Positions 1-64,000 of a DNA stretch of 64,000 nucleotides are shown piece by piece. Below the pieces are notes generated by a model. That model saw nothing but the letters and a program-made list of their open reading frames with translations. It was not told the origin of the DNA and ran no database searches. Source of the DNA: a bacterium BMS3Abin14. GTDB taxonomy: Bacteria > BMS3Abin14. Position 1 is the stretch's first letter, and each line of letters begins with the position of its first letter. The stretch spans positions 77,022 through 141,021 of the forward strand of contig BDTG01000019.1 in assembly GCA_002897695.1 (NCBI GenBank). The letters run 5' to 3'. Made by a program: the position numbers and the translations under genes.

Positions 1-199
1 GGCCCGAGGACTCCCCTTTTTGCCACAGCTTCTGCCTGGACCGGGAAAAATAGTGGGCAAGCCCGGTCTCCAGGGTCTTTTCGAGCGCCTCACGGTTCAT
101 GTAGGCTACCATGAGAACCTCACCGTTGGAGTGGTCCTGGACTATTGCAGGGATCAACCCGCTTGAATCGAATTTGAGCTGCGAAAAATCAACGTTCAA
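1..199 (-). CDS. hisI: Phosphoribosyl-AMP cyclohydrolase, N-terminal part (runs off window)
   Basis: Third step of histidine biosynthesis: opens the purine ring of phosphoribosyl-AMP. The readable N-terminus (about 66 codons) runs [20 protein letters not shown] and then shows the family signatures [12 protein letters not shown] and [21 protein letters not shown], diagnostic of HisI. The start is TTG at 199, six bases after a good ribosome site (GGAGG); no ATG fits. It lies 12 bases downstream of the hisF stop, as last visible gene of the his operon. The 3' end is outside the window, so a HisE fusion cannot be judged. Confidence 0.9.
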
Positions 200-211
200 T
201 AGCTGCCTCCT

Positions 212-1000
212 TTAAATCCTTACTGTGATACCGCGCGAATGCAGGTAGTCCTTGGCCTGGGGGATGGTAAACTCCCGGAAGTGAAAGATGGATGCCGCCA
301 GCACGGCGCTGGCGCATCCATCCGCCAGCCCCTCGTACAGATGTTCCAGGTTTCCAACGCCGCCGGAAGCGATTACGGGAACGGATACGGCATCGGCGAT
401 GGTCTTTGTCAGAGGGATGTCATAACCGTCCCTGGTGCCATCCCGGTCCATGCTTGTCAGCAGAATCTCGCCGGCTCCATATTCCTCCATTCGCCTGGCC
501 CATTCCAGGGCATCTATCCCCGTTGGGTTTCTCCCTCCGTGTGTATAGATCTCCCACTTGGGGGACCACCGCACCCCTCCGGCCCGCTTGGCATCAATCG
601 CCACAACGATACACTGCGAACCAAATCTCAGGCTGGCCTCCTTGACAAATTCAGGCGTTAAAACGGCTGCCGTGTTGATGCTCACCTTGTCCGCTCCCGC
701 CCGGAGCAGCTCTCTGATATTTTCCAGGTTCCTGACTCCGCCTCCCACCGTCAGCGGGATAAAAACGGACTCGGCCGTCCTTTTCACGATGTCCAGAAGG
801 ATCCCTCTTTTATCGGACGAGGCCGTAATATCGAGGAAGGTGACCTCATCCGCTCCCTGTTCATTGTAAAACGACGCGATCTCGACAGGGTCCCCGGCAT
901 CCACCAGGTTGACAAACCGGATCCCCTTTACGACACGCCCATCCGTCACATCCAGACAGGGTATAATCCTTTTTGCAAGTCCGGTTCCCGTTTTGCTCAC
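212..1000 (-). CDS. hisF: Imidazole glycerol phosphate synthase, cyclase subunit HisF
   Basis: Cyclase half of the HisF-HisH glutamine amidotransferase, which makes imidazole glycerol phosphate and AICAR. The 262-residue protein is full length. It is a (beta/alpha)8 barrel with both phosphate-binding halves visible: N-terminal [16 protein letters not shown] with the catalytic Asp, and C-terminal [14 protein letters not shown]. The second catalytic region [15 protein letters not shown] is intact. The GTG start overlaps the hisA stop as GTGA, which suggests translational coupling. Confidence 0.97.
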
Positions 1001-1737
1001 AGGGCATCGCCCGTCTTCTGGACCTTTTTTATTGCCTCGGCCAGATCAATTGTTCCCTCGTAAAGGGACCGGCCCAGTATGACGCCCTTTACCCCCTTAT
1101 CCTCAAGGCCCGCTACCCGGACGACATCCTCTTGAGTGTGCATGCCGCCGGAAAGAACTACGGGGATCCTGACTGCCGCGGCCAGAGCCTCGGTTGCATC
1201 AAGGTTGGGCCCCATCATGGCCCCGTCCCTCTCGATGTCGGTGTAGATGAGATGGCTGACCCCGGACTCCTCCAACTCACGGGCAAGCGCCATTGCGCTC
1301 TTTTCGGTGATCTCCTGCCAGCCCTGAACTGCGACGTAGCCACCCCTGGCATCAATTCCCACCGCGATTCGCCCTGGATAGGAAAGGCAGAGTTCGCGTA
1401 CGAGGTCTCCATTCTTATGGGCCACGGTGCCAAGTATAACCCTGGCCACCCCCAACTGAAGATAGTTGTCCACCACCTCCCTGGAACGGATCCCGCCGCC
1501 GAGTTCTATTGGCACATCGACAGTTTCCAGGATTCGGGCGATGGCTCCAAGATTTCTGGGTTCCCCGGCCACCGCGCCGTCCAGATCAACAACGTGGATC
1601 ATCCTGGCCCCCTGGGATTGCCATTTCAGGGCCACCTCCTCGGGCAGTTTGGAATAGACCTTGGCCGTATCCATCTCACCTTTGTAAAGCCGGACACACT
1701 TGCCGCCCTTAAGATCAATTGCCGGCAGGATAAGCAT
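997..1737 (-). CDS. hisA: ProFAR isomerase HisA
   Basis: 1-(5-phosphoribosyl)-5-[(5-phosphoribosylamino)methylideneamino]imidazole-4-carboxamide isomerase, an Amadori rearrangement in histidine synthesis. The 246-residue barrel has the HisA N-terminus [20 protein letters not shown] (catalytic Asp near residue 8), the second acid in [14 protein letters not shown] and the phosphate loop VVLSGGMHT. The ATG follows GGAGG closely and begins one base after the hisH stop. Homologous to HisF but distinct by these motifs. Confidence 0.97.
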
Positions 1738-2391
1738 TCAGTCCTCCTTCCAGTCGGCAACGATGTGCCCGAAGTTATCAAGGATCTTCAGGCCCCACGG
1801 CTGACTCTTCTCCGGATGAAACTGGGTTGCGAAAAGATTATTCCTGGCGATCACCGAACAGAACTTTACCCCATAGTCCGTAAGGCCCGCCACAGCTTCA
1901 TCCTGTTCAGGAACCACGTAATAGGAGTGAACGAAGTAGAAGAAGGATCCATCCGGTATCCCGTCAAAGAGGGGAACCTCCCTGGTGAGATGTACCCTGT
2001 TCCACCCCATGTGCGGGACCTTGAGGTCATGGTCGTGGGGAAACCGGACCACCCGGCCCCGGACAACATCCATGCCGCCATGAACGCCGAATTCCTCGCT
2101 CAACGTCATCAGAAGCTGCATTCCCAGGCAGATCCCAAGGAAGGGCTTGCCGACGGCGATTGTATCGTAAATTGCGTTGACAAGGCGTGCCTGGGCAAGA
2201 TTAGCCATGCAGTCCCTGAAGGCTCCAACACCCGGAAGGACAATCCCGTCAGCTGCGGCAACGACACCGGGGTCGCCGGAAACGACGACAGCAGCGCCGA
2301 CCTTCTCCAGCCCTTTCCGGGCGGAGTGGAGGTTGCCCATACCGTAATCCACCACCACTATTGTGGGCTTTTCATCGTTGATATTGATCAT
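1738..2391 (-). CDS. hisH: Imidazole glycerol phosphate synthase, glutaminase subunit HisH
   Basis: Class I glutamine amidotransferase that delivers ammonia to HisF. The catalytic Cys sits in KPFLGICLGMQLL and the His/Glu pair in ATQFHPEKSQ. The N-terminal VVVDYGMGNLHSA is characteristic of HisH. Length (217 residues) is slightly above usual because of a short N-terminal extension. The gene lies between hisB and hisA in the same operon. Confidence 0.96.
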   Translation of the reverse strand: MININDEKPTIVVVDYGMGNLHSARKGLEKVGAAVVVSGDPGVVAAADGIVLPGVGAFRDCMANLAQARLVNAIYDTIAVGKPFLGICLGMQLLMTLSEEFGVHGGMDVVRGRVVRFPHDHDLKVPHMGWNRVHLTREVPLFDGIPDGSFFYFVHSYYVVPEQDEAVAGLTDYGVKFCSVIARNNLFATQFHPEKSQPWGLKILDNFGHIVADWKED

Positions 2392-2405
2392 CGCCTAACC
2401 TGAAG

Positions 2406-2999
2406 CTACGTCTCAATCAGCCTCCCCTTGGTGGACGGGATTCCCTTAACCCTCGGGTCAATACTCACGGCCTGATCCAGGGCTTTTGAAAAAGCCTTGT
2501 AAATCGCCTCGGCCACGTGGTGGCGATTGCGCCCCGAATCGACTCTGATGTGCATATTGGCCCCGGCGTTATTGCAGAACGCCTGAAAAAATTCCGGAAG
2601 GAGTTCCATGGGGAAATCTCCCATCCCTCCATCGAGACCCGGTATTGAAAAGCAGAGATAGGGCCGTCCCCCAAGGTCCAGGGCGACAGTTGCGAGTGTT
2701 TCGTCCATGGGCAGGATGGCCCAGCCATAACGGCGCATGCCTTCACCGGAGCCCAGGGCCTGCCGGACCGCCAGGCCCAGACATATCCCCACATCCTCCA
2801 CGGTGTGATGGGCATCAACCTCAAGGTCCCCTTCGGCCTGTACCTTTAGATCAAACAGCCCGTGCCGGGCTACCAGGTCGAGCATGTGGTCCAGAAACGC
2901 CACCCCGGTGTGCACCTCGGACAGGCCATCTCCATCCAGGGATATGGACAGGTTGACCCTGGTTTCTTTCGTTTCCCTCCGGACCTCACCGCGTCTCAT
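2406..2999 (-). CDS. hisB: Imidazoleglycerol-phosphate dehydratase HisB
   Basis: Manganese-dependent dehydration of imidazole glycerol phosphate to imidazole acetol phosphate. The 197-residue protein is monofunctional, without the histidinol phosphatase domain of the enterobacterial fusion. Metal-binding repeats are visible: DAHHTVEDVGI in the first half and RNRHHVAEAIYKAFSKAL in the second. The start is supported by AAGGAG seven bases upstream and overlaps the end of hisC by 14 bases. Confidence 0.96.
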   Translation of the reverse strand: MRRGEVRRETKETRVNLSISLDGDGLSEVHTGVAFLDHMLDLVARHGLFDLKVQAEGDLEVDAHHTVEDVGICLGLAVRQALGSGEGMRRYGWAILPMDETLATVALDLGGRPYLCFSIPGLDGGMGDFPMELLPEFFQAFCNNAGANMHIRVDSGRNRHHVAEAIYKAFSKALDQAVSIDPRVKGIPSTKGRLIET

Positions 3000-4089
3000 C
3001 TCCGGTCTCCTTCCCGAAAAAGGCTCTTACCTTTTCAACCAGGGTATCGTTCTGTGCCCTGGTCCCTATGGTAATCCTCAATGCGTCGCCGGTTACCTGA
3101 TTCCCGGCAACAAACTTTACCACAATGTCGTGCAGTTGCAAAAACGTCCAGAGGGCTTTTTCCCTGTCATCCGCCTGGACAAACAGAAAATTTGCCCTGG
3201 ACGGAAAGACCTTGATGCCACACCCCCGCAGGAGATCGGCCAACCGCACCCTTTCCCTGACCACGGCGGTGACCTGTCCCCTGATGCCGGTGAATTCTTC
3301 GAGGATAGCCCCTGCGGCCGCTTGGGTGAAAGCGTTGACATTGAAAGGGGGCCTGACCTTGTTGACCTCCTTGATGATGGATTTGTTTGCCGCAAGGAAT
3401 CCGCAGCGCCAGGCGGCAGCTCCCACCTTGGAAAGGGTCCGCAGAACGGCCAGATTCTCGTAATTCCCGATCCTGGATACCCAGGATTCTTCCCCGGAAA
3501 AGTCCCCGTAGGCCTCGTCGACAACCACCAGGCCCCTGGCGGCCAACAGGATTGCATCTATGTCCCCTCTGCCAAACAGGGAGCCTGTCGGGTTGTTCGG
3601 ACTGCTCAAGAAGATGACGCTCGGGTCGGTCCGGGCGATTTCCGACAGGATTGCGCCCCGGTCGAGGGTCAGGTCACGGTGAAGGGGAACAGTCACCACG
3701 CTGTACCCCGCGGCTTTCGCGCCGATGGAATACATGGCGAAGGTTGGAACAGGTATGAGCATCCTGGGGCGCGACCGGTCCTGTGTATTTCTGAAGGTGC
3801 ACAGTATGAGAGAAATAAGTTCGTCAGAACCGTTGCCGACCAGGACTTCCTCCGGACGGCACCCGAAAAGGCCCGAAAAGGCCCCTCTCAGGTTTCGTGA
3901 CGCAGGATCGGGATATCGGTTCGACAGGACCTGGCTTAATGCCAAATCCACCTTCGTCTGAACCTCGTGAGGGAGAGGAAATGGGCTTTCGTTGGCGTCA
4001 AGCCTGACCTCGAATACGCCCTCAGGCGGACGATAGGCCGACAGGCCCCGTATTTCCGCTGGGACGAGGTCCTTGATCATCCTTCCCAT
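2986..4089 (-). CDS. hisC: Histidinol-phosphate aminotransferase HisC
   Basis: PLP-dependent fold-type I aminotransferase that converts imidazole acetol phosphate to histidinol phosphate. The Schiff-base Lys is in RTLSKVGAAAWRCGF; LSSPNNPTGSLF and VVVDEAYGDF are the cofactor-binding segments. 367 residues, family-typical. The start could also be the ATG nine bases further in, which overlaps the hisD stop as ATGA. Histidine-operon context supports HisC over general aminotransferases. Confidence 0.94.
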   Translation of the reverse strand: MGRMIKDLVPAEIRGLSAYRPPEGVFEVRLDANESPFPLPHEVQTKVDLALSQVLSNRYPDPASRNLRGAFSGLFGCRPEEVLVGNGSDELISLILCTFRNTQDRSRPRMLIPVPTFAMYSIGAKAAGYSVVTVPLHRDLTLDRGAILSEIARTDPSVIFLSSPNNPTGSLFGRGDIDAILLAARGLVVVDEAYGDFSGEESWVSRIGNYENLAVLRTLSKVGAAAWRCGFLAANKSIIKEVNKVRPPFNVNAFTQAAAGAILEEFTGIRGQVTAVVRERVRLADLLRGCGIKVFPSRANFLFVQADDREKALWTFLQLHDIVVKFVAGNQVTGDALRITIGTRAQNDTLVEKVRAFFGKETGDETR

Positions 4090-5390
4090 TTTTTCTTCGC
4101 CCCGGGATCTATACGCAGGTCAACAGCCCTTGCATGAGCCTCCAGGCCCTCGATGCGCGCAAAGCCCGCCACCTGTAATGCCCTCTTCCCGAGGGCTTCG
4201 CGGGAAAAACGGATGATACTGCTTTTTTTGACAAAATCGTAGGTCCCCAGTGGAGAGAAGAAGCGTGCCGTCCCCCCGGTGGGAAGGACATGGTTGGGCC
4301 CGGCCATGTAGTCTCCAAGCGCCTCCGGGGTGTATTGGCCCATGAAGATGGCTCCGGCGCATGTGATATTTTCCAGGACCGCCTCGGGGTCTTCAACAAC
4401 GAGCTCAAGATGTTCAGGGGCAAACCGGTTGACCACCCTTACACCCTCCTGGAGGTCCGGCACGAGAATCATCCATCCGTTATTTTCAATGGCCTGCGCG
4501 GCGATCTCCTTCCTGGGGAGCATGGCCATCTGGCTGGAAATCTCGCGGCCCACGGCCTCAATCAGGGACTGATCATCCGTTACGAGAACAGGGTAGGCCA
4601 GAGGATCGTGTTCAGCCTGGGAAAGAAGATCCGCCGCCACCAGGGCCGGGTTCGCCTTTCCGTCGGCCAGCACGAGAACCTCGCTTGGACCTGCTATCAT
4701 ATCGATATCAACTATTCCATAAACAACCTTCTTGGCCATGGCCACATATATGTTTCCCGGCCCGACAATCTTGTCCACACTGGGGATTGTTTCCGTCCCG
4801 TAGGCCAGAGCTGCCACGGCCTGGGCTCCGCCCACCCGAAACACCCTGTCCACCCCAACCATTGCCGCTGCAGCCAGAACAGCCCCGTTGGTTTTGCCCC
4901 TGGGCGTGGGGACAACCATAACGATCTCCTCAACACCCGCGACTTTTGCCGGGATCGCGTTCATCAGGACCGAGGAGGGATATGCCGCTGTGCCGCCCGG
5001 CACGTAGAGACCCACCTTTCCCAGGGGAGTGACCTTCTGCCCGAGGGTGACCCCGGGTTCCGGCTCATACGTCCAGGTGCTTTCCTTCTGGCGGGAGTGA
5101 AAATCCCTGATGGCGGATGCAGCCGTTTCCAGGAACCCGCGTTCATCAGAGGGCAGGGATTTCAGGGCATGAGCCAGCTCGTCCCGCCCGATCTCCATAC
5201 CCGAGGACACGAGATCCATCTTGTCGAACCTCTCCGTATACCTGATGAGGGCCCTGTCGCCATGAACTCGAACATCCTCCACAATATCGTTGACACGGTC
5301 CATTATCCCCTCGGGGATGCTCTGGCTCCGGCGCTCCAGGGCCTGGATGGCTGCCTCATAGCCGGGATTGCCGTAACGAATCACTTTCAT
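4077..5390 (-). CDS. hisD: Histidinol dehydrogenase HisD
   Basis: Zinc- and NAD-dependent oxidation of histidinol to histidine, the last two steps of the pathway. The 437-residue protein carries the family signature near the middle (DMIAGPSEVLVLAD) and the zinc and substrate region LLSQAEHDPLAYP; catalytic Glu and His lie in NRFAPEHLELV. It starts four bases before the hisG stop and overlaps hisC at its end, so hisG-D-C are tightly coupled. Confidence 0.97.
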   Translation of the reverse strand: MKVIRYGNPGYEAAIQALERRSQSIPEGIMDRVNDIVEDVRVHGDRALIRYTERFDKMDLVSSGMEIGRDELAHALKSLPSDERGFLETAASAIRDFHSRQKESTWTYEPEPGVTLGQKVTPLGKVGLYVPGGTAAYPSSVLMNAIPAKVAGVEEIVMVVPTPRGKTNGAVLAAAAMVGVDRVFRVGGAQAVAALAYGTETIPSVDKIVGPGNIYVAMAKKVVYGIVDIDMIAGPSEVLVLADGKANPALVAADLLSQAEHDPLAYPVLVTDDQSLIEAVGREISSQMAMLPRKEIAAQAIENNGWMILVPDLQEGVRVVNRFAPEHLELVVEDPEAVLENITCAGAIFMGQYTPEALGDYMAGPNHVLPTGGTARFFSPLGTYDFVKKSSIIRFSREALGKRALQVAGFARIEGLEAHARAVDLRIDPGAKKKWEG

Positions 5391-6020
5391 TCCGCTATCA
5401 CTTTCGTCATCGCTTCAATCAGCGGCATAATGCGGTCCGACCGCGTCTTGAGGCTGGCCCTGTTGACGACAAGCCGGGCTGTAACCTGAAGCACCTCCTC
5501 AATTTCCACCAGATTGTTCTGTCGAAGGGTCTCCCCTGTGGATATGAGATCCACGATCCTGTCGGCAAGGTTCACGAGCGGGGCCAATTCTATGGATCCG
5601 TAAAGTGGAATAATCTCCACCTGTTCCCCCTTTTCGGCAAAATAATCCATGGTGATCTTTGGAAAACCTGTGGCAACCCGGATGCGGCCCCACCCGGTGG
5701 CATCCATAACGGCAGTGGCCGGCTTTGCCAGCACGATCCTGCAGAAGCCGAATCCGAGGTCGAGGGGTTCAAGGAGATCCTTACCTGCTTCCATCAGGAC
5801 GTCCTTCCCTGCTATTCCCATGTCCGCGGCTCCATACTCGACGTAGGTCGGCAAATCCTTGTCCCTGACGATAAGGAACCTCACCGAACCATCTTCCGAC
5901 GGGAAGAGAAGCTTCCTGGACCTGTCTGGAGATTCCTTGACGGCAAGGCCGATACTGAAAAAAAGCTTCATACATTCGGACATAAGCCGCCCCTTGGGGA
6001 TGGCTATTGTGATGGCGTTC

Positions 6021-6028
<8 letters not shown>
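5387..6028 (-). CDS. hisG: ATP phosphoribosyltransferase, short form HisG
   Basis: First committed step of histidine synthesis: ATP plus PRPP to phosphoribosyl-ATP. The frame is open to 6124, but the GTG at 6028 follows CTGGAGGAC and gives [15 protein letters not shown], where the family begins. The result is a 213-residue protein. This is the short HisG, which lacks the C-terminal regulatory domain and is normally active only with HisZ; no hisZ is in this window. The PRPP loop is in [14 protein letters not shown]. The start overlaps the murA stop by eight bases. Confidence 0.94.
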
Positions 6029-7269
<1,241 letters not shown>

Positions 7270-7277
<8 letters not shown>

Positions 7278-8172
7278 CGGGTTTCCTCCCCGTGACAACC
7301 CGCATTATGCCGCCCAGATCGGGGATCGCCCGGACGGCGCAAAAACCGGCGCAATCAAGTATTCTTGAAACCTCCCCATCCTGCCCCTGGCCGATTTCCA
7401 CCATGACGGCTCCGTTCGGCTTGAGGGTTTCCATGGCTATGCGGGCGATGGGCCCGTAAAACTCGGTTCCCGTTGGCCCGGCGATCAGTGCAAGCTCGGG
7501 GTCGCCGTTTCGCACTTCGGCGGGGAGGGATTCAAATACAGAAGCAGGGATATACGGGGGGTTGGAAACAACCAGATCGAACCTTCGGGGTGCGAATATG
7601 GCATCCGCCATATCGGAACAGCACAGATACACGCGGCTTTCCACCCTGTTGGCGTTTGCGTTTTTTGAGGCCACAGCCAGGGCCGACGGGCTTATGTCCA
7701 GGGCAATGGTACGGCTATGGGGAATGAGGGTTGCCAGGGTCACGGCGATAGCGCCCGAACCGGTTCCGATATCGAGGACGCGGCCGCCTTCGCCGGACTC
7801 CCTGAGATAGTCCACCGCTGTTTGAACGAGGGTTTCCGTTTCCGGCCGCGGGGTAAGCACGTCCCCGGTAACCTTGAAAGGAAGGGAATAGAACTCGCGG
7901 TATCCGATAATTCGGCTCACAGGCATCCGCTCGCAGCGCAGCGAAATAAAACATCCGTACCGATGAAGTTCATCCGTACCGATGGGTTGATCCCCTTCCG
8001 CCAGAACGTAGTCAGGTTTTATTCCGGCGGCAAATCCAAGGAGCACAGCGGCATCGAGAGCCGGATTGGACACGCCCGCGTCGGACAAGGCCTTTGCCCC
8101 TGACCGGAAGGCTTCCCGGATAGAGCGGTCCTGCCAACCTGTCTGGAGAAGTTCAGGGCTGTCCACGGTCAA
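7270..8172 (-). CDS. prmC: Release factor glutamine methyltransferase PrmC (HemK)
   Basis: SAM-dependent N5-methylation of the Gln in the GGQ motif of release factors. An N-terminal helical domain is followed by a Rossmann methyltransferase with SAM loop [13 protein letters not shown] (about 132-144) and the catalytic NPPY at 204-207. Length 300, as expected. It lies directly after its substrate gene prfA with no gap, a widespread pairing. Confidence 0.95.
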
Positions 8173-9255
8173 TCAGGCCACTTCCATGGTTTTAAGGTTT
8201 TCAGCCTGGTCGAAGGCGACCAGTGCCTGGGTGATCTCGTCAAGGTCTCCATCCATAATCGCCTCCAGACGATAAAGCGTCAGATTGATGCGGTGATCCG
8301 TGACACGGCCCTGGGGAAAATTGTAGGTCCTGATACGTTCACTGCGGTCGCCGGAACCAACCATGCTCTTCCGAACCCCATCCTGCTCCGCGCGCTGTTC
8401 ATCCTGTTTGACCTTGAATATCCTTGCCTTGAGAATTTTCAAGGCTTTGGCCTTGTTCTTGTGTTGAGACTTCTCGTCCTGGCAGGAAACCGTGATTCCT
8501 GTGGGAAGGTGGGTCAGGCGAACCGCCGAATCGGTGGTATTCACACACTGCCCGCCGCAGCCGGTTGCCCGGAAAACATCCACTCTGACATCCTCGGGGC
8601 TGATCTGGACCTCCACGTCTTCAGCCTCAGGCATAATGGCTACGCTGACGGCGGAGGTGTGTATCCGGCCGCTGGACTCCGTCTCAGGAACCCTCTGGAC
8701 CCGGTGGACGCCGCCCTCAAACTTCAGGACACTGTAGACTCTTTTGCCCTTGAAAAGGAGTATGATCTCCCGAAAACCGCCCAGCTCCGTGGGGCTGGAG
8801 TTTAATGTTTCCACGGTCCACTTTTTTTGCTCTGCGTACCGAGTGTACATGCGCAGCAGGTCCGCTACAAAGAGAGATGCCTCATCACCGCCGGTTCCGG
8901 CCCGGATCTCCAGCAGGATGTTCTTCTCGTCAAGAGGATCCTTTGGGATAAGGAGACGTTGAAGGTGATCCTGCAGACGAGCCATCTCCCGGGCCAGACC
9001 ATCCTTTTCCTCTTTGGCCAGAGCAACCATGGCCGAGTCTTTTTCTTCCCTGATCATCCCCTCCACCTCGGCAAGCTGCTCATGGAGGGCTCTGTATCCC
9101 CTGTATGTCTCCACGATTGGTGTGAGGTCGGAATGCTCCTTGGAATAAATCCTCAACTTGTCCCGATTGGCGACAATCTCGGGGTCACTGAGCATTCTGC
9201 CGAGTTGCTCGTATTTTTCCTCTATTTCAGAAAGGCGCTCCATCAACCGGTCCAT
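8173..9255 (-). CDS. prfA: Peptide chain release factor 1
   Basis: Recognises UAA/UAG in the ribosomal A site and triggers peptide release. The GGQ motif is at 234-236 (TGCGGQCVNTTDSAVR), and the class signature RAGTGGDEASLF is at 118-129. 360 residues with the N-terminal coiled-coil domain, so full length rather than a rescue factor. The ATG overlaps the preceding DUF1385 stop (TGATG). Confidence 0.97.
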   Translation of the reverse strand: MDRLMERLSEIEEKYEQLGRMLSDPEIVANRDKLRIYSKEHSDLTPIVETYRGYRALHEQLAEVEGMIREEKDSAMVALAKEEKDGLAREMARLQDHLQRLLIPKDPLDEKNILLEIRAGTGGDEASLFVADLLRMYTRYAEQKKWTVETLNSSPTELGGFREIILLFKGKRVYSVLKFEGGVHRVQRVPETESSGRIHTSAVSVAIMPEAEDVEVQISPEDVRVDVFRATGCGGQCVNTTDSAVRLTHLPTGITVSCQDEKSQHKNKAKALKILKARIFKVKQDEQRAEQDGVRKSMVGSGDRSERIRTYNFPQGRVTDHRINLTLYRLEAIMDGDLDEITQALVAFDQAENLKTMEVA

Positions 9256-10151
9256 CAGCTATCAGCTCCTTCTGCAATTATGGCCTCTCTGAGAGCCGTC
9301 AGGGCAACCTCCAGCTGGTCGTCGGAGGGCTCTCTGGTCGTAAGTTTCTGCAGCATGAGACCGGGGAAAAGAAGGATCCTGAATGCCGTCCTGTTCCTGT
9401 ACCGATCTCCCAGTCTCAGCAACTCGTAGGAGAGCCCCGCGATGACCGGCAACAGCCCGATCCGCGCAAGCCCCTTTCCCCAGAAAGGCCAGGCATGGGG
9501 TATCTGGGCAAAGACCAATATGGACAATACCATGACTATGAGCAGGAAACTCGTCCCGCAGCGTGGGTGCATCGGGCTGTATCCCCTGGCATTGGCTACC
9601 GTCAGCTCATCGCCCGCCTCCATGGCGTATATACTCTTGTGTTCAGCGCCGTGGTACTGGAAGATTCTCTTTACATCCTTGATCAGGGTGATGGATGCAA
9701 GATAGAGGAGAAACACGCCCAGCCTGAGGATACCGTCCATGAGGTTGAAGCCCCATCGTCCCTCTATCCAGGCAAAATGCCCCTGCAGAAGACGGGTCAT
9801 CCAGAGGGGGAACAGGAGAAAAAGCACGATGGCCAGGACAAGGGCTCCAGCCATGGTTCCCGCCATGGCCCACGGCCCGATTTCCCCTTCATCCTCATCG
9901 AGGGCCTGTTGAGCGCTGTAATTAAGCGCCTTTATGCCCAAAATTACCATGCCGAAAAGGGAGACCGTGCCGCGAACGAAGGGAATTTTCAGGGAGGGAA
10001 ACCGGTCCGAAAGAAGGCTCAGCCGCTGGCGTTTGACGACGATCTCCCCGGAGGGGCGTCGAACCGCCACCGTCATTACCTTGGGAGCACGCATCATTAC
10101 CCCCTCAATAACTGCCTGGCCGCCTATTTTGTGATCTTTTTCCTTCGTCAT
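9255..10151 (-). CDS. DUF1385 family membrane protein
   Basis: Conserved protein of unknown function, often encoded beside prfA and rpmE. N-terminal GGQAVIEGVMMRAP is the family signature. Several hydrophobic segments follow (about 60-80, 100-125, 145-165, 205-225, 230-245) and a conserved YHGAEHKSI segment whose His/Glu residues could bind metal. I see no basis for assigning a reaction. 298 residues; the start is 14 bases after thyX ends and the stop overlaps prfA. Confidence 0.9.
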   Translation of the reverse strand: MTKEKDHKIGGQAVIEGVMMRAPKVMTVAVRRPSGEIVVKRQRLSLLSDRFPSLKIPFVRGTVSLFGMVILGIKALNYSAQQALDEDEGEIGPWAMAGTMAGALVLAIVLFLLFPLWMTRLLQGHFAWIEGRWGFNLMDGILRLGVFLLYLASITLIKDVKRIFQYHGAEHKSIYAMEAGDELTVANARGYSPMHPRCGTSFLLIVMVLSILVFAQIPHAWPFWGKGLARIGLLPVIAGLSYELLRLGDRYRNRTAFRILLFPGLMLQKLTTREPSDDQLEVALTALREAIIAEGADS

Positions 10152-10165
10152 TGCTCACCGGGCAG

Positions 10166-10879
10166 TCAGCCCATGTCCTCCAAGTTCATGGCCTTGTACC
10201 TGGCTCTGACCTCGTTGATCTTTCCGCACGTCATGTCGCCCTCCGGGCACGGCCCGCCGACACACGATGGGCCCGAATCGGAGAAAAGGGACACGGCCGC
10301 ATCCCTGGCCAGGCTGACCATCCTCTCGGCTATGCTGCGGATCTCCCATTGAGCCCGTTCGCAACAGCGGATGCGGAAAAAATGCCGCAACTCCCTCGCG
10401 TTCATGGTTACAATGATCTTCGTCTGTGCAGCCGCCGGAAACAGATATCGCGCATCTTCCGCAGGGATGCCACCCGCACACATATCCCTGTAGAGGGAAA
10501 AGGCATCACCGCAGTGTTCCAGGTACCTCCTCTCAAGGTCCCTGTCCCGGCTGATGGATTCGGGCACCACAACCTCAAGGGCGTCCTTGAACTCAACGTA
10601 TCGCTGACTCTGCTGAGAATAGGACGCCAGCCGGTGCCGGACCAGCTGGTGGGTCATGACCCGGGAACCGCCCTCTATCCCGAATGTGAAGGAGGCATGT
10701 TCCAGGACGGAGTGATGCCCGAGGGATATGACCTTCCGGAGAAGGATCGACAGATCCTTTCCTGCCAGAGAACTGTCAAGCTCAGAGATGCTCCGCGGTG
10801 AATAGCAGAGCCTGATGGCCCGCGCGACAGCCTTTTCAGGGTCGGGGGTGTGGGAGAGCAGACAAACCTGTATGGTCAC
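10166..10879 (-). CDS. thyX: Flavin-dependent thymidylate synthase ThyX
   Basis: Makes dTMP from dUMP using methylene-tetrahydrofolate and FAD/NADPH, unrelated to ThyA. The ThyX motif RHR-x7-S is clear in RHRLASYSQQSQRY, with the upstream His pair in GHHSVLEHASF. 237 residues, homotetrameric family. An extra Cys-rich C-terminus (CVGGPCPEGDMTCGK) is present. It sits between rpmE and the DUF1385 gene. No thyA or folA is in the window. Confidence 0.96.
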   Translation of the reverse strand: MTIQVCLLSHTPDPEKAVARAIRLCYSPRSISELDSSLAGKDLSILLRKVISLGHHSVLEHASFTFGIEGGSRVMTHQLVRHRLASYSQQSQRYVEFKDALEVVVPESISRDRDLERRYLEHCGDAFSLYRDMCAGGIPAEDARYLFPAAAQTKIIVTMNARELRHFFRIRCCERAQWEIRSIAERMVSLARDAAVSLFSDSGPSCVGGPCPEGDMTCGKINEVRARYKAMNLEDMG

Positions 10880-10885
10880 AGCGCA

Positions 10886-11086
10886 TTATTTCTGGCCGTA
10901 GCGCCTCTTGAACTTCTCGACACGGCCGGCAGCGTCCACGAGTTTCTGTTTTCCGGTGAAGAACGGGTGGCAGTTGGAACAGATATCAATGTTCCTGCTT
11001 TCGAGGACTGACCTGGTCTTATATTCCGCTCCACAGGCACAGTTGAATGTCATCTCCTTATATTCCGGGTGGATATCTTTTTTCAT
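10886..11086 (-). CDS. rpmE: 50S ribosomal protein L31
   Basis: Large-subunit bridge protein, 66 residues. It is the zinc-binding form: Cys pairs in [11 protein letters not shown] and [14 protein letters not shown]. Begins MKKDIHPEY, as usual. It lies 96 bases downstream of rho in the same direction and just before thyX. Confidence 0.97.
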
Positions 11087-11182
11087 GATCTCTTCTCCTC
11101 CAAATTCCTTATGGAATCATCCAGGGCAAGGAAGCACTACTACCATAGATTCCCCGTCAGGGCTATCGGGTGGCCAAGCCGC

Positions 11183-12436
11183 CTACTTGTCCATCATGTC
11201 GTAGAACTCCTGATTATCCTTCGTTCCCTGAAGCTTGTCCAGCAGGAACTCCATGCTGTCGATAGTGTTCAGCGGGGCCAGAACCTTATGCAGCACCCAG
11301 ATTCTGTTTAGGATGTCTGCTGGAACGATCAACTCCTCTTTCCTGGTGCCGGATCGGCTGACATCGATAGCAGGAAAGATCCTCTTGTCGATAAGCCGCC
11401 TGTCGAGATGCAGTTCCATGTTTCCCGTTCCCTTGAACTCCTCGAAAATAACCTCATCCATCCTGCTGCCGGTATCCACGATCGCAGTGGCAATAATAGT
11501 CAGGCTGCCTCCCTGCTCGATATTCCTGGCGGCGCCGAAGAACCTTTTGGGGCGATGCAGCGCATTGGAATCGACACCGCCGGACAACACCTTTCCGCTG
11601 GGAGGGGACACCGTGTTGTAGGCCCTGGCCAGGCGGGTAATGCTGTCTAACAGGATAACAACGTCTTTCTTGTGCTCAACGAGCCTCCGCGCTTTTTCAA
11701 TAACCATCTCGGCAACCTGGATATGCCGGGTTGGAGGTTCATCGAAGGTTGAAGAAATGACCTCTCCCTTGACTGATCTCTGCATATCCGTGACCTCTTC
11801 GGGCCTTTCATCAATGAGGAGGACAATCAGAAATATTTCGGGGTGGTTGATACTGATGCTGTTGGCGATATTCTGCAGGAGCATTGTCTTGCCGGTGCGG
11901 GGAGGGGCAACGATGAGGCCTCTCTGGCCTTTGCCGATCGGGGTGATGATATCCATCACTCTGCTGGAATAGTTCTTGAAATCATCGGTCTCGAGCTTGA
12001 TCCTCTCTTCGGGGTAAAGGGGTGTGAGGTTGTCGAAGAGAATCTTCCCGCGGGACGCCTCGGGTGATTCAAAGTTGAGGCTTTCTACCTTCAGGAGAGC
12101 AAAATATCGCTCCCCTTCCTTGGGAGGCCTTATCTCACCGGTCACGGTATCCCCGGTCCTCATGGTAAAACGCCTGATCTGGGAGGGGGAAACGTATATG
12201 TCGTCGGGACCGGGCAGGTAGTTCGAGTCAGGTGAACGGAGAAATCCGAATCCATCCGGGAGTATTTCGAGCACCCCGCTTCCATAAATAGATTTTTTTT
12301 GTTGGGCCTGAGATTGAAGGATGGCAAAAATAAGATCCTGTTTTCTCATGCTTCCTGCGCCTTCGATCTTGAAGTCCTTGTTTCCCATCTGGGTCAGTTC
12401 GCCGATGGATTTTTCCTTTAACTCCGTTAAGTCCAT
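11183..12436 (-). CDS. rho: Transcription termination factor Rho
   Basis: Hexameric RNA helicase that ends transcription. Chosen start: ATG at 12436 ([14 protein letters not shown]), nine bases after AAGGAGA, giving 417 residues; the frame is open 48 bases further up but has no ribosome site there. The cold-shock-like RNA-binding domain (about 55-125) is followed by the RecA-like ATPase with Walker [13 protein letters not shown], Walker [17 protein letters not shown] and the Q/R loops. All catalytic segments are intact. Confidence 0.97.
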
Positions 12437-13203
12437 AGATTGACTTCTCCTTGGGTCATCAGATTCTTTTGATTTGTTTGGCATGGCGGGTGGCTCTTCG
12501 GATGTTGGCGGCCGGTATTCAACCGGAAATAACAGGATCGGCGGGTTTCATCACCGGGGTATAAACGACAGGCTTGTTTTTGGACAAGGCTCCTGAATGT
12601 GGGATTGGACTCTGGGAATCTAACCGTAAGGAAAGGATATGTCAACCCCCAACCGAAACGGGCGCCGGGGGAGTCAGTCAAAGCTGAAGGAATTTCCGTC
12701 AGCAGTTGGTCGCCCTTCAAGTGTCCGTACATTGAATTATATTCCTTGAACCGGTTGAGGCTGATCTCCATGAGAGAGATGTCGTAATCGGCCTTCTCGG
12801 CGCGGTTTATCTCACGATCAAGCTGTTCGTGCCAGTAGGGGATACCAACATCTTTCCCGCGGATTCCCATGGGAACCGACAGACATGACCCAAATGGATG
12901 CTCAAAAGAATAATCCTCGGCCTGGTGTTTTCGGTCGCCGGAAATGACGAGGAGGGGCCGCTTCAGATTTGAGGCCTCCTTCAGGAAACCTTCAAACGGC
13001 CTCCGGTGGAATTCCTTTATGAATGCGTTGCTCCAGCCTTTGGACATAACGACCTTGTGCCTGCCCCTGTCGGGGTCCAGCAGGAGAATGGAACAGGCCA
13101 GGAACCCAAAAGAATCCTTGATCCGCTGAAGGGCGAAACTCAGAACTTCCTCGCTGGTCAAGGGTGTGTTGACTTTCTTCAGGATGCTGCGGATCAGGTT
13201 CAT
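12427..13203 (-). CDS. GAF-domain protein with broken GGDEF domain (probably decaying)
   Basis: A GAF-like sensor domain (about 15-120) is followed by the beginning of a diguanylate cyclase domain ([19 protein letters not shown], then [17 protein letters not shown]). The active-site loop that should read RFGGDEF is [10 protein letters not shown], and the rest of the cyclase domain is unrecognisable, so no cyclase activity is expected. A coding-like, coiled-coil stretch continues in frame about 100 bases upstream of the ATG to stops near 13312, without a good ATG, GTG or TTG; an in-frame CTG at 13221 follows AAGGAGG. The end overlaps rho by ten bases. Read as a degenerating gene; a functional GAF-only protein remains possible. 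Confidence 0.5.
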
Positions 13204-13334
13204 CTCATTCTGCGAGCTCAGATTTTCCTCCTTCCGGTGGACAAACCGGAGCTGCTTCAGCCTGTTCAGCCAGGTGAAACAACACCGCGGAGTTATACCA
13301 GAAACCTCTGGTTATCAAAAGACTATTGCCTGTT

Positions 13335-13937
13335 TTATTCTTCCATGGGGAGGGCATTCATAATGACCACAACCTGTCTTCTTGAGTCATCGATACTCCC
13401 TCCATTGTCGACAACGAAATCCGCCAACCGGATCCGTTCATCATCTGTTGTCTGACTCCGCATCCTGGCCATGGCGCCGGCCCTCGAATACCTCCCCGAG
13501 GAGACGAGCCTGTCCAGCCGGATGTTCTCCGGGGCGGTGACAGCGACGACGGCCGTGTAACCGTCCCGGCCCTCTCCTTCAGCGAGAAGGGGGATCTCCA
13601 CAGCGACAACAGCATCCGGACACTTCCGGGAGAGATCCTCGATTATACGGGCTTCCTCCGCCCGGATAAGTGGGTGGAGAATTGCCTCCAGTTTTTTTCT
13701 CGCAGGCTGGTCTGAAAAGACAAGGGCCGCCATTTTTTCGCGCTTCAGATGCCCTTTCAGATCAAAGAAAGCGGGTCCGAATGCGATTCTGATCCTCTCA
13801 GCCCCTTCTGTTCCCGGCTCCACAGCCAGACGGGCGATTGCATCCGCATCCACCCCCACGGCTCCCTCCTCCTCAAAAAGCCGCCGAATCGTGGATTTTC
13901 CTGACCCAAGTCCGCCGGTAATTGCAACAACGATCAT
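13335..13937 (-). CDS. coaE: Dephospho-CoA kinase
   Basis: Final step of coenzyme A synthesis, phosphorylating the ribose 3'-OH. The P-loop is AITGGLGSGKST at the extreme N-terminus; the dephospho-CoA-binding DADAIARLAVEPG and the lid (SRAGAMARMRSQ) are present. The start chosen is the ATG at 13937, five bases from GAAGG and giving the usual family N-terminus; an ATG seven codons upstream has no ribosome site. About 200 residues. Confidence 0.94.
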   Translation of the reverse strand: MIVVAITGGLGSGKSTIRRLFEEEGAVGVDADAIARLAVEPGTEGAERIRIAFGPAFFDLKGHLKREKMAALVFSDQPARKKLEAILHPLIRAEEARIIEDLSRKCPDAVVAVEIPLLAEGEGRDGYTAVVAVTAPENIRLDRLVSSGRYSRAGAMARMRSQTTDDERIRLADFVVDNGGSIDDSRRQVVVIMNALPMEE

Positions 13938-14023
13938 GCCGACCTTCCCGCTGGACATTTACACACGAGTTGTAATATCTATCTAGAGCTAACTTCCCAA
14001 TCCTACACAAAGGCGGTGCGGAA

Positions 14024-14587
14024 TTGAAGTCAAGAACATCAAGAACGAGAGACATCGTCCTGGTCGCCCTGACGGTGGCCCTGACCTCGGCCGGGGCCTA
14101 CCTGCGCATCCCCATAGGACCGGTGCCCATTACGCTTCAGACCTTTTTCGTCCTTCTTTCAGGCGCTGTCCTGGGCCCATGGCTCGGGGCAACGGCTATG
14201 TGCGCCTATATAATTCTCGGACTGGCCGGCCTTCCCGTCTTCACCTCGGGGGGAGGCCCCCAATATCTTCTCTCACCTACCTTCGGATTTCTTCTGTCAT
14301 TTCCGGTGGCATCGGCTGTCGTGGGGTTGGTTCTCAGGGGTGCAGGCCCGGAAGCAACTCGTCGCAGGATTGCGGTGGCCATGTTTTGCGGGACCTTCCT
14401 TGTATATCTCGTGGGGATTCCCTGGCTGGGTCTCAATCTCAGTTGGATCCAGCATAAGGAACTGGGAGCCGGCGCTGTCATGATGATGGGCATGGTCCCG
14501 TTTCTCCCGGGGGACCTTCTCAAGATCCTCCTCGCGGTGTGGGTTTTTCCCCCGGTCCTGAGGGTTGTCAGGGACCAGCGTCCCTGA
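14024..14587 (+). CDS. bioY: Biotin transporter substrate-binding subunit BioY
   Basis: Membrane S component of an ECF-type biotin importer, 187 residues with about six transmembrane helices. BioY signatures are visible: LRIPIGPVPITLQTFFVLLSG in the first third, then GLAGLPVFTSGGG and SPTFGFLLSFP. The TTG start follows AAGGCGG. No ECF ATPase or EcfT gene is nearby, so it either borrows a shared module or works alone. It is the only leading gene on this strand here, convergent with the small gene that follows. Confidence 0.93.
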   Translation: MKSRTSRTRDIVLVALTVALTSAGAYLRIPIGPVPITLQTFFVLLSGAVLGPWLGATAMCAYIILGLAGLPVFTSGGGPQYLLSPTFGFLLSFPVASAVVGLVLRGAGPEATRRRIAVAMFCGTFLVYLVGIPWLGLNLSWIQHKELGAGAVMMMGMVPFLPGDLLKILLAVWVFPPVLRVVRDQRP

Positions 14588-14623
14588 CGGATAGAATCCC
14601 GTTTTCCAGGCTCGCGGCCCCCT

Positions 14624-14866
14624 TCACTTTCCTCTGAAGAACACATCGCTGAAGAATCGGTAGATCTCGGCGAGAAAGCCCGTGTAGTAATTTACCAGGA
14701 TCAGGAAGATCAGGCCAACCATCAGCGCACAGTAAAAAATAATCAGCGCTTCACCACGGCCGGCGCCGATCCTCGGGGCGAGGAAACGATGCACGAACAC
14801 CCATAGGAGACTCGACAGAAAAACAAGATAACCTATGAAGAAACCGAAGGTCAGAAGATAGAGCAT
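14624..14866 (-). CDS. Small two-helix membrane protein, unknown function
   Basis: 80 residues with two hydrophobic helices (about 2-27 and 40-65) joined by a short basic loop (HRFLAPRIGAGRGE), and a basic end FFRGK. I recognise no family. It stands alone between convergent bioY and tRNA-Pro. No clear ribosome site precedes the ATG, which lowers confidence in the start. Confidence 0.55.
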   Translation of the reverse strand: MLYLLTFGFFIGYLVFLSSLLWVFVHRFLAPRIGAGRGEALIIFYCALMVGLIFLILVNYYTGFLAEIYRFFSDVFFRGK

Positions 14867-14907
14867 GGGCAGGAAAACTCAGCCCGGCCAAACCAGGCCG
14901 AATGAGA

Positions 14908-14984
14908 TGGTCGGGATGGCGGGATTTGAACCCGCGGCCTCATGGTCCCGAACCATGCGCGCTACCAAGCTGCGCCACATCCCG
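14908..14984 (-). tRNA. tRNA-Pro (anticodon CGG)
   Basis: Full cloverleaf on the minus strand. The acceptor arms CGGGATG and CATCCCG pair over 7 bp. The D arm is GCGC-AGCTTGGTA-GCGC, the anticodon arm is CATGG-TTCGGGA-CCATG with CGG at 34-36, and the T loop is TTCGAAT. The 3' ACCA is encoded (CCA at 14908-14910). It lies just downstream of the atp operon in the same direction. Confidence 0.97.
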
Positions 14985-15022
14985 ATTTTGGAATCCAAAT
15001 TATCAGGGAGGCCGCTCCCCCG

Positions 15023-15439
15023 CTACTTCCTGTCCGCTACCTGAACCCTGGTTACCGCTTTTTCCAGGCGCACCTTGGCCTTCTGATAGGCAGGATCATG
15101 TTCACCGGCAGTGATGATCTGTTCAGCCTGTTCCTTGGCTACTTGGGCTCTTGCAAGATTGATATCCGTTGCTTTCTCGGCCGTCTCGGCCAGGACCATA
15201 ACCCTGTCGGAAGCCACTTCCACGTACCCCCAGGATACGGCTACGTGCTCAGTCCGGTCTGCGGTACGATAGTTCAGCTCCCCAACCTTCAGTGCGGTAA
15301 GCAAGGGAACGTGCCCCGGCAGAACCCCGAATTCTCCCTCGATTCCGGGAAGAACCACCTCATCCACCTCTGTAGACACAACAATACGTTCAGGTGTGAC
15401 CACCTCCAGAAACAGTTTGTCTTTACTTGACTCGGCCAT
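15023..15439 (-). CDS. atpC: ATP synthase epsilon subunit
   Basis: F1 central-stalk subunit that couples rotation to catalysis and can inhibit ATP hydrolysis. N-terminal beta-sandwich (LFLEVVTPERIVVSTEVDEV, then GEFGVLPGHVPLLTAL) and C-terminal helical hairpin (about 90-135). 138 residues. Last gene of the atp operon, nine bases after atpD. Confidence 0.96.
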   Translation of the reverse strand: MAESSKDKLFLEVVTPERIVVSTEVDEVVLPGIEGEFGVLPGHVPLLTALKVGELNYRTADRTEHVAVSWGYVEVASDRVMVLAETAEKATDINLARAQVAKEQAEQIITAGEHDPAYQKAKVRLEKAVTRVQVADRK

Positions 15440-15448
15440 GGCGCGGGA

Positions 15449-17800
<2,352 letters not shown>

Positions 17801-17801
<1 letters not shown>

Positions 17802-19318
17802 TAGTCGTAGACGAACTCGTTTTTGAACTCTTCGAGAGCGGCCTTTATCGCAACCAGAAGATTGTCATCGATTTTTCCTGTTTCCTTGACATCTTTGAGA
17901 ATTTCCGGATGGCGGTTTTCCATGAAACTCACCATCTCTCCGGCGTACTTCCCGATAACCTCCACTGGATAACCGTCAAGATACCCGTTTGTCGCAGAAA
18001 AGATGACAAGGACCTGTTTTTCTACCGGCATGGGAACATATTGGTCCTGTTTGAGCACCTCAACAAGACGTTCGCCTCGAGCGAGCTGCGCCTGGGTTGT
18101 TTTGTCAAGGTCGGACCCGAACTGGGCGAATGCCGCCATTTCCCTGTACTGGGCCAATTCCAGGCGCAGCCGGCCTGCAACCTGCCGCATTGCTCTGACC
18201 TGGGCTGCTCCACCCACCCGGGAAACCGAGATGCCAACGTTGATGGCAGGGCGGACTCCCGAGTAGAACAGATCCGATTCCAGGAAGATCTGTCCGTCGG
18301 TGATGGAGATAACGTTTGTGGGGATATATGCCGAGACATCCCCTGCCTGGGTCTCAATTATGGGGAGCGCCGTCAGGGAACCTCCACCGAGATCATCACT
18401 CAACTTGGCGGCCCTCTCCAGCAGCCTGGAGTGAAGGTAGAAAACATCTCCCGGGTATGCCTCCCGTCCCGGCGGCCGCCTGAGGAGAAGGGACATCTGC
18501 CTGTAGGCAACCGCATGTTTGGAAAGATCATCATATATGAGGAGCGCGTGCTGCCCATTGTCCCGGAAATACTCTCCCATGGCGCATCCTGCAAATGGCG
18601 CAATAAACAGAAGCGGCGCCGGCTCGCTCGCGGAGGCGGAAACCACGATGGTATAATCCATAGCCCCGTGCTCATCGAGGACCGCGATAACCCGCGCAAC
18701 CGTGGAGTCCTTCTGCCCGATGGCAACATAGATGCAGACAACAGGGTCGTCAGCGTTTTTCTGGTTGATAATGGTATCAATGGCAATGGCGGTCTTGCCC
18801 GTCTGACGGTCTCCGATGATCAGCTCCCTCTGGCCGCGGCCGATGGGGATCATGGAGTCAACCGGTTTCAGTCCTGTCTGGAGGGGTTCCCTAACCGGCT
18901 GCCTTTTGACAATGCCGGGCGCGATAACCTCAACTAAACGGGTGTTTGTGGTCTCGATGGGCCCTTTCCCGTCTATGGGCTGCCCCAGAGGATTTACAAC
19001 CCTCCCCAGCAGTTCCTCGCCGACAGGCACTTCCACGATCCGGCCGGTGCGCTTGACGACGTCACCCTCTTTGATGAGCTGGTACTCACCAAAAAGAACA
19101 ATACCGACGTTGTCCTCCTCCAGGTTCAGGATCATTCCGAAGACCTCACCGGGCAGCTCCACGAGTTCTCCGGCCATGGCGTTTTCAAGACCATGAACCC
19201 GGGCGATGCCGTCTCCGGTGGACAGGACGATTCCCGTTTCCTTCACATCGATGGATTTTTCGAACCCCTCGATCTGTTTTTTGATTATCTCGGTGATCTC
19301 TTCCGCTTTAATTTGCAT
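17801..19318 (-). CDS. atpA: ATP synthase alpha subunit
   Basis: Non-catalytic nucleotide-binding F1 subunit, 505 residues. Walker [14 protein letters not shown]; the alpha signature [17 protein letters not shown] is present. Begins with an N-terminal helix that contacts the delta subunit. Six bases separate it from atpH. All domains intact. Confidence 0.97.
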
Positions 19319-19323
19319 TCGGA

Positions 19324-19869
19324 CTATCTCCCCTTGCTAAGGGTATCTTTTAACTCCTGTAGCTGATTGCTTATGCTTCCGTCGTAAACCCGGCTTCCAA
19401 CGTAGGCTACCATCCCTCCGAGAATGTTCTCGTCAACTTCAATCTTCAGAATGATCTCCTTGCCCGAGATTTCGGAAAGCGCGTCATGAATCCTTTTCTT
19501 GTCATTATCGCCAAGCGGCGCGGCAACGACCACCCTCGCCCTTATACGATTTTCCCTCAGATCGCAGAGGCGATGGTACGCCTCCGAAATTTCACCGATT
19601 CCGTCGATCCTGTTCTTTTCAAGCAGTACAAACACGGATTTTCTGGCCGTTTCCCCTATAGCGATCTTTTTGAAAATACTGCTCAGGACCTTCTCTTTTG
19701 CGTCAAGGGAAACGGTTGGATCGAAAAAGAGGTTCCCCAGGTCGGGGCTTATGGTAAAGAGGCCCGCGACAACTTTAAGATCCTCCCCGATTTCGACAAC
19801 AAGGCCCTTTTCCGTCGCCAGATCTATTATTGCCTGGGCATAACGCTTTGCGAGAACTTGACCGATCAC
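19324..19869 (-). CDS. atpH: ATP synthase delta subunit
   Basis: Peripheral-stalk subunit that joins F1 to the b/b' dimer. Start chosen at GTG 19869, which overlaps the atpF stop as GTGA and follows GGAGG by ten bases. It gives [18 protein letters not shown], the usual N-terminus, and 181 residues; the ATG at 19899 lacks a ribosome site. The C-terminal signature [19 protein letters not shown] is intact. Confidence 0.95.
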
Positions 19870-20447
19870 TGCTTGGCTGCCTCCAGATTGTTCAGACATT
19901 CGTCGACAAATCTGCTCTGATCATCAGGGGTTACCCTATCCCGTATGATCTCCTCAGCGATGGCCACTGCCGTTTCGGCCGCCTCTTTTCTCAGAATTTC
20001 CTGCGTTTTTTTCAACTCCTGCAGGATGGACTGTTTGGCCTCTTTTTTAAGCCTTTCCACAGCCTCCTCCGCTTCGCCAAGAATCCTCTCCTTCTCCATC
20101 TCGCTTTCCTGCCTGGCGGTCTTGATAAGCGCGTCCATCTCCTGATCCGCCCGCGCAAGCCGCTCCTCCGCCTCTTTCATCTTGATCTCGGCCTGTTGCC
20201 TGGAGGCCTCGGCCTCATTGAGCATCTTGCGGACCGATTCTACGCTTCCTCTGATGCCATCGGCAATCGGTTTGCGGGCAAAGTATATCAGGATCCCCAT
20301 AAGGATGGCGAAGTTCACGAACCGCATGATGAGATCGTAAATCGAACGCCCTCCTCCGCCATCACCACCCGCGGCCAGGGAAACGGCCGGGATCGCCAGG
20401 CCGCAGGCAAGCAGCAGAATGATCCGGACAGATCTTCTGGACATCAC
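19866..20447 (-). CDS. atpF: ATP synthase b subunit
   Basis: Peripheral-stalk subunit. A signal-like hydrophobic N-terminus (about 8-26, ending SLAAGG) is followed by the membrane helix (about 38-57) and a long charged coiled coil to residue 190. The extra N-terminal hydrophobic stretch is usual in delta-proteobacterial AtpF and probably is a cleaved signal. Overlaps b' by four bases and delta by the GTGA junction. Paired with a b' gene, so the stalk is a b/b' heterodimer. Confidence 0.93.
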   Translation of the reverse strand: MMSRRSVRIILLLACGLAIPAVSLAAGGDGGGGRSIYDLIMRFVNFAILMGILIYFARKPIADGIRGSVESVRKMLNEAEASRQQAEIKMKEAEERLARADQEMDALIKTARQESEMEKERILGEAEEAVERLKKEAKQSILQELKKTQEILRKEAAETAVAIAEEIIRDRVTPDDQSRFVDECLNNLEAAKQ

Positions 20448-20881
20448 TCACCGCCCCCCATGGACCGGCCCATCAGCTTTGAGGCGACCCTGCCGGCCAG
20501 GCTCTCCACCTCCGCCTTCAGTGTTTTCCTGGATTCATCGGCCTGAATGGACAATGCCTTTCGAGCGGCATCGAGTTCCTTCGCATTGTCCGCCTTGGTA
20601 TCCTGAAGAATCTTGCGGAATCCACCGAGCGCCTCGCTTCGGGATGTCGCCCTTATGGACATGGATTCCTGCTTGGCGGAAAAAAGTTTAGACTCATATT
20701 CAGTGATCTTTTCATCCGCCAGTCCGCCTAACCGCTCCTTGATCTCCGCCGCGTCCTTCACAAGCTTCTCGCGTTCATCCAGCACCCTGAGGATTGGCTT
20801 AAACAGCAAAAAATTGAGAACAACCATCAGAATCAGGAAGTTGGCCAGCTGGACAAGTAAGGTAAAGTTGACGCTAATCAA
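20444..20881 (-). CDS. atpF': ATP synthase b' subunit
   Basis: Second b-type stalk subunit, 145 residues: a membrane helix at the N-terminus (about 5-27), then LFKPILRVLDEREK and a coiled coil. The TTG start follows GCGGAGG. It is the first gene downstream of the 330-bp gap that holds a repeat element and a candidate promoter. It may therefore begin a separate transcript for the stalk and F1 genes. Confidence 0.92.
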   Translation of the reverse strand: MISVNFTLLVQLANFLILMVVLNFLLFKPILRVLDEREKLVKDAAEIKERLGGLADEKITEYESKLFSAKQESMSIRATSRSEALGGFRKILQDTKADNAKELDAARKALSIQADESRKTLKAEVESLAGRVASKLMGRSMGGGE

Positions 20882-20938
20882 GTGTGCCTCCGCTTACCCG
20901 GACAAAAAAACACGCAATATTCGGTTAAAGAATGCATA

Positions 20939-20967
20939 AAAGTAATAAAACGGTCTTTACCTGTCAA
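20939..20967 (-). promoter_or_regulatory. Candidate sigma-70 promoter before the b'-F1 gene block
   Basis: On the minus strand a perfect -35 TTGACA (20962-20967) is followed after 17 bp by TACTTT (20939-20944), a weak -10 (3 of 6). It lies about 60 bp upstream of the b' start, in the gap left between atpE and b'. Plausible because repeat element A separates the two halves of the operon; not proven. Confidence 0.35.
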
Positions 20968-21035
20968 CAGTTTTTCCCTGTCAGGCTGCCACAGGGCTTT
21001 ATCCCTGTGACAAGGTCGTCAAAAACCATCAACCT

Positions 21036-21218
21036 TTGATGGCTTCGCAAAAAGTCATCAAAGTGCCCGGGGAGGGCGCCCAAATCAATAGCTTGCAACG
21101 CAAGTTGTTGATTTGCAAGGAAAGTAAAAATGACATTTTCCACTTTCCGTTGAGCAAAAAGCCACGAACCTGCCTGTGCGTTGCACGCAGACAGGTGGAC
21201 TTTTTGCGACCATATCAA
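21036..21218 (+). repeat. Structured dispersed repeat, copy A (four hairpins)
   Basis: 183-bp element bounded by imperfect inverted ends TTGATnnnnTCGCAAAAAGTC (inner 12 bp TCGCAAAAAGTC identical at 21045-21056 and, inverted, 21198-21209). It can fold into four successive hairpins: left end (TTTGATGGCTT with AAGTCATCAAA, one G-T); CAAATCAA 21081-21088 with TTGATTTG 21108-21115; GGAAAGT 21119-21125 with ACTTTCC 21142-21148; and a right-end stem GCAAAAAGCCAC with GTGGACTTTTTGC (one bulge). Related copies are at 63289-63445 and 25897-25987. Its right end supplies the TGA stop of atpE. No ORF inside; it looks like a non-autonomous mobile repeat. Confidence 0.8.
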
Positions 21219-21472
21219 CCATTGACCACGAAGATAAGGAGAAGCGCCACCACGAGGGCGTAGATCCCGGTGGACTCGGAAACAGCCTGTCCCACCAGCA
21301 TGGTTCGTGTAAGCAGTCCGGCATCGGCGGGATTTTTGCCGATAGCCTCGCAGGCCTTGCCGGCCGCAAAACCCTCGCCGATTCCCGGGCCAATGGCCCC
21401 GAACCCCATGGAGATCCCCGCGCCGAGCAGTGCCGCTGCCCTGATCAATTCCGTCCCGGTAATTCCTGTCAT
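21215..21472 (-). CDS. atpE: ATP synthase c subunit (two-carboxylate, sodium-type pattern)
   Basis: Rotor-ring proteolipid, 85 residues, one helical hairpin. Ion-site residues: GPGIGEG in helix 1 (Glu33) and [11 protein letters not shown] in helix 2 (Glu66, Ser67, Thr68). The polar loop is KNP instead of the usual RQP. The Glu33/Glu66-Ser pattern matches the two-carboxylate sodium-binding rings known from Fusobacterium; coupling to sodium is an inference. The ribosome site is strong (AGGAGG, six bases). It follows the fused c gene by 44 bases. The stop codon lies in the terminal TTGAT of repeat copy A. Confidence 0.95.
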
Positions 21473-21516
21473 TTTGTTCCTCCTGAAATGATTTAGTTAC
21501 AAGAAAACTTCGGCGA

Positions 21517-22260
21517 TTAGCTCAATATTATGAGGACAAAAGCCACAACCATGGCGTAGATGCTTGTCGATTGCGCCACCGCCTGGCCCAGAAGCATGAC
21601 CCTGGTCAGCAGACCTACCGAATTGATCGGGTCCTTGTGGCTTCTGACTCCAATAATGGCCGCCTCCGCCGCTATCCCGGATCCGATGGATGGCCCTACA
21701 GCTCCGAATCCCATACAGAGTCCCGCTGAAAGCATTGCCACAAAATCAACGATGCCGGCATCGGGCCTTGCCGGAAGAAAGAGCAGCAGAAATGAAACAA
21801 GCAATGCGAAAATTACCGGGGTCTGGGTTACCGCCTGGCCTATGAGCATCATGGTGGTGAAGCTGCTCCTGAGATATGGCTGCCGGGCGATAGCTTCGCA
21901 GGCCCGGGCAGCGGGAAACCCCGCCCCCACACCGGAGGCCAAGGACGCCGCCCCGATTGAGAGGCCGGCCCCCAGGGCGCTGAAACCGTCAATAAGGGGA
22001 ACTCCGTGATAGTTCCCGAAAAGGAGCAGGATGGCGACCACCAACGCGAAGATACCCGAGGTTTCCGTCACTGCCTGGCCGACGAGCATGATGCGAAACA
22101 GGTCGAAAGAAGTCCCCGGCTGTCTGGAGATACCCAGGGTTGCGCTTCCGGCAGACAGGCCCTCGCCGATTCCCGGGCCAATGGCACCGAGACCGATTGC
22201 CAGGCCGGCCCCCGCCATTGACAGGGCCTTGACGAGCTCCTCGGTTGCGATTAGATCCAT
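21517..22260 (-). CDS. Fused triple-hairpin ATP synthase c subunit with one ion site
   Basis: 247 residues made of three c-subunit hairpins in tandem, six membrane helices. Hairpin 1 (about 8-82): GPGIGEG (Glu33), loop RQP (46-48), GQAVTETSGIF (Glu66), matching atpE position by position. Hairpin 2 (about 90-162): SGVGAG (Ala113 at the first site), loop RQP, GQAVTQTPVIF (Gln146). Hairpin 3 (about 170-246): GPSIGSG (Ser194), loop RSHKDP, GQAVAQSTSIY (Gln230). Only hairpin 1 keeps the essential carboxylate. Analogous to the duplicated one-site c1 of Acetobacterium woodii, but triplicated. The ribosome site (GAGAGGG, four bases) looks weaker than that of atpE, consistent with a minor ring component. 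Lies between atpB and atpE. Confidence 0.93.
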   Translation of the reverse strand: MDLIATEELVKALSMAGAGLAIGLGAIGPGIGEGLSAGSATLGISRQPGTSFDLFRIMLVGQAVTETSGIFALVVAILLLFGNYHGVPLIDGFSALGAGLSIGAASLASGVGAGFPAARACEAIARQPYLRSSFTTMMLIGQAVTQTPVIFALLVSFLLLFLPARPDAGIVDFVAMLSAGLCMGFGAVGPSIGSGIAAEAAIIGVRSHKDPINSVGLLTRVMLLGQAVAQSTSIYAMVVAFVLIILS

Positions 22261-22340
22261 AAACCCTCTCTTGCGGCCTCTTTAAAACCTTTTCGGACCA
22301 GGCCAATCCTGATTTGATGGAACTGTAAAATAGTCATTAA

Positions 22341-23012
22341 CTATTTAGTCGCCACGGCTATATACGTGATCGTGAGCATGGTAAAAACGAAAGCCTGGAT
22401 TGTGCCGACAAAAAGCCCGAAAAATGCGTTAAGAAACGGCGGCAAAACCAGATTATACACCATGTGGGATACCACGATGATAATGATGGCTCCCCCCATG
22501 ATATTGCCGAACAGCCGGAAGGAGATGGATATGACCTTGGCCAGCTCTCCGATAACATTCAGCGGAGCCATCACAAAGAAGGGTTCAGCGTATTCCTTGA
22601 GGTATTTCCCTATCCCTTTTTCCCTGACAGCCGCGAAATGGGTGAGGACAAAACCCATGATCCCGAGGCTCAGCGGTGTGTTCAGGTCTCTTGTGGGCTC
22701 TTCAAGCCCCGGGATGATCCCCAGCCAGTTGCACACGACCAGGAAAACAAACATGGTTGCGATTAGTGGCAGGTAGCCTCGGCTGGTAGTCTCGAGGGTG
22801 TCCCTGACAAGCCTGTCCATGGCGGAAACATAAAGCTCCACTATCCGCTGGAGGGGGCCCGGGATCTGCTTGAGGCCCCTTGTCGCGAGAAATGCCACGA
22901 TTACCAGAAAGGCCATAACGAGCCACGTATTAAACAGCGTGGCCGTGTTGACAGTCAGGTGGAGGCCGAACAGATCAAACGAATATCTGGGGATGTAGGT
23001 CAGATCTGCCAT
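22341..23012 (-). CDS. atpB: ATP synthase a subunit
   Basis: Stator channel subunit of Fo, 223 residues with about five to six membrane helices. The essential Arg is R166 in ISFRLFGNIMGG; the C-terminal helix IQAFVFTMLTITYIAVA is intact. It starts seven bases after the atpI-like gene and precedes the two c genes. Because neighbouring c hairpins differ in ion-site chemistry, this stator must pass empty and occupied sites past the same Arg. Confidence 0.95.
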   Translation of the reverse strand: MADLTYIPRYSFDLFGLHLTVNTATLFNTWLVMAFLVIVAFLATRGLKQIPGPLQRIVELYVSAMDRLVRDTLETTSRGYLPLIATMFVFLVVCNWLGIIPGLEEPTRDLNTPLSLGIMGFVLTHFAAVREKGIGKYLKEYAEPFFVMAPLNVIGELAKVISISFRLFGNIMGGAIIIIVVSHMVYNLVLPPFLNAFFGLFVGTIQAFVFTMLTITYIAVATK

Positions 23013-23019
23013 GTCACCA

Positions 23020-23421
23020 TCATCTTTTATCCATTTCGCCCTTCCGGCCTGTACTTCCGGCTAACTCCCCCGCGATGAGAACTGCCTGGGCAGTGAACAG
23101 CGCGGGTATTGCGGCCCCCAGGGCGATCCCTTTCACTGACGCTGCCACAACGAGGGCCGCCCCGGCTGTTGTCATCCTCAGGGCGTAACGCCCCGCAGCG
23201 GACCGCTGCCCTCCGGACCCCACCTTCACGGCGTGCCGAGGTATATGCCCAGCCATGGCGAGGAAATTTACCAGGCTCGCGGCCCCTCCCAGTGCGGCCC
23301 CCTTGGCCCAGGACATATGGCCCATCAGGACAAAAGCACCAACCGAAAGCAGTATTATGGCGAGGGCCCTGAAAAAAATCTTCCTGACAAATCCGGCGAA
23401 TATCTGAACCACACCGCTCAT
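23020..23421 (-). CDS. ATP synthase I-like membrane protein
   Basis: 133 residues with four hydrophobic segments (about 12-32, 38-58, 84-104, 105-122), at the usual position of atpI as first gene of the atp operon. The overall pattern fits the AtpI family, which assists c-ring assembly. Sequence similarity within this family is low, so the call rests partly on position. Of interest here because ring assembly must handle two kinds of c subunit. Confidence 0.7.
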   Translation of the reverse strand: MSGVVQIFAGFVRKIFFRALAIILLSVGAFVLMGHMSWAKGAALGGAASLVNFLAMAGHIPRHAVKVGSGGQRSAAGRYALRMTTAGAALVVAASVKGIALGAAIPALFTAQAVLIAGELAGSTGRKGEMDKR

Positions 23422-23458
23422 AAATCGGTATGCAATATACTGTATCCCATGGTTTTCA

Positions 23459-23899
23459 TCAATCGGTTTTTAGCGCCGCAGATTTTGCGTTCCTGCCGGC
23501 GCTGTTTTCCTTCATGGGTCCGATGGGGGATACCCTGGCCTCACCCTGCATCATGACGCAGCTTCCGTCAAAGACCACTCCCTCCTCAATGTACAGGCTG
23601 GGGGTCTTGATGTTGCCGAAGACCTTTCCCGGGGTATGTACCTCCACTTTCCCCGTTGCGGTGATATTTCCCTTTACCATGCCGCTTATCACGATGGTCT
23701 GTACCTGGATCTCGGCATTGATAATGGCGCTTTCACCCACGACCAGTGTATCCTTCGTAATAATCTCCCCCTCCATCTTTCCGTCTACACGGACGGTCCC
23801 CTCGAAGGTGAGGATGCCCTTGAAATCCGTTCCTTCCCCCAGAAAGGCCTTGATCTCTCCCCTGGCCGCACCGCTGGGCTTTTCCTTCTTTCCGTTCAT
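23459..23899 (-). CDS. Bactofilin
   Basis: Polymerising cytoskeletal protein of the bactofilin family (DUF583). The beta-helix core is visible as repeated short strands with Gly turns (FEGTVRVDGKMEGEI, AIINAEIQVQTIVISGMVKG, and so on, about 25-125), flanked by disordered ends. The start is the ATG at 23899, seven bases after GGAGG (146 residues); an upstream ATG overlaps parB without ribosome site. Position after parAB is shared with Geobacter-like genomes and suggests a role in chromosome or cell-pole organisation. Confidence 0.9.
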   Translation of the reverse strand: MNGKKEKPSGAARGEIKAFLGEGTDFKGILTFEGTVRVDGKMEGEIITKDTLVVGESAIINAEIQVQTIVISGMVKGNITATGKVEVHTPGKVFGNIKTPSLYIEEGVVFDGSCVMMQGEARVSPIGPMKENSAGRNAKSAALKTD

Positions 23900-23939
23900 T
23901 GTTTTTCCTCCATTCCGGCTATTCCCCAAAAGTCCATCA

Positions 23940-24809
23940 TCAGACACCTTCAAGGATTCTGTCTATCACACCATCGAGTTCCTCGGAGTCGGCACAGATG
24001 ATCTCGATACGTCCACCCTGTTTACCGATTTTAAGGCGGACCTTTGAACCCAGGCACTTTTCCATCCTGCTTTCAAGAGCTCTTGTATCGGGCGAAACAT
24101 CCCGAGTCCCGGACATTTTCCCGGGGGAGGATCGCATCCCCCTCACGACCCGTTCCACTTCCCGCACCGACAGCCCTCTTTTCAGTATTTGGCCGAGTAC
24201 CTCCCGCATTTCCCCCATGTCCTTAACCCCCAGCAGGGCTCGGGCGTGTCCCGCCGATATGGAACCCTCTGACAGCTTTTCCTTCACGAATTCAGGAAGT
24301 TTGAGCAGTCTGAGAGCATTTGCCACCGTGGCGCGATCCTTGCCGAGGCGGGCTGCAAGCTGTTCCTGGGTATAATCAAACCGCTCCTGAAGCTCCCCAT
24401 AGGCCCCTGCTTCCTCAAGCGGATTCAGGTCCTCACGCTGAATGTTTTCGATGAGAGCCAGTTCCAGCTTCTGGTCCTCCGGATATTTTTTCAGGATTAC
24501 GGGCACCGTTTTCAGGCCCGCGAGCTTCGCAGCCCTGAGGCGCCGCTCACCGGCAAGCAATTCATAGCCCCCCGGCACCCGATGGACCAGCAGCGGCTGC
24601 AGGATACCCTTTTCCCGGATTGAGGCGGTCAATTCGGCCATCGCTCCACGGTTAAAAGTTTTCCTTGGCTGGTCGGAATTCGGAAAAACCTCCTCAACGG
24701 ACACAACCAGCAGTTCACCATGTTGAACGATGTTCTCCATACCGGGAATCAGGGCGCCCAACCCCTTGCCGAGGGCCTGTCTTTTTCGTTCAGTCGTCAT
24801 GCTTGTCAT
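23940..24809 (-). CDS. parB: Chromosome-partitioning protein ParB
   Basis: Binds parS and slides on DNA using CTP. The nucleotide-binding [12 protein letters not shown] and [14 protein letters not shown] boxes are present, then the helix-turn-helix ([21 protein letters not shown]) and a C-terminal dimer domain. 289 residues. Starts four bases inside the end of parA. A perfect parS lies about 3.8 kb away in the mnmG start. Confidence 0.96.
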
Positions 24810-25564
24810 CCCCTGAGGATCTCTTTTGCTAGTTCCAGGTAGGCCCTGGACCCGGCAGATCGGATATCGTAAAGAATAACCGGCTTGCCATGGCTTGGGG
24901 CCTCGCTGAGCCGAACGTTTCTTGGTATTACCGTCCTGAACACCCTGTCGTCAAAGAAGGACCTCGCCTCAGTGGCAACCTGGTGGGACAGATTATTCCT
25001 GGGATCAAACATTGTCAGAAGTATCCCCTCAAGCGTCAACCCTGGATTCAGGGCGGACCTGACAAGCTTGATGGTATTGAGAAGTTTGCCCAGCCCCTCC
25101 ATGGCGTAATACTCGCACTGAAGGGGCACCAGTACGGTGTCGGATGCTGTCAGTGCATTCAAGGTCAGCAGGCCAAGGGACGGGGGGCTGTCGATAATAA
25201 TATAGCGGTATTGGTCCTTAACCCCCTCCAGGGCCCGGGCAAGAAGGGTTTCCCTGGAAATAACACTGACCATCTCCAGCTCCGCGCCGATGAGGTCCAC
25301 GTGGGAGGGAACGAGTTTTAAAAAATCGAGTTCCGTGTCCACAACGGCTCCCTCAACCGACTGCTTCTCAATGAGCACCTGATATACCGAGCCGGTTAGG
25401 CCGGATGCATCCACGCCCAGACCGCTGGTGGCATTGGCCTGGGGATCCATATCTACCAGAAGCGTGCGGCGTTCGGCCACGGCCAGTGAGGCGGCGAGAT
25501 TTATTGCCGTGGTGGTTTTGCCCACTCCGCCCTTCTGGTTGGCGATTGTTATTATCTTGCCCAT
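24806..25564 (-). CDS. parA: Chromosome-partitioning ATPase ParA (Soj)
   Basis: Deviant Walker A ATPase that segregates ParB-parS complexes: [20 protein letters not shown], then [14 protein letters not shown] and [14 protein letters not shown]. Start taken at ATG 25564 ([13 protein letters not shown]), where homologues begin; the frame is open 12 codons further up. 252 residues. First gene of parAB, after a 400-bp gap containing a repeat remnant. Confidence 0.95.
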
Positions 25565-25896
25565 GGGTTCAATCCACTCGCCTTCTCCACACAAAAGCAT
25601 GCGGATGCAGTGTCATGAGGGTTGACGCTGCGGATATGAAAAATAAGTTAATCATGATATTTGTCTTTGTTTTCAATTAGTAAACACACTGCATGCTCCT
25701 CGTTTCGAGCGGCGGCCGGTTCCGAACGGTGCGACCCGTTCTTTAGTTTCATCCACGCCTCACGGGTGGGCGCTTTGATGATTTTTTTGCAAGGCCACCA
25801 CACCTGCGCCCGGGGCTACGATCCTGAATCCGGGAAACGTGAAAACTAATATACAGGAAGTGAAATGTCCAAAGAAATCTCTCTCCCATCGGTCTG
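25565..25896. other. Intergenic leader between rsmG and parA
   Basis: No gene seen. AT-rich around 25635-25690. It probably holds the parA promoter, but I find no convincing -35/-10 pair. Bordered on the rsmG side by repeat copy C. Confidence 0.4.
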
Positions 25897-25987
25897 TGAC
25901 AGGATTGCAAAAGGCCCATTCACGGCTTTTGACTCCGCGGAAAGCGCAAAGTGTCATCCTCGCTTTCCTCACAGATCAACAACCTGT
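25897..25987 (-). repeat. Structured dispersed repeat, partial diverged copy C
   Basis: Read on the minus strand, this matches the right half of copies A and B in order: GTTGTTGATCTG, GGAAAGCG (complement of 25961-25968) pairing with CGCTTTCC (25939-25946), GAGTCAAAAGCC, then CTTTTGCAATCCTGTCA as a worn right end. The third-hairpin stem differs from copies A and B (T-A pair replaced by C-G) yet still pairs. The left half is missing or unrecognisable. It contains the stop codon of rsmG. Confidence 0.6.
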
Positions 25988-26616
25988 ATGTCTTCGGCGA
26001 ACACCTCCCAGATTACACGATCTCCGTGCCCGTCGGATCCTCGGTATGGATGGACATTGCCCACTTTATTATCCACCAGATCCCTGCCGGTGTAGATCAG
26101 AATCCTGCCTCCCGGTCTCAGGAATGGAAGCGCCCAGGAAAGAATCCTTTTCGGCCTGGCCGCCGCCCTGGTAAGGACCAGATCCATCTCCCCCTTTATG
26201 GTGGCCTGCTCCTGGAAGTCCTCGGAACGGCCCTCCAGTATTTTCACGGCATCCAGTTCAAGCAGGTGAACAACGTGGCGGAGAAAAGCACACTTTCTGG
26301 TCGAGGCCTCGGCCAGAAAAATCCGAAGCCCCGGGCTCGCAATCCGCAGAGGCAGGCCTGGAAACCCCGCTCCGGAACCCAGGTCAAGCGCTTTTTCATG
26401 TCCGGATATCAAGCCCATTCCAAGTGGAGCGAGGGAATCCAGGAAATGAGTTCCTATCCAGTCATGCTGCCTGCGGGATACGAGGTTAATGCGCCTGTTC
26501 CAGCGAACGAGCTCCATGTAATAACTGTAGAAAAGGTCCACTGCCGCGGGATCCAGATCAACCGGGACAAGAGCCGCGCCGGAGGCCAGGACCTCCGCAA
26601 ATCGGCCGCGCTCCAA
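25969..26616 (-). CDS. rsmG: 16S rRNA m7G527 methyltransferase RsmG (GidB)
   Basis: SAM-dependent methylation of G527 in 16S rRNA. SAM loop ALDLGSGAGFPGLPLRIA; N-terminal region YYMELVRWNRRINLVSRR is typical. 215 residues. Start codon TTG at 26616 without clear ribosome site, so the N-terminus is uncertain. The C-terminus looks extended: homologues end near the strand aligned with GDRVIWEV, whereas here about ten residues follow (ending QVVDL), and the last of these plus the stop are encoded in repeat copy C. Confidence 0.9.
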   Translation of the reverse strand: MERGRFAEVLASGAALVPVDLDPAAVDLFYSYYMELVRWNRRINLVSRRQHDWIGTHFLDSLAPLGMGLISGHEKALDLGSGAGFPGLPLRIASPGLRIFLAEASTRKCAFLRHVVHLLELDAVKILEGRSEDFQEQATIKGEMDLVLTRAAARPKRILSWALPFLRPGGRILIYTGRDLVDNKVGNVHPYRGSDGHGDRVIWEVFAEDIQVVDL

Positions 26617-26667
26617 TGGGCCGGCGCTCGCCAGAGTTTTTTTTTCAATTGTTGCGATGATTTTCCT

Positions 26668-28581
26668 TCACTCCCGCCCTGTCTTTCCCCTTCGACCCTT
26701 CCCCTCGATATACACCATAAGCGCCGAAACGGCCGCCGGTGTGACCCCGGGAACTCTTGATGCCTGACCGAGATTGCGGGGCAGAACCGTCTTCAACCGA
26801 CCCCGGACCTCCATTGACAGGGCGGCGAGGGTATCATAGTCCAGATCCGGGGGTATGGCCATGGCCTCAAGGCGCCTGACCTTATCCACCAGAGCCTCCT
26901 GCCGCTGAATATAACCTGCATACTTGACCTGTATCTCAATCTGTCGGGCAGCGCCCTTGCCCGGAACAGGAATGAAGCTCGGATTATACTTCTGCAGGTC
27001 ATCGTATACAACGCCGGTTCGTCGGAGAACCTTCAGGAATGGTGTTCCCCTTGGATGAGGGCTCCCCATGTCAACCGTGACGCGGTGTCTTTCCAGATCC
27101 CTGATTCCCTCGAAGACCATTTTCTCTTTCTCGCGCTTCAGGCCTATCTCCTCCCTGGTTATAAGACCGATACCATGTCCTTTTTCCATGAGACGAAGAT
27201 CGGTATTGTCCTCCCGCAGGAGCAGACGGTGTTCAGCCCTGGATGTGAAAAGCCGATAGGGTTCCGTCACCCCTTTCGTGATCAGGTCATCGACGAGCAC
27301 CCCGAGGTAAGCTTCATCTCTTCCAATGGCCAGGGGTGGGTCCTTTCTCACCATCAGGGCCGCGTTTACACCGGCCAGCATGCCCTGGCCGGCAGCCTCT
27401 TCGTACCCGGAAGTTCCGTTGATCTGCCCGGCGAGAAAGAGACCTCTGACATTCTTAACCTGTAAATCCGGCCCCAGTTGGGTGGGATGGGCAAAGTCGT
27501 ACTCGATGGCATATCCCGGCCGCATGATCTGAACCTCCTCCAGCCCCGGAATTGTTCGGAGCATGCGTATCTGGATATCCACCGGGAGGCTGGTGGATAT
27601 CCCGTTTGGATAATATTCCTTTGTCTCCAACCCCTCAGGCTCCAGAAAGATCTGGTGGCCTGCCCGGCCTGGAAAACGGACGATTTTATCCTCGATGCTC
27701 GGGCAGTACCGCGGCCCGATCCCCTTGATGACCCCTGAATACAGGGGGGACCTGTCCAGGCCGGCTCGAATGGCCTCGTGGGTCTTTTCATTTGTGCGTG
27801 TGATCCAGCATGGGACCTGTTCCCGGTCGATGGACCGGGTTTTAAACGAGAACGGTCTCGGTTCCCGGTCACCATACTGGGGGCTGGTCCTGGAAAAATC
27901 TATGGTCTTGGCATCCAGGCGGGGGGTAGTGCCCGTTTTCAGCCTGCCCATTGTCAACCCCAGCGCACTCAATGCCGAGGACAGGGAGACGGAGGGGAAC
28001 TCACCTGCCCGTCCTGCCGGATAGCTGGTTTGCCCGATGTGGATTAGACCGTTCAGGAAGGTGCCCGACGCGACAACCACAGCCTCGGAGGTGAATTCCT
28101 GACCGGCCTGGGTATGCACACCGGCAATTGCAGAGATACCGGAAAACGTCTCAGCCAGAAACCCCTCCACCATACCCTGCTTGATATGGAGTCCAGGCTG
28201 TGATTCCAGCGTCTTTCTGACCCAGTTCTTGTACAGGTACATGTCGGCCTGGGCCCGGGACGACCAAACAGCCGGTCCCTTTCGGGTGTTCAGCAGCCGG
28301 AACTGGATTCCGGTTGCATCTATTGCCTGGGCCATTATCCCCCCCAGGGCATCAATCTCGCGGACCAGATGGCCCTTGGCCAGGCCCCCTATGGCAGGAT
28401 TGCAGGACATATGGGCCAGTTGATCGATGGAGATGGTGAGCAAGAGGGTCGTCATCCCCATGCGGGCGGAGGCCATGGCCGCCTCGCATCCGGCATGCCC
28501 GCCCCCCACCACTATGACATCATAGTGCGTAGGATCCCGGTGCCGTGTAATCTTCCGGTCGGATTGTTTCACGTGAAACAT
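26668..28581 (-). CDS. mnmG: tRNA uridine-34 carboxymethylaminomethyl enzyme MnmG (GidA)
   Basis: FAD-dependent partner of MnmE in wobble uridine modification. FAD loop VIVVGGGHAGCEAAMASARM, then the family signatures MSCNPAIGGLAKGHLVREID and GLFLAGQINGTSGYEEAAGQG; 637 residues, complete. The first codons (MFHVKQ) are a perfect parS site, so coding and ParB-binding functions overlap. Downstream rsmG follows after about 50 bases. Confidence 0.97.
   Translation of the reverse strand: MFHVKQSDRKITRHRDPTHYDVIVVGGGHAGCEAAMASARMGMTTLLLTISIDQLAHMSCNPAIGGLAKGHLVREIDALGGIMAQAIDATGIQFRLLNTRKGPAVWSSRAQADMYLYKNWVRKTLESQPGLHIKQGMVEGFLAETFSGISAIAGVHTQAGQEFTSEAVVVASGTFLNGLIHIGQTSYPAGRAGEFPSVSLSSALSALGLTMGRLKTGTTPRLDAKTIDFSRTSPQYGDREPRPFSFKTRSIDREQVPCWITRTNEKTHEAIRAGLDRSPLYSGVIKGIGPRYCPSIEDKIVRFPGRAGHQIFLEPEGLETKEYYPNGISTSLPVDIQIRMLRTIPGLEEVQIMRPGYAIEYDFAHPTQLGPDLQVKNVRGLFLAGQINGTSGYEEAAGQGMLAGVNAALMVRKDPPLAIGRDEAYLGVLVDDLITKGVTEPYRLFTSRAEHRLLLREDNTDLRLMEKGHGIGLITREEIGLKREKEKMVFEGIRDLERHRVTVDMGSPHPRGTPFLKVLRRTGVVYDDLQKYNPSFIPVPGKGAARQIEIQVKYAGYIQRQEALVDKVRRLEAMAIPPDLDYDTLAALSMEVRGRLKTVLPRNLGQASRVPGVTPAAVSALMVYIEGKGRRGKTGRE
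28565..28580. promoter_or_regulatory. parS site (ParB-binding palindrome)
   Basis: Perfect 16-bp palindrome TGTTTCACGTGAAACA, identical to the consensus bacterial parS. It overlaps codons 1-5 of mnmG and lies within 5 kb of dnaA and about 3.8 kb from parB. I saw no second perfect copy in the window. Confidence 0.96.
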
Positions 28582-28666
28582 TCTTTTCTTTCTGCTTCCA
28601 GGACACTGGACTTGTTGCCCATTGCCTGCTTTTGGACGTTGGACATTGGACGTTGGACATTCCTTA

Positions 28667-30043
28667 TCATTTCCCTACACAGAACCGGGAAAAAATCTCA
28701 TCTAGGACATCCTCCGTGGTCACGGCGCCTGTGAGATTGCCCAGGTGCATGAGGGCCTCATCCACGCCAACTGCGACACACTCCAGGCCGGCATTATCAG
28801 TCAATGACTCCAGGGCGCTGCGGCAGCCTTCCTGAACTCCTCTGAGCGCTGCGGTCTGCCTGACGGAAGTGACGACGGCCCCGTCCATAAGCGGAGTGGT
28901 TTTCCCACCGAAACAGGTGTTGAAAATACCCTGTTTAAGGTCATCCAACCCTTCCCGCGTTAATGCGGAAACACGAATTGTCCCCTCCGGCAGACCCTCG
29001 GCGATGGAAGGAAGGTCCACCTTGTTGGCGACTATTATCCGGGTGGCGCCTTCAGCCTCCCTGAGCAAAGACGCATCGCCCCTGCCAAGTTCCCTGGAGG
29101 AATCCAATACCACCAACAGTAGATCGGCGCGCTCCATCATCTTTCTTGCCCGGAGCACCCCTTCAACCTCGACGCCGTCCGCACCCATGCGAACCCCCGC
29201 TGTATCCACTATCACAACAGGAACCCCTTCGATATTCATGTATCCTTCGATGAAATCCCGTGTAGTGCCGGCCGCCGCGTGGACTATGGCCCGGTCCTCC
29301 TGCAGCAGGCTGTTGAAAAGGCTGGATTTTCCCACATTCGGCGTTCCGGCAATCACCACCGAGATACCATTCCTCATGGCGATCCCCCTGCCGGCGGTGG
29401 CCAACAGAGTGCCTGTCATTCGGGCTCCGGAAGTCAGCAGGCCGGATAGCACGGCCAGGTCAGCCTCCTCTACATCCTCGGGAAAATCTATTGCCGACTC
29501 CAGAACAACCTTTGCATGGAGGAGGGTTTCGCGGAGGCGCACAACGGCATTTCCCATGGAGCCCGCCACCTGATTATACATAACCCTGCGGGCTTCGTCA
29601 GTGCGCGCATGGATCAGGGAAGCTACGGCTTCGGCCTGCGACAGATCCATGCGGCCATTGAGAAACGCCCTCCGTGTAAATTCACCAGGGTCGGCAAGCC
29701 TGGCGTCCGCCGCGAGACATGCCTCCAGGAGGGCTTTCATGACGAGGGGGCTCCCGTGGGTCGTCAGTTCCACCGTGTCCTCTCCGGTATAGGAATGGGG
29801 GGCCCGAAAGAAAAGAAACACAGCCTGATCGATGGGTTCCCCGGGATGATCAGGGGGATGGACATGGCCAACCATGATTTTCCCGGGAGTCGGTGGAAAA
29901 TGGAGCCAGGTTGCGGTAGGCGAAAAGATGCGTCTGGCGGTTTCGGTGGATTGGGGGCCTGAAATTCGGACCATTCCCACCCCACCCGGGCCGGGCGGGG
30001 TCGATATGGCGGCTATTGTCTCTGGATTTTGTGCCGGTCGCAT
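28667..30043 (-). CDS. mnmE: tRNA modification GTPase MnmE (TrmE)
   Basis: GTPase that works with MnmG on wobble U34. N-terminal formyl-THF-binding domain (IAAISTPPGPGGVGMVRISG), helical domain, inserted G domain (AGTPNVGKSSLFNSL, DTAGVRMG, NKVD) and the invariant C-terminal Cys in FCVGK. 458 residues. It lies next to yidC directly; the jag/khpB gene often found between them is absent. Confidence 0.96.
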   Translation of the reverse strand: MRPAQNPETIAAISTPPGPGGVGMVRISGPQSTETARRIFSPTATWLHFPPTPGKIMVGHVHPPDHPGEPIDQAVFLFFRAPHSYTGEDTVELTTHGSPLVMKALLEACLAADARLADPGEFTRRAFLNGRMDLSQAEAVASLIHARTDEARRVMYNQVAGSMGNAVVRLRETLLHAKVVLESAIDFPEDVEEADLAVLSGLLTSGARMTGTLLATAGRGIAMRNGISVVIAGTPNVGKSSLFNSLLQEDRAIVHAAAGTTRDFIEGYMNIEGVPVVIVDTAGVRMGADGVEVEGVLRARKMMERADLLLVVLDSSRELGRGDASLLREAEGATRIIVANKVDLPSIAEGLPEGTIRVSALTREGLDDLKQGIFNTCFGGKTTPLMDGAVVTSVRQTAALRGVQEGCRSALESLTDNAGLECVAVGVDEALMHLGNLTGAVTTEDVLDEIFSRFCVGK

Positions 30044-30062
30044 CGGTTGGGGGGTGAGGAAT

Positions 30063-31838
30063 CTATTTTGATTCCTCTTTTTCCCTTTTCTTTTTTCCCT
30101 TTTTGCCCTTCCCCTTCGTCTTCCCTTCTTCCTCGGCCGGCAGCGCTTCTGCGACCGGATCTCTGGAACTCCTGTTCATGAAGTATTGGTGGCCGATGGT
30201 CAGGATATTGTTGACCGTCCAGTAAAGCACCAGCCCGGATGGGAGGTTGACAAAGAGCACGGTAAAGGCTACGGGCATGAACATCATGATCTTTGCCTGC
30301 CTGGGATCGCCGGTGGTAGGTGTCAATTTCTGCTGCAGAAACATCGTCACGCCCATCAACAGGGGGGTAACGTAGTAGGGATCCTTTGCGGACAGATCGG
30401 TTATCCACAGAATGAACGGGGCGTGCCTGAGTTCTATGGCGCCGAGAAGCGCCCTGTACAGGGCGAAGAAAACGGGGATCTGAACCAGTATCGGCAGGCA
30501 TCCGCCGGCAGGATTAACCTTGTTTTCCCGATAAAGGATCATGATCTCCTGGTTAAGTTTCTCCTTGTCCTTCTTATACTTGCTCCTCAGGGCGTTGATC
30601 CTGGGCTGCAGTTTTGACATCTTGCTCATGGATCGGTGGCTGGCGGTGGAGAAGGGAATGAATACGATCTTAATCAGAATGGTCAGGAATATGATGGACA
30701 CCCCATAATTATTTACATATTTATTGAAGAAATTGAGCAGGTCCAGAAGGGGCTTGGCAATAACCCCGAATATTCCAAGGCCGATAGTTTTTGTCAGTGT
30801 GGGGTCGACAGCCTTGAGGGCAGCCATTTCTTTGGGACCTATGTAGACGGTGGCGTTTGATTCATACTCCCTGCCCGGATCAAGGCGGGCCTGGGCGTAG
30901 AGCCCTATTTCAACACGACCGTCTTTGTTCTTCTCCACGAAAGCCCCATCCAGCCCGTCGATGGGAAGGATTGCGACCGTAAAATACATGTCCATGCTGG
31001 CTATCCATTGGGGCAGAAATTCAAAGCGTTCTGTGCCCTCAATCTTCTTTCCCGGAAACTTGCGGGTCTTGCCGCCGACAAAGGCCATTGCCCCCTTATA
31101 GCCATACCGCCCGGTGCTCAGGCTCTTTACCTTGCTGCCGGCGCCTGCCTGAACCGGAACAGGGCCCATCCCCGGAGCCCAGGAAAAGGACAGCCGGCCT
31201 CCCAGGGGTCCATGGCCCTGGTTAACGATCCTTAACTTCGCCTTCAGGGCATATGAATCGCCGGAGAAGGAAAAAGTCTTAATCATCTCAAGCCCCTCCG
31301 GCGTCCGGTACCGGAACGTTATCTGCCCCTTGCCGCTCGCGGAGAGCACCAGATCTTTACCCTCGACAACAAACAGGGCAGTCCCGAACCCCAGGGGACC
31401 TCCCGCACCTGTAAATTCGGCGCCAAGAGGAAGGTCGCCCTCCAGCGGTTTATGAATCATCTCAACGTTGGAGTTGGGATTCTTTTGCGCCTCCAGAAAT
31501 TTTACGAGGGTAAAACTCTCAAGGGCCGCGCCCCGGTTGGTAAACCTGGCAGTGTAAAGGGGGGTTCTGACCGTGACAAGGGTCTCCTCCTTAGCTGCGA
31601 TGGCAGGTACTTTTTCTGTCGTCGCGAAGGAGGGTCCCGATGATGCGGCTCCTGCTGAGGTGTCGGCAAGGCCCTCCATGCCGGAGGTATTCCGGGGTGA
31701 TGCGGCCTTGTTCGCAGCTTTTCCGGCCTCCTGCACGGTAACCGGGGGCGAGGGAGCGAAATACCGCTGGTAGACCAGCAAAAAAGCCATTGAAATTACG
31801 AGGGCTATTATCAGCCGTTTTCCGTGATCTTCTTCCAT
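30063..31838 (-). CDS. yidC: Membrane protein insertase YidC
   Basis: Inserts and folds inner-membrane proteins, including c subunits of ATP synthase. Gram-negative form: N-terminal helix (about 9-27), a large periplasmic beta domain (60-340), then five conserved helices with the hydrophilic-groove Arg region IFIPFSTASHRSMSKMSKLQ and the QIPVFFALYRALLGAIELR segment. The C-terminal tail is highly basic (KGKGKKGKKKREKEESK), suited to ribosome contact. 591 residues. Confidence 0.96.
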   Translation of the reverse strand: MEEDHGKRLIIALVISMAFLLVYQRYFAPSPPVTVQEAGKAANKAASPRNTSGMEGLADTSAGAASSGPSFATTEKVPAIAAKEETLVTVRTPLYTARFTNRGAALESFTLVKFLEAQKNPNSNVEMIHKPLEGDLPLGAEFTGAGGPLGFGTALFVVEGKDLVLSASGKGQITFRYRTPEGLEMIKTFSFSGDSYALKAKLRIVNQGHGPLGGRLSFSWAPGMGPVPVQAGAGSKVKSLSTGRYGYKGAMAFVGGKTRKFPGKKIEGTERFEFLPQWIASMDMYFTVAILPIDGLDGAFVEKNKDGRVEIGLYAQARLDPGREYESNATVYIGPKEMAALKAVDPTLTKTIGLGIFGVIAKPLLDLLNFFNKYVNNYGVSIIFLTILIKIVFIPFSTASHRSMSKMSKLQPRINALRSKYKKDKEKLNQEIMILYRENKVNPAGGCLPILVQIPVFFALYRALLGAIELRHAPFILWITDLSAKDPYYVTPLLMGVTMFLQQKLTPTTGDPRQAKIMMFMPVAFTVLFVNLPSGLVLYWTVNNILTIGHQYFMNRSSRDPVAEALPAEEEGKTKGKGKKGKKKREKEESK

Positions 31839-31857
31839 TAACTTGTCAAATCTCCGA

Positions 31858-32118
31858 TCAGTTGTCAGCCTTCAGGGACATGCCCTGTTCGCTTTCGTTT
31901 TTTTTCGCGGGCGGAACAGGGTCGTATCCTCCCCGGCACAGGGGATGACAGCGTGCAAGACGCCCAATTATCAGGATACACCCTCTCAAGGCCCCATGAT
32001 CCTCTAACGCCTCCATTGCGTAGACCGAACAGGTAGGCACAAAACGACACGAGGACGGGATGGCGGGGGAAATCCAGCGCCTGTAGAAAAGAAGGAGGGT
32101 CCGGAGCAAGCGCTTCAT
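31858..32118 (-). CDS. yidD: Membrane protein insertion efficiency factor YidD
   Basis: Small protein encoded between rnpA and yidC in most bacteria. Family signature: [20 protein letters not shown], then [17 protein letters not shown]. 86 residues with an amphipathic N-terminus; three conserved Cys. Overlaps rnpA by four bases. Confidence 0.95.
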
Positions 32119-32489
32119 GGTTTGGCCTTCACGAGAAGGCCCGCTTTCAGGGCCAGGTGCATAAACTCTTCTTTTATTTCAAAATACGCGGCCTGTCCGG
32201 CAGGGTTCCTTGCAATTACGATAACGTCATGCCCGGGAAGTATCCGATATCTGTTCAATCTCTGTATTTCCCGAATCTTCCTCTTCAAACGGTTTCTCAC
32301 TACGGCATTTCCGATCCTTCTTGAGACGGTTATTCCGAAACGTGAGGTCGGCAGACCGTTGGCGATGTTCAGTAAAATCAGAAGCCGTCCTCTACATCCA
32401 TGGCCCTCCCGCTGAATCCTCAAATAATCTGCCCGGGAGCGGATACGAATGGACCGGGGTAACCTGAGAACCGATGAGGTGTTGTTCAG
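32115..32489 (-). CDS. rnpA: Ribonuclease P protein component
   Basis: Protein subunit of RNase P, which trims tRNA 5' leaders. The RNR signature [18 protein letters not shown] is intact. The first standard start in frame is TTG at 32423, but that removes a conserved part of the N-terminus. In-frame sequence further up reads [20 protein letters not shown], like normal RnpA N-termini, with no ATG, GTG or TTG. A CTG at 32489 overlaps the rpmH stop as CTGA, giving 124 residues, the usual size. I take this start; it is inferred from homology and overlap only. Confidence 0.85.
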
Positions 32490-32620
32490 ACAGTCAGGCG
32501 TTTTCGCCCCCTGGCACGTCTTCTTTTGAGGATCAGGCGACCGCCCTTTGTGCTCATGCGAACCCGGAACCCGTGGGTTCTCTTCCTGGAAATGTTGCTG
32601 GGTTGATAGGTTCTTTTCAA
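32486..32620 (-). CDS. rpmH: 50S ribosomal protein L34
   Basis: 44 residues: [20 protein letters not shown], then [20 protein letters not shown] and LTV. Unmistakable L34. TTG start at 32620, seven bases after GGGAGG. First gene of the leftward rpmH-rnpA-yidD-yidC series, transcribed away from dnaA. Confidence 0.97.
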
Positions 32621-32639
32621 GTTATATCCTCCCTCAGCC

Positions 32640-33200
32640 TTTAAACCGGTTCAGGCTGATAATTGCGTTGACTTTTTCTTTCTTGCGGAACGTGACTATA
32701 TAACAAAGAAACGTTCTACATTCAAGCCGTTTTCCGTCTTTTCAATATTCGACGATCTGCCTTCTTCGGAGGATTTTACCCATGGACATTCGGCGGATGA
32801 ATCCCCCGTCCGCCGGAAACAGTGGACAATTTTCCTTGAATAACACAACGACCTTCTGCTATATGGGATGTTCCCCTGTGAAGTTGTCCACCGGGGGTGA
32901 ACGACCCGTTTTTATCGGAGCCGGGGGGCTGTCTCTTCCTGCAATACCCTATGGGGGGTTGTTCCTTTTCCACCGGAGCTTTCGTTGGGTAAGTTACCGG
33001 TAAAGCGCATTATTATCTTTCTGTTCCACAATTCAACAGCCCCCGTGAAAAATAGTTTCAAATATGTGTTATCTGACAGTTAAAGGGTTGTTTTCACATG
33101 ATTTTTTTGGTTTTCCACAGGTGTGGATAAGCCTGTGTGTAAATGGAAAGCTTTTAAATACCGTCTGGACCGTACATAACTCAATGTAAAGCAAGGAAAA
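32640..33200. other. oriC region, part 1 (rpmH-dnaA intergenic) with DnaA boxes
   Basis: 560 bp without a gene between divergent rpmH and dnaA. A tight cluster of DnaA boxes lies just before dnaA: TTTTCCACA 33111-33119, a perfect inverted box TGTGGATAA 33122-33130, and a weaker TGTGTAAAT 33136-33144. Near matches also occur further left (TTGTCCACC near 32884). The cluster probably also autoregulates dnaA. Small ORFs in this stretch look spurious. Confidence 0.75.
32697..32725 (-). promoter_or_regulatory. Candidate rpmH promoter
   Basis: Minus-strand TTGAAT (32720-32725) and TATATA (32697-32702), separated by exactly 17 bp, about 75 bp upstream of the rpmH start. Four of six matches in each box. 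No competing gene lies here, which supports the call. Confidence 0.5.
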
Positions 33201-34607
33201 ATGCAAGCAAAAGAGCTCTGGAAAAAAATTCTTGTCTCTCTGCGTGATGAGGTCAACACCCAGATATTCAATACCTGGTTTGAGCCGCTTTCACCTGTAA
33301 GCCTGGATAACGAACATCTTTTTCTTGAAACCCCGCATTCCTTTATCCGTGACTGGATCGAGGATCACTATATCGGCACCCTGAATTCGGCTATTCGCAA
33401 TCTGACAGGCAAAACCCTGTCGGTGCAGATTCTCGTTAACGAGGCGCCCCTCAAAAAGAAGTCCAGGACGACAACTCCTGTTTCAAAAAAAGGGGGTTTA
33501 GCGTCGGATGCCGCAAAATCAACACGGACAGCCGGCAAGAAGGGAGTTGGCCCGGTTTCGGGGCCGGAACCCATGTCCAACGGCGGACTTAACCCGAAAT
33601 ACAACTTCGATTCCTTTGTGGTGGGATCCTCCAATCAGTTTGCCCGCGCTGCTGCCCTCGCAGTGGCGGAAAATCCGGCGCGATCCTACAACCCCCTTTT
33701 TATCTATGGTGGCGTGGGGCTTGGAAAGACCCATCTCATGCATGCTATAGGGCGTCTGGCCCAGGAACGTAATCCCGACCTTCGTCTGTGTTACATGTCT
33801 TCCGAGAGATTCATGAACGAACTCATTAACTCTCTTCGCTTCGACAGGATGCCGCAGTTCAGGGAAACGTACCGTACCATGGACATCCTCCTGGTTGATG
33901 ATATTCAGTTTATTGCAGGCAAGGAACGCACGCAGGAAGAATTTTTCCACACATTCAACACCCTGTTCGATTCCCATAAGCAGATCGTGGTGTCATCCGA
34001 CAAATATCCGCGTGAGATTCCCGATCTGGAGGAACGTCTGCGTTCGCGGTTCGAGTGGGGGCTTGTGGCAGACATTCAGCCCCCTGATCTTGAAACAAAG
34101 GTTGCCATCCTTGAGAAAAAAGGTGAGGAGTTCGGGGTTGCAATCCCCCAGGAGGTTGCCCTTTTCCTGGCCGGGAACACGACTTCCAATATAAGGGAAT
34201 TAGAGGGATATCTCCTGAGGGTAATCGCCTTTGCCACCATCAATAAAACAAAAACCATTTCAATGGAACTCACCAGGGGAGCCCTGAAAAACTTTCTTGA
34301 CCAGAAAAACAAGGTTATCACTGTGGAAGACATCCAGAAAAAAGTAGGGGTTTTCTACAACGTCAAAATAAGTGATCTTAAAGCCAAAAAGAAAAACAAA
34401 ACACTTATTCTTCCCAGACACACCGCGATGTATCTTATTCGGGAACTGACCAATCTCTCCCTGCCCGAGATCGGACGTCATTTCGGCGGCCGGGATCATA
34501 CAACTGTCCTGCATGCCATTCACAAAATCCGCAACATTCTGGAAACAGATCCCGATTATGTTCAAACTGTCGAAAATCTGACGAGAGATATCGAGGGAAA
34601 CACATAA
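33201..34607 (+). CDS. dnaA: Chromosomal replication initiator DnaA
   Basis: Binds DnaA boxes and melts the origin. Domain I (1-80), a linker rich in Lys/Ser (80-125), AAA+ ATPase with Walker A YGGVGLGKTHLMHAIG, Walker B ILLVDDIQFIAGKE and the sensor regions, and the C-terminal DNA-binding signature GGRDHTTVLHAIHKI. 468 residues; ATG at 33201 preceded by AAGGA. Flanked on both sides by DnaA boxes. Confidence 0.98.
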   Translation: MQAKELWKKILVSLRDEVNTQIFNTWFEPLSPVSLDNEHLFLETPHSFIRDWIEDHYIGTLNSAIRNLTGKTLSVQILVNEAPLKKKSRTTTPVSKKGGLASDAAKSTRTAGKKGVGPVSGPEPMSNGGLNPKYNFDSFVVGSSNQFARAAALAVAENPARSYNPLFIYGGVGLGKTHLMHAIGRLAQERNPDLRLCYMSSERFMNELINSLRFDRMPQFRETYRTMDILLVDDIQFIAGKERTQEEFFHTFNTLFDSHKQIVVSSDKYPREIPDLEERLRSRFEWGLVADIQPPDLETKVAILEKKGEEFGVAIPQEVALFLAGNTTSNIRELEGYLLRVIAFATINKTKTISMELTRGALKNFLDQKNKVITVEDIQKKVGVFYNVKISDLKAKKKNKTLILPRHTAMYLIRELTNLSLPEIGRHFGGRDHTTVLHAIHKIRNILETDPDYVQTVENLTRDIEGNT

Positions 34608-35102
34608 AAGCGGCATTTCCTGTTGAAAAAACTGTTGATAATACCCGTCTTTTATCTTCCCGGCCGTTTACCTGTGAATCGGGAACGGTTTTCCACAGAT
34701 CGTTGCCCAGGATATTCCACATGGATTACCCTGAAGTCTTAAAGACTTAAGGGCACATTCTCCACATAACCCCCAGGCCCTTCTTATACTTCTACTGGTT
34801 TTATTTAATAAATAGATAAGAGTACAGGTTCATCCAGAAGCTTGTTTCCGGAATGGTCCAGAAAAATAAGTGTTAAGTGTTGCTTTACGCTAAAGCCTTT
34901 TGTGTGTAAGATACTCACTGATTCTTGGGTTTGGGTTTTCCGGGGTACCGGGGGGGGATGTCAATTCCTTCCGGATTGTATAAACACCGGTTGCCGATCC
35001 ATAAAATCCCCGAAATCATCTTCGTTGTTGCGGGATGTTTACGTCGCAATATCCGGCCGCGCAGACAGGGGAAGGCAGCCTAACGGGAAGAGGAGGATTC
35101 AG
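34608..35102. other. oriC region, part 2 (dnaA-dnaN intergenic) with DnaA boxes and AT-rich tract
   Basis: 495 bp without a gene. DnaA-box-like nonamers in one orientation: TTTTCCACA 34689-34697, TATTCCACA 34713-34721, TTCTCCACA 34758-34766. An AT-rich run follows at 34798-34822, a good candidate unwinding element. With part 1 this gives a bipartite origin around dnaA, as in Bacillus and Helicobacter. The rest (34830-35090) is the dnaN leader, with nothing else recognisable. Confidence 0.65.
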
Positions 35103-36221
35103 GTGCTTGCATTCTCTATTAACAGGGAATCTTTTCTGCTGGGATTATCCCGTGTTCAGAGCATCGTGGAAAGGAAAAATACCGTGCCTATCCTCAGCAA
35201 TGTGCTGCTGGACGGAACCGGCGAGAAGCTGAAACTGCTGGCCACAGACATGGAAGTCGGCATCAGCGGCTACCTTGAGGCTGCAATCAGGAGCGAGGGC
35301 GCGATAACTATCTCCGCCAGAAAACTCTTTGAGATTATCAAGGAGTTACCGGCTGAGGCGAAAATCAATTTTCGTGTTAATGAGGAAAGTGTGTCGGAGA
35401 TAACCTGCGGCAACTCCTCTTTTGAACTCAAAGGTCTGCCGGCCCAGGATTTTCCCACTCTTCCCTCATATGACGAAAGCACATTCCTCACTCTCAATGC
35501 GTCGGAACTTAAAGAGATGATTAAAAGGACCATCTACGCCGCGTCCACCGATGAAACGCGATACAATCTCACCGGAGTGCTTTTTGAGATGCTGGAGAAG
35601 GATGGGAATAATATTGTCCGTATGGTGGCTACCGACGGTCATCGTCTGGCTTTGATCGAAAAAACGGCGACGGGGACTATCCGGCCTGGCGAAAGTGTTG
35701 TTATTCCGCGGAAATCCCTCATCGAAGTCCGCCGCCTTCTCGATGACGGAGAGGAATCCATAGAGTTGGATTTCCAGAAACAACACGGTGTTTTCAGAAA
35801 GGATACCATTGTTCTGACCACCAGGCTCATCGATATGTCCTTCCCTAACTATCAACAGGTTATTCCAACCGAAAAAACGGGGACAGCTGTTATCGAAAGG
35901 GAAATTCTCATGTCCGCCATAAAGAGGGTCTCCCTTCTTTCGTCCGAAAGGTCCCGTGCTGTAGGATTCTCTTTTTCCGACCAGGGCCTCACGGTTCACA
36001 CCAACAATCCCGACCTGGGCACAGCAACGGAAACCGTACCGATTACCTATGACGGGGACGATATAGAGGCTACTTTCAACGCACGGTATATGTTGGATAC
36101 TCTTGCCTCCATGAACAGGGACGAAATCCAGATTGAGCTAAAGGACAACCTGAGCCCCTGCAGGGTGTTGCAGAAAGAGGATTCAAGCTACGTTGCGGTC
36201 ATTATGCCCATGCGCGTCTGA
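35103..36221 (+). CDS. dnaN: DNA polymerase III sliding clamp (beta subunit)
   Basis: Ring-shaped processivity clamp. The frame is open back to 34842, but the homologous protein starts at GTG 35103 (VLAFSINRESFLLGLSRVQ), seven bases after GAGGAGG, giving 372 residues, the normal size. Three clamp domains are present, ending in SSYVAVIMPMRV, the typical MPMR(V/L/I) terminus. recF follows after three bases. Confidence 0.97.
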   Translation: MLAFSINRESFLLGLSRVQSIVERKNTVPILSNVLLDGTGEKLKLLATDMEVGISGYLEAAIRSEGAITISARKLFEIIKELPAEAKINFRVNEESVSEITCGNSSFELKGLPAQDFPTLPSYDESTFLTLNASELKEMIKRTIYAASTDETRYNLTGVLFEMLEKDGNNIVRMVATDGHRLALIEKTATGTIRPGESVVIPRKSLIEVRRLLDDGEESIELDFQKQHGVFRKDTIVLTTRLIDMSFPNYQQVIPTEKTGTAVIEREILMSAIKRVSLLSSERSRAVGFSFSDQGLTVHTNNPDLGTATETVPITYDGDDIEATFNARYMLDTLASMNRDEIQIELKDNLSPCRVLQKEDSSYVAVIMPMRV

Positions 36222-36224
36222 AAG

Positions 36225-37352
36225 ATGAGGCTGCTCTGGCTCGACCTGAAATCATTTCGGAACCTGGACGGACAACGGGTTCATCTCGATTTACGATATA
36301 ACCTTCTCACTGGAAAGAATGGGCAGGGCAAGACAAACATCCTTGAAGCCATTGGCTATCTGGGAACGCTTAAGTCTTTCAGATCCGCTACCAGAGCGGA
36401 AATGATCCGCCACGGGGGGACGACGTGCAGGGTGGCCGGCGGGATCCAAAACGGTGAGGTGAATGCAACAGCCGCCTTCGCGCTGACCCCGCAGGGACGG
36501 GCACTGTTCCTCGATGACAGGAAAATCGTGTCCCAGGAGGAATACCTCAGGGAGGTGGCTGTCGTAAGTTTTATCCCGGAGGATGTGGGGCTCGTCACCG
36601 GGTCTCCATCCACAAGGAGAAAGACTGTAGACCGGGCTGTATTTGATACCCGGCCAACCTATGTCAGGGAGTACAGGCAGTACCTGAGAGTTCTTCGGCA
36701 TCGGAATGCGCTCCTGCGAAGAAACAGTGCGTCATCTACAGAACTGGAAAGCTGGAGCGAGTCGTTTGCCAAAGCCGCCGCGGCCCTCGTTAAAAGAAGG
36801 CAGGACCTTCTCTCAAGCCTCAATCCCGAGATGAAAAAAATGGGGCGGATTCTGGGATTTGCCGGGGACTTATTCCTCAGATATGTTGGGTCCATGGATC
36901 TTTCCGGACCGGATGCGCAGGAGATGGGAATCGTCTCGTCGATACTCCATAAACTGAAAGAGGCAAACAAGCGGGAGCGGGAAACGGGCCACACCACCGT
37001 GGGGCCACACAGGGACAACATCCTGTTTGTTGCCCGGCAGGACAAAGGGGGGCAAACAGGTCTTGACCTTGGCCGCTACGGATCCCAGGGCCAGAAAAGG
37101 GTGGCGGTTCTGGCGTTTAAGCTGGCTCTGGCCAGGGTGATCAGGCAGACAAGGGGTGTCTGGCCGTTAATTCTTCTTGATGACGTGGCATCCGAACTGG
37201 ACCCTGCGCGAAGAGAAAACCTCGGAAAGCTGGTCAGAAATATGGGGGCACAATTTATTATTACCACGACCTCGGAAGAATCCGGCTTTTTAAGCAGGGA
37301 GGAAGGATCCGTGTTTAACGTGGACAACGGGAGTGTGACACAATTGACGTAA
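36225..37352 (+). CDS. recF: DNA replication and repair protein RecF
   Basis: SMC-like ATPase that loads RecA at gaps. Walker A LLTGKNGQGKTNILEAIGYL; signature region LGRYGSQGQKRVAVLAFKLA; Walker B WPLILLDDVASELDPARREN. 375 residues. Three bases after dnaN. Confidence 0.96.
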   Translation: MRLLWLDLKSFRNLDGQRVHLDLRYNLLTGKNGQGKTNILEAIGYLGTLKSFRSATRAEMIRHGGTTCRVAGGIQNGEVNATAAFALTPQGRALFLDDRKIVSQEEYLREVAVVSFIPEDVGLVTGSPSTRRKTVDRAVFDTRPTYVREYRQYLRVLRHRNALLRRNSASSTELESWSESFAKAAAALVKRRQDLLSSLNPEMKKMGRILGFAGDLFLRYVGSMDLSGPDAQEMGIVSSILHKLKEANKRERETGHTTVGPHRDNILFVARQDKGGQTGLDLGRYGSQGQKRVAVLAFKLALARVIRQTRGVWPLILLDDVASELDPARRENLGKLVRNMGAQFIITTTSEESGFLSREEGSVFNVDNGSVTQLT

Positions 37353-39878
<2,526 letters not shown>

Positions 39879-39931
39879 CGACTTCCCCACGACCCTGTCA
39901 TATCTGAGACAGGACCGTTGTCAGGAGTGAA

Positions 39932-42376
39932 ATGAGCAAACTGATCCAACAGATAGACGCGCCGATCAAGAATGTGAATATCGAGGAGGAGATGAAAACC
40001 TCGTACCTCGACTACGCCATGAGCGTAATCGTGGGCCGAGCGCTTCCGGATATCCGCGACGGCCTTAAGCCGGTCCACAGACGAACCCTGTTTGCCATGC
40101 ACGAACTTGGTAACCACTACAACAAGGCCTACAAGAAATCCGCCCGTATTGTCGGTGATGTTATCGGCAAGTATCACCCCCATGGAGATACCGCCGTCTA
40201 CGACACCATCGTTCGCATGGCCCAGACCTTCTCGTTGCGATATCCTATGGTTGACGGGCAGGGGAACTTCGGATCTGTTGACGGTGATACCGCTGCCGCC
40301 ATGAGGTATACGGAAGTGCGCATGACGCGGCTGGCCGGTGAACTTATTGCCGATATCGACAAGGATACCGTGGATTTCGGGCCAAACTACGACGACACCC
40401 TCGCTGAGCCCCTGGTTTTTCCGGCCCGCTTTCCCGGCCTTCTGGTTAACGGATCGGCGGGCATCGCTGTTGGAATGGCCACTAATGTTCCGCCGCACAA
40501 CCTGGCCGAAGTCATCACCGCCTGCATCCACCTCATCCGGAACCCCCATGCCACGATCGAGGAAATCATGGAGATTATCCCCGGGCCTGATTTTCCTACC
40601 GCGGGGTTCATCTATGGCACAGCTGGAGTCCGAAGTGCGTATGCCACGGGCCGGGGGCACATCCAGATGAGGGCCCGCTCTGTTATCGAGTATCGTGAAA
40701 AAGGCAAGACCAGGATCGTCATTACCGAGCTGCCCTACCAGGTAAACAAGGCCAGGCTGGTCGAGAAGATCGCTGAACTGGTGAAAGAGAGAAAAATCGA
40801 AGGGATCTCCGATCTGAGAGACGAATCGGATCGGGAGGGGATGAGAATTGTCCTGGAGCTTAAACGAGATGAGATTGCCGAGGTGATACTGAACCAGCTG
40901 TACTCAATGACCCAGATGAAAACCACCTTCGCGGTTCAAATGCTGGCCATCCACCGCAACAGGCCCGTCCTGTGCAGCCTTCCCCAGATGCTGCATTATT
41001 TCATCGATTTCCGGGTAGAGGTTATCACCCGCCGGACACAGTTTCTCCTCTCCAGGGCTGAAGAGAGGGCACATATCCTCGAAGGGCTCAAGATAGCCCT
41101 GGACAATATAGACGAGGTGGTGGACCTCATAAAAAAATCCGCGGATGTTCCCACGGCCCGCACCGGCCTTATGGCCCGGTTCGGTCTCAGCGAGCGTCAG
41201 TCCAACGCCATCCTTGAGATGCGCCTGTCCCGCCTTACCGGCCTGGAGAGGGGCAAGATCGAGCAGGAGCTTCGCGACGTAAACGCCGAGATCGTTCGCC
41301 TTCGAAACATACTTGCGGATGAAAAGATCCTTCTTGCCGTAATTGTCGAGGAACTCGAGGAAATACGGGACCGCTTCGGCGATGAACGCCGCACCGAGAT
41401 CGTGGCCGACACCGAGGACCTTTCCCTCGAGGATCTTATCCTGGACGAGGAAATGCTCGTCACCGTCTCCCACGCCGGTTACATCAAGAGGAGTTCCACC
41501 GGTCTTTACAGGAGCCAGCACCGGGGAGGGAAGGGATTAACCGGGCTGTCCATGAGGGATCAGGATTTTGCCGAGAACATCTTCGTAGCATCCACCCACA
41601 GCTACATCCTTTTCTTCACAGACCGCGGACGGCTCCACTGGCGCAAGGTTCATCAGGTGCCGCAGCTGGGCAGGGCCGCGAGAGGAAAGGCCATGGTGAA
41701 CCTGCTGAACCTGGAAAAGGGGGAAGTAGTCACCGCTTATCTGCCGGTCAGGGAATTTTCGGAGGAGCACTTTGTCCTCATGGTCACCGAACAGGGGATC
41801 GTGAAAAAGACCGCCCTTTCCGCCTTTTCAAACCCCCGGACACCAGGCATTATTGCTCTTGCCCTGGATCCGGGGGACCGGCTCATCTCCGCCGTTATCA
41901 CCGATGGCCTACGCCACGTTCTGATGGCTACCAGACAGGGCAGGGGGATAAGGTTCCTCGAAAATGACGTCCGGGCCATGGGGCGCACTGCACGGGGCAT
42001 GCGAGGGATCAAACTGAATTCGGACGATCGGGTTGTCGGCATGGAGCTGGTCAACGACGCCGCGTTCCTGCTCACGGTTACCGAGATGGGCTATGGCAAG
42101 CGTACACCCATGAGGGAGTTTAACGCCATCCACAGGGGAGGCAAAGGGGTGCGTGCGGTGAAAGTGACCGAAAAGGTCGGCAGCCTTGTGGGGATCCTGC
42201 AGGTTGGGTCCGAAGAGGAGATCATGGCTATTACGGATGCCGGGCGTCTCATCAGAATACCTGTGGAGGGAATTTCCATTTACGGCCGAAATTCCCAGGG
42301 AGTAAAGCTTATGAACATGTCCGACACGGGTGAAAATATTGTGTCTGTCGCACTGGTTCAGGAGGGCGAGGAATAG
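39932..42376 (+). CDS. gyrA: DNA gyrase subunit A
   Basis: Breakage-reunion subunit. Catalytic Tyr in [12 protein letters not shown]; quinolone-resistance region [17 protein letters not shown], with Thr-Ala at the positions usually Ser/Asp-bordered. The C-terminal DNA-wrapping pinwheel has the GyrA box QHRGGKG, which marks gyrase rather than topoisomerase IV. 814 residues. A short hairpin (CCTGTC/GACAGG) lies in the gyrB-gyrA gap. Confidence 0.97.
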
Positions 42377-42377
42377 G

Positions 42378-43232
42378 TTGAGCGAAGGCCAGATGCGAAG
42401 CATGGAAAACATTCCGGGGAATACGGCGCTGAAAACGACACTATTGGTCCCCCTGGCCCTTGTGGTAATCCTGCTGTCCCTGTTTTCATCGTGCTCTTCC
42501 CGTTCCAGGGAAGAAGCTCTCTTCCAGAAATCCATGACGGCGCTGGATCAGGGGTTGGACGGCGCTGCGGTGGAATACCTTACCCAGTTGCTGGTGCGAT
42601 ATCCCGAGGGTGCGCTTGTGGAAGAGGCCCTTTATCAAAGGGGCATCATCTATCAGGTGTATCAGAGCCGCTACCAGGACGCCGTCAGCGACTACCGTGA
42701 ATTGCTGGACCGTTTCCCCGGGGGGAAACGGTCCATGGAAAGCAGACTGGCGCTCGCCGAGATTTTCGGGCAGAAGCTGGACAATTGTCAACTGGCCATC
42801 GCTCAATATCAAAAACTCATCTCCGATTTTGATTCGGTGGTGGATGACGATAAATATCAGTTTCGAATAGCGGCCTGCTATTTTGAGCTTCTCAACTTCG
42901 ACCAATCGCTCCTGGAATACAGGAGCCTCATAGAGCAATATCCGGCGAGCCCGCTCGTCGAAAATGCATATTTCCAGATTGCTTCCGTCCTGCAGACGCA
43001 GGGCAGGGTTAAAGAGGCAGAAAAGGCGTGGCTTACATTCATGGCCCGCTATCCCGATGGAAAACTTATCACAAATGCCCGATTCGGGCTTGCCTCGACC
43101 CTGGAAGATGAGGAGAAACTCAAGGAGGCTCTGGACCTTTACCAGGACCTGTTCGACGAATACGACAACAAGGAAGCAATATCCTGGCGAATCGAAAGGG
43201 TGAAAGACAGGCTGAAAGCGAGAAAAAGGTAA
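42378..43232 (+). CDS. Lipoprotein with tetratricopeptide-like repeats (BamD/YbgF type)
   Basis: About 284 residues from the TTG just after the gyrA stop (ATGs at 42393 and 42402 are alternatives). A hydrophobic N-terminus ends in a lipobox-like LSLFSSC, so probably a lipoprotein. The rest is helical repeats of outer-membrane-assembly type: ALDQGLDGAAVEYLTQLLVR, LDRFPGGKRSMESRLALAEI, IEQYPASPLVENAYFQIASV, FMARYPDGKLITNARFGLAS. Could be a scaffold in envelope assembly; it is not a clear BamD orthologue. The gene begins one base after gyrA, perhaps read through from it. Confidence 0.75.
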   Translation: MSEGQMRSMENIPGNTALKTTLLVPLALVVILLSLFSSCSSRSREEALFQKSMTALDQGLDGAAVEYLTQLLVRYPEGALVEEALYQRGIIYQVYQSRYQDAVSDYRELLDRFPGGKRSMESRLALAEIFGQKLDNCQLAIAQYQKLISDFDSVVDDDKYQFRIAACYFELLNFDQSLLEYRSLIEQYPASPLVENAYFQIASVLQTQGRVKEAEKAWLTFMARYPDGKLITNARFGLASTLEDEEKLKEALDLYQDLFDEYDNKEAISWRIERVKDRLKARKR

Positions 43233-43322
43233 ATACCGGGGGCATGGTTTTACCCACATGGTATAATAACAGCGAGTGGTGGTCCGGTTTACGTTTACTA
43301 ACTCCACAAAAAGGAGAAAACG

Positions 43323-44792
43323 ATGGCGGCATGGAAACTGAAGGATAAAAATCTGCTGAGGCAGCAGTGCTATATTGGGGGAAAATGGTGTGATGCGGAC
43401 AACGGGGAAACGATCAAGATTACCAACCCTTCCACACGCCGGACAATAGGCACTGTTCCCAGGATGGGGGCAGAGGAGACACGCAGGGCGATTGAGGCCG
43501 CTGATAATGCCTTCCATGCCTGGCGAGACCGCACCGCCCAGGACCGGTGCCGGATCGTGCGGAAATGGTTTGAGCTTATCATGGAGCATCAGGAAGACCT
43601 GGCGGTGATAATGACCACCGAGCAGGGCAAGCCCATGTCCGAATCACGTGGGGAGATCGCCTATGGAGCCTCATTTGTTGAATGGTTTTCCGAGGAAGGC
43701 AAACGGGTATACGGAGACATTATCCCTCAGCATCAGGCCGACAAGCGAATAGTTGTCATCAAGCAGCCGGTTGGGGTCTGCGCAGCTATCACCCCGTGGA
43801 ACTTTCCTTCTTCCATGATCACCCGAAAGGCAGCTCCGGCGCTGGCAGCCGGATGCGCCATGGTTGTCAAGCCAGCTTCCTATACCCCTTATTCCGCCCT
43901 TGCCCTGGCTGAATTGGCCGATCGTGCCGGTTTTCCTCCCGGGCTTTTTTCGGTGATTACCGGCGCCTCCGGCTCAATTGGAGGAGAAATGACCTCAAAT
44001 TCCACGGTCCGCAAGCTCACGTTCACCGGGTCCACGGAGATCGGTAAGCTCCTGATGAAGCAGAGCGCCGACACGGTGAAGAAGATCTCCCTGGAGCTGG
44101 GCGGCAATGCCCCGTTCATCGTTTTCGGGGATGCTGATCTCGATGCGGCTATCGAAGGGGCTATGGCCTCGAAGTACCGCAATTCGGGGCAGACCTGCGT
44201 TTGCACAAACCGGTTTCTCGTGGCCGAGGAGGTGTATGATGCTTTTGCCCAGAAATTATCCAGGGCGGTGAGGAAGCTTAAGGTTGGTGACGGGCTCAAG
44301 GGAGATGTCCAGCAAGGCCCCCTCATCGACATGAACGCGGTACTCAAGGTAGAGGAACAGATCCAGGATGTGGTGTCCAAGGGTGGCAAAATAACCCTGG
44401 GTGGGAAGAGACACAAACTCGGCGGCACCTTTTTTCAGCCCACGATTCTTTCCGATGTGACGGCCGATATGTTAATCGCCAGGGAGGAGACGTTCGGTCC
44501 CGTGGCGCCCCTGTTCCGGTTTGGCACGGAAAACGAGGCGATACAGATGGCCAACGACACCCAGTACGGCTTGGCGGCGTATTTTTACACCCGGGACAAT
44601 GCCCGTGTATGGCGTGTTGCGGAAAGGTTGGAATGCGGCATGGTGGGGATCAACACGGGCCTTATTTCTACAACCATAGCCCCGTTCGGGGGCTACAAGG
44701 AATCCGGCATCGGGCGCGAGGGGTCAAAGTTCGGGATCGATGAGTACCTGGAGGTGAAATACATGTGTGTGGGGGCGGTAACCGCGGAGTAA
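43323..44792 (+). CDS. gabD: NAD(P)-dependent aldehyde dehydrogenase, succinate-semialdehyde type
   Basis: Oxidises an aldehyde, most likely succinate semialdehyde, to the acid. Catalytic Cys292 in SGQTCVCTNR, general base Glu259 in LELGGNAPF, Asn160 in ITPWNFP, and cofactor-binding VVKPASYTPYSAL and FTGSTEIGKLL. A second Cys two residues after the catalytic one (TCVC) is typical of the GabD group. 489 residues with GAGAAAA before the ATG. No GABA aminotransferase is nearby, so substrate is inferred from the family. Confidence 0.85.
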   Translation: MAAWKLKDKNLLRQQCYIGGKWCDADNGETIKITNPSTRRTIGTVPRMGAEETRRAIEAADNAFHAWRDRTAQDRCRIVRKWFELIMEHQEDLAVIMTTEQGKPMSESRGEIAYGASFVEWFSEEGKRVYGDIIPQHQADKRIVVIKQPVGVCAAITPWNFPSSMITRKAAPALAAGCAMVVKPASYTPYSALALAELADRAGFPPGLFSVITGASGSIGGEMTSNSTVRKLTFTGSTEIGKLLMKQSADTVKKISLELGGNAPFIVFGDADLDAAIEGAMASKYRNSGQTCVCTNRFLVAEEVYDAFAQKLSRAVRKLKVGDGLKGDVQQGPLIDMNAVLKVEEQIQDVVSKGGKITLGGKRHKLGGTFFQPTILSDVTADMLIAREETFGPVAPLFRFGTENEAIQMANDTQYGLAAYFYTRDNARVWRVAERLECGMVGINTGLISTTIAPFGGYKESGIGREGSKFGIDEYLEVKYMCVGAVTAE

Positions 44793-44915
44793 ACGGGTGT
44801 ACTTAGTGTGCACATTGCACTGATCCGTGTGCATCCGGACAGATCCGCATTGCTGACCGCGGTTTCCAGACTCATCCATGAGCGATGGGTTTCTACGGGC
44901 CCGTAACCCCTGTGC
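44793..44915. other. Convergent intergenic region after gabD
   Basis: No gene. It contains an imperfect hairpin (GGGTT...ACGGGCCCGT...AACCC, about 44885-44908) that may act as a terminator for convergent gabD and the response regulator, but it has no clear T run. It also has TGCACA and TGTGCA half-sites (44813-44837), spaced 13 rather than 6 bp. Confidence 0.3.
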
Positions 44916-45293
44916 CTACGAGGCCTGCAGCATGAGTTTTTCGGTGACATCTATTATCTGGGAAACATCAAATGGTTTTTGCACCAACCCATCGACACCA
45001 AGCCAGTCGATCTCCTCGAGGATCTCATCGAAAATGGAGGCCGTAATCACCACAATCTTTGACTCTATGGACATCTGTTTGATCTCCCGAAGGAGCTGAA
45101 ACCCGTTGAATCCCGGCATCATACAGTCCAGAAAGATCATGGCCGGTGTAACACGGCTGAGGATCTTCATGGCCCGGGTGGCATTCAGAGCCACCATGAC
45201 CTGGAAGTCGTCGCCAAGAATCGTTTCAAGCGTATCGAGAATACCCTGGCAATCATCTACAACGAGTACAGCCTGGTTTTTTCCCCGCATCAT
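44916..45293 (-). CDS. Single-domain response regulator (receiver only)
   Basis: 125-residue CheY-like receiver: acidic pair in VLVVDDCQG, phospho-acceptor Asp in MIFLDCMMPGFNG, the Thr in VVITASI and Lys in VQKPFD. No output domain, so it acts by protein contact. It lies 250 bp from the histidine kinase gene in the same direction but is not in an obvious operon with it; partner unknown. Confidence 0.9.
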   Translation of the reverse strand: MMRGKNQAVLVVDDCQGILDTLETILGDDFQVMVALNATRAMKILSRVTPAMIFLDCMMPGFNGFQLLREIKQMSIESKIVVITASIFDEILEEIDWLGVDGLVQKPFDVSQIIDVTEKLMLQAS

Positions 45294-45547
45294 TTCCTCC
45301 CTGAATTCATCCTTAGGTTAGGTTATTGTTATTAAGAGAGCGGACGAACCGCTGTCTGCCCTGATTTAGCAAATTCCGGGCCAGCGTGTGAAATTATTAA
45401 AATCTCTTTAAATTCAATATGTTAGAATTGATGCATTCGAATCAGGCGAAACGACTGCCTACGAACGTAGGCAACTAGGAGTCTGTTGAAGAACCCCGTC
45501 AGACTCCACGCCCCCTTAGGGGCGGGCAAATCGAAGAGAGGTCTGAA
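45294..45547. other. Intergenic region between histidine kinase and receiver genes
   Basis: No gene. Two hairpins are visible: TGCCTAC/GTAGGCA near 45454-45472 and the GC-rich CGCCCC/GGGGCG near 45509-45524. Either could weaken transcription after the kinase gene, but neither has a proper T run. Confidence 0.3.
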
Positions 45548-47398
45548 TCAGGGCCGGGAACGGCCGACCTGATCAACCTCGGCTTCAGGAAGTAAAATAG
45601 TGAAGGTGGTTCCGACTCCGCGTTCACTGGCAACCTCGATGGACCCGTTCTGATCCTCGATGATCTTGTTGGTAACCGCGAGGCCGAGCCCCGTCCCCTT
45701 TTCCCTGCTGGTGAAGAACGGGTTGAAGACCTCCTGGACATCCTTCATGGGTATCCCGATACCGGTATCCGATATCCGCAGTGCAATGGTTGGAGTCTTC
45801 CCGTCCTCCTCTTCCCTGACGGCCTCTATCGTCAACGTTCCGCCATGGGGCATAGCCTGTACGGCGTTGAGAATCACATTGTAAATAGCGCGGTTAAGGT
45901 AGGATTCATCGGCAACCACCATCAGGGACGCGGCCCCGTTGAGGGGCCGAACATCGATGCCCGCGGCCTGAATCTCCGGTTCAAGAGTCTCCAGAACCTG
46001 CTCCACACAGGGAAAGATATCCATGGGCACGAGCTGCATCCTTGGCCTTCGGACAAGATCCAGCAGGTTTTCAAGGAGTTCGTTTACACGGTCAAGCTCC
46101 CGCGGAACAATGCGGTTGAACTTGCCGCGAAAAACCTCGCTCTGGTACTTCTCCGGAAACATCTGGACAAACGCCCGGACCGCCGTCAACGGGTTTCTGA
46201 TCTCGTGGGCCAGTCCGGCTGCGAGGGTTCCCAGCGCGGCGAGCCGGTCGGCCCTCCGTACCTTTTCTTCCAGGGATTTTTTCTCCGTAAGGTCCTGCAT
46301 GAGGGCCAACAGCCCGACGGACGGCCCGTCGGGTTCCTGTATGTGCGCTGTGGAAACTTCCAGGATTCTGAATGTGCCGTCCTCCGCCTCCCATCGGATC
46401 TCCCTTTCCTGAACCGTGTCCTGGTCCATCGCGCCGCCGCGCAGCATTCCGGTGAGCGGGTTATCCGGGCCCCATATTTCCATGGGGCTTCTGCCGATGG
46501 CCTGCGAATCCTTCGTTCCGAGGAGTTCCTCGCTTTCCCGGTTAAAAGATGTGATCTTCCCACCGGCGTCCAGGGTAATCAGCCCGTTGGTTATGGAGAG
46601 AAGGACAAGATCGCTGAAGTCCTTGAGGCTTCGGATTTCCTTCAGGTTCCTCTCCAGGCCTTCACGCTGCTCCAGGAGCCTTTCCACCATCCAGTTGAAA
46701 TTGTCGGCCAGGTTTTGAATCTCATCGCCTGTCCCGGCCTCGATGCGCGCGTCGAAGTTTCCTTCAGACACCTGGACGGTGGCCTCCACCAGGCTTCCGA
46801 GGGGGACGGTGATCCTGCGGGTGAACATGGCGGAGATGAACCATCCGGCGAGAATCCCGGACAGGCCCAGAAGAAAGATCACCATGTTGACCTGGCGAAT
46901 CTGATTAAAGACATTGTCCAGTCTGAACCCCAGCCGGACAGTGCCCCATATCTGCGTTGCCCCGGGGAGCGTCACGGGCATGATGATGTCCAACCCGGGT
47001 CCCTCGTACCCCTTGATAAGGGTCCTCCCCACGACCGGGCCCCCGGCGGAGCGAAGTTCCCTGCTCAAAGGAGCAGCCCTTTCATGCGCCCCGGGCTCAC
47101 CCTGCCCGGTAAAGGCGGCCACCTTGCCCTCCTTGTCGTAGAGGATGACATAGGCGATGTCCGGGTTGCGGGAGGCCGCTTCGGCCTTCTGCTCCAGGGC
47201 CACGTAATTATAGTTGACGAAATCGTTGGAGGAGGAAGCGGAAATGCTGTGCGCCAGCTCGACAGCCGTTCGGCGCGACTGTTCGATCAGTATCTTTCGT
47301 CCCTGGTGGGCTACGAACCACCCGATGATGAGCACGATCCCGGCTATGGTCAGCCCGAAAAGAAGGGTCAGCCTTCTCCGGAGGGTCGTGCGCCGCAT
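45548..47398 (-). CDS. Membrane sensor histidine kinase (HAMP-PAS-HisKA-HATPase)
   Basis: 616 residues: helix 8-30, periplasmic sensor about 31-170 (double-Cache-like size), helix 171-193, HAMP 190-245, PAS 262-375, HisKA with His398 in GLAHEIRNPLTAV, and ATPase domain (NVILNAVQAMP, SDTGIGIP, GTGLGLAV). The NtrB/AtoS-like layout fits a partner for a sigma-54 activator. It follows the solute-binding-protein gene by 12 bases, as one operon, so the binding protein may feed this sensor. The cognate regulator is probably the activator at 49560-50960 (inference). Confidence 0.93.
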   Translation of the reverse strand: MRRTTLRRRLTLLFGLTIAGIVLIIGWFVAHQGRKILIEQSRRTAVELAHSISASSSNDFVNYNYVALEQKAEAASRNPDIAYVILYDKEGKVAAFTGQGEPGAHERAAPLSRELRSAGGPVVGRTLIKGYEGPGLDIIMPVTLPGATQIWGTVRLGFRLDNVFNQIRQVNMVIFLLGLSGILAGWFISAMFTRRITVPLGSLVEATVQVSEGNFDARIEAGTGDEIQNLADNFNWMVERLLEQREGLERNLKEIRSLKDFSDLVLLSITNGLITLDAGGKITSFNRESEELLGTKDSQAIGRSPMEIWGPDNPLTGMLRGGAMDQDTVQEREIRWEAEDGTFRILEVSTAHIQEPDGPSVGLLALMQDLTEKKSLEEKVRRADRLAALGTLAAGLAHEIRNPLTAVRAFVQMFPEKYQSEVFRGKFNRIVPRELDRVNELLENLLDLVRRPRMQLVPMDIFPCVEQVLETLEPEIQAAGIDVRPLNGAASLMVVADESYLNRAIYNVILNAVQAMPHGGTLTIEAVREEEDGKTPTIALRISDTGIGIPMKDVQEVFNPFFTSREKGTGLGLAVTNKIIEDQNGSIEVASERGVGTTFTILLPEAEVDQVGRSRP

Positions 47399-47410
47399 CG
47401 CGGATGATCC

Positions 47411-49024
47411 TCAGGAACCGGGCGAAACCCTGACCTGGCGGAGGGGCAGATAGGGCGTCCCTATGGCGGGCAGATCGATGCCGCTCACATAGCCCTGAAA
47501 GGCGACCGAGGTGGCGATATTGAGCACCGGGATGACGGGCGCCTTTTCAAGGATGATCCGTTCGGCCTTCCGGTACATTTCCGATCGGCGTGTAGGATCG
47601 GTCTCGCTTCTAGCCCCATCCAGCAGACGGTCAACCTCCGGATCGCTGAACCCCGTGAAGTTCGCCTTCCCCCCGCTTTCGAAAAGCGGTGAAAGGAAGT
47701 TATCGGGGTCCGGGATGTCCGCGTACCAGGCGTACCGGAAGAGGGGATAGCGTTTTTTCTCCAGGCCCCTGGAAAACTCTTCCCAGCTTTTGACGAACAG
47801 CGGCCTGACCCTGATGCCCAGGCGGGCAAGATCCCTGGCGAACAGCGCCAGTTCCTTCACGGCCACATTGGAGCGGGAAGCGGTGGCGATGGTAAGTTCC
47901 GGCAGGCCGGCCCCGCCCGGATAACCGGCCTCGGCAAGGAGGGCGGCCGCCTTTACCGGATCGTAGTCGAGAAGGGCATTATCGGGTGTGTACCCGGGCA
48001 TGCCCGGCGGGATGATCTGGAAGGCCGGGTAGTGTTTCGAGCCCAGGACCGTAGCAACGTAATACCTGCGGTCAAAGGCGTGGGCCAGTGCTTCCCGAAC
48101 CAGGCGGTTGTCGAAGGGGGGTGTATGGATGTTCATGCCGTAGAACTGCAGTGACAGCCGGGGGCGGATGAGGACCTTATAACCCCTTTTCCTCAGGTCT
48201 TCTGGCTCTGCCGCACCGGTGAGGGGTGAGCCCTCGAGGTCGCCCTTGAGAAAATCGGCAAAGGCCTTTTTTCGGTCGCCACCGGGATAGAAGATGAATT
48301 GGACCTCGCGGAGGGAAGGTTTGCCGAGAAAGTAGCCGTCATTGGCCTTCAGGGTGATGGTGCTCTTCTCCCAGGAGACGAACCGGAAGGGCCCCGTCCC
48401 CACGGGGTGTCTGGAAAGGGAGTCGTCGGCATCCCCCGCCAGTTCGCTCGGGACGATCTTCGTCAGCGGCATGGCCAGAGCCGCGAGGAAGGGGGCGTAG
48501 GGCCTTTTGAGGGTGATCGCGATACGGTAGTCGGAGATAACACGGATTCCGGCAACGTGGTCCTTTTCGCCCTTCCGGAACTCCTCGGCGCCGACGATGT
48601 TATCCAGGAACCTCGTGGACTGGGCCGAGTTTTCCGGACGGAAGATCCTGGTGAGGGAGGCAGCCACGTCCCGTGCGTCAAAGGTGCTGCCGTCGTGGAA
48701 CCGGACTCCCTTGCGCAGGGAAAAGAGGTACTCCCTTCCGTCCTTGCTCACGGTCCAGCTCTCGGCCAGCCCCGGGACGACCCTCAGCTTGGGGTCGAAG
48801 GCCACCAGCCCGTCGAAGACCTGCTGGGCCACGTGAGCTGTTGACTCGGAGCTGTCCCGGACCGGATCGAGGCCGGCCGGGACGTAGAAGAGGGGAAAGC
48901 GGAAGACCCCCTCGGCCGGGGGGTGCGCCGGGGAGGCCGCCGGGGAACCGGGAGGGAAAAGGACAAAGGAAAGGGCGAAAAAAAGGGCCAACGAAACGGA
49001 TCGAACGAATGTTCTGCCTGTCAT
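47411..49024 (-). CDS. Peptide/nickel-type extracytoplasmic solute-binding protein (family 5), orphan
   Basis: 537 residues with a signal peptide (about 8-29, ending SPAASPA). Family 5 features: GLDPVRDSSESTAHVAQQVF, DGLVAFDPKLRVVPGLAESW, YLFSLRKGVRFHDGSTFDA and a DppA/OppA-like end. Such proteins bind short peptides, nickel complexes or sugars for ABC importers, but no permease or ATPase gene is present here. Sharing an operon with a sensor kinase suggests a sensing role. Substrate unknown. Confidence 0.88.
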   Translation of the reverse strand: MTGRTFVRSVSLALFFALSFVLFPPGSPAASPAHPPAEGVFRFPLFYVPAGLDPVRDSSESTAHVAQQVFDGLVAFDPKLRVVPGLAESWTVSKDGREYLFSLRKGVRFHDGSTFDARDVAASLTRIFRPENSAQSTRFLDNIVGAEEFRKGEKDHVAGIRVISDYRIAITLKRPYAPFLAALAMPLTKIVPSELAGDADDSLSRHPVGTGPFRFVSWEKSTITLKANDGYFLGKPSLREVQFIFYPGGDRKKAFADFLKGDLEGSPLTGAAEPEDLRKRGYKVLIRPRLSLQFYGMNIHTPPFDNRLVREALAHAFDRRYYVATVLGSKHYPAFQIIPPGMPGYTPDNALLDYDPVKAAALLAEAGYPGGAGLPELTIATASRSNVAVKELALFARDLARLGIRVRPLFVKSWEEFSRGLEKKRYPLFRYAWYADIPDPDNFLSPLFESGGKANFTGFSDPEVDRLLDGARSETDPTRRSEMYRKAERIILEKAPVIPVLNIATSVAFQGYVSGIDLPAIGTPYLPLRQVRVSPGS

Positions 49025-49142
49025 GAGAACCTCCAGTCGCGGATAACCCCCGGGAACTATCTCTCACGACTGGCGTACTTCTGTCAACTCAATGCACGGT
49101 CGTCCTTGATCTGTCGGCCGGGTTTTCCGAAGTCGGGACATG

Positions 49143-49182
49143 AAAAAGCAGGGAAAGTGTGGAGCCACCTTCCCTGCTTTTT
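49143..49182. terminator. Strong intrinsic terminator, symmetrical
   Basis: A 13-bp perfect stem: AAAAAGCAGGGAA (49143-49155) and TTCCCTGCTTTTT (49170-49182), with a 14-base loop. The stem ends give a T run on either strand. On the minus strand it ends the transcript of the 30-residue peptide gene, about 27 bases after its stop, and insulates it from the solute-binding-protein gene. Confidence 0.85.
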
Positions 49183-49208
49183 ACACCCCCGCTGCCCGTT
49201 AAAAATTT

Positions 49209-49301
49209 CTACAGGCCGCCACCCCCACTGGCCAGAACCACCGTCGCCAGAGCAAGAACCGAAACCGCCGCCACTGAGATCGAAAGGATTAGCTTCTTCA
49301 T
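49209..49301 (-). CDS. 30-residue secreted or membrane mini-protein, sigma-54 controlled
   Basis: Basic start MKKLILSIS, a hydrophobic stretch (VAAVSVLALATVVLA) and a tail SGGGGL: in effect a signal peptide with a tiny glycine-rich remainder. The ATG is seven bases after GGAGG. The gene has its own -24/-12 promoter (49357-49374), two palindromic upstream sites and its own terminator, so it is a dedicated transcription unit of about 200 bases. Could be a peptide signal, a small membrane protein, or the mark of a regulatory RNA. I do not recognise a family. Confidence 0.65.
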   Translation of the reverse strand: MKKLILSISVAAVSVLALATVVLASGGGGL

Positions 49302-49356
49302 TGTGTTTACCTCCGGGAATAAGGTTAATTGGAATAAGTGAACTTGCCATCCAATA

Positions 49357-49374
49357 TAGCAAGGGGTCTGCCAA
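49357..49374 (-). promoter_or_regulatory. Sigma-54 (-24/-12) promoter of the mini-protein gene
   Basis: Minus strand reads TTGGCAGACCCCTTGCTA. GG and GC are separated by exactly 10 bases, with TTGGCA and TTGCT matching the RpoN consensus. It lies about 56 bp before the ATG, so transcription would start near 49347. Confidence 0.85.
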
Positions 49375-49449
49375 GTGGTGAAAAATAGCCCAACATATTG
49401 AAATATAAGGGTAAAAACAGCCGGACCCTGAAGGCGGCCGGGACACAAC

Positions 49450-49467
49450 TGCACATCATTATGTGCA
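49450..49467. promoter_or_regulatory. Upstream activator site 1 (TGCACA-N6-TGTGCA)
   Basis: Palindrome within a longer CTGCACAT...ATGTGCAG inverted repeat, centred about 110 bp upstream of the predicted sigma-54 start, the normal range for enhancer-binding proteins. The same half-sites and spacing recur at 49531 and 51175. Confidence 0.7.
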
Positions 49468-49530
49468 GCCATGGGGGAATGACAGCCTCGGATAACGAAT
49501 TATTCTTTAATTACAGAGAGTTAATTGGTA

Positions 49531-49548
49531 TGCACACGATCATGTGCA
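49531..49548. promoter_or_regulatory. Upstream activator site 2 (TGCACA-N6-TGTGCA)
   Basis: Second copy, 81 bp from site 1 (centre to centre, close to eight helical turns), about 190 bp before the sigma-54 start and 11 bp from the end of the activator gene. Confidence 0.7.
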
Positions 49549-49559
49549 CGAAAAGGCCG

Positions 49560-50960
49560 CTATTGCTGTTCCTTCCGGGCCGACAGCTGGAAGGCCGCCA
49601 TCTTCTTGAGGAGGGTGTTGCGGTGAATGCGAAGGAGCCTGGCCGCCTCGGACTGGTTCCATCCCGTTTTTCTGAGGGCGGACAGAACATACATCTTTTC
49701 GTACCGGTCGCGTGCTTCAAGCAGGCTGTCTGAGGAGCCTGTCTGGGTATTGGAGGAAAATTCGGTGGTTGCGATCTCAACGGGAAGATCCTCGATGCCT
49801 ATGGACCCTTCGCCCGAGGAGAGGGCCACCATGCGTTCGAGTACATTTTCCAACTCCCTGGCATTGCCGGGCCACGAATATGCCTCCAGTAATTTCAATG
49901 CCTCCGGCGTCACTTTGGGGGCCTTCCTGTTCACCCTGTAGCTGATATCCTTCAGGAAGTGGTTGACAAGGAGGGGAATGTCACCGGGGCGGTCCTTCAG
50001 GGGAGGGAGGGTGATGGGGAGAACGTTCAGGCGGTAGAACAGGTCCTCCCTGAAAGTTCCGCTTGCCACCATGTTTTTGAGATCCATGTTCGTGGCCGCG
50101 ATGATCTGGACGTCGACGCGGATGAGCTTGGCGCCGCCGACCCGGTTGAATTCCCTTTCCTGCAGAACCCTCAGGAGCTTGGCCTGGAGCTCCATGCGAA
50201 GGGTTGAAATCTCGTCCAGGAAAAGGATTCCCCTGTTCGCGAGCTCGAATTTGCCGATACTTCTCTCGTGGGCTCCGGTGAAAGACCCCTTTTCGTGACC
50301 GAAGAATTCGCTTTCCAGCAGTTCCTGGGGGATGGCCGCGCAGTTGACCGGGATGAAAGGCCCTCCCTTTCGGGCCCCCTGGGAGTGGATGGCCCGGGCC
50401 ACGAGTTCCTTGCCCGTACCGCTTGCACCGGCAATCAGGACGTTTGAGCCGGTTTGCGAGACCTTCTCCACGAGTCGGAACACCTCCCGCATCTGGGGTG
50501 ATTTTCCGATGATATTTCCGAAGCCTCCAAGCTTTTCCATCTCGGACCTGAGGTAGTGAACCTCCTGTTCAAGGGCTCTTTTTGCCATGGCCTTCCTGAT
50601 CACCTCGATGATGTCGTTGGAGTCGAACGGCTTGGTGATATAATCGAAGGCGCCTTCCTTGACAGCCTTAATCCCCAGGCGGGCGCTGTCTGTGGCAGAC
50701 AGCATGACGACCTCCGGACGCGCCCTGTTCAGGCCCATGATCCTGCTCAGGGTCTCCATCCCTCCCATTCCGGGCATGGAAACATCCAGGATGACGAGGT
50801 CCACATCCTGTTTTTTCAGCCTCCTCATGGCCTGCTCGCCGGTTTTCGCCATGAAGACGCAGTAATGGTCCTCCAGGATCATCTCCAGGGACTCACGAAC
50901 AGGCTGCTCGTCATCCACAACCAGGATGGTATAAAGAATGTCGTCTTCCGTTTTTCCCAT
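49560..50960 (-). CDS. Sigma-54-dependent NtrC-family response regulator
   Basis: 466 residues. Receiver with Asp59 (VILDVSMPGMGG). AAA+ domain with Walker A GASGTGKELVARAIH, the sigma-54 contact loop GSFTGA (a variant of GAFTGA), Walker B GILFLDEIS and sensor VQIIAATNMDL. C-terminal Fis-type helix-turn-helix (GWNQSEAARLLRIHRNTLLK). Likely to bind the TGCACA-N6-TGTGCA sites around it and activate the mini-protein promoter. The kinase at 45548 is the obvious partner candidate. A TATAAT-like box on the minus strand (51082-51087) may be its own promoter. Confidence 0.95.
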   Translation of the reverse strand: MGKTEDDILYTILVVDDEQPVRESLEMILEDHYCVFMAKTGEQAMRRLKKQDVDLVILDVSMPGMGGMETLSRIMGLNRARPEVVMLSATDSARLGIKAVKEGAFDYITKPFDSNDIIEVIRKAMAKRALEQEVHYLRSEMEKLGGFGNIIGKSPQMREVFRLVEKVSQTGSNVLIAGASGTGKELVARAIHSQGARKGGPFIPVNCAAIPQELLESEFFGHEKGSFTGAHERSIGKFELANRGILFLDEISTLRMELQAKLLRVLQEREFNRVGGAKLIRVDVQIIAATNMDLKNMVASGTFREDLFYRLNVLPITLPPLKDRPGDIPLLVNHFLKDISYRVNRKAPKVTPEALKLLEAYSWPGNARELENVLERMVALSSGEGSIGIEDLPVEIATTEFSSNTQTGSSDSLLEARDRYEKMYVLSALRKTGWNQSEAARLLRIHRNTLLKKMAAFQLSARKEQQ

Positions 50961-51328
50961 ATTTCAGATCGCCTCGTTCAAGATCAGGAAAATTTCATGG
51001 GACCCAACCCCGGCATCATGCAAGATCTTTGCCTTTGCCCCCGGCGACGGCGGATCTGTATTTGAAAGGGACGTTCATCGTATTATAAAAAGGGGCGCGC
51101 AGTTAACATGTCCCCTGGATCGATCCGTACCGATGCCGCAAAAGGCCGGTGGATATCCGGTTAATGGTATTATATGCACACTATCATGTGCAATGATGGT
51201 TGCCAATACCCGCTGAATCTCCCGTTTTTCCCCCTTGCCTTCGGGGTGGAGAAGCATTATGAATTGCCTGTCAGGGTCTGGAGGAATAGCGGCACACGGG
51301 AAACATCAGGTTAAAAGGAGGCAGGGAA
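50961..51328. other. Intergenic region between activator and FmdB genes
   Basis: 368 bp without a gene, divergent promoters expected. It holds the third TGCACA-N6-TGTGCA palindrome (51175-51192) and a minus-strand TATAAT (51082-51087). I found no -24/-12 element facing either way. Confidence 0.5.
51175..51192. promoter_or_regulatory. Upstream activator site 3 (TGCACA-N6-TGTGCA)
   Basis: Same palindrome as sites 1 and 2, here 215 bp upstream of the activator start and 137 bp upstream of the FmdB gene. Suggests autoregulation of the activator or control of the rightward genes. Confidence 0.6.
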
Positions 51329-51511
51329 ATGCCGGTATACGAGTTCTTGTGCGGTCATTGCGGTGATGTCTTCGAGAGGATCATGTCACTGTCGGAGATG
51401 CAGGAAACGAAGGTGTCCTGTCCCCAATGCGGGAGCGGCGATGTGAACCAGCAGCTTGGCTCCCTCTCCGTGAAGGTGGGGATAGGCGAGTACCGGGGTA
51501 AGGTCGTTTAG
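51329..51511 (+). CDS. FmdB-family zinc-ribbon protein
   Basis: 60-residue protein starting MPVYEFLCGHCGDVFERIMS, with a second Cys pair in SCPQCGSGDV: a four-Cys zinc ribbon typical of the FmdB regulatory family, whose role is poorly defined. The ribosome site AAAAGGAGG is strong. The next gene begins two bases after its stop. Confidence 0.9.
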   Translation: MPVYEFLCGHCGDVFERIMSLSEMQETKVSCPQCGSGDVNQQLGSLSVKVGIGEYRGKVV

Positions 51512-51513
51512 GG

Positions 51514-52146
51514 GTGGGAACGAAAAGAGGCGTCCCAACCTACCTTTCGGCCGGCGCCGTTGCCTGTCTCGCCGTGGGGTTTATTCTGGTTTTTGTCAGG
51601 CCCATGGCGGGAGAAACTCTCATTGGGGCGGGTCTGGCTCTATGGGCGACGTCATTCTGGTTGAACAGGAAGGCAATTCGGTCCGACTTCACTCAACGGC
51701 TCTTTGCAACGAGGGAAAAGGTTCTGCTGGATGGAGTAGAAGCCGAGATTACGGGGCAGCCCGGCGGTGTGGTCACCAGGACCCTGTGTGGGGTGGATCT
51801 GGGTACATCCCTCCGGCAGCTGGAGGATGACCCGGCGTGGGAAGAGGTTGAGCCCGAGACCTCCGACCTCTTCAAGACCGGGCTGAAACCCGGTGCAAGG
51901 CTTTTCGGCCACGGCCGGATCAACCTTATGACCGGGGTAATGAAGAATGAGGTTCACAGAATAAGCCTTTTTCTGCCCCGAACCAGGGGTCTGGCCGGAC
52001 TCCTGGAAAGGATTCACAGGCATTACGGTACGATATACAAGGAACAGGAGGAATGGACCCTATGGGAGGACGAAAGGACAAAGCTTGAACTTCTGTCCCG
52101 TGAAGACGGCGCCCACCTGACGTTGTTGGACCGGGATGACAGGTGA
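51514..52146 (+). CDS. Membrane-anchored protein of unknown function
   Basis: 210 residues from GTG 51514. Two hydrophobic segments near the N-terminus (about 10-29 and 33-49) are followed by a soluble, acidic domain with no motif I recognise (LFATREKVLLDGVEAEITGQ and on). The domain probably faces the cytoplasm. Coupled to the FmdB gene. Confidence 0.75.
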   Translation: MGTKRGVPTYLSAGAVACLAVGFILVFVRPMAGETLIGAGLALWATSFWLNRKAIRSDFTQRLFATREKVLLDGVEAEITGQPGGVVTRTLCGVDLGTSLRQLEDDPAWEEVEPETSDLFKTGLKPGARLFGHGRINLMTGVMKNEVHRISLFLPRTRGLAGLLERIHRHYGTIYKEQEEWTLWEDERTKLELLSREDGAHLTLLDRDDR

Positions 52147-52150
52147 GAAG

Positions 52151-52342
52151 ATGAAGTTCTGCGACCTGCAATGTATTTATGCCTCCAGCGCAAAAGGGGA
52201 GATGGATGGAGCCAGGTCATGCATGACCTTTACAGCCATCTACTGCCGGCTCCATGAGAGGCATGTCATGAAAGCCCAGGTGTGCCCGGACAGGATGGAG
52301 CACGGCGAAGAAAATGCGGGCAGGGGAGCCGAAGTTCCTTGA
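52151..52342 (+). CDS. Small Cys-rich protein, unknown
   Basis: 63 residues beginning MKFCDLQCIYASS, with Cys at 4, 8, 24, 32 and 45. The spacing (CX3C, then CX7C) suggests metal binding. No hydrophobic segment. It begins five bases after the preceding stop; ribosome site modest (AGGTGAG). Real-looking by position and Cys content, but no family known to me. Confidence 0.55.
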   Translation: MKFCDLQCIYASSAKGEMDGARSCMTFTAIYCRLHERHVMKAQVCPDRMEHGEENAGRGAEVP

Positions 52343-52397
52343 CAGAATCGCCTTTTAACTATATCAGGAGGGTGTTTGAAGATAAGGAGGAAACCCC

Positions 52398-52724
52398 TTG
52401 AAGGATAAATTTCAGGAAGAACTGGCAAACGAGATATCCACCTATCTGGCTGAGGTAAAAACAGACCTGGACAAATATTTCAGCTGGGCCATGGGGGAGG
52501 TGAATGTCTCCGATAACCCCCTCAGATCTGCCGAGATTGTGGAAGACGCAATATATCGCCTGATGACTATTTCGTACTACCTTGCCACTTTTTTTGAGAA
52601 CGATGAACCGGCACACGTTTTGTCTGATCTCGCCGGCGAGATTTCCGAGGAACAAAACCGGGAACCTTCCCTTCAGCCCGGGAGGATCTTTTCCCTCGAC
52701 GCATTAAACCGCACCCGCCATTAA
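52398..52724 (+). CDS. Small acidic helical protein, unknown
   Basis: 108 residues from TTG 52398, well placed after AAGGAGG. Mostly helical and acidic (FQEELANEISTYLAEVKTDL), with no signal or membrane segment. No family recognised. Last gene before the porin-cytochrome cluster; 124 bp separate them, including a perfect TTGACA at 52731-52736 that may be the -35 of the porin promoter, although no good -10 follows. Confidence 0.65.
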   Translation: MKDKFQEELANEISTYLAEVKTDLDKYFSWAMGEVNVSDNPLRSAEIVEDAIYRLMTISYYLATFFENDEPAHVLSDLAGEISEEQNREPSLQPGRIFSLDALNRTRH

Positions 52725-52848
52725 ATCCTTTTGACAACCCATAGGCCCTGCTGTAAACCTTGATGGACCCATTCGGAGTGTACTATGTTTTCCGCCGCGG
52801 TGGGTTTAACCAGGGTGCAGGGGGGACGCTTGCCGCCAGAGAATCTCG

Positions 52849-54078
52849 ATGAGAATGGGGCTTTATTCCTTGAACTTTCGATGTAAAAGCTCCCTGTTGG
52901 CCCTTGTGCCGGCAATCCTGTTTTTCCTGCTTCCGCACCTGGCGGGGGCAGGCGTATCAGGTTCGGCTGTGACCTCCCTGGACGGCTGGGACGAAAGTGG
53001 CGGTGCCTTCAACTCCTCCGTCTCGCAGTATTTCAGGCTCAACACCCAGGGCCAGTGGCATGGCCTGGACTTCAACATAGAGGGCTCAGGCCGGGTTACA
53101 GACATCAAGGATGAGGTGGCGCCTGGCGACAGCCAGTTAAACAGGCTGTATTCCCTGGCCTTGACCATTGCAAGGAAGGATGGCAGCGCGTCCATGGTCC
53201 TGGGGCGCCAGATGGTAAGTGCTCCCACAAATATCTACCTTATCGACGGCCTGTCCCTTAATCTTGATTCCGGCGACTTCACCTTTAATACGCGCCTTGG
53301 AGCCATGTCGGACGTTGAAAATCTCGACCCGGACAACGAGATCACCTTCGGTCTGGGCATGGACTACCGGATTATCAGCGGAATGGTTCTGGCTCTCGAT
53401 TACGCCAGGACCTTCGAGGGGGGAGCTCTGCGCACTGAGCAGGTAGCTATTGACTGGGATTACTCATGGTTCAGGTACACCAGGGCCTATTTCAACATCA
53501 ACTACGATCTGATGTCCCATGCTCTCTATGAGACTGCCGTCGGCACGCGGCTGTATTTTCCGGACCTCATCACTCTGGGCATCGAGTATTCCCAGAACCA
53601 GCCATTGTTTGAATCCGATTCAATATACAGCGCTTTCGCCGTGGATGAGGCAGAGGCATTCTCATTTTCCATCCTCTTTACGCCCAGTCCGAAGGTGCGG
53701 TATATCTGGAAACTGTCGGATGAGTTCTACAAGAGCGGCAGTGGAAAGAGATACACAATCGGAGGACGCTGGTCCCCGGGGCGCTCCCGCATCTCCACCG
53801 AATACACGCAGTATGGTGGTTCGGAAGGGGATCTTAAGGAGCTGGGGTTTGATTATTCAGCGGCCGTCCTCCCCGGATTTGATCTGGGGCTGGGAGGGAA
53901 CGCCAGCCGGACCTCCAACCCGGGTGAGGATGCCGTCGCCGGCCACAACGCGTACATCGGCTGCAGATGGTCGCCGGCCTCGGGGCCGAATGTGGATGTC
54001 AGGCTGGAACAGACCGGCGATGATATAATGGACAAACCCGTATGGTCGGGACACCTGTCCTTCTCCTTCGGAATTTAA
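52849..54078 (+). CDS. Outer-membrane beta-barrel protein (porin of a porin-cytochrome complex)
   Basis: 409 residues with a signal peptide (hydrophobic about 15-34, ending GAGVSG). The mature part is a run of amphipathic strands with alternating aromatic residues and Gly/Asp turns, and the end is SGHLSFSFGI, typical of barrels. No haem motif. Immediately followed by two multihaem cytochromes, like the barrel of MtrCAB- or OmbB-type conduits. Assignment to that role rests on context; barrel sequences diverge quickly. Confidence 0.8.
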   Translation: MRMGLYSLNFRCKSSLLALVPAILFFLLPHLAGAGVSGSAVTSLDGWDESGGAFNSSVSQYFRLNTQGQWHGLDFNIEGSGRVTDIKDEVAPGDSQLNRLYSLALTIARKDGSASMVLGRQMVSAPTNIYLIDGLSLNLDSGDFTFNTRLGAMSDVENLDPDNEITFGLGMDYRIISGMVLALDYARTFEGGALRTEQVAIDWDYSWFRYTRAYFNINYDLMSHALYETAVGTRLYFPDLITLGIEYSQNQPLFESDSIYSAFAVDEAEAFSFSILFTPSPKVRYIWKLSDEFYKSGSGKRYTIGGRWSPGRSRISTEYTQYGGSEGDLKELGFDYSAAVLPGFDLGLGGNASRTSNPGEDAVAGHNAYIGCRWSPASGPNVDVRLEQTGDDIMDKPVWSGHLSFSFGI

Positions 54079-54102
54079 AAGGTTTTCAAGAGGTCGTATT
54101 CG

Positions 54103-54969
54103 ATGAGTTTTCCAAGATTAAAGCCGTTTGTTGTGATTGGTTTCGCTGCCCTCCTGGTGTTGGTGCTCCTTTCCTCGCCACTGTGGGCCATGCGTTTTTC
54201 CCATAAGGTTCACGAGGACAACGGAATTACGGAGTGTACCCGATGCCACGAAAAAGACGCGTCGGATATTATTCCTGAGGTGTCCTCCTGTACTCCATGC
54301 CATGATGAGAAATTCATGGCCGATACCCCGCTGGGTCCCGCGAAGACACACACCCCGCTGTGGGTAACCCAACATGGCCCGGATTCCCAGTTGTCGGGGG
54401 CGCAGTGCAAAAAATGCCACGATTTTTCCTTTTGCGTCGGGTGCCATCAGGGCGGGGACCTGAACACCGACCTGACAAAAAGAACGGTGCGCTCCAACAG
54501 CGTGCCCCGAAGCCACACCTCAAATTTTCTCGTGGTCCATCCCCTGAAAGCCACTGCCGTGAGGATAAACGATTGCTATACCTGTCATGCGAAGGAATTT
54601 TGCAGCGACTGTCACAGCAGCTACCGTTCCCGGTTTCCCGGCCGTAAGATCATTTCCCACCAGAAGAGCTGGGAGCTGATGATCGCCGGCAGCGGTGTTC
54701 CCAATCACGCAGGATTTACATTAGCTCAGTGCCGGGACTGCCATCCCGGGGGAGCGCTTTCCTCGACCGAGTGGAGCGCCGGGCATGCACGTGAGGCCCG
54801 CAGGTCCCTGAAAGCCTGCCAGACATGCCACCCAGACGGGAATGCATGCACCGACTGCCATTCAGCAAAGAGCGGCCTGAGCATAAGCCCTCATCCAAAG
54901 AACTGGCGGAGCATTCAGAACAAGTTCCGCAGAGAGTCGCCACAGACATGCAAAAAGTGCCACTGGTAA
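54103..54969 (+). CDS. Periplasmic decahaem c-type cytochrome (MtrA-like role)
   Basis: 288 residues; N-terminal hydrophobic segment (8-29), then ten CXXCH haem sites starting at Cys45, 63, 102, 111, 158, 167, 210, 239, 249 and 283. Several distant His can serve as second ligands. A small decahaem protein of this size placed behind a barrel gene fits the inner cytochrome of a trans-outer-membrane wire. The end overlaps the next cytochrome gene by 22 bases, which favours balanced synthesis. Confidence 0.93.
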   Translation: MSFPRLKPFVVIGFAALLVLVLLSSPLWAMRFSHKVHEDNGITECTRCHEKDASDIIPEVSSCTPCHDEKFMADTPLGPAKTHTPLWVTQHGPDSQLSGAQCKKCHDFSFCVGCHQGGDLNTDLTKRTVRSNSVPRSHTSNFLVVHPLKATAVRINDCYTCHAKEFCSDCHSSYRSRFPGRKIISHQKSWELMIAGSGVPNHAGFTLAQCRDCHPGGALSSTEWSAGHAREARRSLKACQTCHPDGNACTDCHSAKSGLSISPHPKNWRSIQNKFRRESPQTCKKCHW

Positions 54970-56612
54970 TTCTGACAATATTGACGGCGGGGCTGATCCT
55001 CCTGTCCTCCTGCGGGTACAACCCGAAGGAGGGGGGTAACAAGGTTCCGGCTCTCCCCGACGTCGGGACGGTTGAATGCCTCTACTCCGGATGCCACGAT
55101 TCTCCGGCGCATTCCGCGGGGGCATTTCCCGGCTTCGATCCTGTTGACTCATGGTCGAAGGGGGCCCATTTTAACACCAACATCTCCCCTGTCGCTGGAA
55201 CGTCCCCTGTCGCTGGAACGGCGGCCGGATGTGCTTCCTGCCACAACCCGGTCGCTCAGGACGAAACGGACTTTTCCTACCTGTTCTCGACGGCATCGGC
55301 ACTTGGCACCACAACAGTGCGACCGATTGTCGGTTGTGAGAGCTGCCACGGTTCCGCCGCTGAACACTACGCGTACTGGGATACTGCCAGCCACCCTGTA
55401 TACGCCGGAAGCCACAGGGTTCCACTTGCAAGCACTATCTGGGTGCCCGCGTTTGAAGACGCCCTCGGTCTGTCTTCGTGCGGACCATGTCACGCTCCGG
55501 ACCAGCACGCCGGCGGATCGACCAATAGCGATATCCTGGCCAATCAGTATGCCGAGTGGTATGGGCAGGATGGTCCCGGGATCCTTTTTAACGACGGCCA
55601 TTCGGACACCATTTCGAGCGAGACATCCCGGGGGAGGCTCACCAGCGTGCTTCGGGGCACACCATGTGCCGCGTGCCACACGGCGGAAGGGTTCGTCCGG
55701 TTCTACGCCTGGGCGGACACGGCATGGGCCTCCAGTCCCGCCGAGATTGGGAGGATCGTTTCGGACACCGAGACAAAAAGCCTGCCGCAGGTTTCCTGCG
55801 TCTCCTGCCACCCGTCCCATGAGCAGGGCCTGACCGTACGCCCCATGCTGCTGAGCGGGGGCGCGCCCGGAGACAGTGACACACAGAGGAATGCCGCGCT
55901 CTGCGGCGCCTGTCACAACGTGAGGAGCCTGGACGCCTCGGCCGGCGCCGGGATAACCGGGACCGCGGAAATCCCCCGGCACCCCCAGCAGGAGGTGTTC
56001 GAGGGCGCAAGCAGCCCTCTGGGCGCGTTTGCCTTCCCGGGCTTCACCTATTCCAACTCTTCCCACGCCGGCACAGGGAATATAGCGTCGGGCTGTGTGG
56101 GGTGTCACTATGCCAAGGTGACGGATGTTTCACTGAACGACTTCCCCCAGAAGGCGACGACAGGCCACACTTTCAGACCAAGGCTGGAAGGATGTATGAA
56201 CACGAGCGTGGATCCGTCCTTTAACGGGTGCCATGCTGTCTCGGATTTTGTCGGGTTTTCCTACGCGGATACTACCATCGGTTCCTTCGATTTCTCATCC
56301 CTCGTCTATTCGGGTTCCGCATACGCGACTTTATTCTCGGACAACGATTACGATATGGACGGCTCGGTGGAGGGCTTCCAGACGGAGATTCAGGGAATGC
56401 TGGACGGTCTGCAATCGAAACTTAAAGCCAATGGCGGGGTTTTCGATTCCGCCCAGGGGCTGTTTGACTTGCCCGCCATGGCCGCGGTGAACGGCACGGT
56501 CAGGGGGGCCGCCTTCAACTTCGACTACGTGGTGGAGGACCGGAGCTTAGGGCTGCACAACCCACTTTACGTGGTCAACATCCTGGCCGCGAGCCTGAGC
56601 GTACTGCCTTAA
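54948..56612 (+). CDS. Outer-membrane lipoprotein multihaem cytochrome (OmcB/MtrC-like role)
   Basis: The frame is open from 54825, but ATG 54948 gives MQKVPLVILTILTAGLILLS followed by SCG, a lipoprotein signal (Cys22); 554 residues. Seven standard sites: CASCH, CESCH, CGPCH, CAACH, CVSCH, CGACH and CVGCH. Two unusual candidates are CLYSGCH (CX4CH) near the N-terminus and a CX11CH (CMNTSVDPSFNGCH). Seven to nine haems. Long haem-free C-terminal part (about 440-554). Probably surface-exposed terminal reductase; electron acceptor unknown. Confidence 0.9.
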   Translation: MQKVPLVILTILTAGLILLSSCGYNPKEGGNKVPALPDVGTVECLYSGCHDSPAHSAGAFPGFDPVDSWSKGAHFNTNISPVAGTSPVAGTAAGCASCHNPVAQDETDFSYLFSTASALGTTTVRPIVGCESCHGSAAEHYAYWDTASHPVYAGSHRVPLASTIWVPAFEDALGLSSCGPCHAPDQHAGGSTNSDILANQYAEWYGQDGPGILFNDGHSDTISSETSRGRLTSVLRGTPCAACHTAEGFVRFYAWADTAWASSPAEIGRIVSDTETKSLPQVSCVSCHPSHEQGLTVRPMLLSGGAPGDSDTQRNAALCGACHNVRSLDASAGAGITGTAEIPRHPQQEVFEGASSPLGAFAFPGFTYSNSSHAGTGNIASGCVGCHYAKVTDVSLNDFPQKATTGHTFRPRLEGCMNTSVDPSFNGCHAVSDFVGFSYADTTIGSFDFSSLVYSGSAYATLFSDNDYDMDGSVEGFQTEIQGMLDGLQSKLKANGGVFDSAQGLFDLPAMAAVNGTVRGAAFNFDYVVEDRSLGLHNPLYVVNILAASLSVLP

Positions 56613-56638
56613 GGACAAAATCTTCTCTCGCCCGCGAG

Positions 56639-58258
56639 TTACAGGACGATTTCCCGGGCATCCAGGATCTCTTCGAGCTCCCTGATCTCCTCTAACACCG
56701 CTTCCGGGACACGGCTATCCAGTGAAACACAGGCAAGGGCATTTCCCTGATACGATTCCCTTCCGAGGTAAAATCCGGCTACGTTGATACGGTTCTCCCC
56801 CAGAATGGTCCCGACCCTGCCGATGACGCCGGGGCGGTCCATGTTGGTGAAAAGGAGAAACGTACCTTCCGCGACCACATCCACCAGGAATTGATCGATG
56901 CTCACGATCCTGCCCTTGAGATCAGCGAAGACGGTTCCGCCCACGGTGTTCGCTCCCCGGTCCGTTGTAACCCTGACAGAGATAAGGTCGCTGTAATTCT
57001 TTACCCTTTCCGCTTTGGCTTCAATGATGGAGATCTCGCGTTCCTTGGCATAATAAGGGGCGCTCACGAAACTTACCCCCTCCTGCTGTTTATGCTCAAG
57101 AAGCCCCTTGAGGACGGCGAAGGTGAAGGGCTGGTAGCGGAAAGGCGAGTCGAATACCTTTTCCGAAATATCCTCCGCGAACAGGGAACCGACAAGGGTA
57201 ATCTGTACCTCCTCTATTCGACCCATCACGATCTGGGATAGAAGCCGTCCCATCTTTTCCGAGAGATCGAAATAGGCCTTAAGCTCGGATGACAGTCGCC
57301 CCCGGACATAGGGGAGGTTGACCGCATTGTCGTAGGAACGCCCTTTAAGAACGTTAATGACCTGCTGAGCGATGATTACGGAGACGTTCTTCTGAGCTTC
57401 CTCCGTGTTGGCCCCGAGGTGAGGTGTGACGATGAGGCGCTCCTGGTTGTGTAGCGGTGAGCCAGGAGGCGGTGGTTCATGGGTAAAAACGTCCAGGGCG
57501 GCCATGAATATCTTCCCGCTATCAAGGGCCTCAGCGAGGTCGGCCTCGTCAATCACCCCGCCCCGGCAGCAGTTGATCAGCACCACCCTGTCCTTCATGT
57601 GTTCGAACTGGGCGGCCTTGACCATCCCGCGTGTTTCATCAGTCAAAGGCACATGGAAGGTGACGATATCAGACATGGCAAGCAGATGGTGAAAATCGTC
57701 AAATAGCTCGACATTCAGCTTTTCCGCCTTGTCTCGCTTGATGTACGGATCGAAGGCGACGATATGCATGTCGAAAGCTTTTGCTCTTTTGGCAACCTCT
57801 GTACCGATGCGGCCCAGCCCTACGATCCCGAGTGTTTTTTTGTAAAGCTGAATGCCCATGAACCGCTTCCGGTCCCACTCACCGCGCTCCAGGGAGTTGT
57901 GGGCATAGGGAAGCTTTCTCACCGAGGCGAGCATCATGGCCATCGTATGTTCGGTGGCGGCCAGGGTGTTGCCGGTGGGGGCGTTCATGACGATGATGCC
58001 TTTTTTTGAGGCGGCCTCGATGTCTACATTATCCACTCCGACGCCGGCCCGCCCGATTACCTTGAGGTTCTTGCCGTTTTCGATAATAGAAGACGTAACA
58101 TTGGTCCCGCTCCTCGTTATGAGCGCGTGGTAAGGGCCAATGGCCTCCGCGAGACGGTTTCCCTTGAGGGAGAAATCAACATCAACCTCCAATCCCTCTT
58201 CCGACCTGAGGAGGTCGATCCCCTCCTGGTTGATAGCATCAGTTACGAGCACTTTCAT
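56639..58258 (-). CDS. serA: D-3-phosphoglycerate dehydrogenase
   Basis: First step of serine biosynthesis. Substrate-binding domain, NAD-binding domain with GIVGLGRIGTEVAKRAKAF, catalytic Arg (INCCRGGVIDEADL), Glu and His (TPHLGANTEEAQ), then the extra intervening domain and a C-terminal ACT domain (FLLFTNMDRPGVIGRVGTIL) as in the long form. Start taken at ATG 58258 (MKVLVTDAINQEG); four further codons are open upstream. 539 residues, convergent with the cytochrome gene. Confidence 0.96.
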   Translation of the reverse strand: MKVLVTDAINQEGIDLLRSEEGLEVDVDFSLKGNRLAEAIGPYHALITRSGTNVTSSIIENGKNLKVIGRAGVGVDNVDIEAASKKGIIVMNAPTGNTLAATEHTMAMMLASVRKLPYAHNSLERGEWDRKRFMGIQLYKKTLGIVGLGRIGTEVAKRAKAFDMHIVAFDPYIKRDKAEKLNVELFDDFHHLLAMSDIVTFHVPLTDETRGMVKAAQFEHMKDRVVLINCCRGGVIDEADLAEALDSGKIFMAALDVFTHEPPPPGSPLHNQERLIVTPHLGANTEEAQKNVSVIIAQQVINVLKGRSYDNAVNLPYVRGRLSSELKAYFDLSEKMGRLLSQIVMGRIEEVQITLVGSLFAEDISEKVFDSPFRYQPFTFAVLKGLLEHKQQEGVSFVSAPYYAKEREISIIEAKAERVKNYSDLISVRVTTDRGANTVGGTVFADLKGRIVSIDQFLVDVVAEGTFLLFTNMDRPGVIGRVGTILGENRINVAGFYLGRESYQGNALACVSLDSRVPEAVLEEIRELEEILDAREIVL

Positions 58259-58353
58259 GGATATGATCATCCCCTTTCAAAAACGAAAACATTAAGGTAC
58301 GAAACCACAATATATTTAATGACCTTATGTCAGTCAAAGCCTAGAATAGTGCT

Positions 58354-58914
58354 ATGTTGGAAAAAATTCAAAACCTGTTTTCAAATTACAGGCCAGACAG
58401 TGCCGGGACGAAAAGTCTGTCCCTGCAGTACCGGGCAGCGGTTCTGGTGCCCCTTTACGTGGTGGATGAGGAGATGGGGATTGTCCTCATCCGAAGATCG
58501 GATGAGATCGGACTCCACAGGGGGCAGATGGGATTTCCCGGCGGCATGGTGGATCCGGGAGACAACGGGGACCTGCGCGGCACAGCGCTGAGGGAGGCCG
58601 AGGAGGAGCTGCGCATTGATCCGGCCCACGTCAGGATAATGGGAAAAATGAGCGACAGGAACACAGTGGTATCCGGCATCCTTGTGACGCCCTTCGTCGG
58701 CATCATCCCCTTTCCATACAACTTTACTCCCGACCCCGGGGAGATTCAGGGCGTTCACACCACGGGCCTTAACGCCCTGATCCGTACCTCCAAAAAGGCG
58801 GAAGGAGCCTTTGATCTTCCCCCTCCTGTTTATCTTCTTGACGGACAGCCTGTCTGGGGCCTGACCGCCAGGATCATCACCGATCTGGCCGGGGTTCTGC
58901 GGCCGGTACTGTAA
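58354..58914 (+). CDS. Nudix hydrolase, CoA-pyrophosphatase type
   Basis: 186 residues. Nudix box GX5EX7REUXEE-type in GGMVDPGDNGDLRGTALREA followed by EEELRI; the preceding LIRRSDEIGLHRGQMGFPGG is the CoA-recognition motif of the CoAse subfamily (NudL/YeaB). Hydrolyses CoA or its oxidised forms to phosphopantetheine and ADP by family knowledge. The first conserved acid of the box is Asp (VDPGD), so metal binding is slightly atypical. Monocistronic. Confidence 0.88.
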   Translation: MLEKIQNLFSNYRPDSAGTKSLSLQYRAAVLVPLYVVDEEMGIVLIRRSDEIGLHRGQMGFPGGMVDPGDNGDLRGTALREAEEELRIDPAHVRIMGKMSDRNTVVSGILVTPFVGIIPFPYNFTPDPGEIQGVHTTGLNALIRTSKKAEGAFDLPPPVYLLDGQPVWGLTARIITDLAGVLRPVL

Positions 58915-58980
58915 TATCCCGACCCTGGTTCCTGGTCCCTGGTTCCTGGTCTCTAGACCCCAGACCCTGCCTTATTCAGG

Positions 58981-60261
58981 CTATTGAGTTGTCCCGGCCG
59001 GGGCGGGCTGTGCTGCCTCCAGGCCCTGCAAAGCGGTGCGTGCATCCTGAACATGGCGATTGGTCGGAAAATTTTCGATAAAATCCTCCAACGCTTTTCT
59101 GGAACCATCCTCCTCAAAGGGTGCATATTCCAGATCCTCAATAACAAAAGTGGCTTCCTCAACGTGCGTATTCTCAGGATAGCTCGCAATGAATTCTTCG
59201 TATCCGTCAATGGTGTTCATCTCCTTGAACGGTTCATATTGCAGTTCGTCCATCCGCGTCTTCGCACCCCCGGCATGCAGGTTGTCTGGATATTTTTTCA
59301 GGAACACGGCGTACTGTTCCGCGGTGTTCCGCTCCTGATACGGTTGATATTGAAGATCATCGAGGCTTTTTTTGGCTTCATCGAAAAAAGGATTGTTGGG
59401 GTATCGTGCGATAAACTCCTGATATCCTTCAACCGTGTTCATCTCTTTATATGGAGCGAACTGTAGTTCTTCCATCCGGGCCCTTGCTTCATCGGTGTTG
59501 GGATTGTCGGGATACTTGGACAAAAATTCAGAGTACCCTTCGGTTGTATCCCTTTGCTTGTACGGCTCATATTGGAAGCTGACAAGAAGTACTTTCGCCT
59601 CGGCCGTGTGCGTGCTGTCAGGGTATTTGCTCAGGTATTCATCCATGGCTTCCGGGGTGCCCTTATTCTTGTAGGACTCAAAAATTGCTTCACCCAATAT
59701 TTTCTGGGCCTCCGGGACGTGTGGGTTTTCGGGGTACCTGGCGATAAACTCCTGAAGTCCATCAGGGGCTCCGGATTTCTTGTATGGCGCGAACTGCAGA
59801 TCTCTCATTCTGCTCTCAGCCGCGCTGCCAAAAGGGCTGTCGGGGTGTTTTTTGATGAACTGCGAATAGGCCTCCATGGTGTCCTTCTCCTTGTACGGGA
59901 GGTACTCCATGGTGCTGCTTATCTCTTCCAGGGCATTGTTGACCTTTGTCTGCCGAGCCCTGATGTTCTTTCTCTCGGCAAGAAGCTGGTCGTTTTTTGC
60001 CTTGATCCTCCGCATCTCATCGGTGTTATTGACACGACCCAGCGCGGAGATCTGCCCCTTTATGGAAGACGTGTTCCTGTCAAGCCTGTGGTCCAGATCT
60101 TTCCCGGCAGCGGATAAAATATCGTAGGCGGCCTGGTAGTCTCCAGATTCCTGAAGTTTTTTCGCATCTTCCACCGGGCCGGCCAAAAGTCTCGCTGGTG
60201 CACCTATCGCAATAATAGCGATAAGCGCCATGGTAAAAATCGTTGTCTTCCCGCATGTCAT
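58981..60261 (-). CDS. Exported protein with eight 37-residue repeats
   Basis: Start set at ATG 60261, eight bases after GGAGG (the frame is open to 60372). Signal peptide (TIFTMALIAIIAIGAPARLLA), a coiled coil (about 60-115, rich in Lys/Asn/Arg), then eight tandem repeats of 37 residues. Each has the form (F/Y)xPYKExNTxEGYxEFIxKYPxNPxxxEAxxxLxxLQ. Helical, related to tetratricopeptide-type repeats but with a regular, unusual consensus. Ends in a Pro/Ala/Thr tail. About 426 residues, periplasmic; likely a scaffold. Confidence 0.75.
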   Translation of the reverse strand: MTCGKTTIFTMALIAIIAIGAPARLLAGPVEDAKKLQESGDYQAAYDILSAAGKDLDHRLDRNTSSIKGQISALGRVNNTDEMRRIKAKNDQLLAERKNIRARQTKVNNALEEISSTMEYLPYKEKDTMEAYSQFIKKHPDSPFGSAAESRMRDLQFAPYKKSGAPDGLQEFIARYPENPHVPEAQKILGEAIFESYKNKGTPEAMDEYLSKYPDSTHTAEAKVLLVSFQYEPYKQRDTTEGYSEFLSKYPDNPNTDEARARMEELQFAPYKEMNTVEGYQEFIARYPNNPFFDEAKKSLDDLQYQPYQERNTAEQYAVFLKKYPDNLHAGGAKTRMDELQYEPFKEMNTIDGYEEFIASYPENTHVEEATFVIEDLEYAPFEEDGSRKALEDFIENFPTNRHVQDARTALQGLEAAQPAPAGTTQ

Positions 60262-60334
60262 CGTGGTGTCCTCCGCTGACCGGGCAACCTTTCGTGTTCC
60301 ACATGTATTAACCGGAACAATTTGAACCCCTGCC

Positions 60335-60550
60335 TCACTTTCCCTGCGCCATAATTCGATCAAGAATTCCACCCATTACCACCACCACCGCGATGCAGAC
60401 AATAGCCCCTAACCCCAGAAGCATGGAGGTCCAGAAGGGAAGTTTGGTGTGGACCTCTCCCCCCATGAAGATGATAACCCCATACACGGACAGCCCGATA
60501 AAAACCGATGCCGCCAGATATTGTATGAACTGATAGATATGCTTTTTCAA
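60335..60550 (-). CDS. Small two-helix inner-membrane protein, unknown
   Basis: 71 residues, helices about 7-29 and 38-62, a short polar hairpin (GGEVHTKLPFW) between. TTG start after GGGGA. Lies between the propeller-like lipoprotein and the repeat protein, all leftward with gaps below 100 bp, so likely one envelope operon. No family recognised. Confidence 0.65.
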   Translation of the reverse strand: MKKHIYQFIQYLAASVFIGLSVYGVIIFMGGEVHTKLPFWTSMLLGLGAIVCIAVVVVMGGILDRIMAQGK

Positions 60551-60646
60551 TTCCCCGGCCTGTTCTTAGCCACTCCTCGCGGCACCATATTGACTGCCGT
60601 CTTTTTTTGCCGCCGTATCGGCAACAAAACGCCTTGGTATCAACGT

Positions 60647-61927
60647 CTATTTCCCGAGGTTGAATATCCCGGATGTGGTTCCAAGCCAGACACCTCCGTC
60701 GGGTTCGCCAAAGGCCAGGGCGGTTGGAGTGTCCGATATGCCGACATTTCTTCCATAGACCTCGTAGTATGGTTTTCGCCGTCCTGCGATATACTCGTCG
60801 ATATGGACATACCGCCGAATCGCCGTGGTGGATCCCGTCCCTGTCTCAGCTTCAGTAGTGCCGCTGAGATGCAGGCTGGACACAATAGTGGGGGGCACAC
60901 CTGAAAAGGCAACCCACAACCCATCGTCACTGTCCCGGGTGATCCCTTTCACTGCGGCGGTATTGTAGCCTACACGATGCCACCTGTACTGGAATGGCCT
61001 GGTGTCGCGGGAGTTGAAAAGAGTGGATCTAGACGGTACGAAACCGGTCCAGGATGGATAAGGAATCCCTTGGGCGACACCGTCCAGCCCTCCCCATAGC
61101 AATCCCACGGACGTCCCGCACCAGATTACCGATGGTTCGACAAACAAACTCTCGATTCGTACATTCTCGTTCGAACGGTTAATATAATCCGCATCCAGGG
61201 CAATCGTTGCAACGACACCGTCAGAAATGATAGCCAGCCTGAGCTGTTTTCCGGCCAGGACAACCCTGTCCTTGCCCACGGAGATAGAGGTTATGGGAGG
61301 CCGAAACGACTTCTTGTCCTCCCCGGGAAGCCCGAGACGAAAGCCGGATGCAACGTATATGTCCCCATCCCCATTGGATTTACGGCCCGCCAGGTCGCCC
61401 AACCACCGGTCGTTCGGCGAGTAGAGCTCCCAGTTCCCGTTGCGTCGCAATGCGAGTCCACTGGAGGTGCCGACCCAGATATTTTCCCCTTTCAGGCCCT
61501 CTTCGCCATGGGCCACAGCCAGGCTCAGGACGTCATCGTCTGGAAGGCCGCCGTACCTTGAGGTTTTGATCTCCCAGGTGCCGCCGGACAGGATGCGCAG
61601 GCCCTCTCCTTTGGTGCCGACAAAAATCTCATCGCCGTTAACGGCCAGGGATGAGATGGCCTTCAGGTGCCGGATCCCGGGCACGGGGATGATATGCCAG
61701 CTCCCCTCGCCCACCTTCTGGTAAAGCCCCTTCGCGGATGCTGCAACAACCCTGGAACCATCCGTAGCGATGGCGAGGATTTTTCCGCGAGGCGTATCTC
61801 CAGTAAAGGCTTTGAGCTGATATGCCGGGGGCAGGGTTGCGGAACATCCTGCCGCCAGGAAAGCCCCCAAAACGGTGAGTGATAAAATCAGGATTCTGCT
61901 ATGTATCTTGGACAGCACCTTGGACAT
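60647..61927 (-). CDS. Lipoprotein with beta-propeller-like repeats
   Basis: ATG 61927 chosen, six bases after GGAGG; 426 residues. Lipoprotein signal ending LGAFLAAGC. Repeated short units of the kind (I/V)WVGT(S/K)xGL followed by a strand and NGxW (ENIWVGTSSGLALRRNGNWE, SVIWCGTSVGLLWGG, GVWLGTTSGIFNLGK) resemble propeller repeats found in sensor periplasmic domains. No kinase part. Probably an outer-membrane or periplasmic binding platform. Confidence 0.8.
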   Translation of the reverse strand: MSKVLSKIHSRILILSLTVLGAFLAAGCSATLPPAYQLKAFTGDTPRGKILAIATDGSRVVAASAKGLYQKVGEGSWHIIPVPGIRHLKAISSLAVNGDEIFVGTKGEGLRILSGGTWEIKTSRYGGLPDDDVLSLAVAHGEEGLKGENIWVGTSSGLALRRNGNWELYSPNDRWLGDLAGRKSNGDGDIYVASGFRLGLPGEDKKSFRPPITSISVGKDRVVLAGKQLRLAIISDGVVATIALDADYINRSNENVRIESLFVEPSVIWCGTSVGLLWGGLDGVAQGIPYPSWTGFVPSRSTLFNSRDTRPFQYRWHRVGYNTAAVKGITRDSDDGLWVAFSGVPPTIVSSLHLSGTTEAETGTGSTTAIRRYVHIDEYIAGRRKPYYEVYGRNVGISDTPTALAFGEPDGGVWLGTTSGIFNLGK

Positions 61928-62154
61928 TCGAGCCTCCAATCAAAAGTATACCCGCGCCATCATAGTGTACAGACAGGAAAGTTTCAACATTGATAGGGTC
62001 ATAATAGTCCATTCATGGCATTTTACTCTACGTTTGTCATGGTTACGTTGACACTCCCTTCGGGTGTTGTTACCTTTCCCTGCAGGAGTTCAAAACAATT
62101 CTCCGGAGCAGGGAATTATCCGGATCACGGTAAAAAATCACATGGAGGTCGGGA

Positions 62155-62643
62155 ATGATGGATGCGGAGAAAAAAGAGAGGGACGATACGACAGAGGATA
62201 CCGAAAAATCCCAGGGCAACGCGGCCGAGGGCCTGCTGAAGGAGTTCTGGGGCAAGGTCGTGGAGTATGCGAGCCTCGGGGCCGAAGAGGCGTCGAAGGT
62301 TTCATCCACCGCCAAGATGAGGGTGGACATTGAAACGCTGAAGTTCAAGCGGGGCAAGCTTTCCAAGGTCCTGGGAGAGCGATATTTCGATGAGTGGCTT
62401 AAAGATTCATCTCTGGCGGTTAAAGAGACCAGGGATCTGCTGCGGCAGATAAAAGGGGTTGATCAGGAACTGAAAAAACTGGAGAAGGAGAGTGCAGGGA
62501 AGGGTGGGAAAACCAGGGCCGGGAAGAAGACCAAATCCGCGCCTGCACGGAAGAAGCCTGCCGCTCCGAAAAAGACTTCAGGTAAAAAAACAGCGAAGAA
62601 AGCCGCCGTCGGGAAAAAGGAGCCGACCCCCCCGCAGCCTTGA
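62155..62643 (+). CDS. Protein with histone H1-like basic C-terminal tail
   Basis: 162 residues in two parts. An N-terminal acidic, helical part (1-110), including LKFKRGKLSKVLGERYFDEW, is followed by a Lys/Ala/Pro-rich tail (111-162, repeated KK, APKK and GKK units) like bacterial H1-like proteins. ATG six bases after GGAGG. May bind nucleic acid or a membrane through the tail. No family named with confidence. The tail ends 43 bp before tRNA-Ala. Confidence 0.75.
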   Translation: MMDAEKKERDDTTEDTEKSQGNAAEGLLKEFWGKVVEYASLGAEEASKVSSTAKMRVDIETLKFKRGKLSKVLGERYFDEWLKDSSLAVKETRDLLRQIKGVDQELKKLEKESAGKGGKTRAGKKTKSAPARKKPAAPKKTSGKKTAKKAAVGKKEPTPPQP

Positions 62644-62686
62644 CACCCAATGGGTGAGGGGGTATAAAAAACGTTCTTAATCGTGT

Positions 62687-62762
62687 GGGGCTGTAGCTCA
62701 GCTGGGAGAGCGCTTGACTGGCAGTCAAGAGGTCGACGGTTCGATCCCGTTCAGCTCCACCA
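62687..62762 (+). tRNA. tRNA-Ala (anticodon GGC)
   Basis: Acceptor GGGGCTG with CAGCTCC (one G-T), D arm GCTC-AGCTGGGA-GAGC, anticodon arm CTTGA-CTGGCAG-TCAAG with GGC, T arm ACGGTTCGATCCCGT; encoded ACCA to 62762. A repeat-rich segment follows directly. Confidence 0.97.
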
Positions 62763-62791
62763 GCCTTCGCTTCCTGGCGGAAGCTACGGCT

Positions 62792-63135
62792 GGCAGGCCA
62801 TCCTTTCCGAACCGGGAAGCGATCCTCCTTCGTTCTCCGTGGTCCAAATGCTTGCCGAACTTCGGCGGACAGGAGGCTGCTTACCGAAGCCACGACCCAG
62901 ATGTGGCGACGGCGGGCGCTACGGCTTTAACCGCCGTAGCTTTAGCGAAGGCGGTTGGCAGGCCATCCTTTCCGAACCGGGAAGCGATCCTCCTTCGTTC
63001 TCCGTGGTCCAAATGCTTGCCGAACTTCGGCGGACAGGAGGCTGCTTGCCGGAGGCACCACCCAGATGTGGCGACGGCTGGCACTATGGCTTTAACCGCC
63101 GTAGCTTCAGCGAAGGTGGTTGGCAAGCCATCCTG
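62792..63135. repeat. 165-bp tandem direct repeat, about 2.1 units
   Basis: Units begin with GGCAGGCCATCCT at 62792 and 62957 and with GGCAAGCCATCCT at 63122, an exact 165-bp period. The two full units are nearly identical, with a few substitutions (for example GCTTACCGAAGC versus GCTTGCCGGAGG). The period is a multiple of three, so one frame stays open and yields a 55-residue repeat, but that frame starts inside tRNA-Ala and looks non-coding. No gene is seen between 62763 and 63219. Confidence 0.9.
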
Positions 63136-63219
63136 ACATTTTTCATGCATCCCGATCCCAAAAAATAATGGCAGATTATTTGCAAACATCACTCAAAATC
63201 CAACACAGGAGATTGAGTG

Positions 63220-63621
63220 ATGAAATATGTCTATGTCATTCAGAGTATCAACCATGTCAAACAGTACTATGTCGGCCATACACGAAAGTTGATGACTTCG
63301 CAAAAAGTCATCAACGCGTCCCGCATGGGGTGCCCAAATCAATGACGCCCATCGTAAGTCATTGATTTGTAAGGAAAGTGAAAACGACGCTTTTCACTTT
63401 CCGTGGAGCAAAAAGCCTCGAATGAACTTTTTGCGACTCTATCAAATTTGAATCGCTGCTTAAGTCAGCACAATTTTGGTCAATCGCCACATACTTCAAG
63501 ATTTAAGCCTTGGGACCTTTTGGTGGCCTTCAGAATTCCAGATGATAGAAGAGCGTTAGCATTTGAGAAGTATTTGAAATCCGGTTCCGGTCGTGCATTC
63601 GTTAATCGACACTTCAGATAG
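63220..63621 (+). pseudogene. GIY-YIG endonuclease gene interrupted by repeat copy B
   Basis: The N-terminal part reads MKYVYVIQSINHVKQYYVGH then TRKL, the start of a small GIY-YIG nuclease (VYV and YVG at the motif positions). After the repeat, the same frame continues SNLNRCLSQHNFGQSPHTSR, FKPWDLLVAF and ends FEKYLKSGSGRAFVNRHF, the usual end of this family. The insertion keeps the frame (about 150 bp) but brings a TGA at 63343-63345, so the protein is truncated. Joined, the two parts would give a normal protein of about 83 residues. Confidence 0.85.
63289..63445 (+). repeat. Structured dispersed repeat, copy B (four hairpins)
   Basis: 157-bp element, best preserved copy. Ends: TTGATGACTTCGCAAAAAGTC, and inverted TTGATAGAGTCGCAAAAAGT. 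Four hairpins: GTTGATGACTT/AAGTCATCAAC (63288-63298, 63305-63315); CAAATCAATGAC/GTCATTGATTTG (63335-63346, 63358-63369), 12 bp perfect; GGAAAGTGAAAA/TTTTCACTTTCC (63373-63384, 63391-63402), 12 bp perfect; GCAAAAAG/CTTTTTGC (63408-63415, 63427-63434). Inserted in a GIY-YIG gene. No target duplication seen. Confidence 0.85.
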
Positions 63622-63701
63622 CCCTTCCCAAACCCACCACCCGCGAACACCAGCTCAAATCCTGGTCCCGTATCAAGAAGGAAGCCCTGATCAGTGGTGA
63701 T
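63622..63701 (+). pseudogene. 3' remnant of a second GIY-YIG endonuclease gene
   Basis: In a different frame from the preceding pseudogene, the sequence reads REHQLKSWSRIKKEALISGD (63642-63701), the conserved C-terminal helix of GIY-YIG proteins (compare REKQLKxWSRxKKxALI). No start or nuclease core is present. It runs straight into a terminal fragment of the structured repeat. Confidence 0.5.
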
Positions 63702-63719
63702 AGGGTCGCAAAAAGTCCA
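63697..63719 (-). repeat. Structured repeat, terminal fragment (copy D)
   Basis: On the minus strand TGGACTTTTTGCGACCCTATCA, matching the right end of copy A (TGGACTTTTTGCGACCATATCA) with one difference in 22. I could not follow homology further inward. Confidence 0.5.
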
Positions 63720-63832
63720 GCCTGGACGGCACGAAGGTGAAGGCTAAGGCATCGAAGCGCAAAGCGATGAGTTACAGTCGCATGGAGAAGCGTGTTGAAA
63801 CAATAAATGCAAGAGTCATATAGTTCCTGTTT

Positions 63833-64000
63833 TCATTTCGATTCCCCGAGATATTTTTCGAACCTGTGGCACATGTGTTCGAAGGCCCTTAACTCGGCCT
63901 GAGTCATCTGGTCATAATGATCCGGAAGAATGCCATCATCAACCACCGATTCGGCCAGCTTTGCCAGCGGGTCGTCCTGATATTCTTCATACCAGGAAAC
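63833..64000 (-). CDS. Hypothetical protein, C-terminal part (runs off window)
   Basis: 56 codons open from the window edge to a TGA at 63833. Reads VSWYEEYQDDPLAKLAESVV, DDGILPDHYDQMTQAELRAF, EHMCHRFEKYLGESK. Acidic and helical, without membrane segment. No family recognised, and the N-terminus is outside the window. The codon pattern and absence of stops support a real gene. Confidence 0.55.
   Translation of the reverse strand, partial: VSWYEEYQDDPLAKLAESVVDDGILPDHYDQMTQAELRAFEHMCHRFEKYLGESK

What the first reader, a model, noticed from the sequence alone, without database searches (positions are those of the whole stretch)
21517..22260. Triplicated F-type c subunit with a single ion-binding site beside a normal c subunit
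Three c-type hairpins are fused in one 247-residue protein. Hairpin 1 has Glu33 and Glu66, exactly aligned with the normal atpE. In hairpins 2 and 3 the essential Glu is Gln (146, 230) and Glu33 is Ala or Ser. Hairpin 3 has also lost the F1-contacting RQP loop. In Acetobacterium woodii a duplicated one-site c1 joins single c subunits in a hybrid ring, lowering the ion/ATP ratio. Here the fused unit would remove two sites per copy. All motifs around the lost carboxylates (GQAV, GxG runs) are conserved, arguing against decay. I know of no described F-type triple-hairpin subunit with one site; novelty is not verified.
Basis: partly seen in the sequence, partly recalled or inferred. Interest (0 to 1): 0.9.

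Follow-up and report, generated by a model that had tools for sequence, protein, structure and literature searches.

The report
Rotor subunit with empty ion seats
The gene encodes three fused copies of the rotor part of an ATP-making enzyme, of which two have lost the residue that carries ions; related genes with three to six fused, mostly ion-less copies occur next to the normal rotor gene in several bacterial phyla, so some natural rotary ATP synthases appear to be built with inert stretches in their rotor.

Summary
Window 21517-22260 (-) encodes a 247-aa, three-hairpin F-type c subunit with Glu66 in hairpin 1 and Gln146/Gln230 in hairpins 2 and 3. It lies directly upstream of a normal c gene, inside a complete atp operon (15023-23421).

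It is not an artefact or decay. All 12 genomes held of this small phylum carry it, and dN/dS is 0.09 (0.05-0.13 per hairpin). Homologues with 3-6 hairpins (EQQQ, EQQQE, EQQQQQ, EQE, ETQ) lie beside a normal c in Desulfobacterota and Planctomycetota. Hairpins cluster by position. 79 of 85 middle hairpins carry Gln at the site; the ring-packing glycines are kept.

(1) Outside the window's genus, hairpin 1 has lost its Glu too (SQQ): a zero-site triple. The conserved feature is the inert hairpins. (2) The genome has one F1 but two a/c sets, one hybrid and Na+-type, one H+-like. Desulfonema magnum, Desulfarculaceae and Desulfobacterales show the same.

Best explanation: an inert-arc hybrid rotor of the Acetobacterium woodii kind, lowering ions per ATP, on an F1 possibly shared with a second Fo. 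Ring incorporation is inferred. It is a new variant of a known kind; I could not read the 2015 hybrid-rotor survey.

The parts
21517..22260 (-). Fused triple-hairpin F-type c subunit (247 aa), sites E/Q/Q
   Evidence: Three PF00137 matches; AlphaFold2 model pLDDT 90.4 with three hairpins; conserved in 12 of 12 genomes of the phylum held; dN/dS 0.09 against the sister species
22009..22260 (-). Hairpin 1 (residues 1-84): Glu33 and Glu66 kept, Tyr70 equivalent is Phe
22063..22065 (-). Codon of Glu66, the only ion-carrying carboxylate of the fused protein; Ser in the seven full-length family members outside the genus
21766..22008 (-). Hairpin 2 (residues 85-165): Gln146 (QTP motif), Ala113; dN/dS 0.046
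21520..21765 (-). Hairpin 3 (residues 166-247): Gln230, Ser194; loop changed with a 3-residue insertion; dN/dS 0.098
21215..21472 (-). Normal single-hairpin c subunit with a complete two-carboxylate Na+-type site (Glu33, Glu66, then Ser-Thr, Tyr); start preceded by a perfect AGGAGG
   Evidence: of 41 such neighbours in these loci all 41 keep Glu65 and Ser66, and 40 each keep Glu32, Thr67 and Tyr70
22341..23012 (-). a subunit (Fo stator) of the hybrid, Na+-type Fo
   Evidence: PF00119; groups with a subunits linked to multi-hairpin c, apart from the second Fo's a
23020..23421 (-). AtpI (c-ring assembly factor family)
   Evidence: PF03899
20444..20881 (-). b subunit
   Evidence: PF00430
19866..20447 (-). 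b' subunit; b and b' are the only pair in the genome
   Evidence: PF00430
19324..19899 (-). delta subunit, the only one in the genome
   Evidence: PF00213
17801..19318 (-). alpha subunit
   Evidence: PF00006 search of the own genome
16944..17801 (-). gamma subunit, the only one in the genome
   Evidence: PF00231
15449..16888 (-). beta subunit
15023..15439 (-). epsilon subunit
   Evidence: ORF and operon position; epsilon orthologue in the sister-genome operon

Best explanation
The gene makes an inert-arc rotor segment. The fused three-hairpin c protein is built into the c-ring of this F-type ATP synthase together with many copies of the single c subunit made from the next gene (stronger ribosome site). 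Its hairpins pack like ordinary c hairpins, but two of three (all three in most relatives) carry a neutral Gln or Ser instead of the ion-carrying Glu. They pass the a subunit without taking up an ion, so one turn (three ATP) moves fewer ions than the ring has hairpins: (N-2)/3 ions per ATP with one such protein in an N-hairpin ring, (N-3)/3 in the zero-site relatives. This raises the ion-motive force that the enzyme can build or needs. The Fo is probably Na+-driven (two-carboxylate Na+ motif in c; an Rnf complex in the genome). The same single F1 probably also serves a second, H+-like Fo whose a and c genes lie elsewhere in the genome. Shown: gene structure, conservation, purifying selection, site loss, operon, one F1 with two a/c sets. 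Inferred: presence in the ring, copy number, ion specificity, lowered ion/ATP ratio, sharing of F1.
For: Three c hairpins with a confident fold (pLDDT 90.4) whose best solved match by sequence and fold is A. woodii c1 of a hybrid ring (4bem_J). Found in 12 of 12 genomes of the phylum held, next to a normal c wherever the contig is long enough to show it. dN/dS 0.090 overall and 0.127/0.046/0.098 for hairpins 1/2/3, so the site-less hairpins are under selection. Across the loci examined, 79/85 middle and 29/45 last hairpins have Gln exactly at the Glu position, while the TM1 glycines 20, 25, 27, 29 and 31 stay at 0.73-1.00 in these two classes; the single neighbour c keeps the full site in almost all of 41 loci. 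Hairpins cluster by position (first/middle/last) across phyla, 7 changes against about 51 in shuffles, so the fused form is old. The a subunits of the second Fo form one group apart from all a subunits next to multi-hairpin c (100 support). One gamma, one delta and one alpha/beta set but two a subunits in the own genome; one gamma, one delta and two a in complete relatives, including Desulfonema magnum. In Desulfonema magnum and Desulfocarbo the multi-hairpin cassette is an Fo only (atpI-a-cN-c-b-b'), with F1 elsewhere. RnfD family in 15 of 15 such genomes.
Against: No expression, protein or structural data. In Bacillus PS3 a single Glu-to-Gln change in one of ten fused c hairpins abolished synthesis, pumping and coupled hydrolysis (Mitome 2004, as reported in PMC8809890), so runs of 2-5 Gln hairpins should be harmful in an ordinary Fo. 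Yet A. woodii tolerates one. Copy number per ring is unknown; with zero-site versions a ring with several copies would be crippled. Ion specificity rests on motif only. Metagenome bins can lack genes, though single-contig genomes show the same counts.
Confidence: 0.68

Rival explanations
1. The fused protein is a brake or regulator. When it enters a ring, the charge-free arc stops ion-coupled rotation past the a subunit, giving a dormant Fo; its dose sets how many complexes are active.
For: One Gln hairpin kills the PS3 enzyme (PMC8809890); loss of all sites in most of the family; a second Fo with an intact c exists in the same genomes.
Against: It sits inside the complete operon in the window's phylum, so it would be made constantly. 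A. woodii c1 with one Gln hairpin works in an active ring (literature knowledge). Many members keep one or two Glu sites, which a pure brake would not need.
Confidence: 0.15
2. The fused protein is a c-ring assembly template or membrane scaffold that is not part of the final rotor.
For: Operon position just before c and near AtpI; the zero-site form would need no ion binding.
Against: Ring-packing glycines are kept in the site-less hairpins, and the ion site is specifically Gln rather than random. The nearest homologue of known structure is a genuine ring member.
Confidence: 0.1
3. It is a decaying tandem duplication or an assembly artefact with no function.
For: Loss of carboxylates is what decay would begin with.
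Against: dN/dS 0.05-0.13; 12 of 12 genomes; the same positional hairpins across several phyla.
Confidence: 0.02
4. About the second point only: the two a/c sets do not share F1. The second set (C46) is a relic or belongs to another machine, and only the window operon makes an ATP synthase.
For: b and b' occur once in the window's genome, and the two a proteins are very different (95.8 bits to the window's a, against 452.5 for its true orthologue).
Against: The second a and c are under purifying selection (dN/dS 0.09 and 0.11), and the arrangement recurs in complete genomes of other classes, where the second set is an a/c pair apart from the F1 operon.
Confidence: 0.3

Closest known systems
Acetobacterium woodii c1 subunit in the F/V-hybrid Na+ c-ring (PDB 4bem), also Clostridium aceticum c1
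   Same: Fused c hairpins, Glu in hairpin 1 and Gln in hairpin 2, encoded beside normal Na+-type c in the F-type operon of an Rnf-bearing organism
   Different: Three to six hairpins instead of two, runs of two to five adjacent inert hairpins, zero-site versions; different phyla; one F1 with a second a/c set
V/A-type K subunits with two or more hairpins (eukaryotic V-ATPase; Methanocaldococcus triplication; Methanopyrus 13 hairpins)
   Same: Hairpin fusion, often with loss of ion ligands (PMC2359735)
   Different: Those belong to V/A-type motors; here an F-type operon with a separate full c subunit, and sequence closest to F-type models
ProAD 'non-catalytic' c/K subunits (PMC11738941)
   Same: The survey records 20 F/N-type ATPases whose c lacks Glu/Asp and says multi-hairpin c may or may not hold a site in each hairpin
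   Different: No family, gene pairing, hairpin pattern or shared F1 is described in the text read; supplements were not readable
Fusobacterium nucleatum two-carboxylate Na+ c-ring (3zk1)
   Same: Glu32 + Glu65 + Ser66 + Thr67 + Tyr70 site of the single c here
   Different: Homomeric ring

Membership tests
F-type c subunit (PF00137 in an F-type operon) | c hairpin domain over the curated cut-off | tested here: met
   133.5 bits against 24, three stretches
F-type c subunit (PF00137 in an F-type operon) | encoded with F-type a, b, delta, alpha, gamma, beta, epsilon | tested here: met
   complete operon 15023-23421
Acetobacterium-type hybrid rotor | fused c with at least one hairpin lacking the carboxylate | tested here: met
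   Gln146 and Gln230
Acetobacterium-type hybrid rotor | separate normal c with a Na+ motif in the same operon | tested here: met
   21215-21472
Acetobacterium-type hybrid rotor | c1 has exactly two hairpins (V-type-like) | tested here: not met
   three hairpins here, 3-6 in homologues
Acetobacterium-type hybrid rotor | both c proteins in one ring (9:1) | not testable with these tools
   needs purified ring
Acetobacterium-type hybrid rotor | anaerobe with Rnf-type Na+ pump | tested here: inconclusive
   RnfD family present in 15 of 15 genomes; ion pumped and lifestyle not tested
V/A-type K subunit | belongs to a V/A operon with subunit I | tested here: not met
   F-type operon; V-type K models score below cut-off
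N-ATPase | order beta-epsilon-X-X-a-c-b-alpha-gamma, delta absent or fused with b | tested here: not met
   order atpI-a-c3-c-b-b'-delta-alpha-gamma-beta-epsilon; definition

The most novel reading that the evidence does not exclude
One F1 motor is shared by two exchangeable membrane rotors in the same cell: an H+-like Fo with a uniform c-ring and a Na+ Fo with a hybrid ring holding an arc of two to five adjacent charge-free hairpins. This would give the cell two fuels and two gear ratios with one ATP-making head, and would require a way for an uncharged arc to pass the a subunit.
Probability: 0.35. Interest if true: 0.92.

Novelty: new variant of a known kind. Interest (0 to 1): 0.76.

Why it matters
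Textbook F-type rotors have an ion site on every c hairpin, and an engineered single Glu-to-Gln change stops the PS3 enzyme. Here evolution has kept fused rotor subunits with 2-5 neighbouring site-less hairpins, and even fully site-less ones, in several phyla. This makes directly testable how a c-ring passes an uncharged arc, how low the ion/ATP ratio can go at the thermodynamic limit, and whether one F1 can serve two membrane rotors. It may also explain some c subunits filed as 'non-catalytic' in a genome-wide survey.

Tried and rejected
Assembly error or pseudogene: rejected. V-type K or N-ATPase membership: rejected on operon order and scores. 'Exactly one site is the point': rejected, because relatives have zero, one or two. 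Literature searches for multi-hairpin F-type c found only general remarks: ProAD, and a 2026 mBio paper noting two to four atpE copies in Desulfatiglandales, with no mention of fused hairpins in the passages read. Matthies 2014 is not held and Brandt and Mueller 2015 turned up only as a citation, so novelty against the 2015 survey (from memory: twelve anaerobes with one Fo- and one Vo-type c gene) is unverified. The promoter/terminator scan gave nothing clearly above chance. A viral fold search was started by way of control and not collected, as it bears on nothing here. The hairpin tree has few columns, so only the positional grouping is used.

Full report
OBSERVATION. The 247-aa ORF at 21517-22260 (-) and the 85-aa c gene at 21215-21472 (-) are real. 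Pfam finds three ATP-synt_C units in the first and one in the second. The genes lie in a complete F-type operon, atpI-a-c3-c-b-b'-delta-alpha-gamma-beta-epsilon, 23421 down to 15023. An AlphaFold2 model from ten related sequences is confident (mean pLDDT 90.4) and shows three hairpins. Its best match among solved structures, by sequence and by fold, is the two-hairpin c1 subunit of the Acetobacterium woodii hybrid ring, 4bem_J, itself Glu in hairpin 1 and Gln in hairpin 2.

CONSERVATION. Only 12 genomes of the window's phylum are held, all of one family, and all 12 carry the fused gene; two copies are cut by contig ends and one holds Ns. Against the sister species (91% protein identity) dN/dS is 0.090 for the fused gene, against 0.075 for c and 0.061 for a. 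By hairpin it is 0.127, 0.046 and 0.098. The hairpins without a site are therefore maintained by selection. The c gene has a perfect AGGAGG before its start and the fused gene only a weaker AGAGAGGG, in line with c being made in excess (inference).

THE SITE IS NOT THE POINT. In the seven full-length relatives outside the window's genus hairpin 1 has lost its Glu as well (GQAATSTPP, GQAAASTPP or GQGATSTPP; pattern S-Q-Q), while the neighbouring c stays intact. Such a protein cannot carry an ion, so it can act only as part of a mixed rotor or as something else. A scan of 84,980 named genomes and a hairpin count found fused c genes next to a normal c in Desulfarculaceae (five hairpins, E-Q-Q-Q-E), Desulfobacterales and other Deltaproteobacteria (four, E-Q-Q-Q; five, E-Q-Q-Q-Q; six, E-Q-Q-Q-Q-Q), Desulfonema magnum (E-Q-E), Planctomycetota (E-T-Q, E-T-E) and Lentisphaerae (S-Q-E). 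Omnitrophota and one other genome have a separate single-hairpin c without the Glu beside a normal c (L095, L077, L021). Over all these loci 79 of 85 middle hairpins and 29 of 45 last hairpins have Gln exactly at the Glu position, middle ones with a Q-T-P signature. The glycines that pack the inner ring are largely kept, and 41 of 41 neighbouring single c subunits keep the Glu. In a hairpin tree the units group by position (first, middle, last) with 7 changes against about 51 in shuffles. A three-part fusion therefore seems old, and the longer ones arose by copying the middle unit. The tree rests on 77 columns and only this coarse grouping is used.

ONE F1, TWO Fo SETS. The own genome (100% complete) has one gamma, one delta and one alpha/beta pair, all in the window, and one b/b' pair, but two a subunits. 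The second a, with atpI and a c of the GLAMIESLVIY type, lies on contig C46 near nuoABC (genes named from sequence by eye) and is under purifying selection (dN/dS 0.09 for a, 0.11 for c). The same count, one gamma and two a, holds in other family members, including a 2.8-Mb single-contig genome, and in Desulfonema magnum (complete), Desulfocarbo, Dethiosulfatarculus and four Desulfobacterales. A few genomes differ (for instance G005 with one a found, G011, G065 and G070 with more than one gamma). In Desulfonema magnum and Desulfocarbo the fused-c cassette is an Fo only, atpI-a-cN-c-b-b', followed by unrelated genes, with F1 at a distant place. The a subunits of the two sets fall in separate groups (second set 100 support), each holding both the window's phylum and Desulfobacterota, so both sets are old. 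I infer, but cannot show, that one F1 serves both.

ION. The single c has the two-carboxylate Na+ motif described for Fusobacterium nucleatum (PMC3692424). All 15 genomes tested encode an RnfD/NqrB-family protein, against 4 of 14 control genomes, and in the own genome it lies among rnf-like genes (by eye). Na+ coupling is likely, not proven.

HOW IT MOST LIKELY WORKS. Neutral hairpins occupy rotor positions but carry no ion, so ions per ATP equal sites/3 and not hairpins/3. This is the reading given for A. woodii and Clostridium aceticum c1 (PMC7911925), extended here to runs of 2-5 adjacent empty positions. The main difficulty is that one Glu-to-Gln hairpin out of ten abolished activity in Bacillus PS3 (reported in PMC8809890). 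Either these Fo stators are adapted to pass a charge-free arc or the fused subunit is a brake; I prefer the first (0.68) to the second (0.15).

NOVELTY. Hybrid rotors, and multi-hairpin c with lost sites in general, are known. A 2026 paper notes two to four atpE copies in Desulfatiglandales and cites the 2015 survey. I found no description of F-type fused c with three to six hairpins, of zero-site fused c under selection, or of one F1 with two Fo sets; the NCBIfam library offers only single-hairpin F-type models for these proteins. The 2015 survey itself could not be read. I therefore file it as a new variant of a known kind.

Noticed in passing
L116:5601-7077 (G000:C46 about 85600-87076): Second Fo set (atpI, a, c with signal-like leader) beside hemL-like and nuoABC-like genes and multihaem cytochromes, without any F1 genes.
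   Followed up: yes
L095:4812-5072, L077:896-1153, L121:8621-8887: Single-hairpin c subunits with Ser in place of the essential Glu, encoded together with a normal c in Omnitrophota and another genome: an unfused counterpart of the same idea.
   Followed up: partly
L119:6365-7315: Four-hairpin fused c with sites E/Q/E/D in a 1.2-Mb genome where the gene directly follows a.
   Followed up: partly
G037: Five a-subunit genes in one genome with a single gamma; three of them begin about 110 bases from a contig start, so they may be repeats.
   Followed up: no
window 21036-21168, similar stretches at 63289-63422 and 25924-25986: Dispersed intergenic repeat (81% and 76% identity) in the 333-bp gap between c and b; related pieces occur in the sister genome.
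   Followed up: partly
L183 (G002:C1:2173008-2173187): A third c-like place in a complete relative (also in G003 and G004); possibly a V/A-type K subunit, not examined.
   Followed up: no
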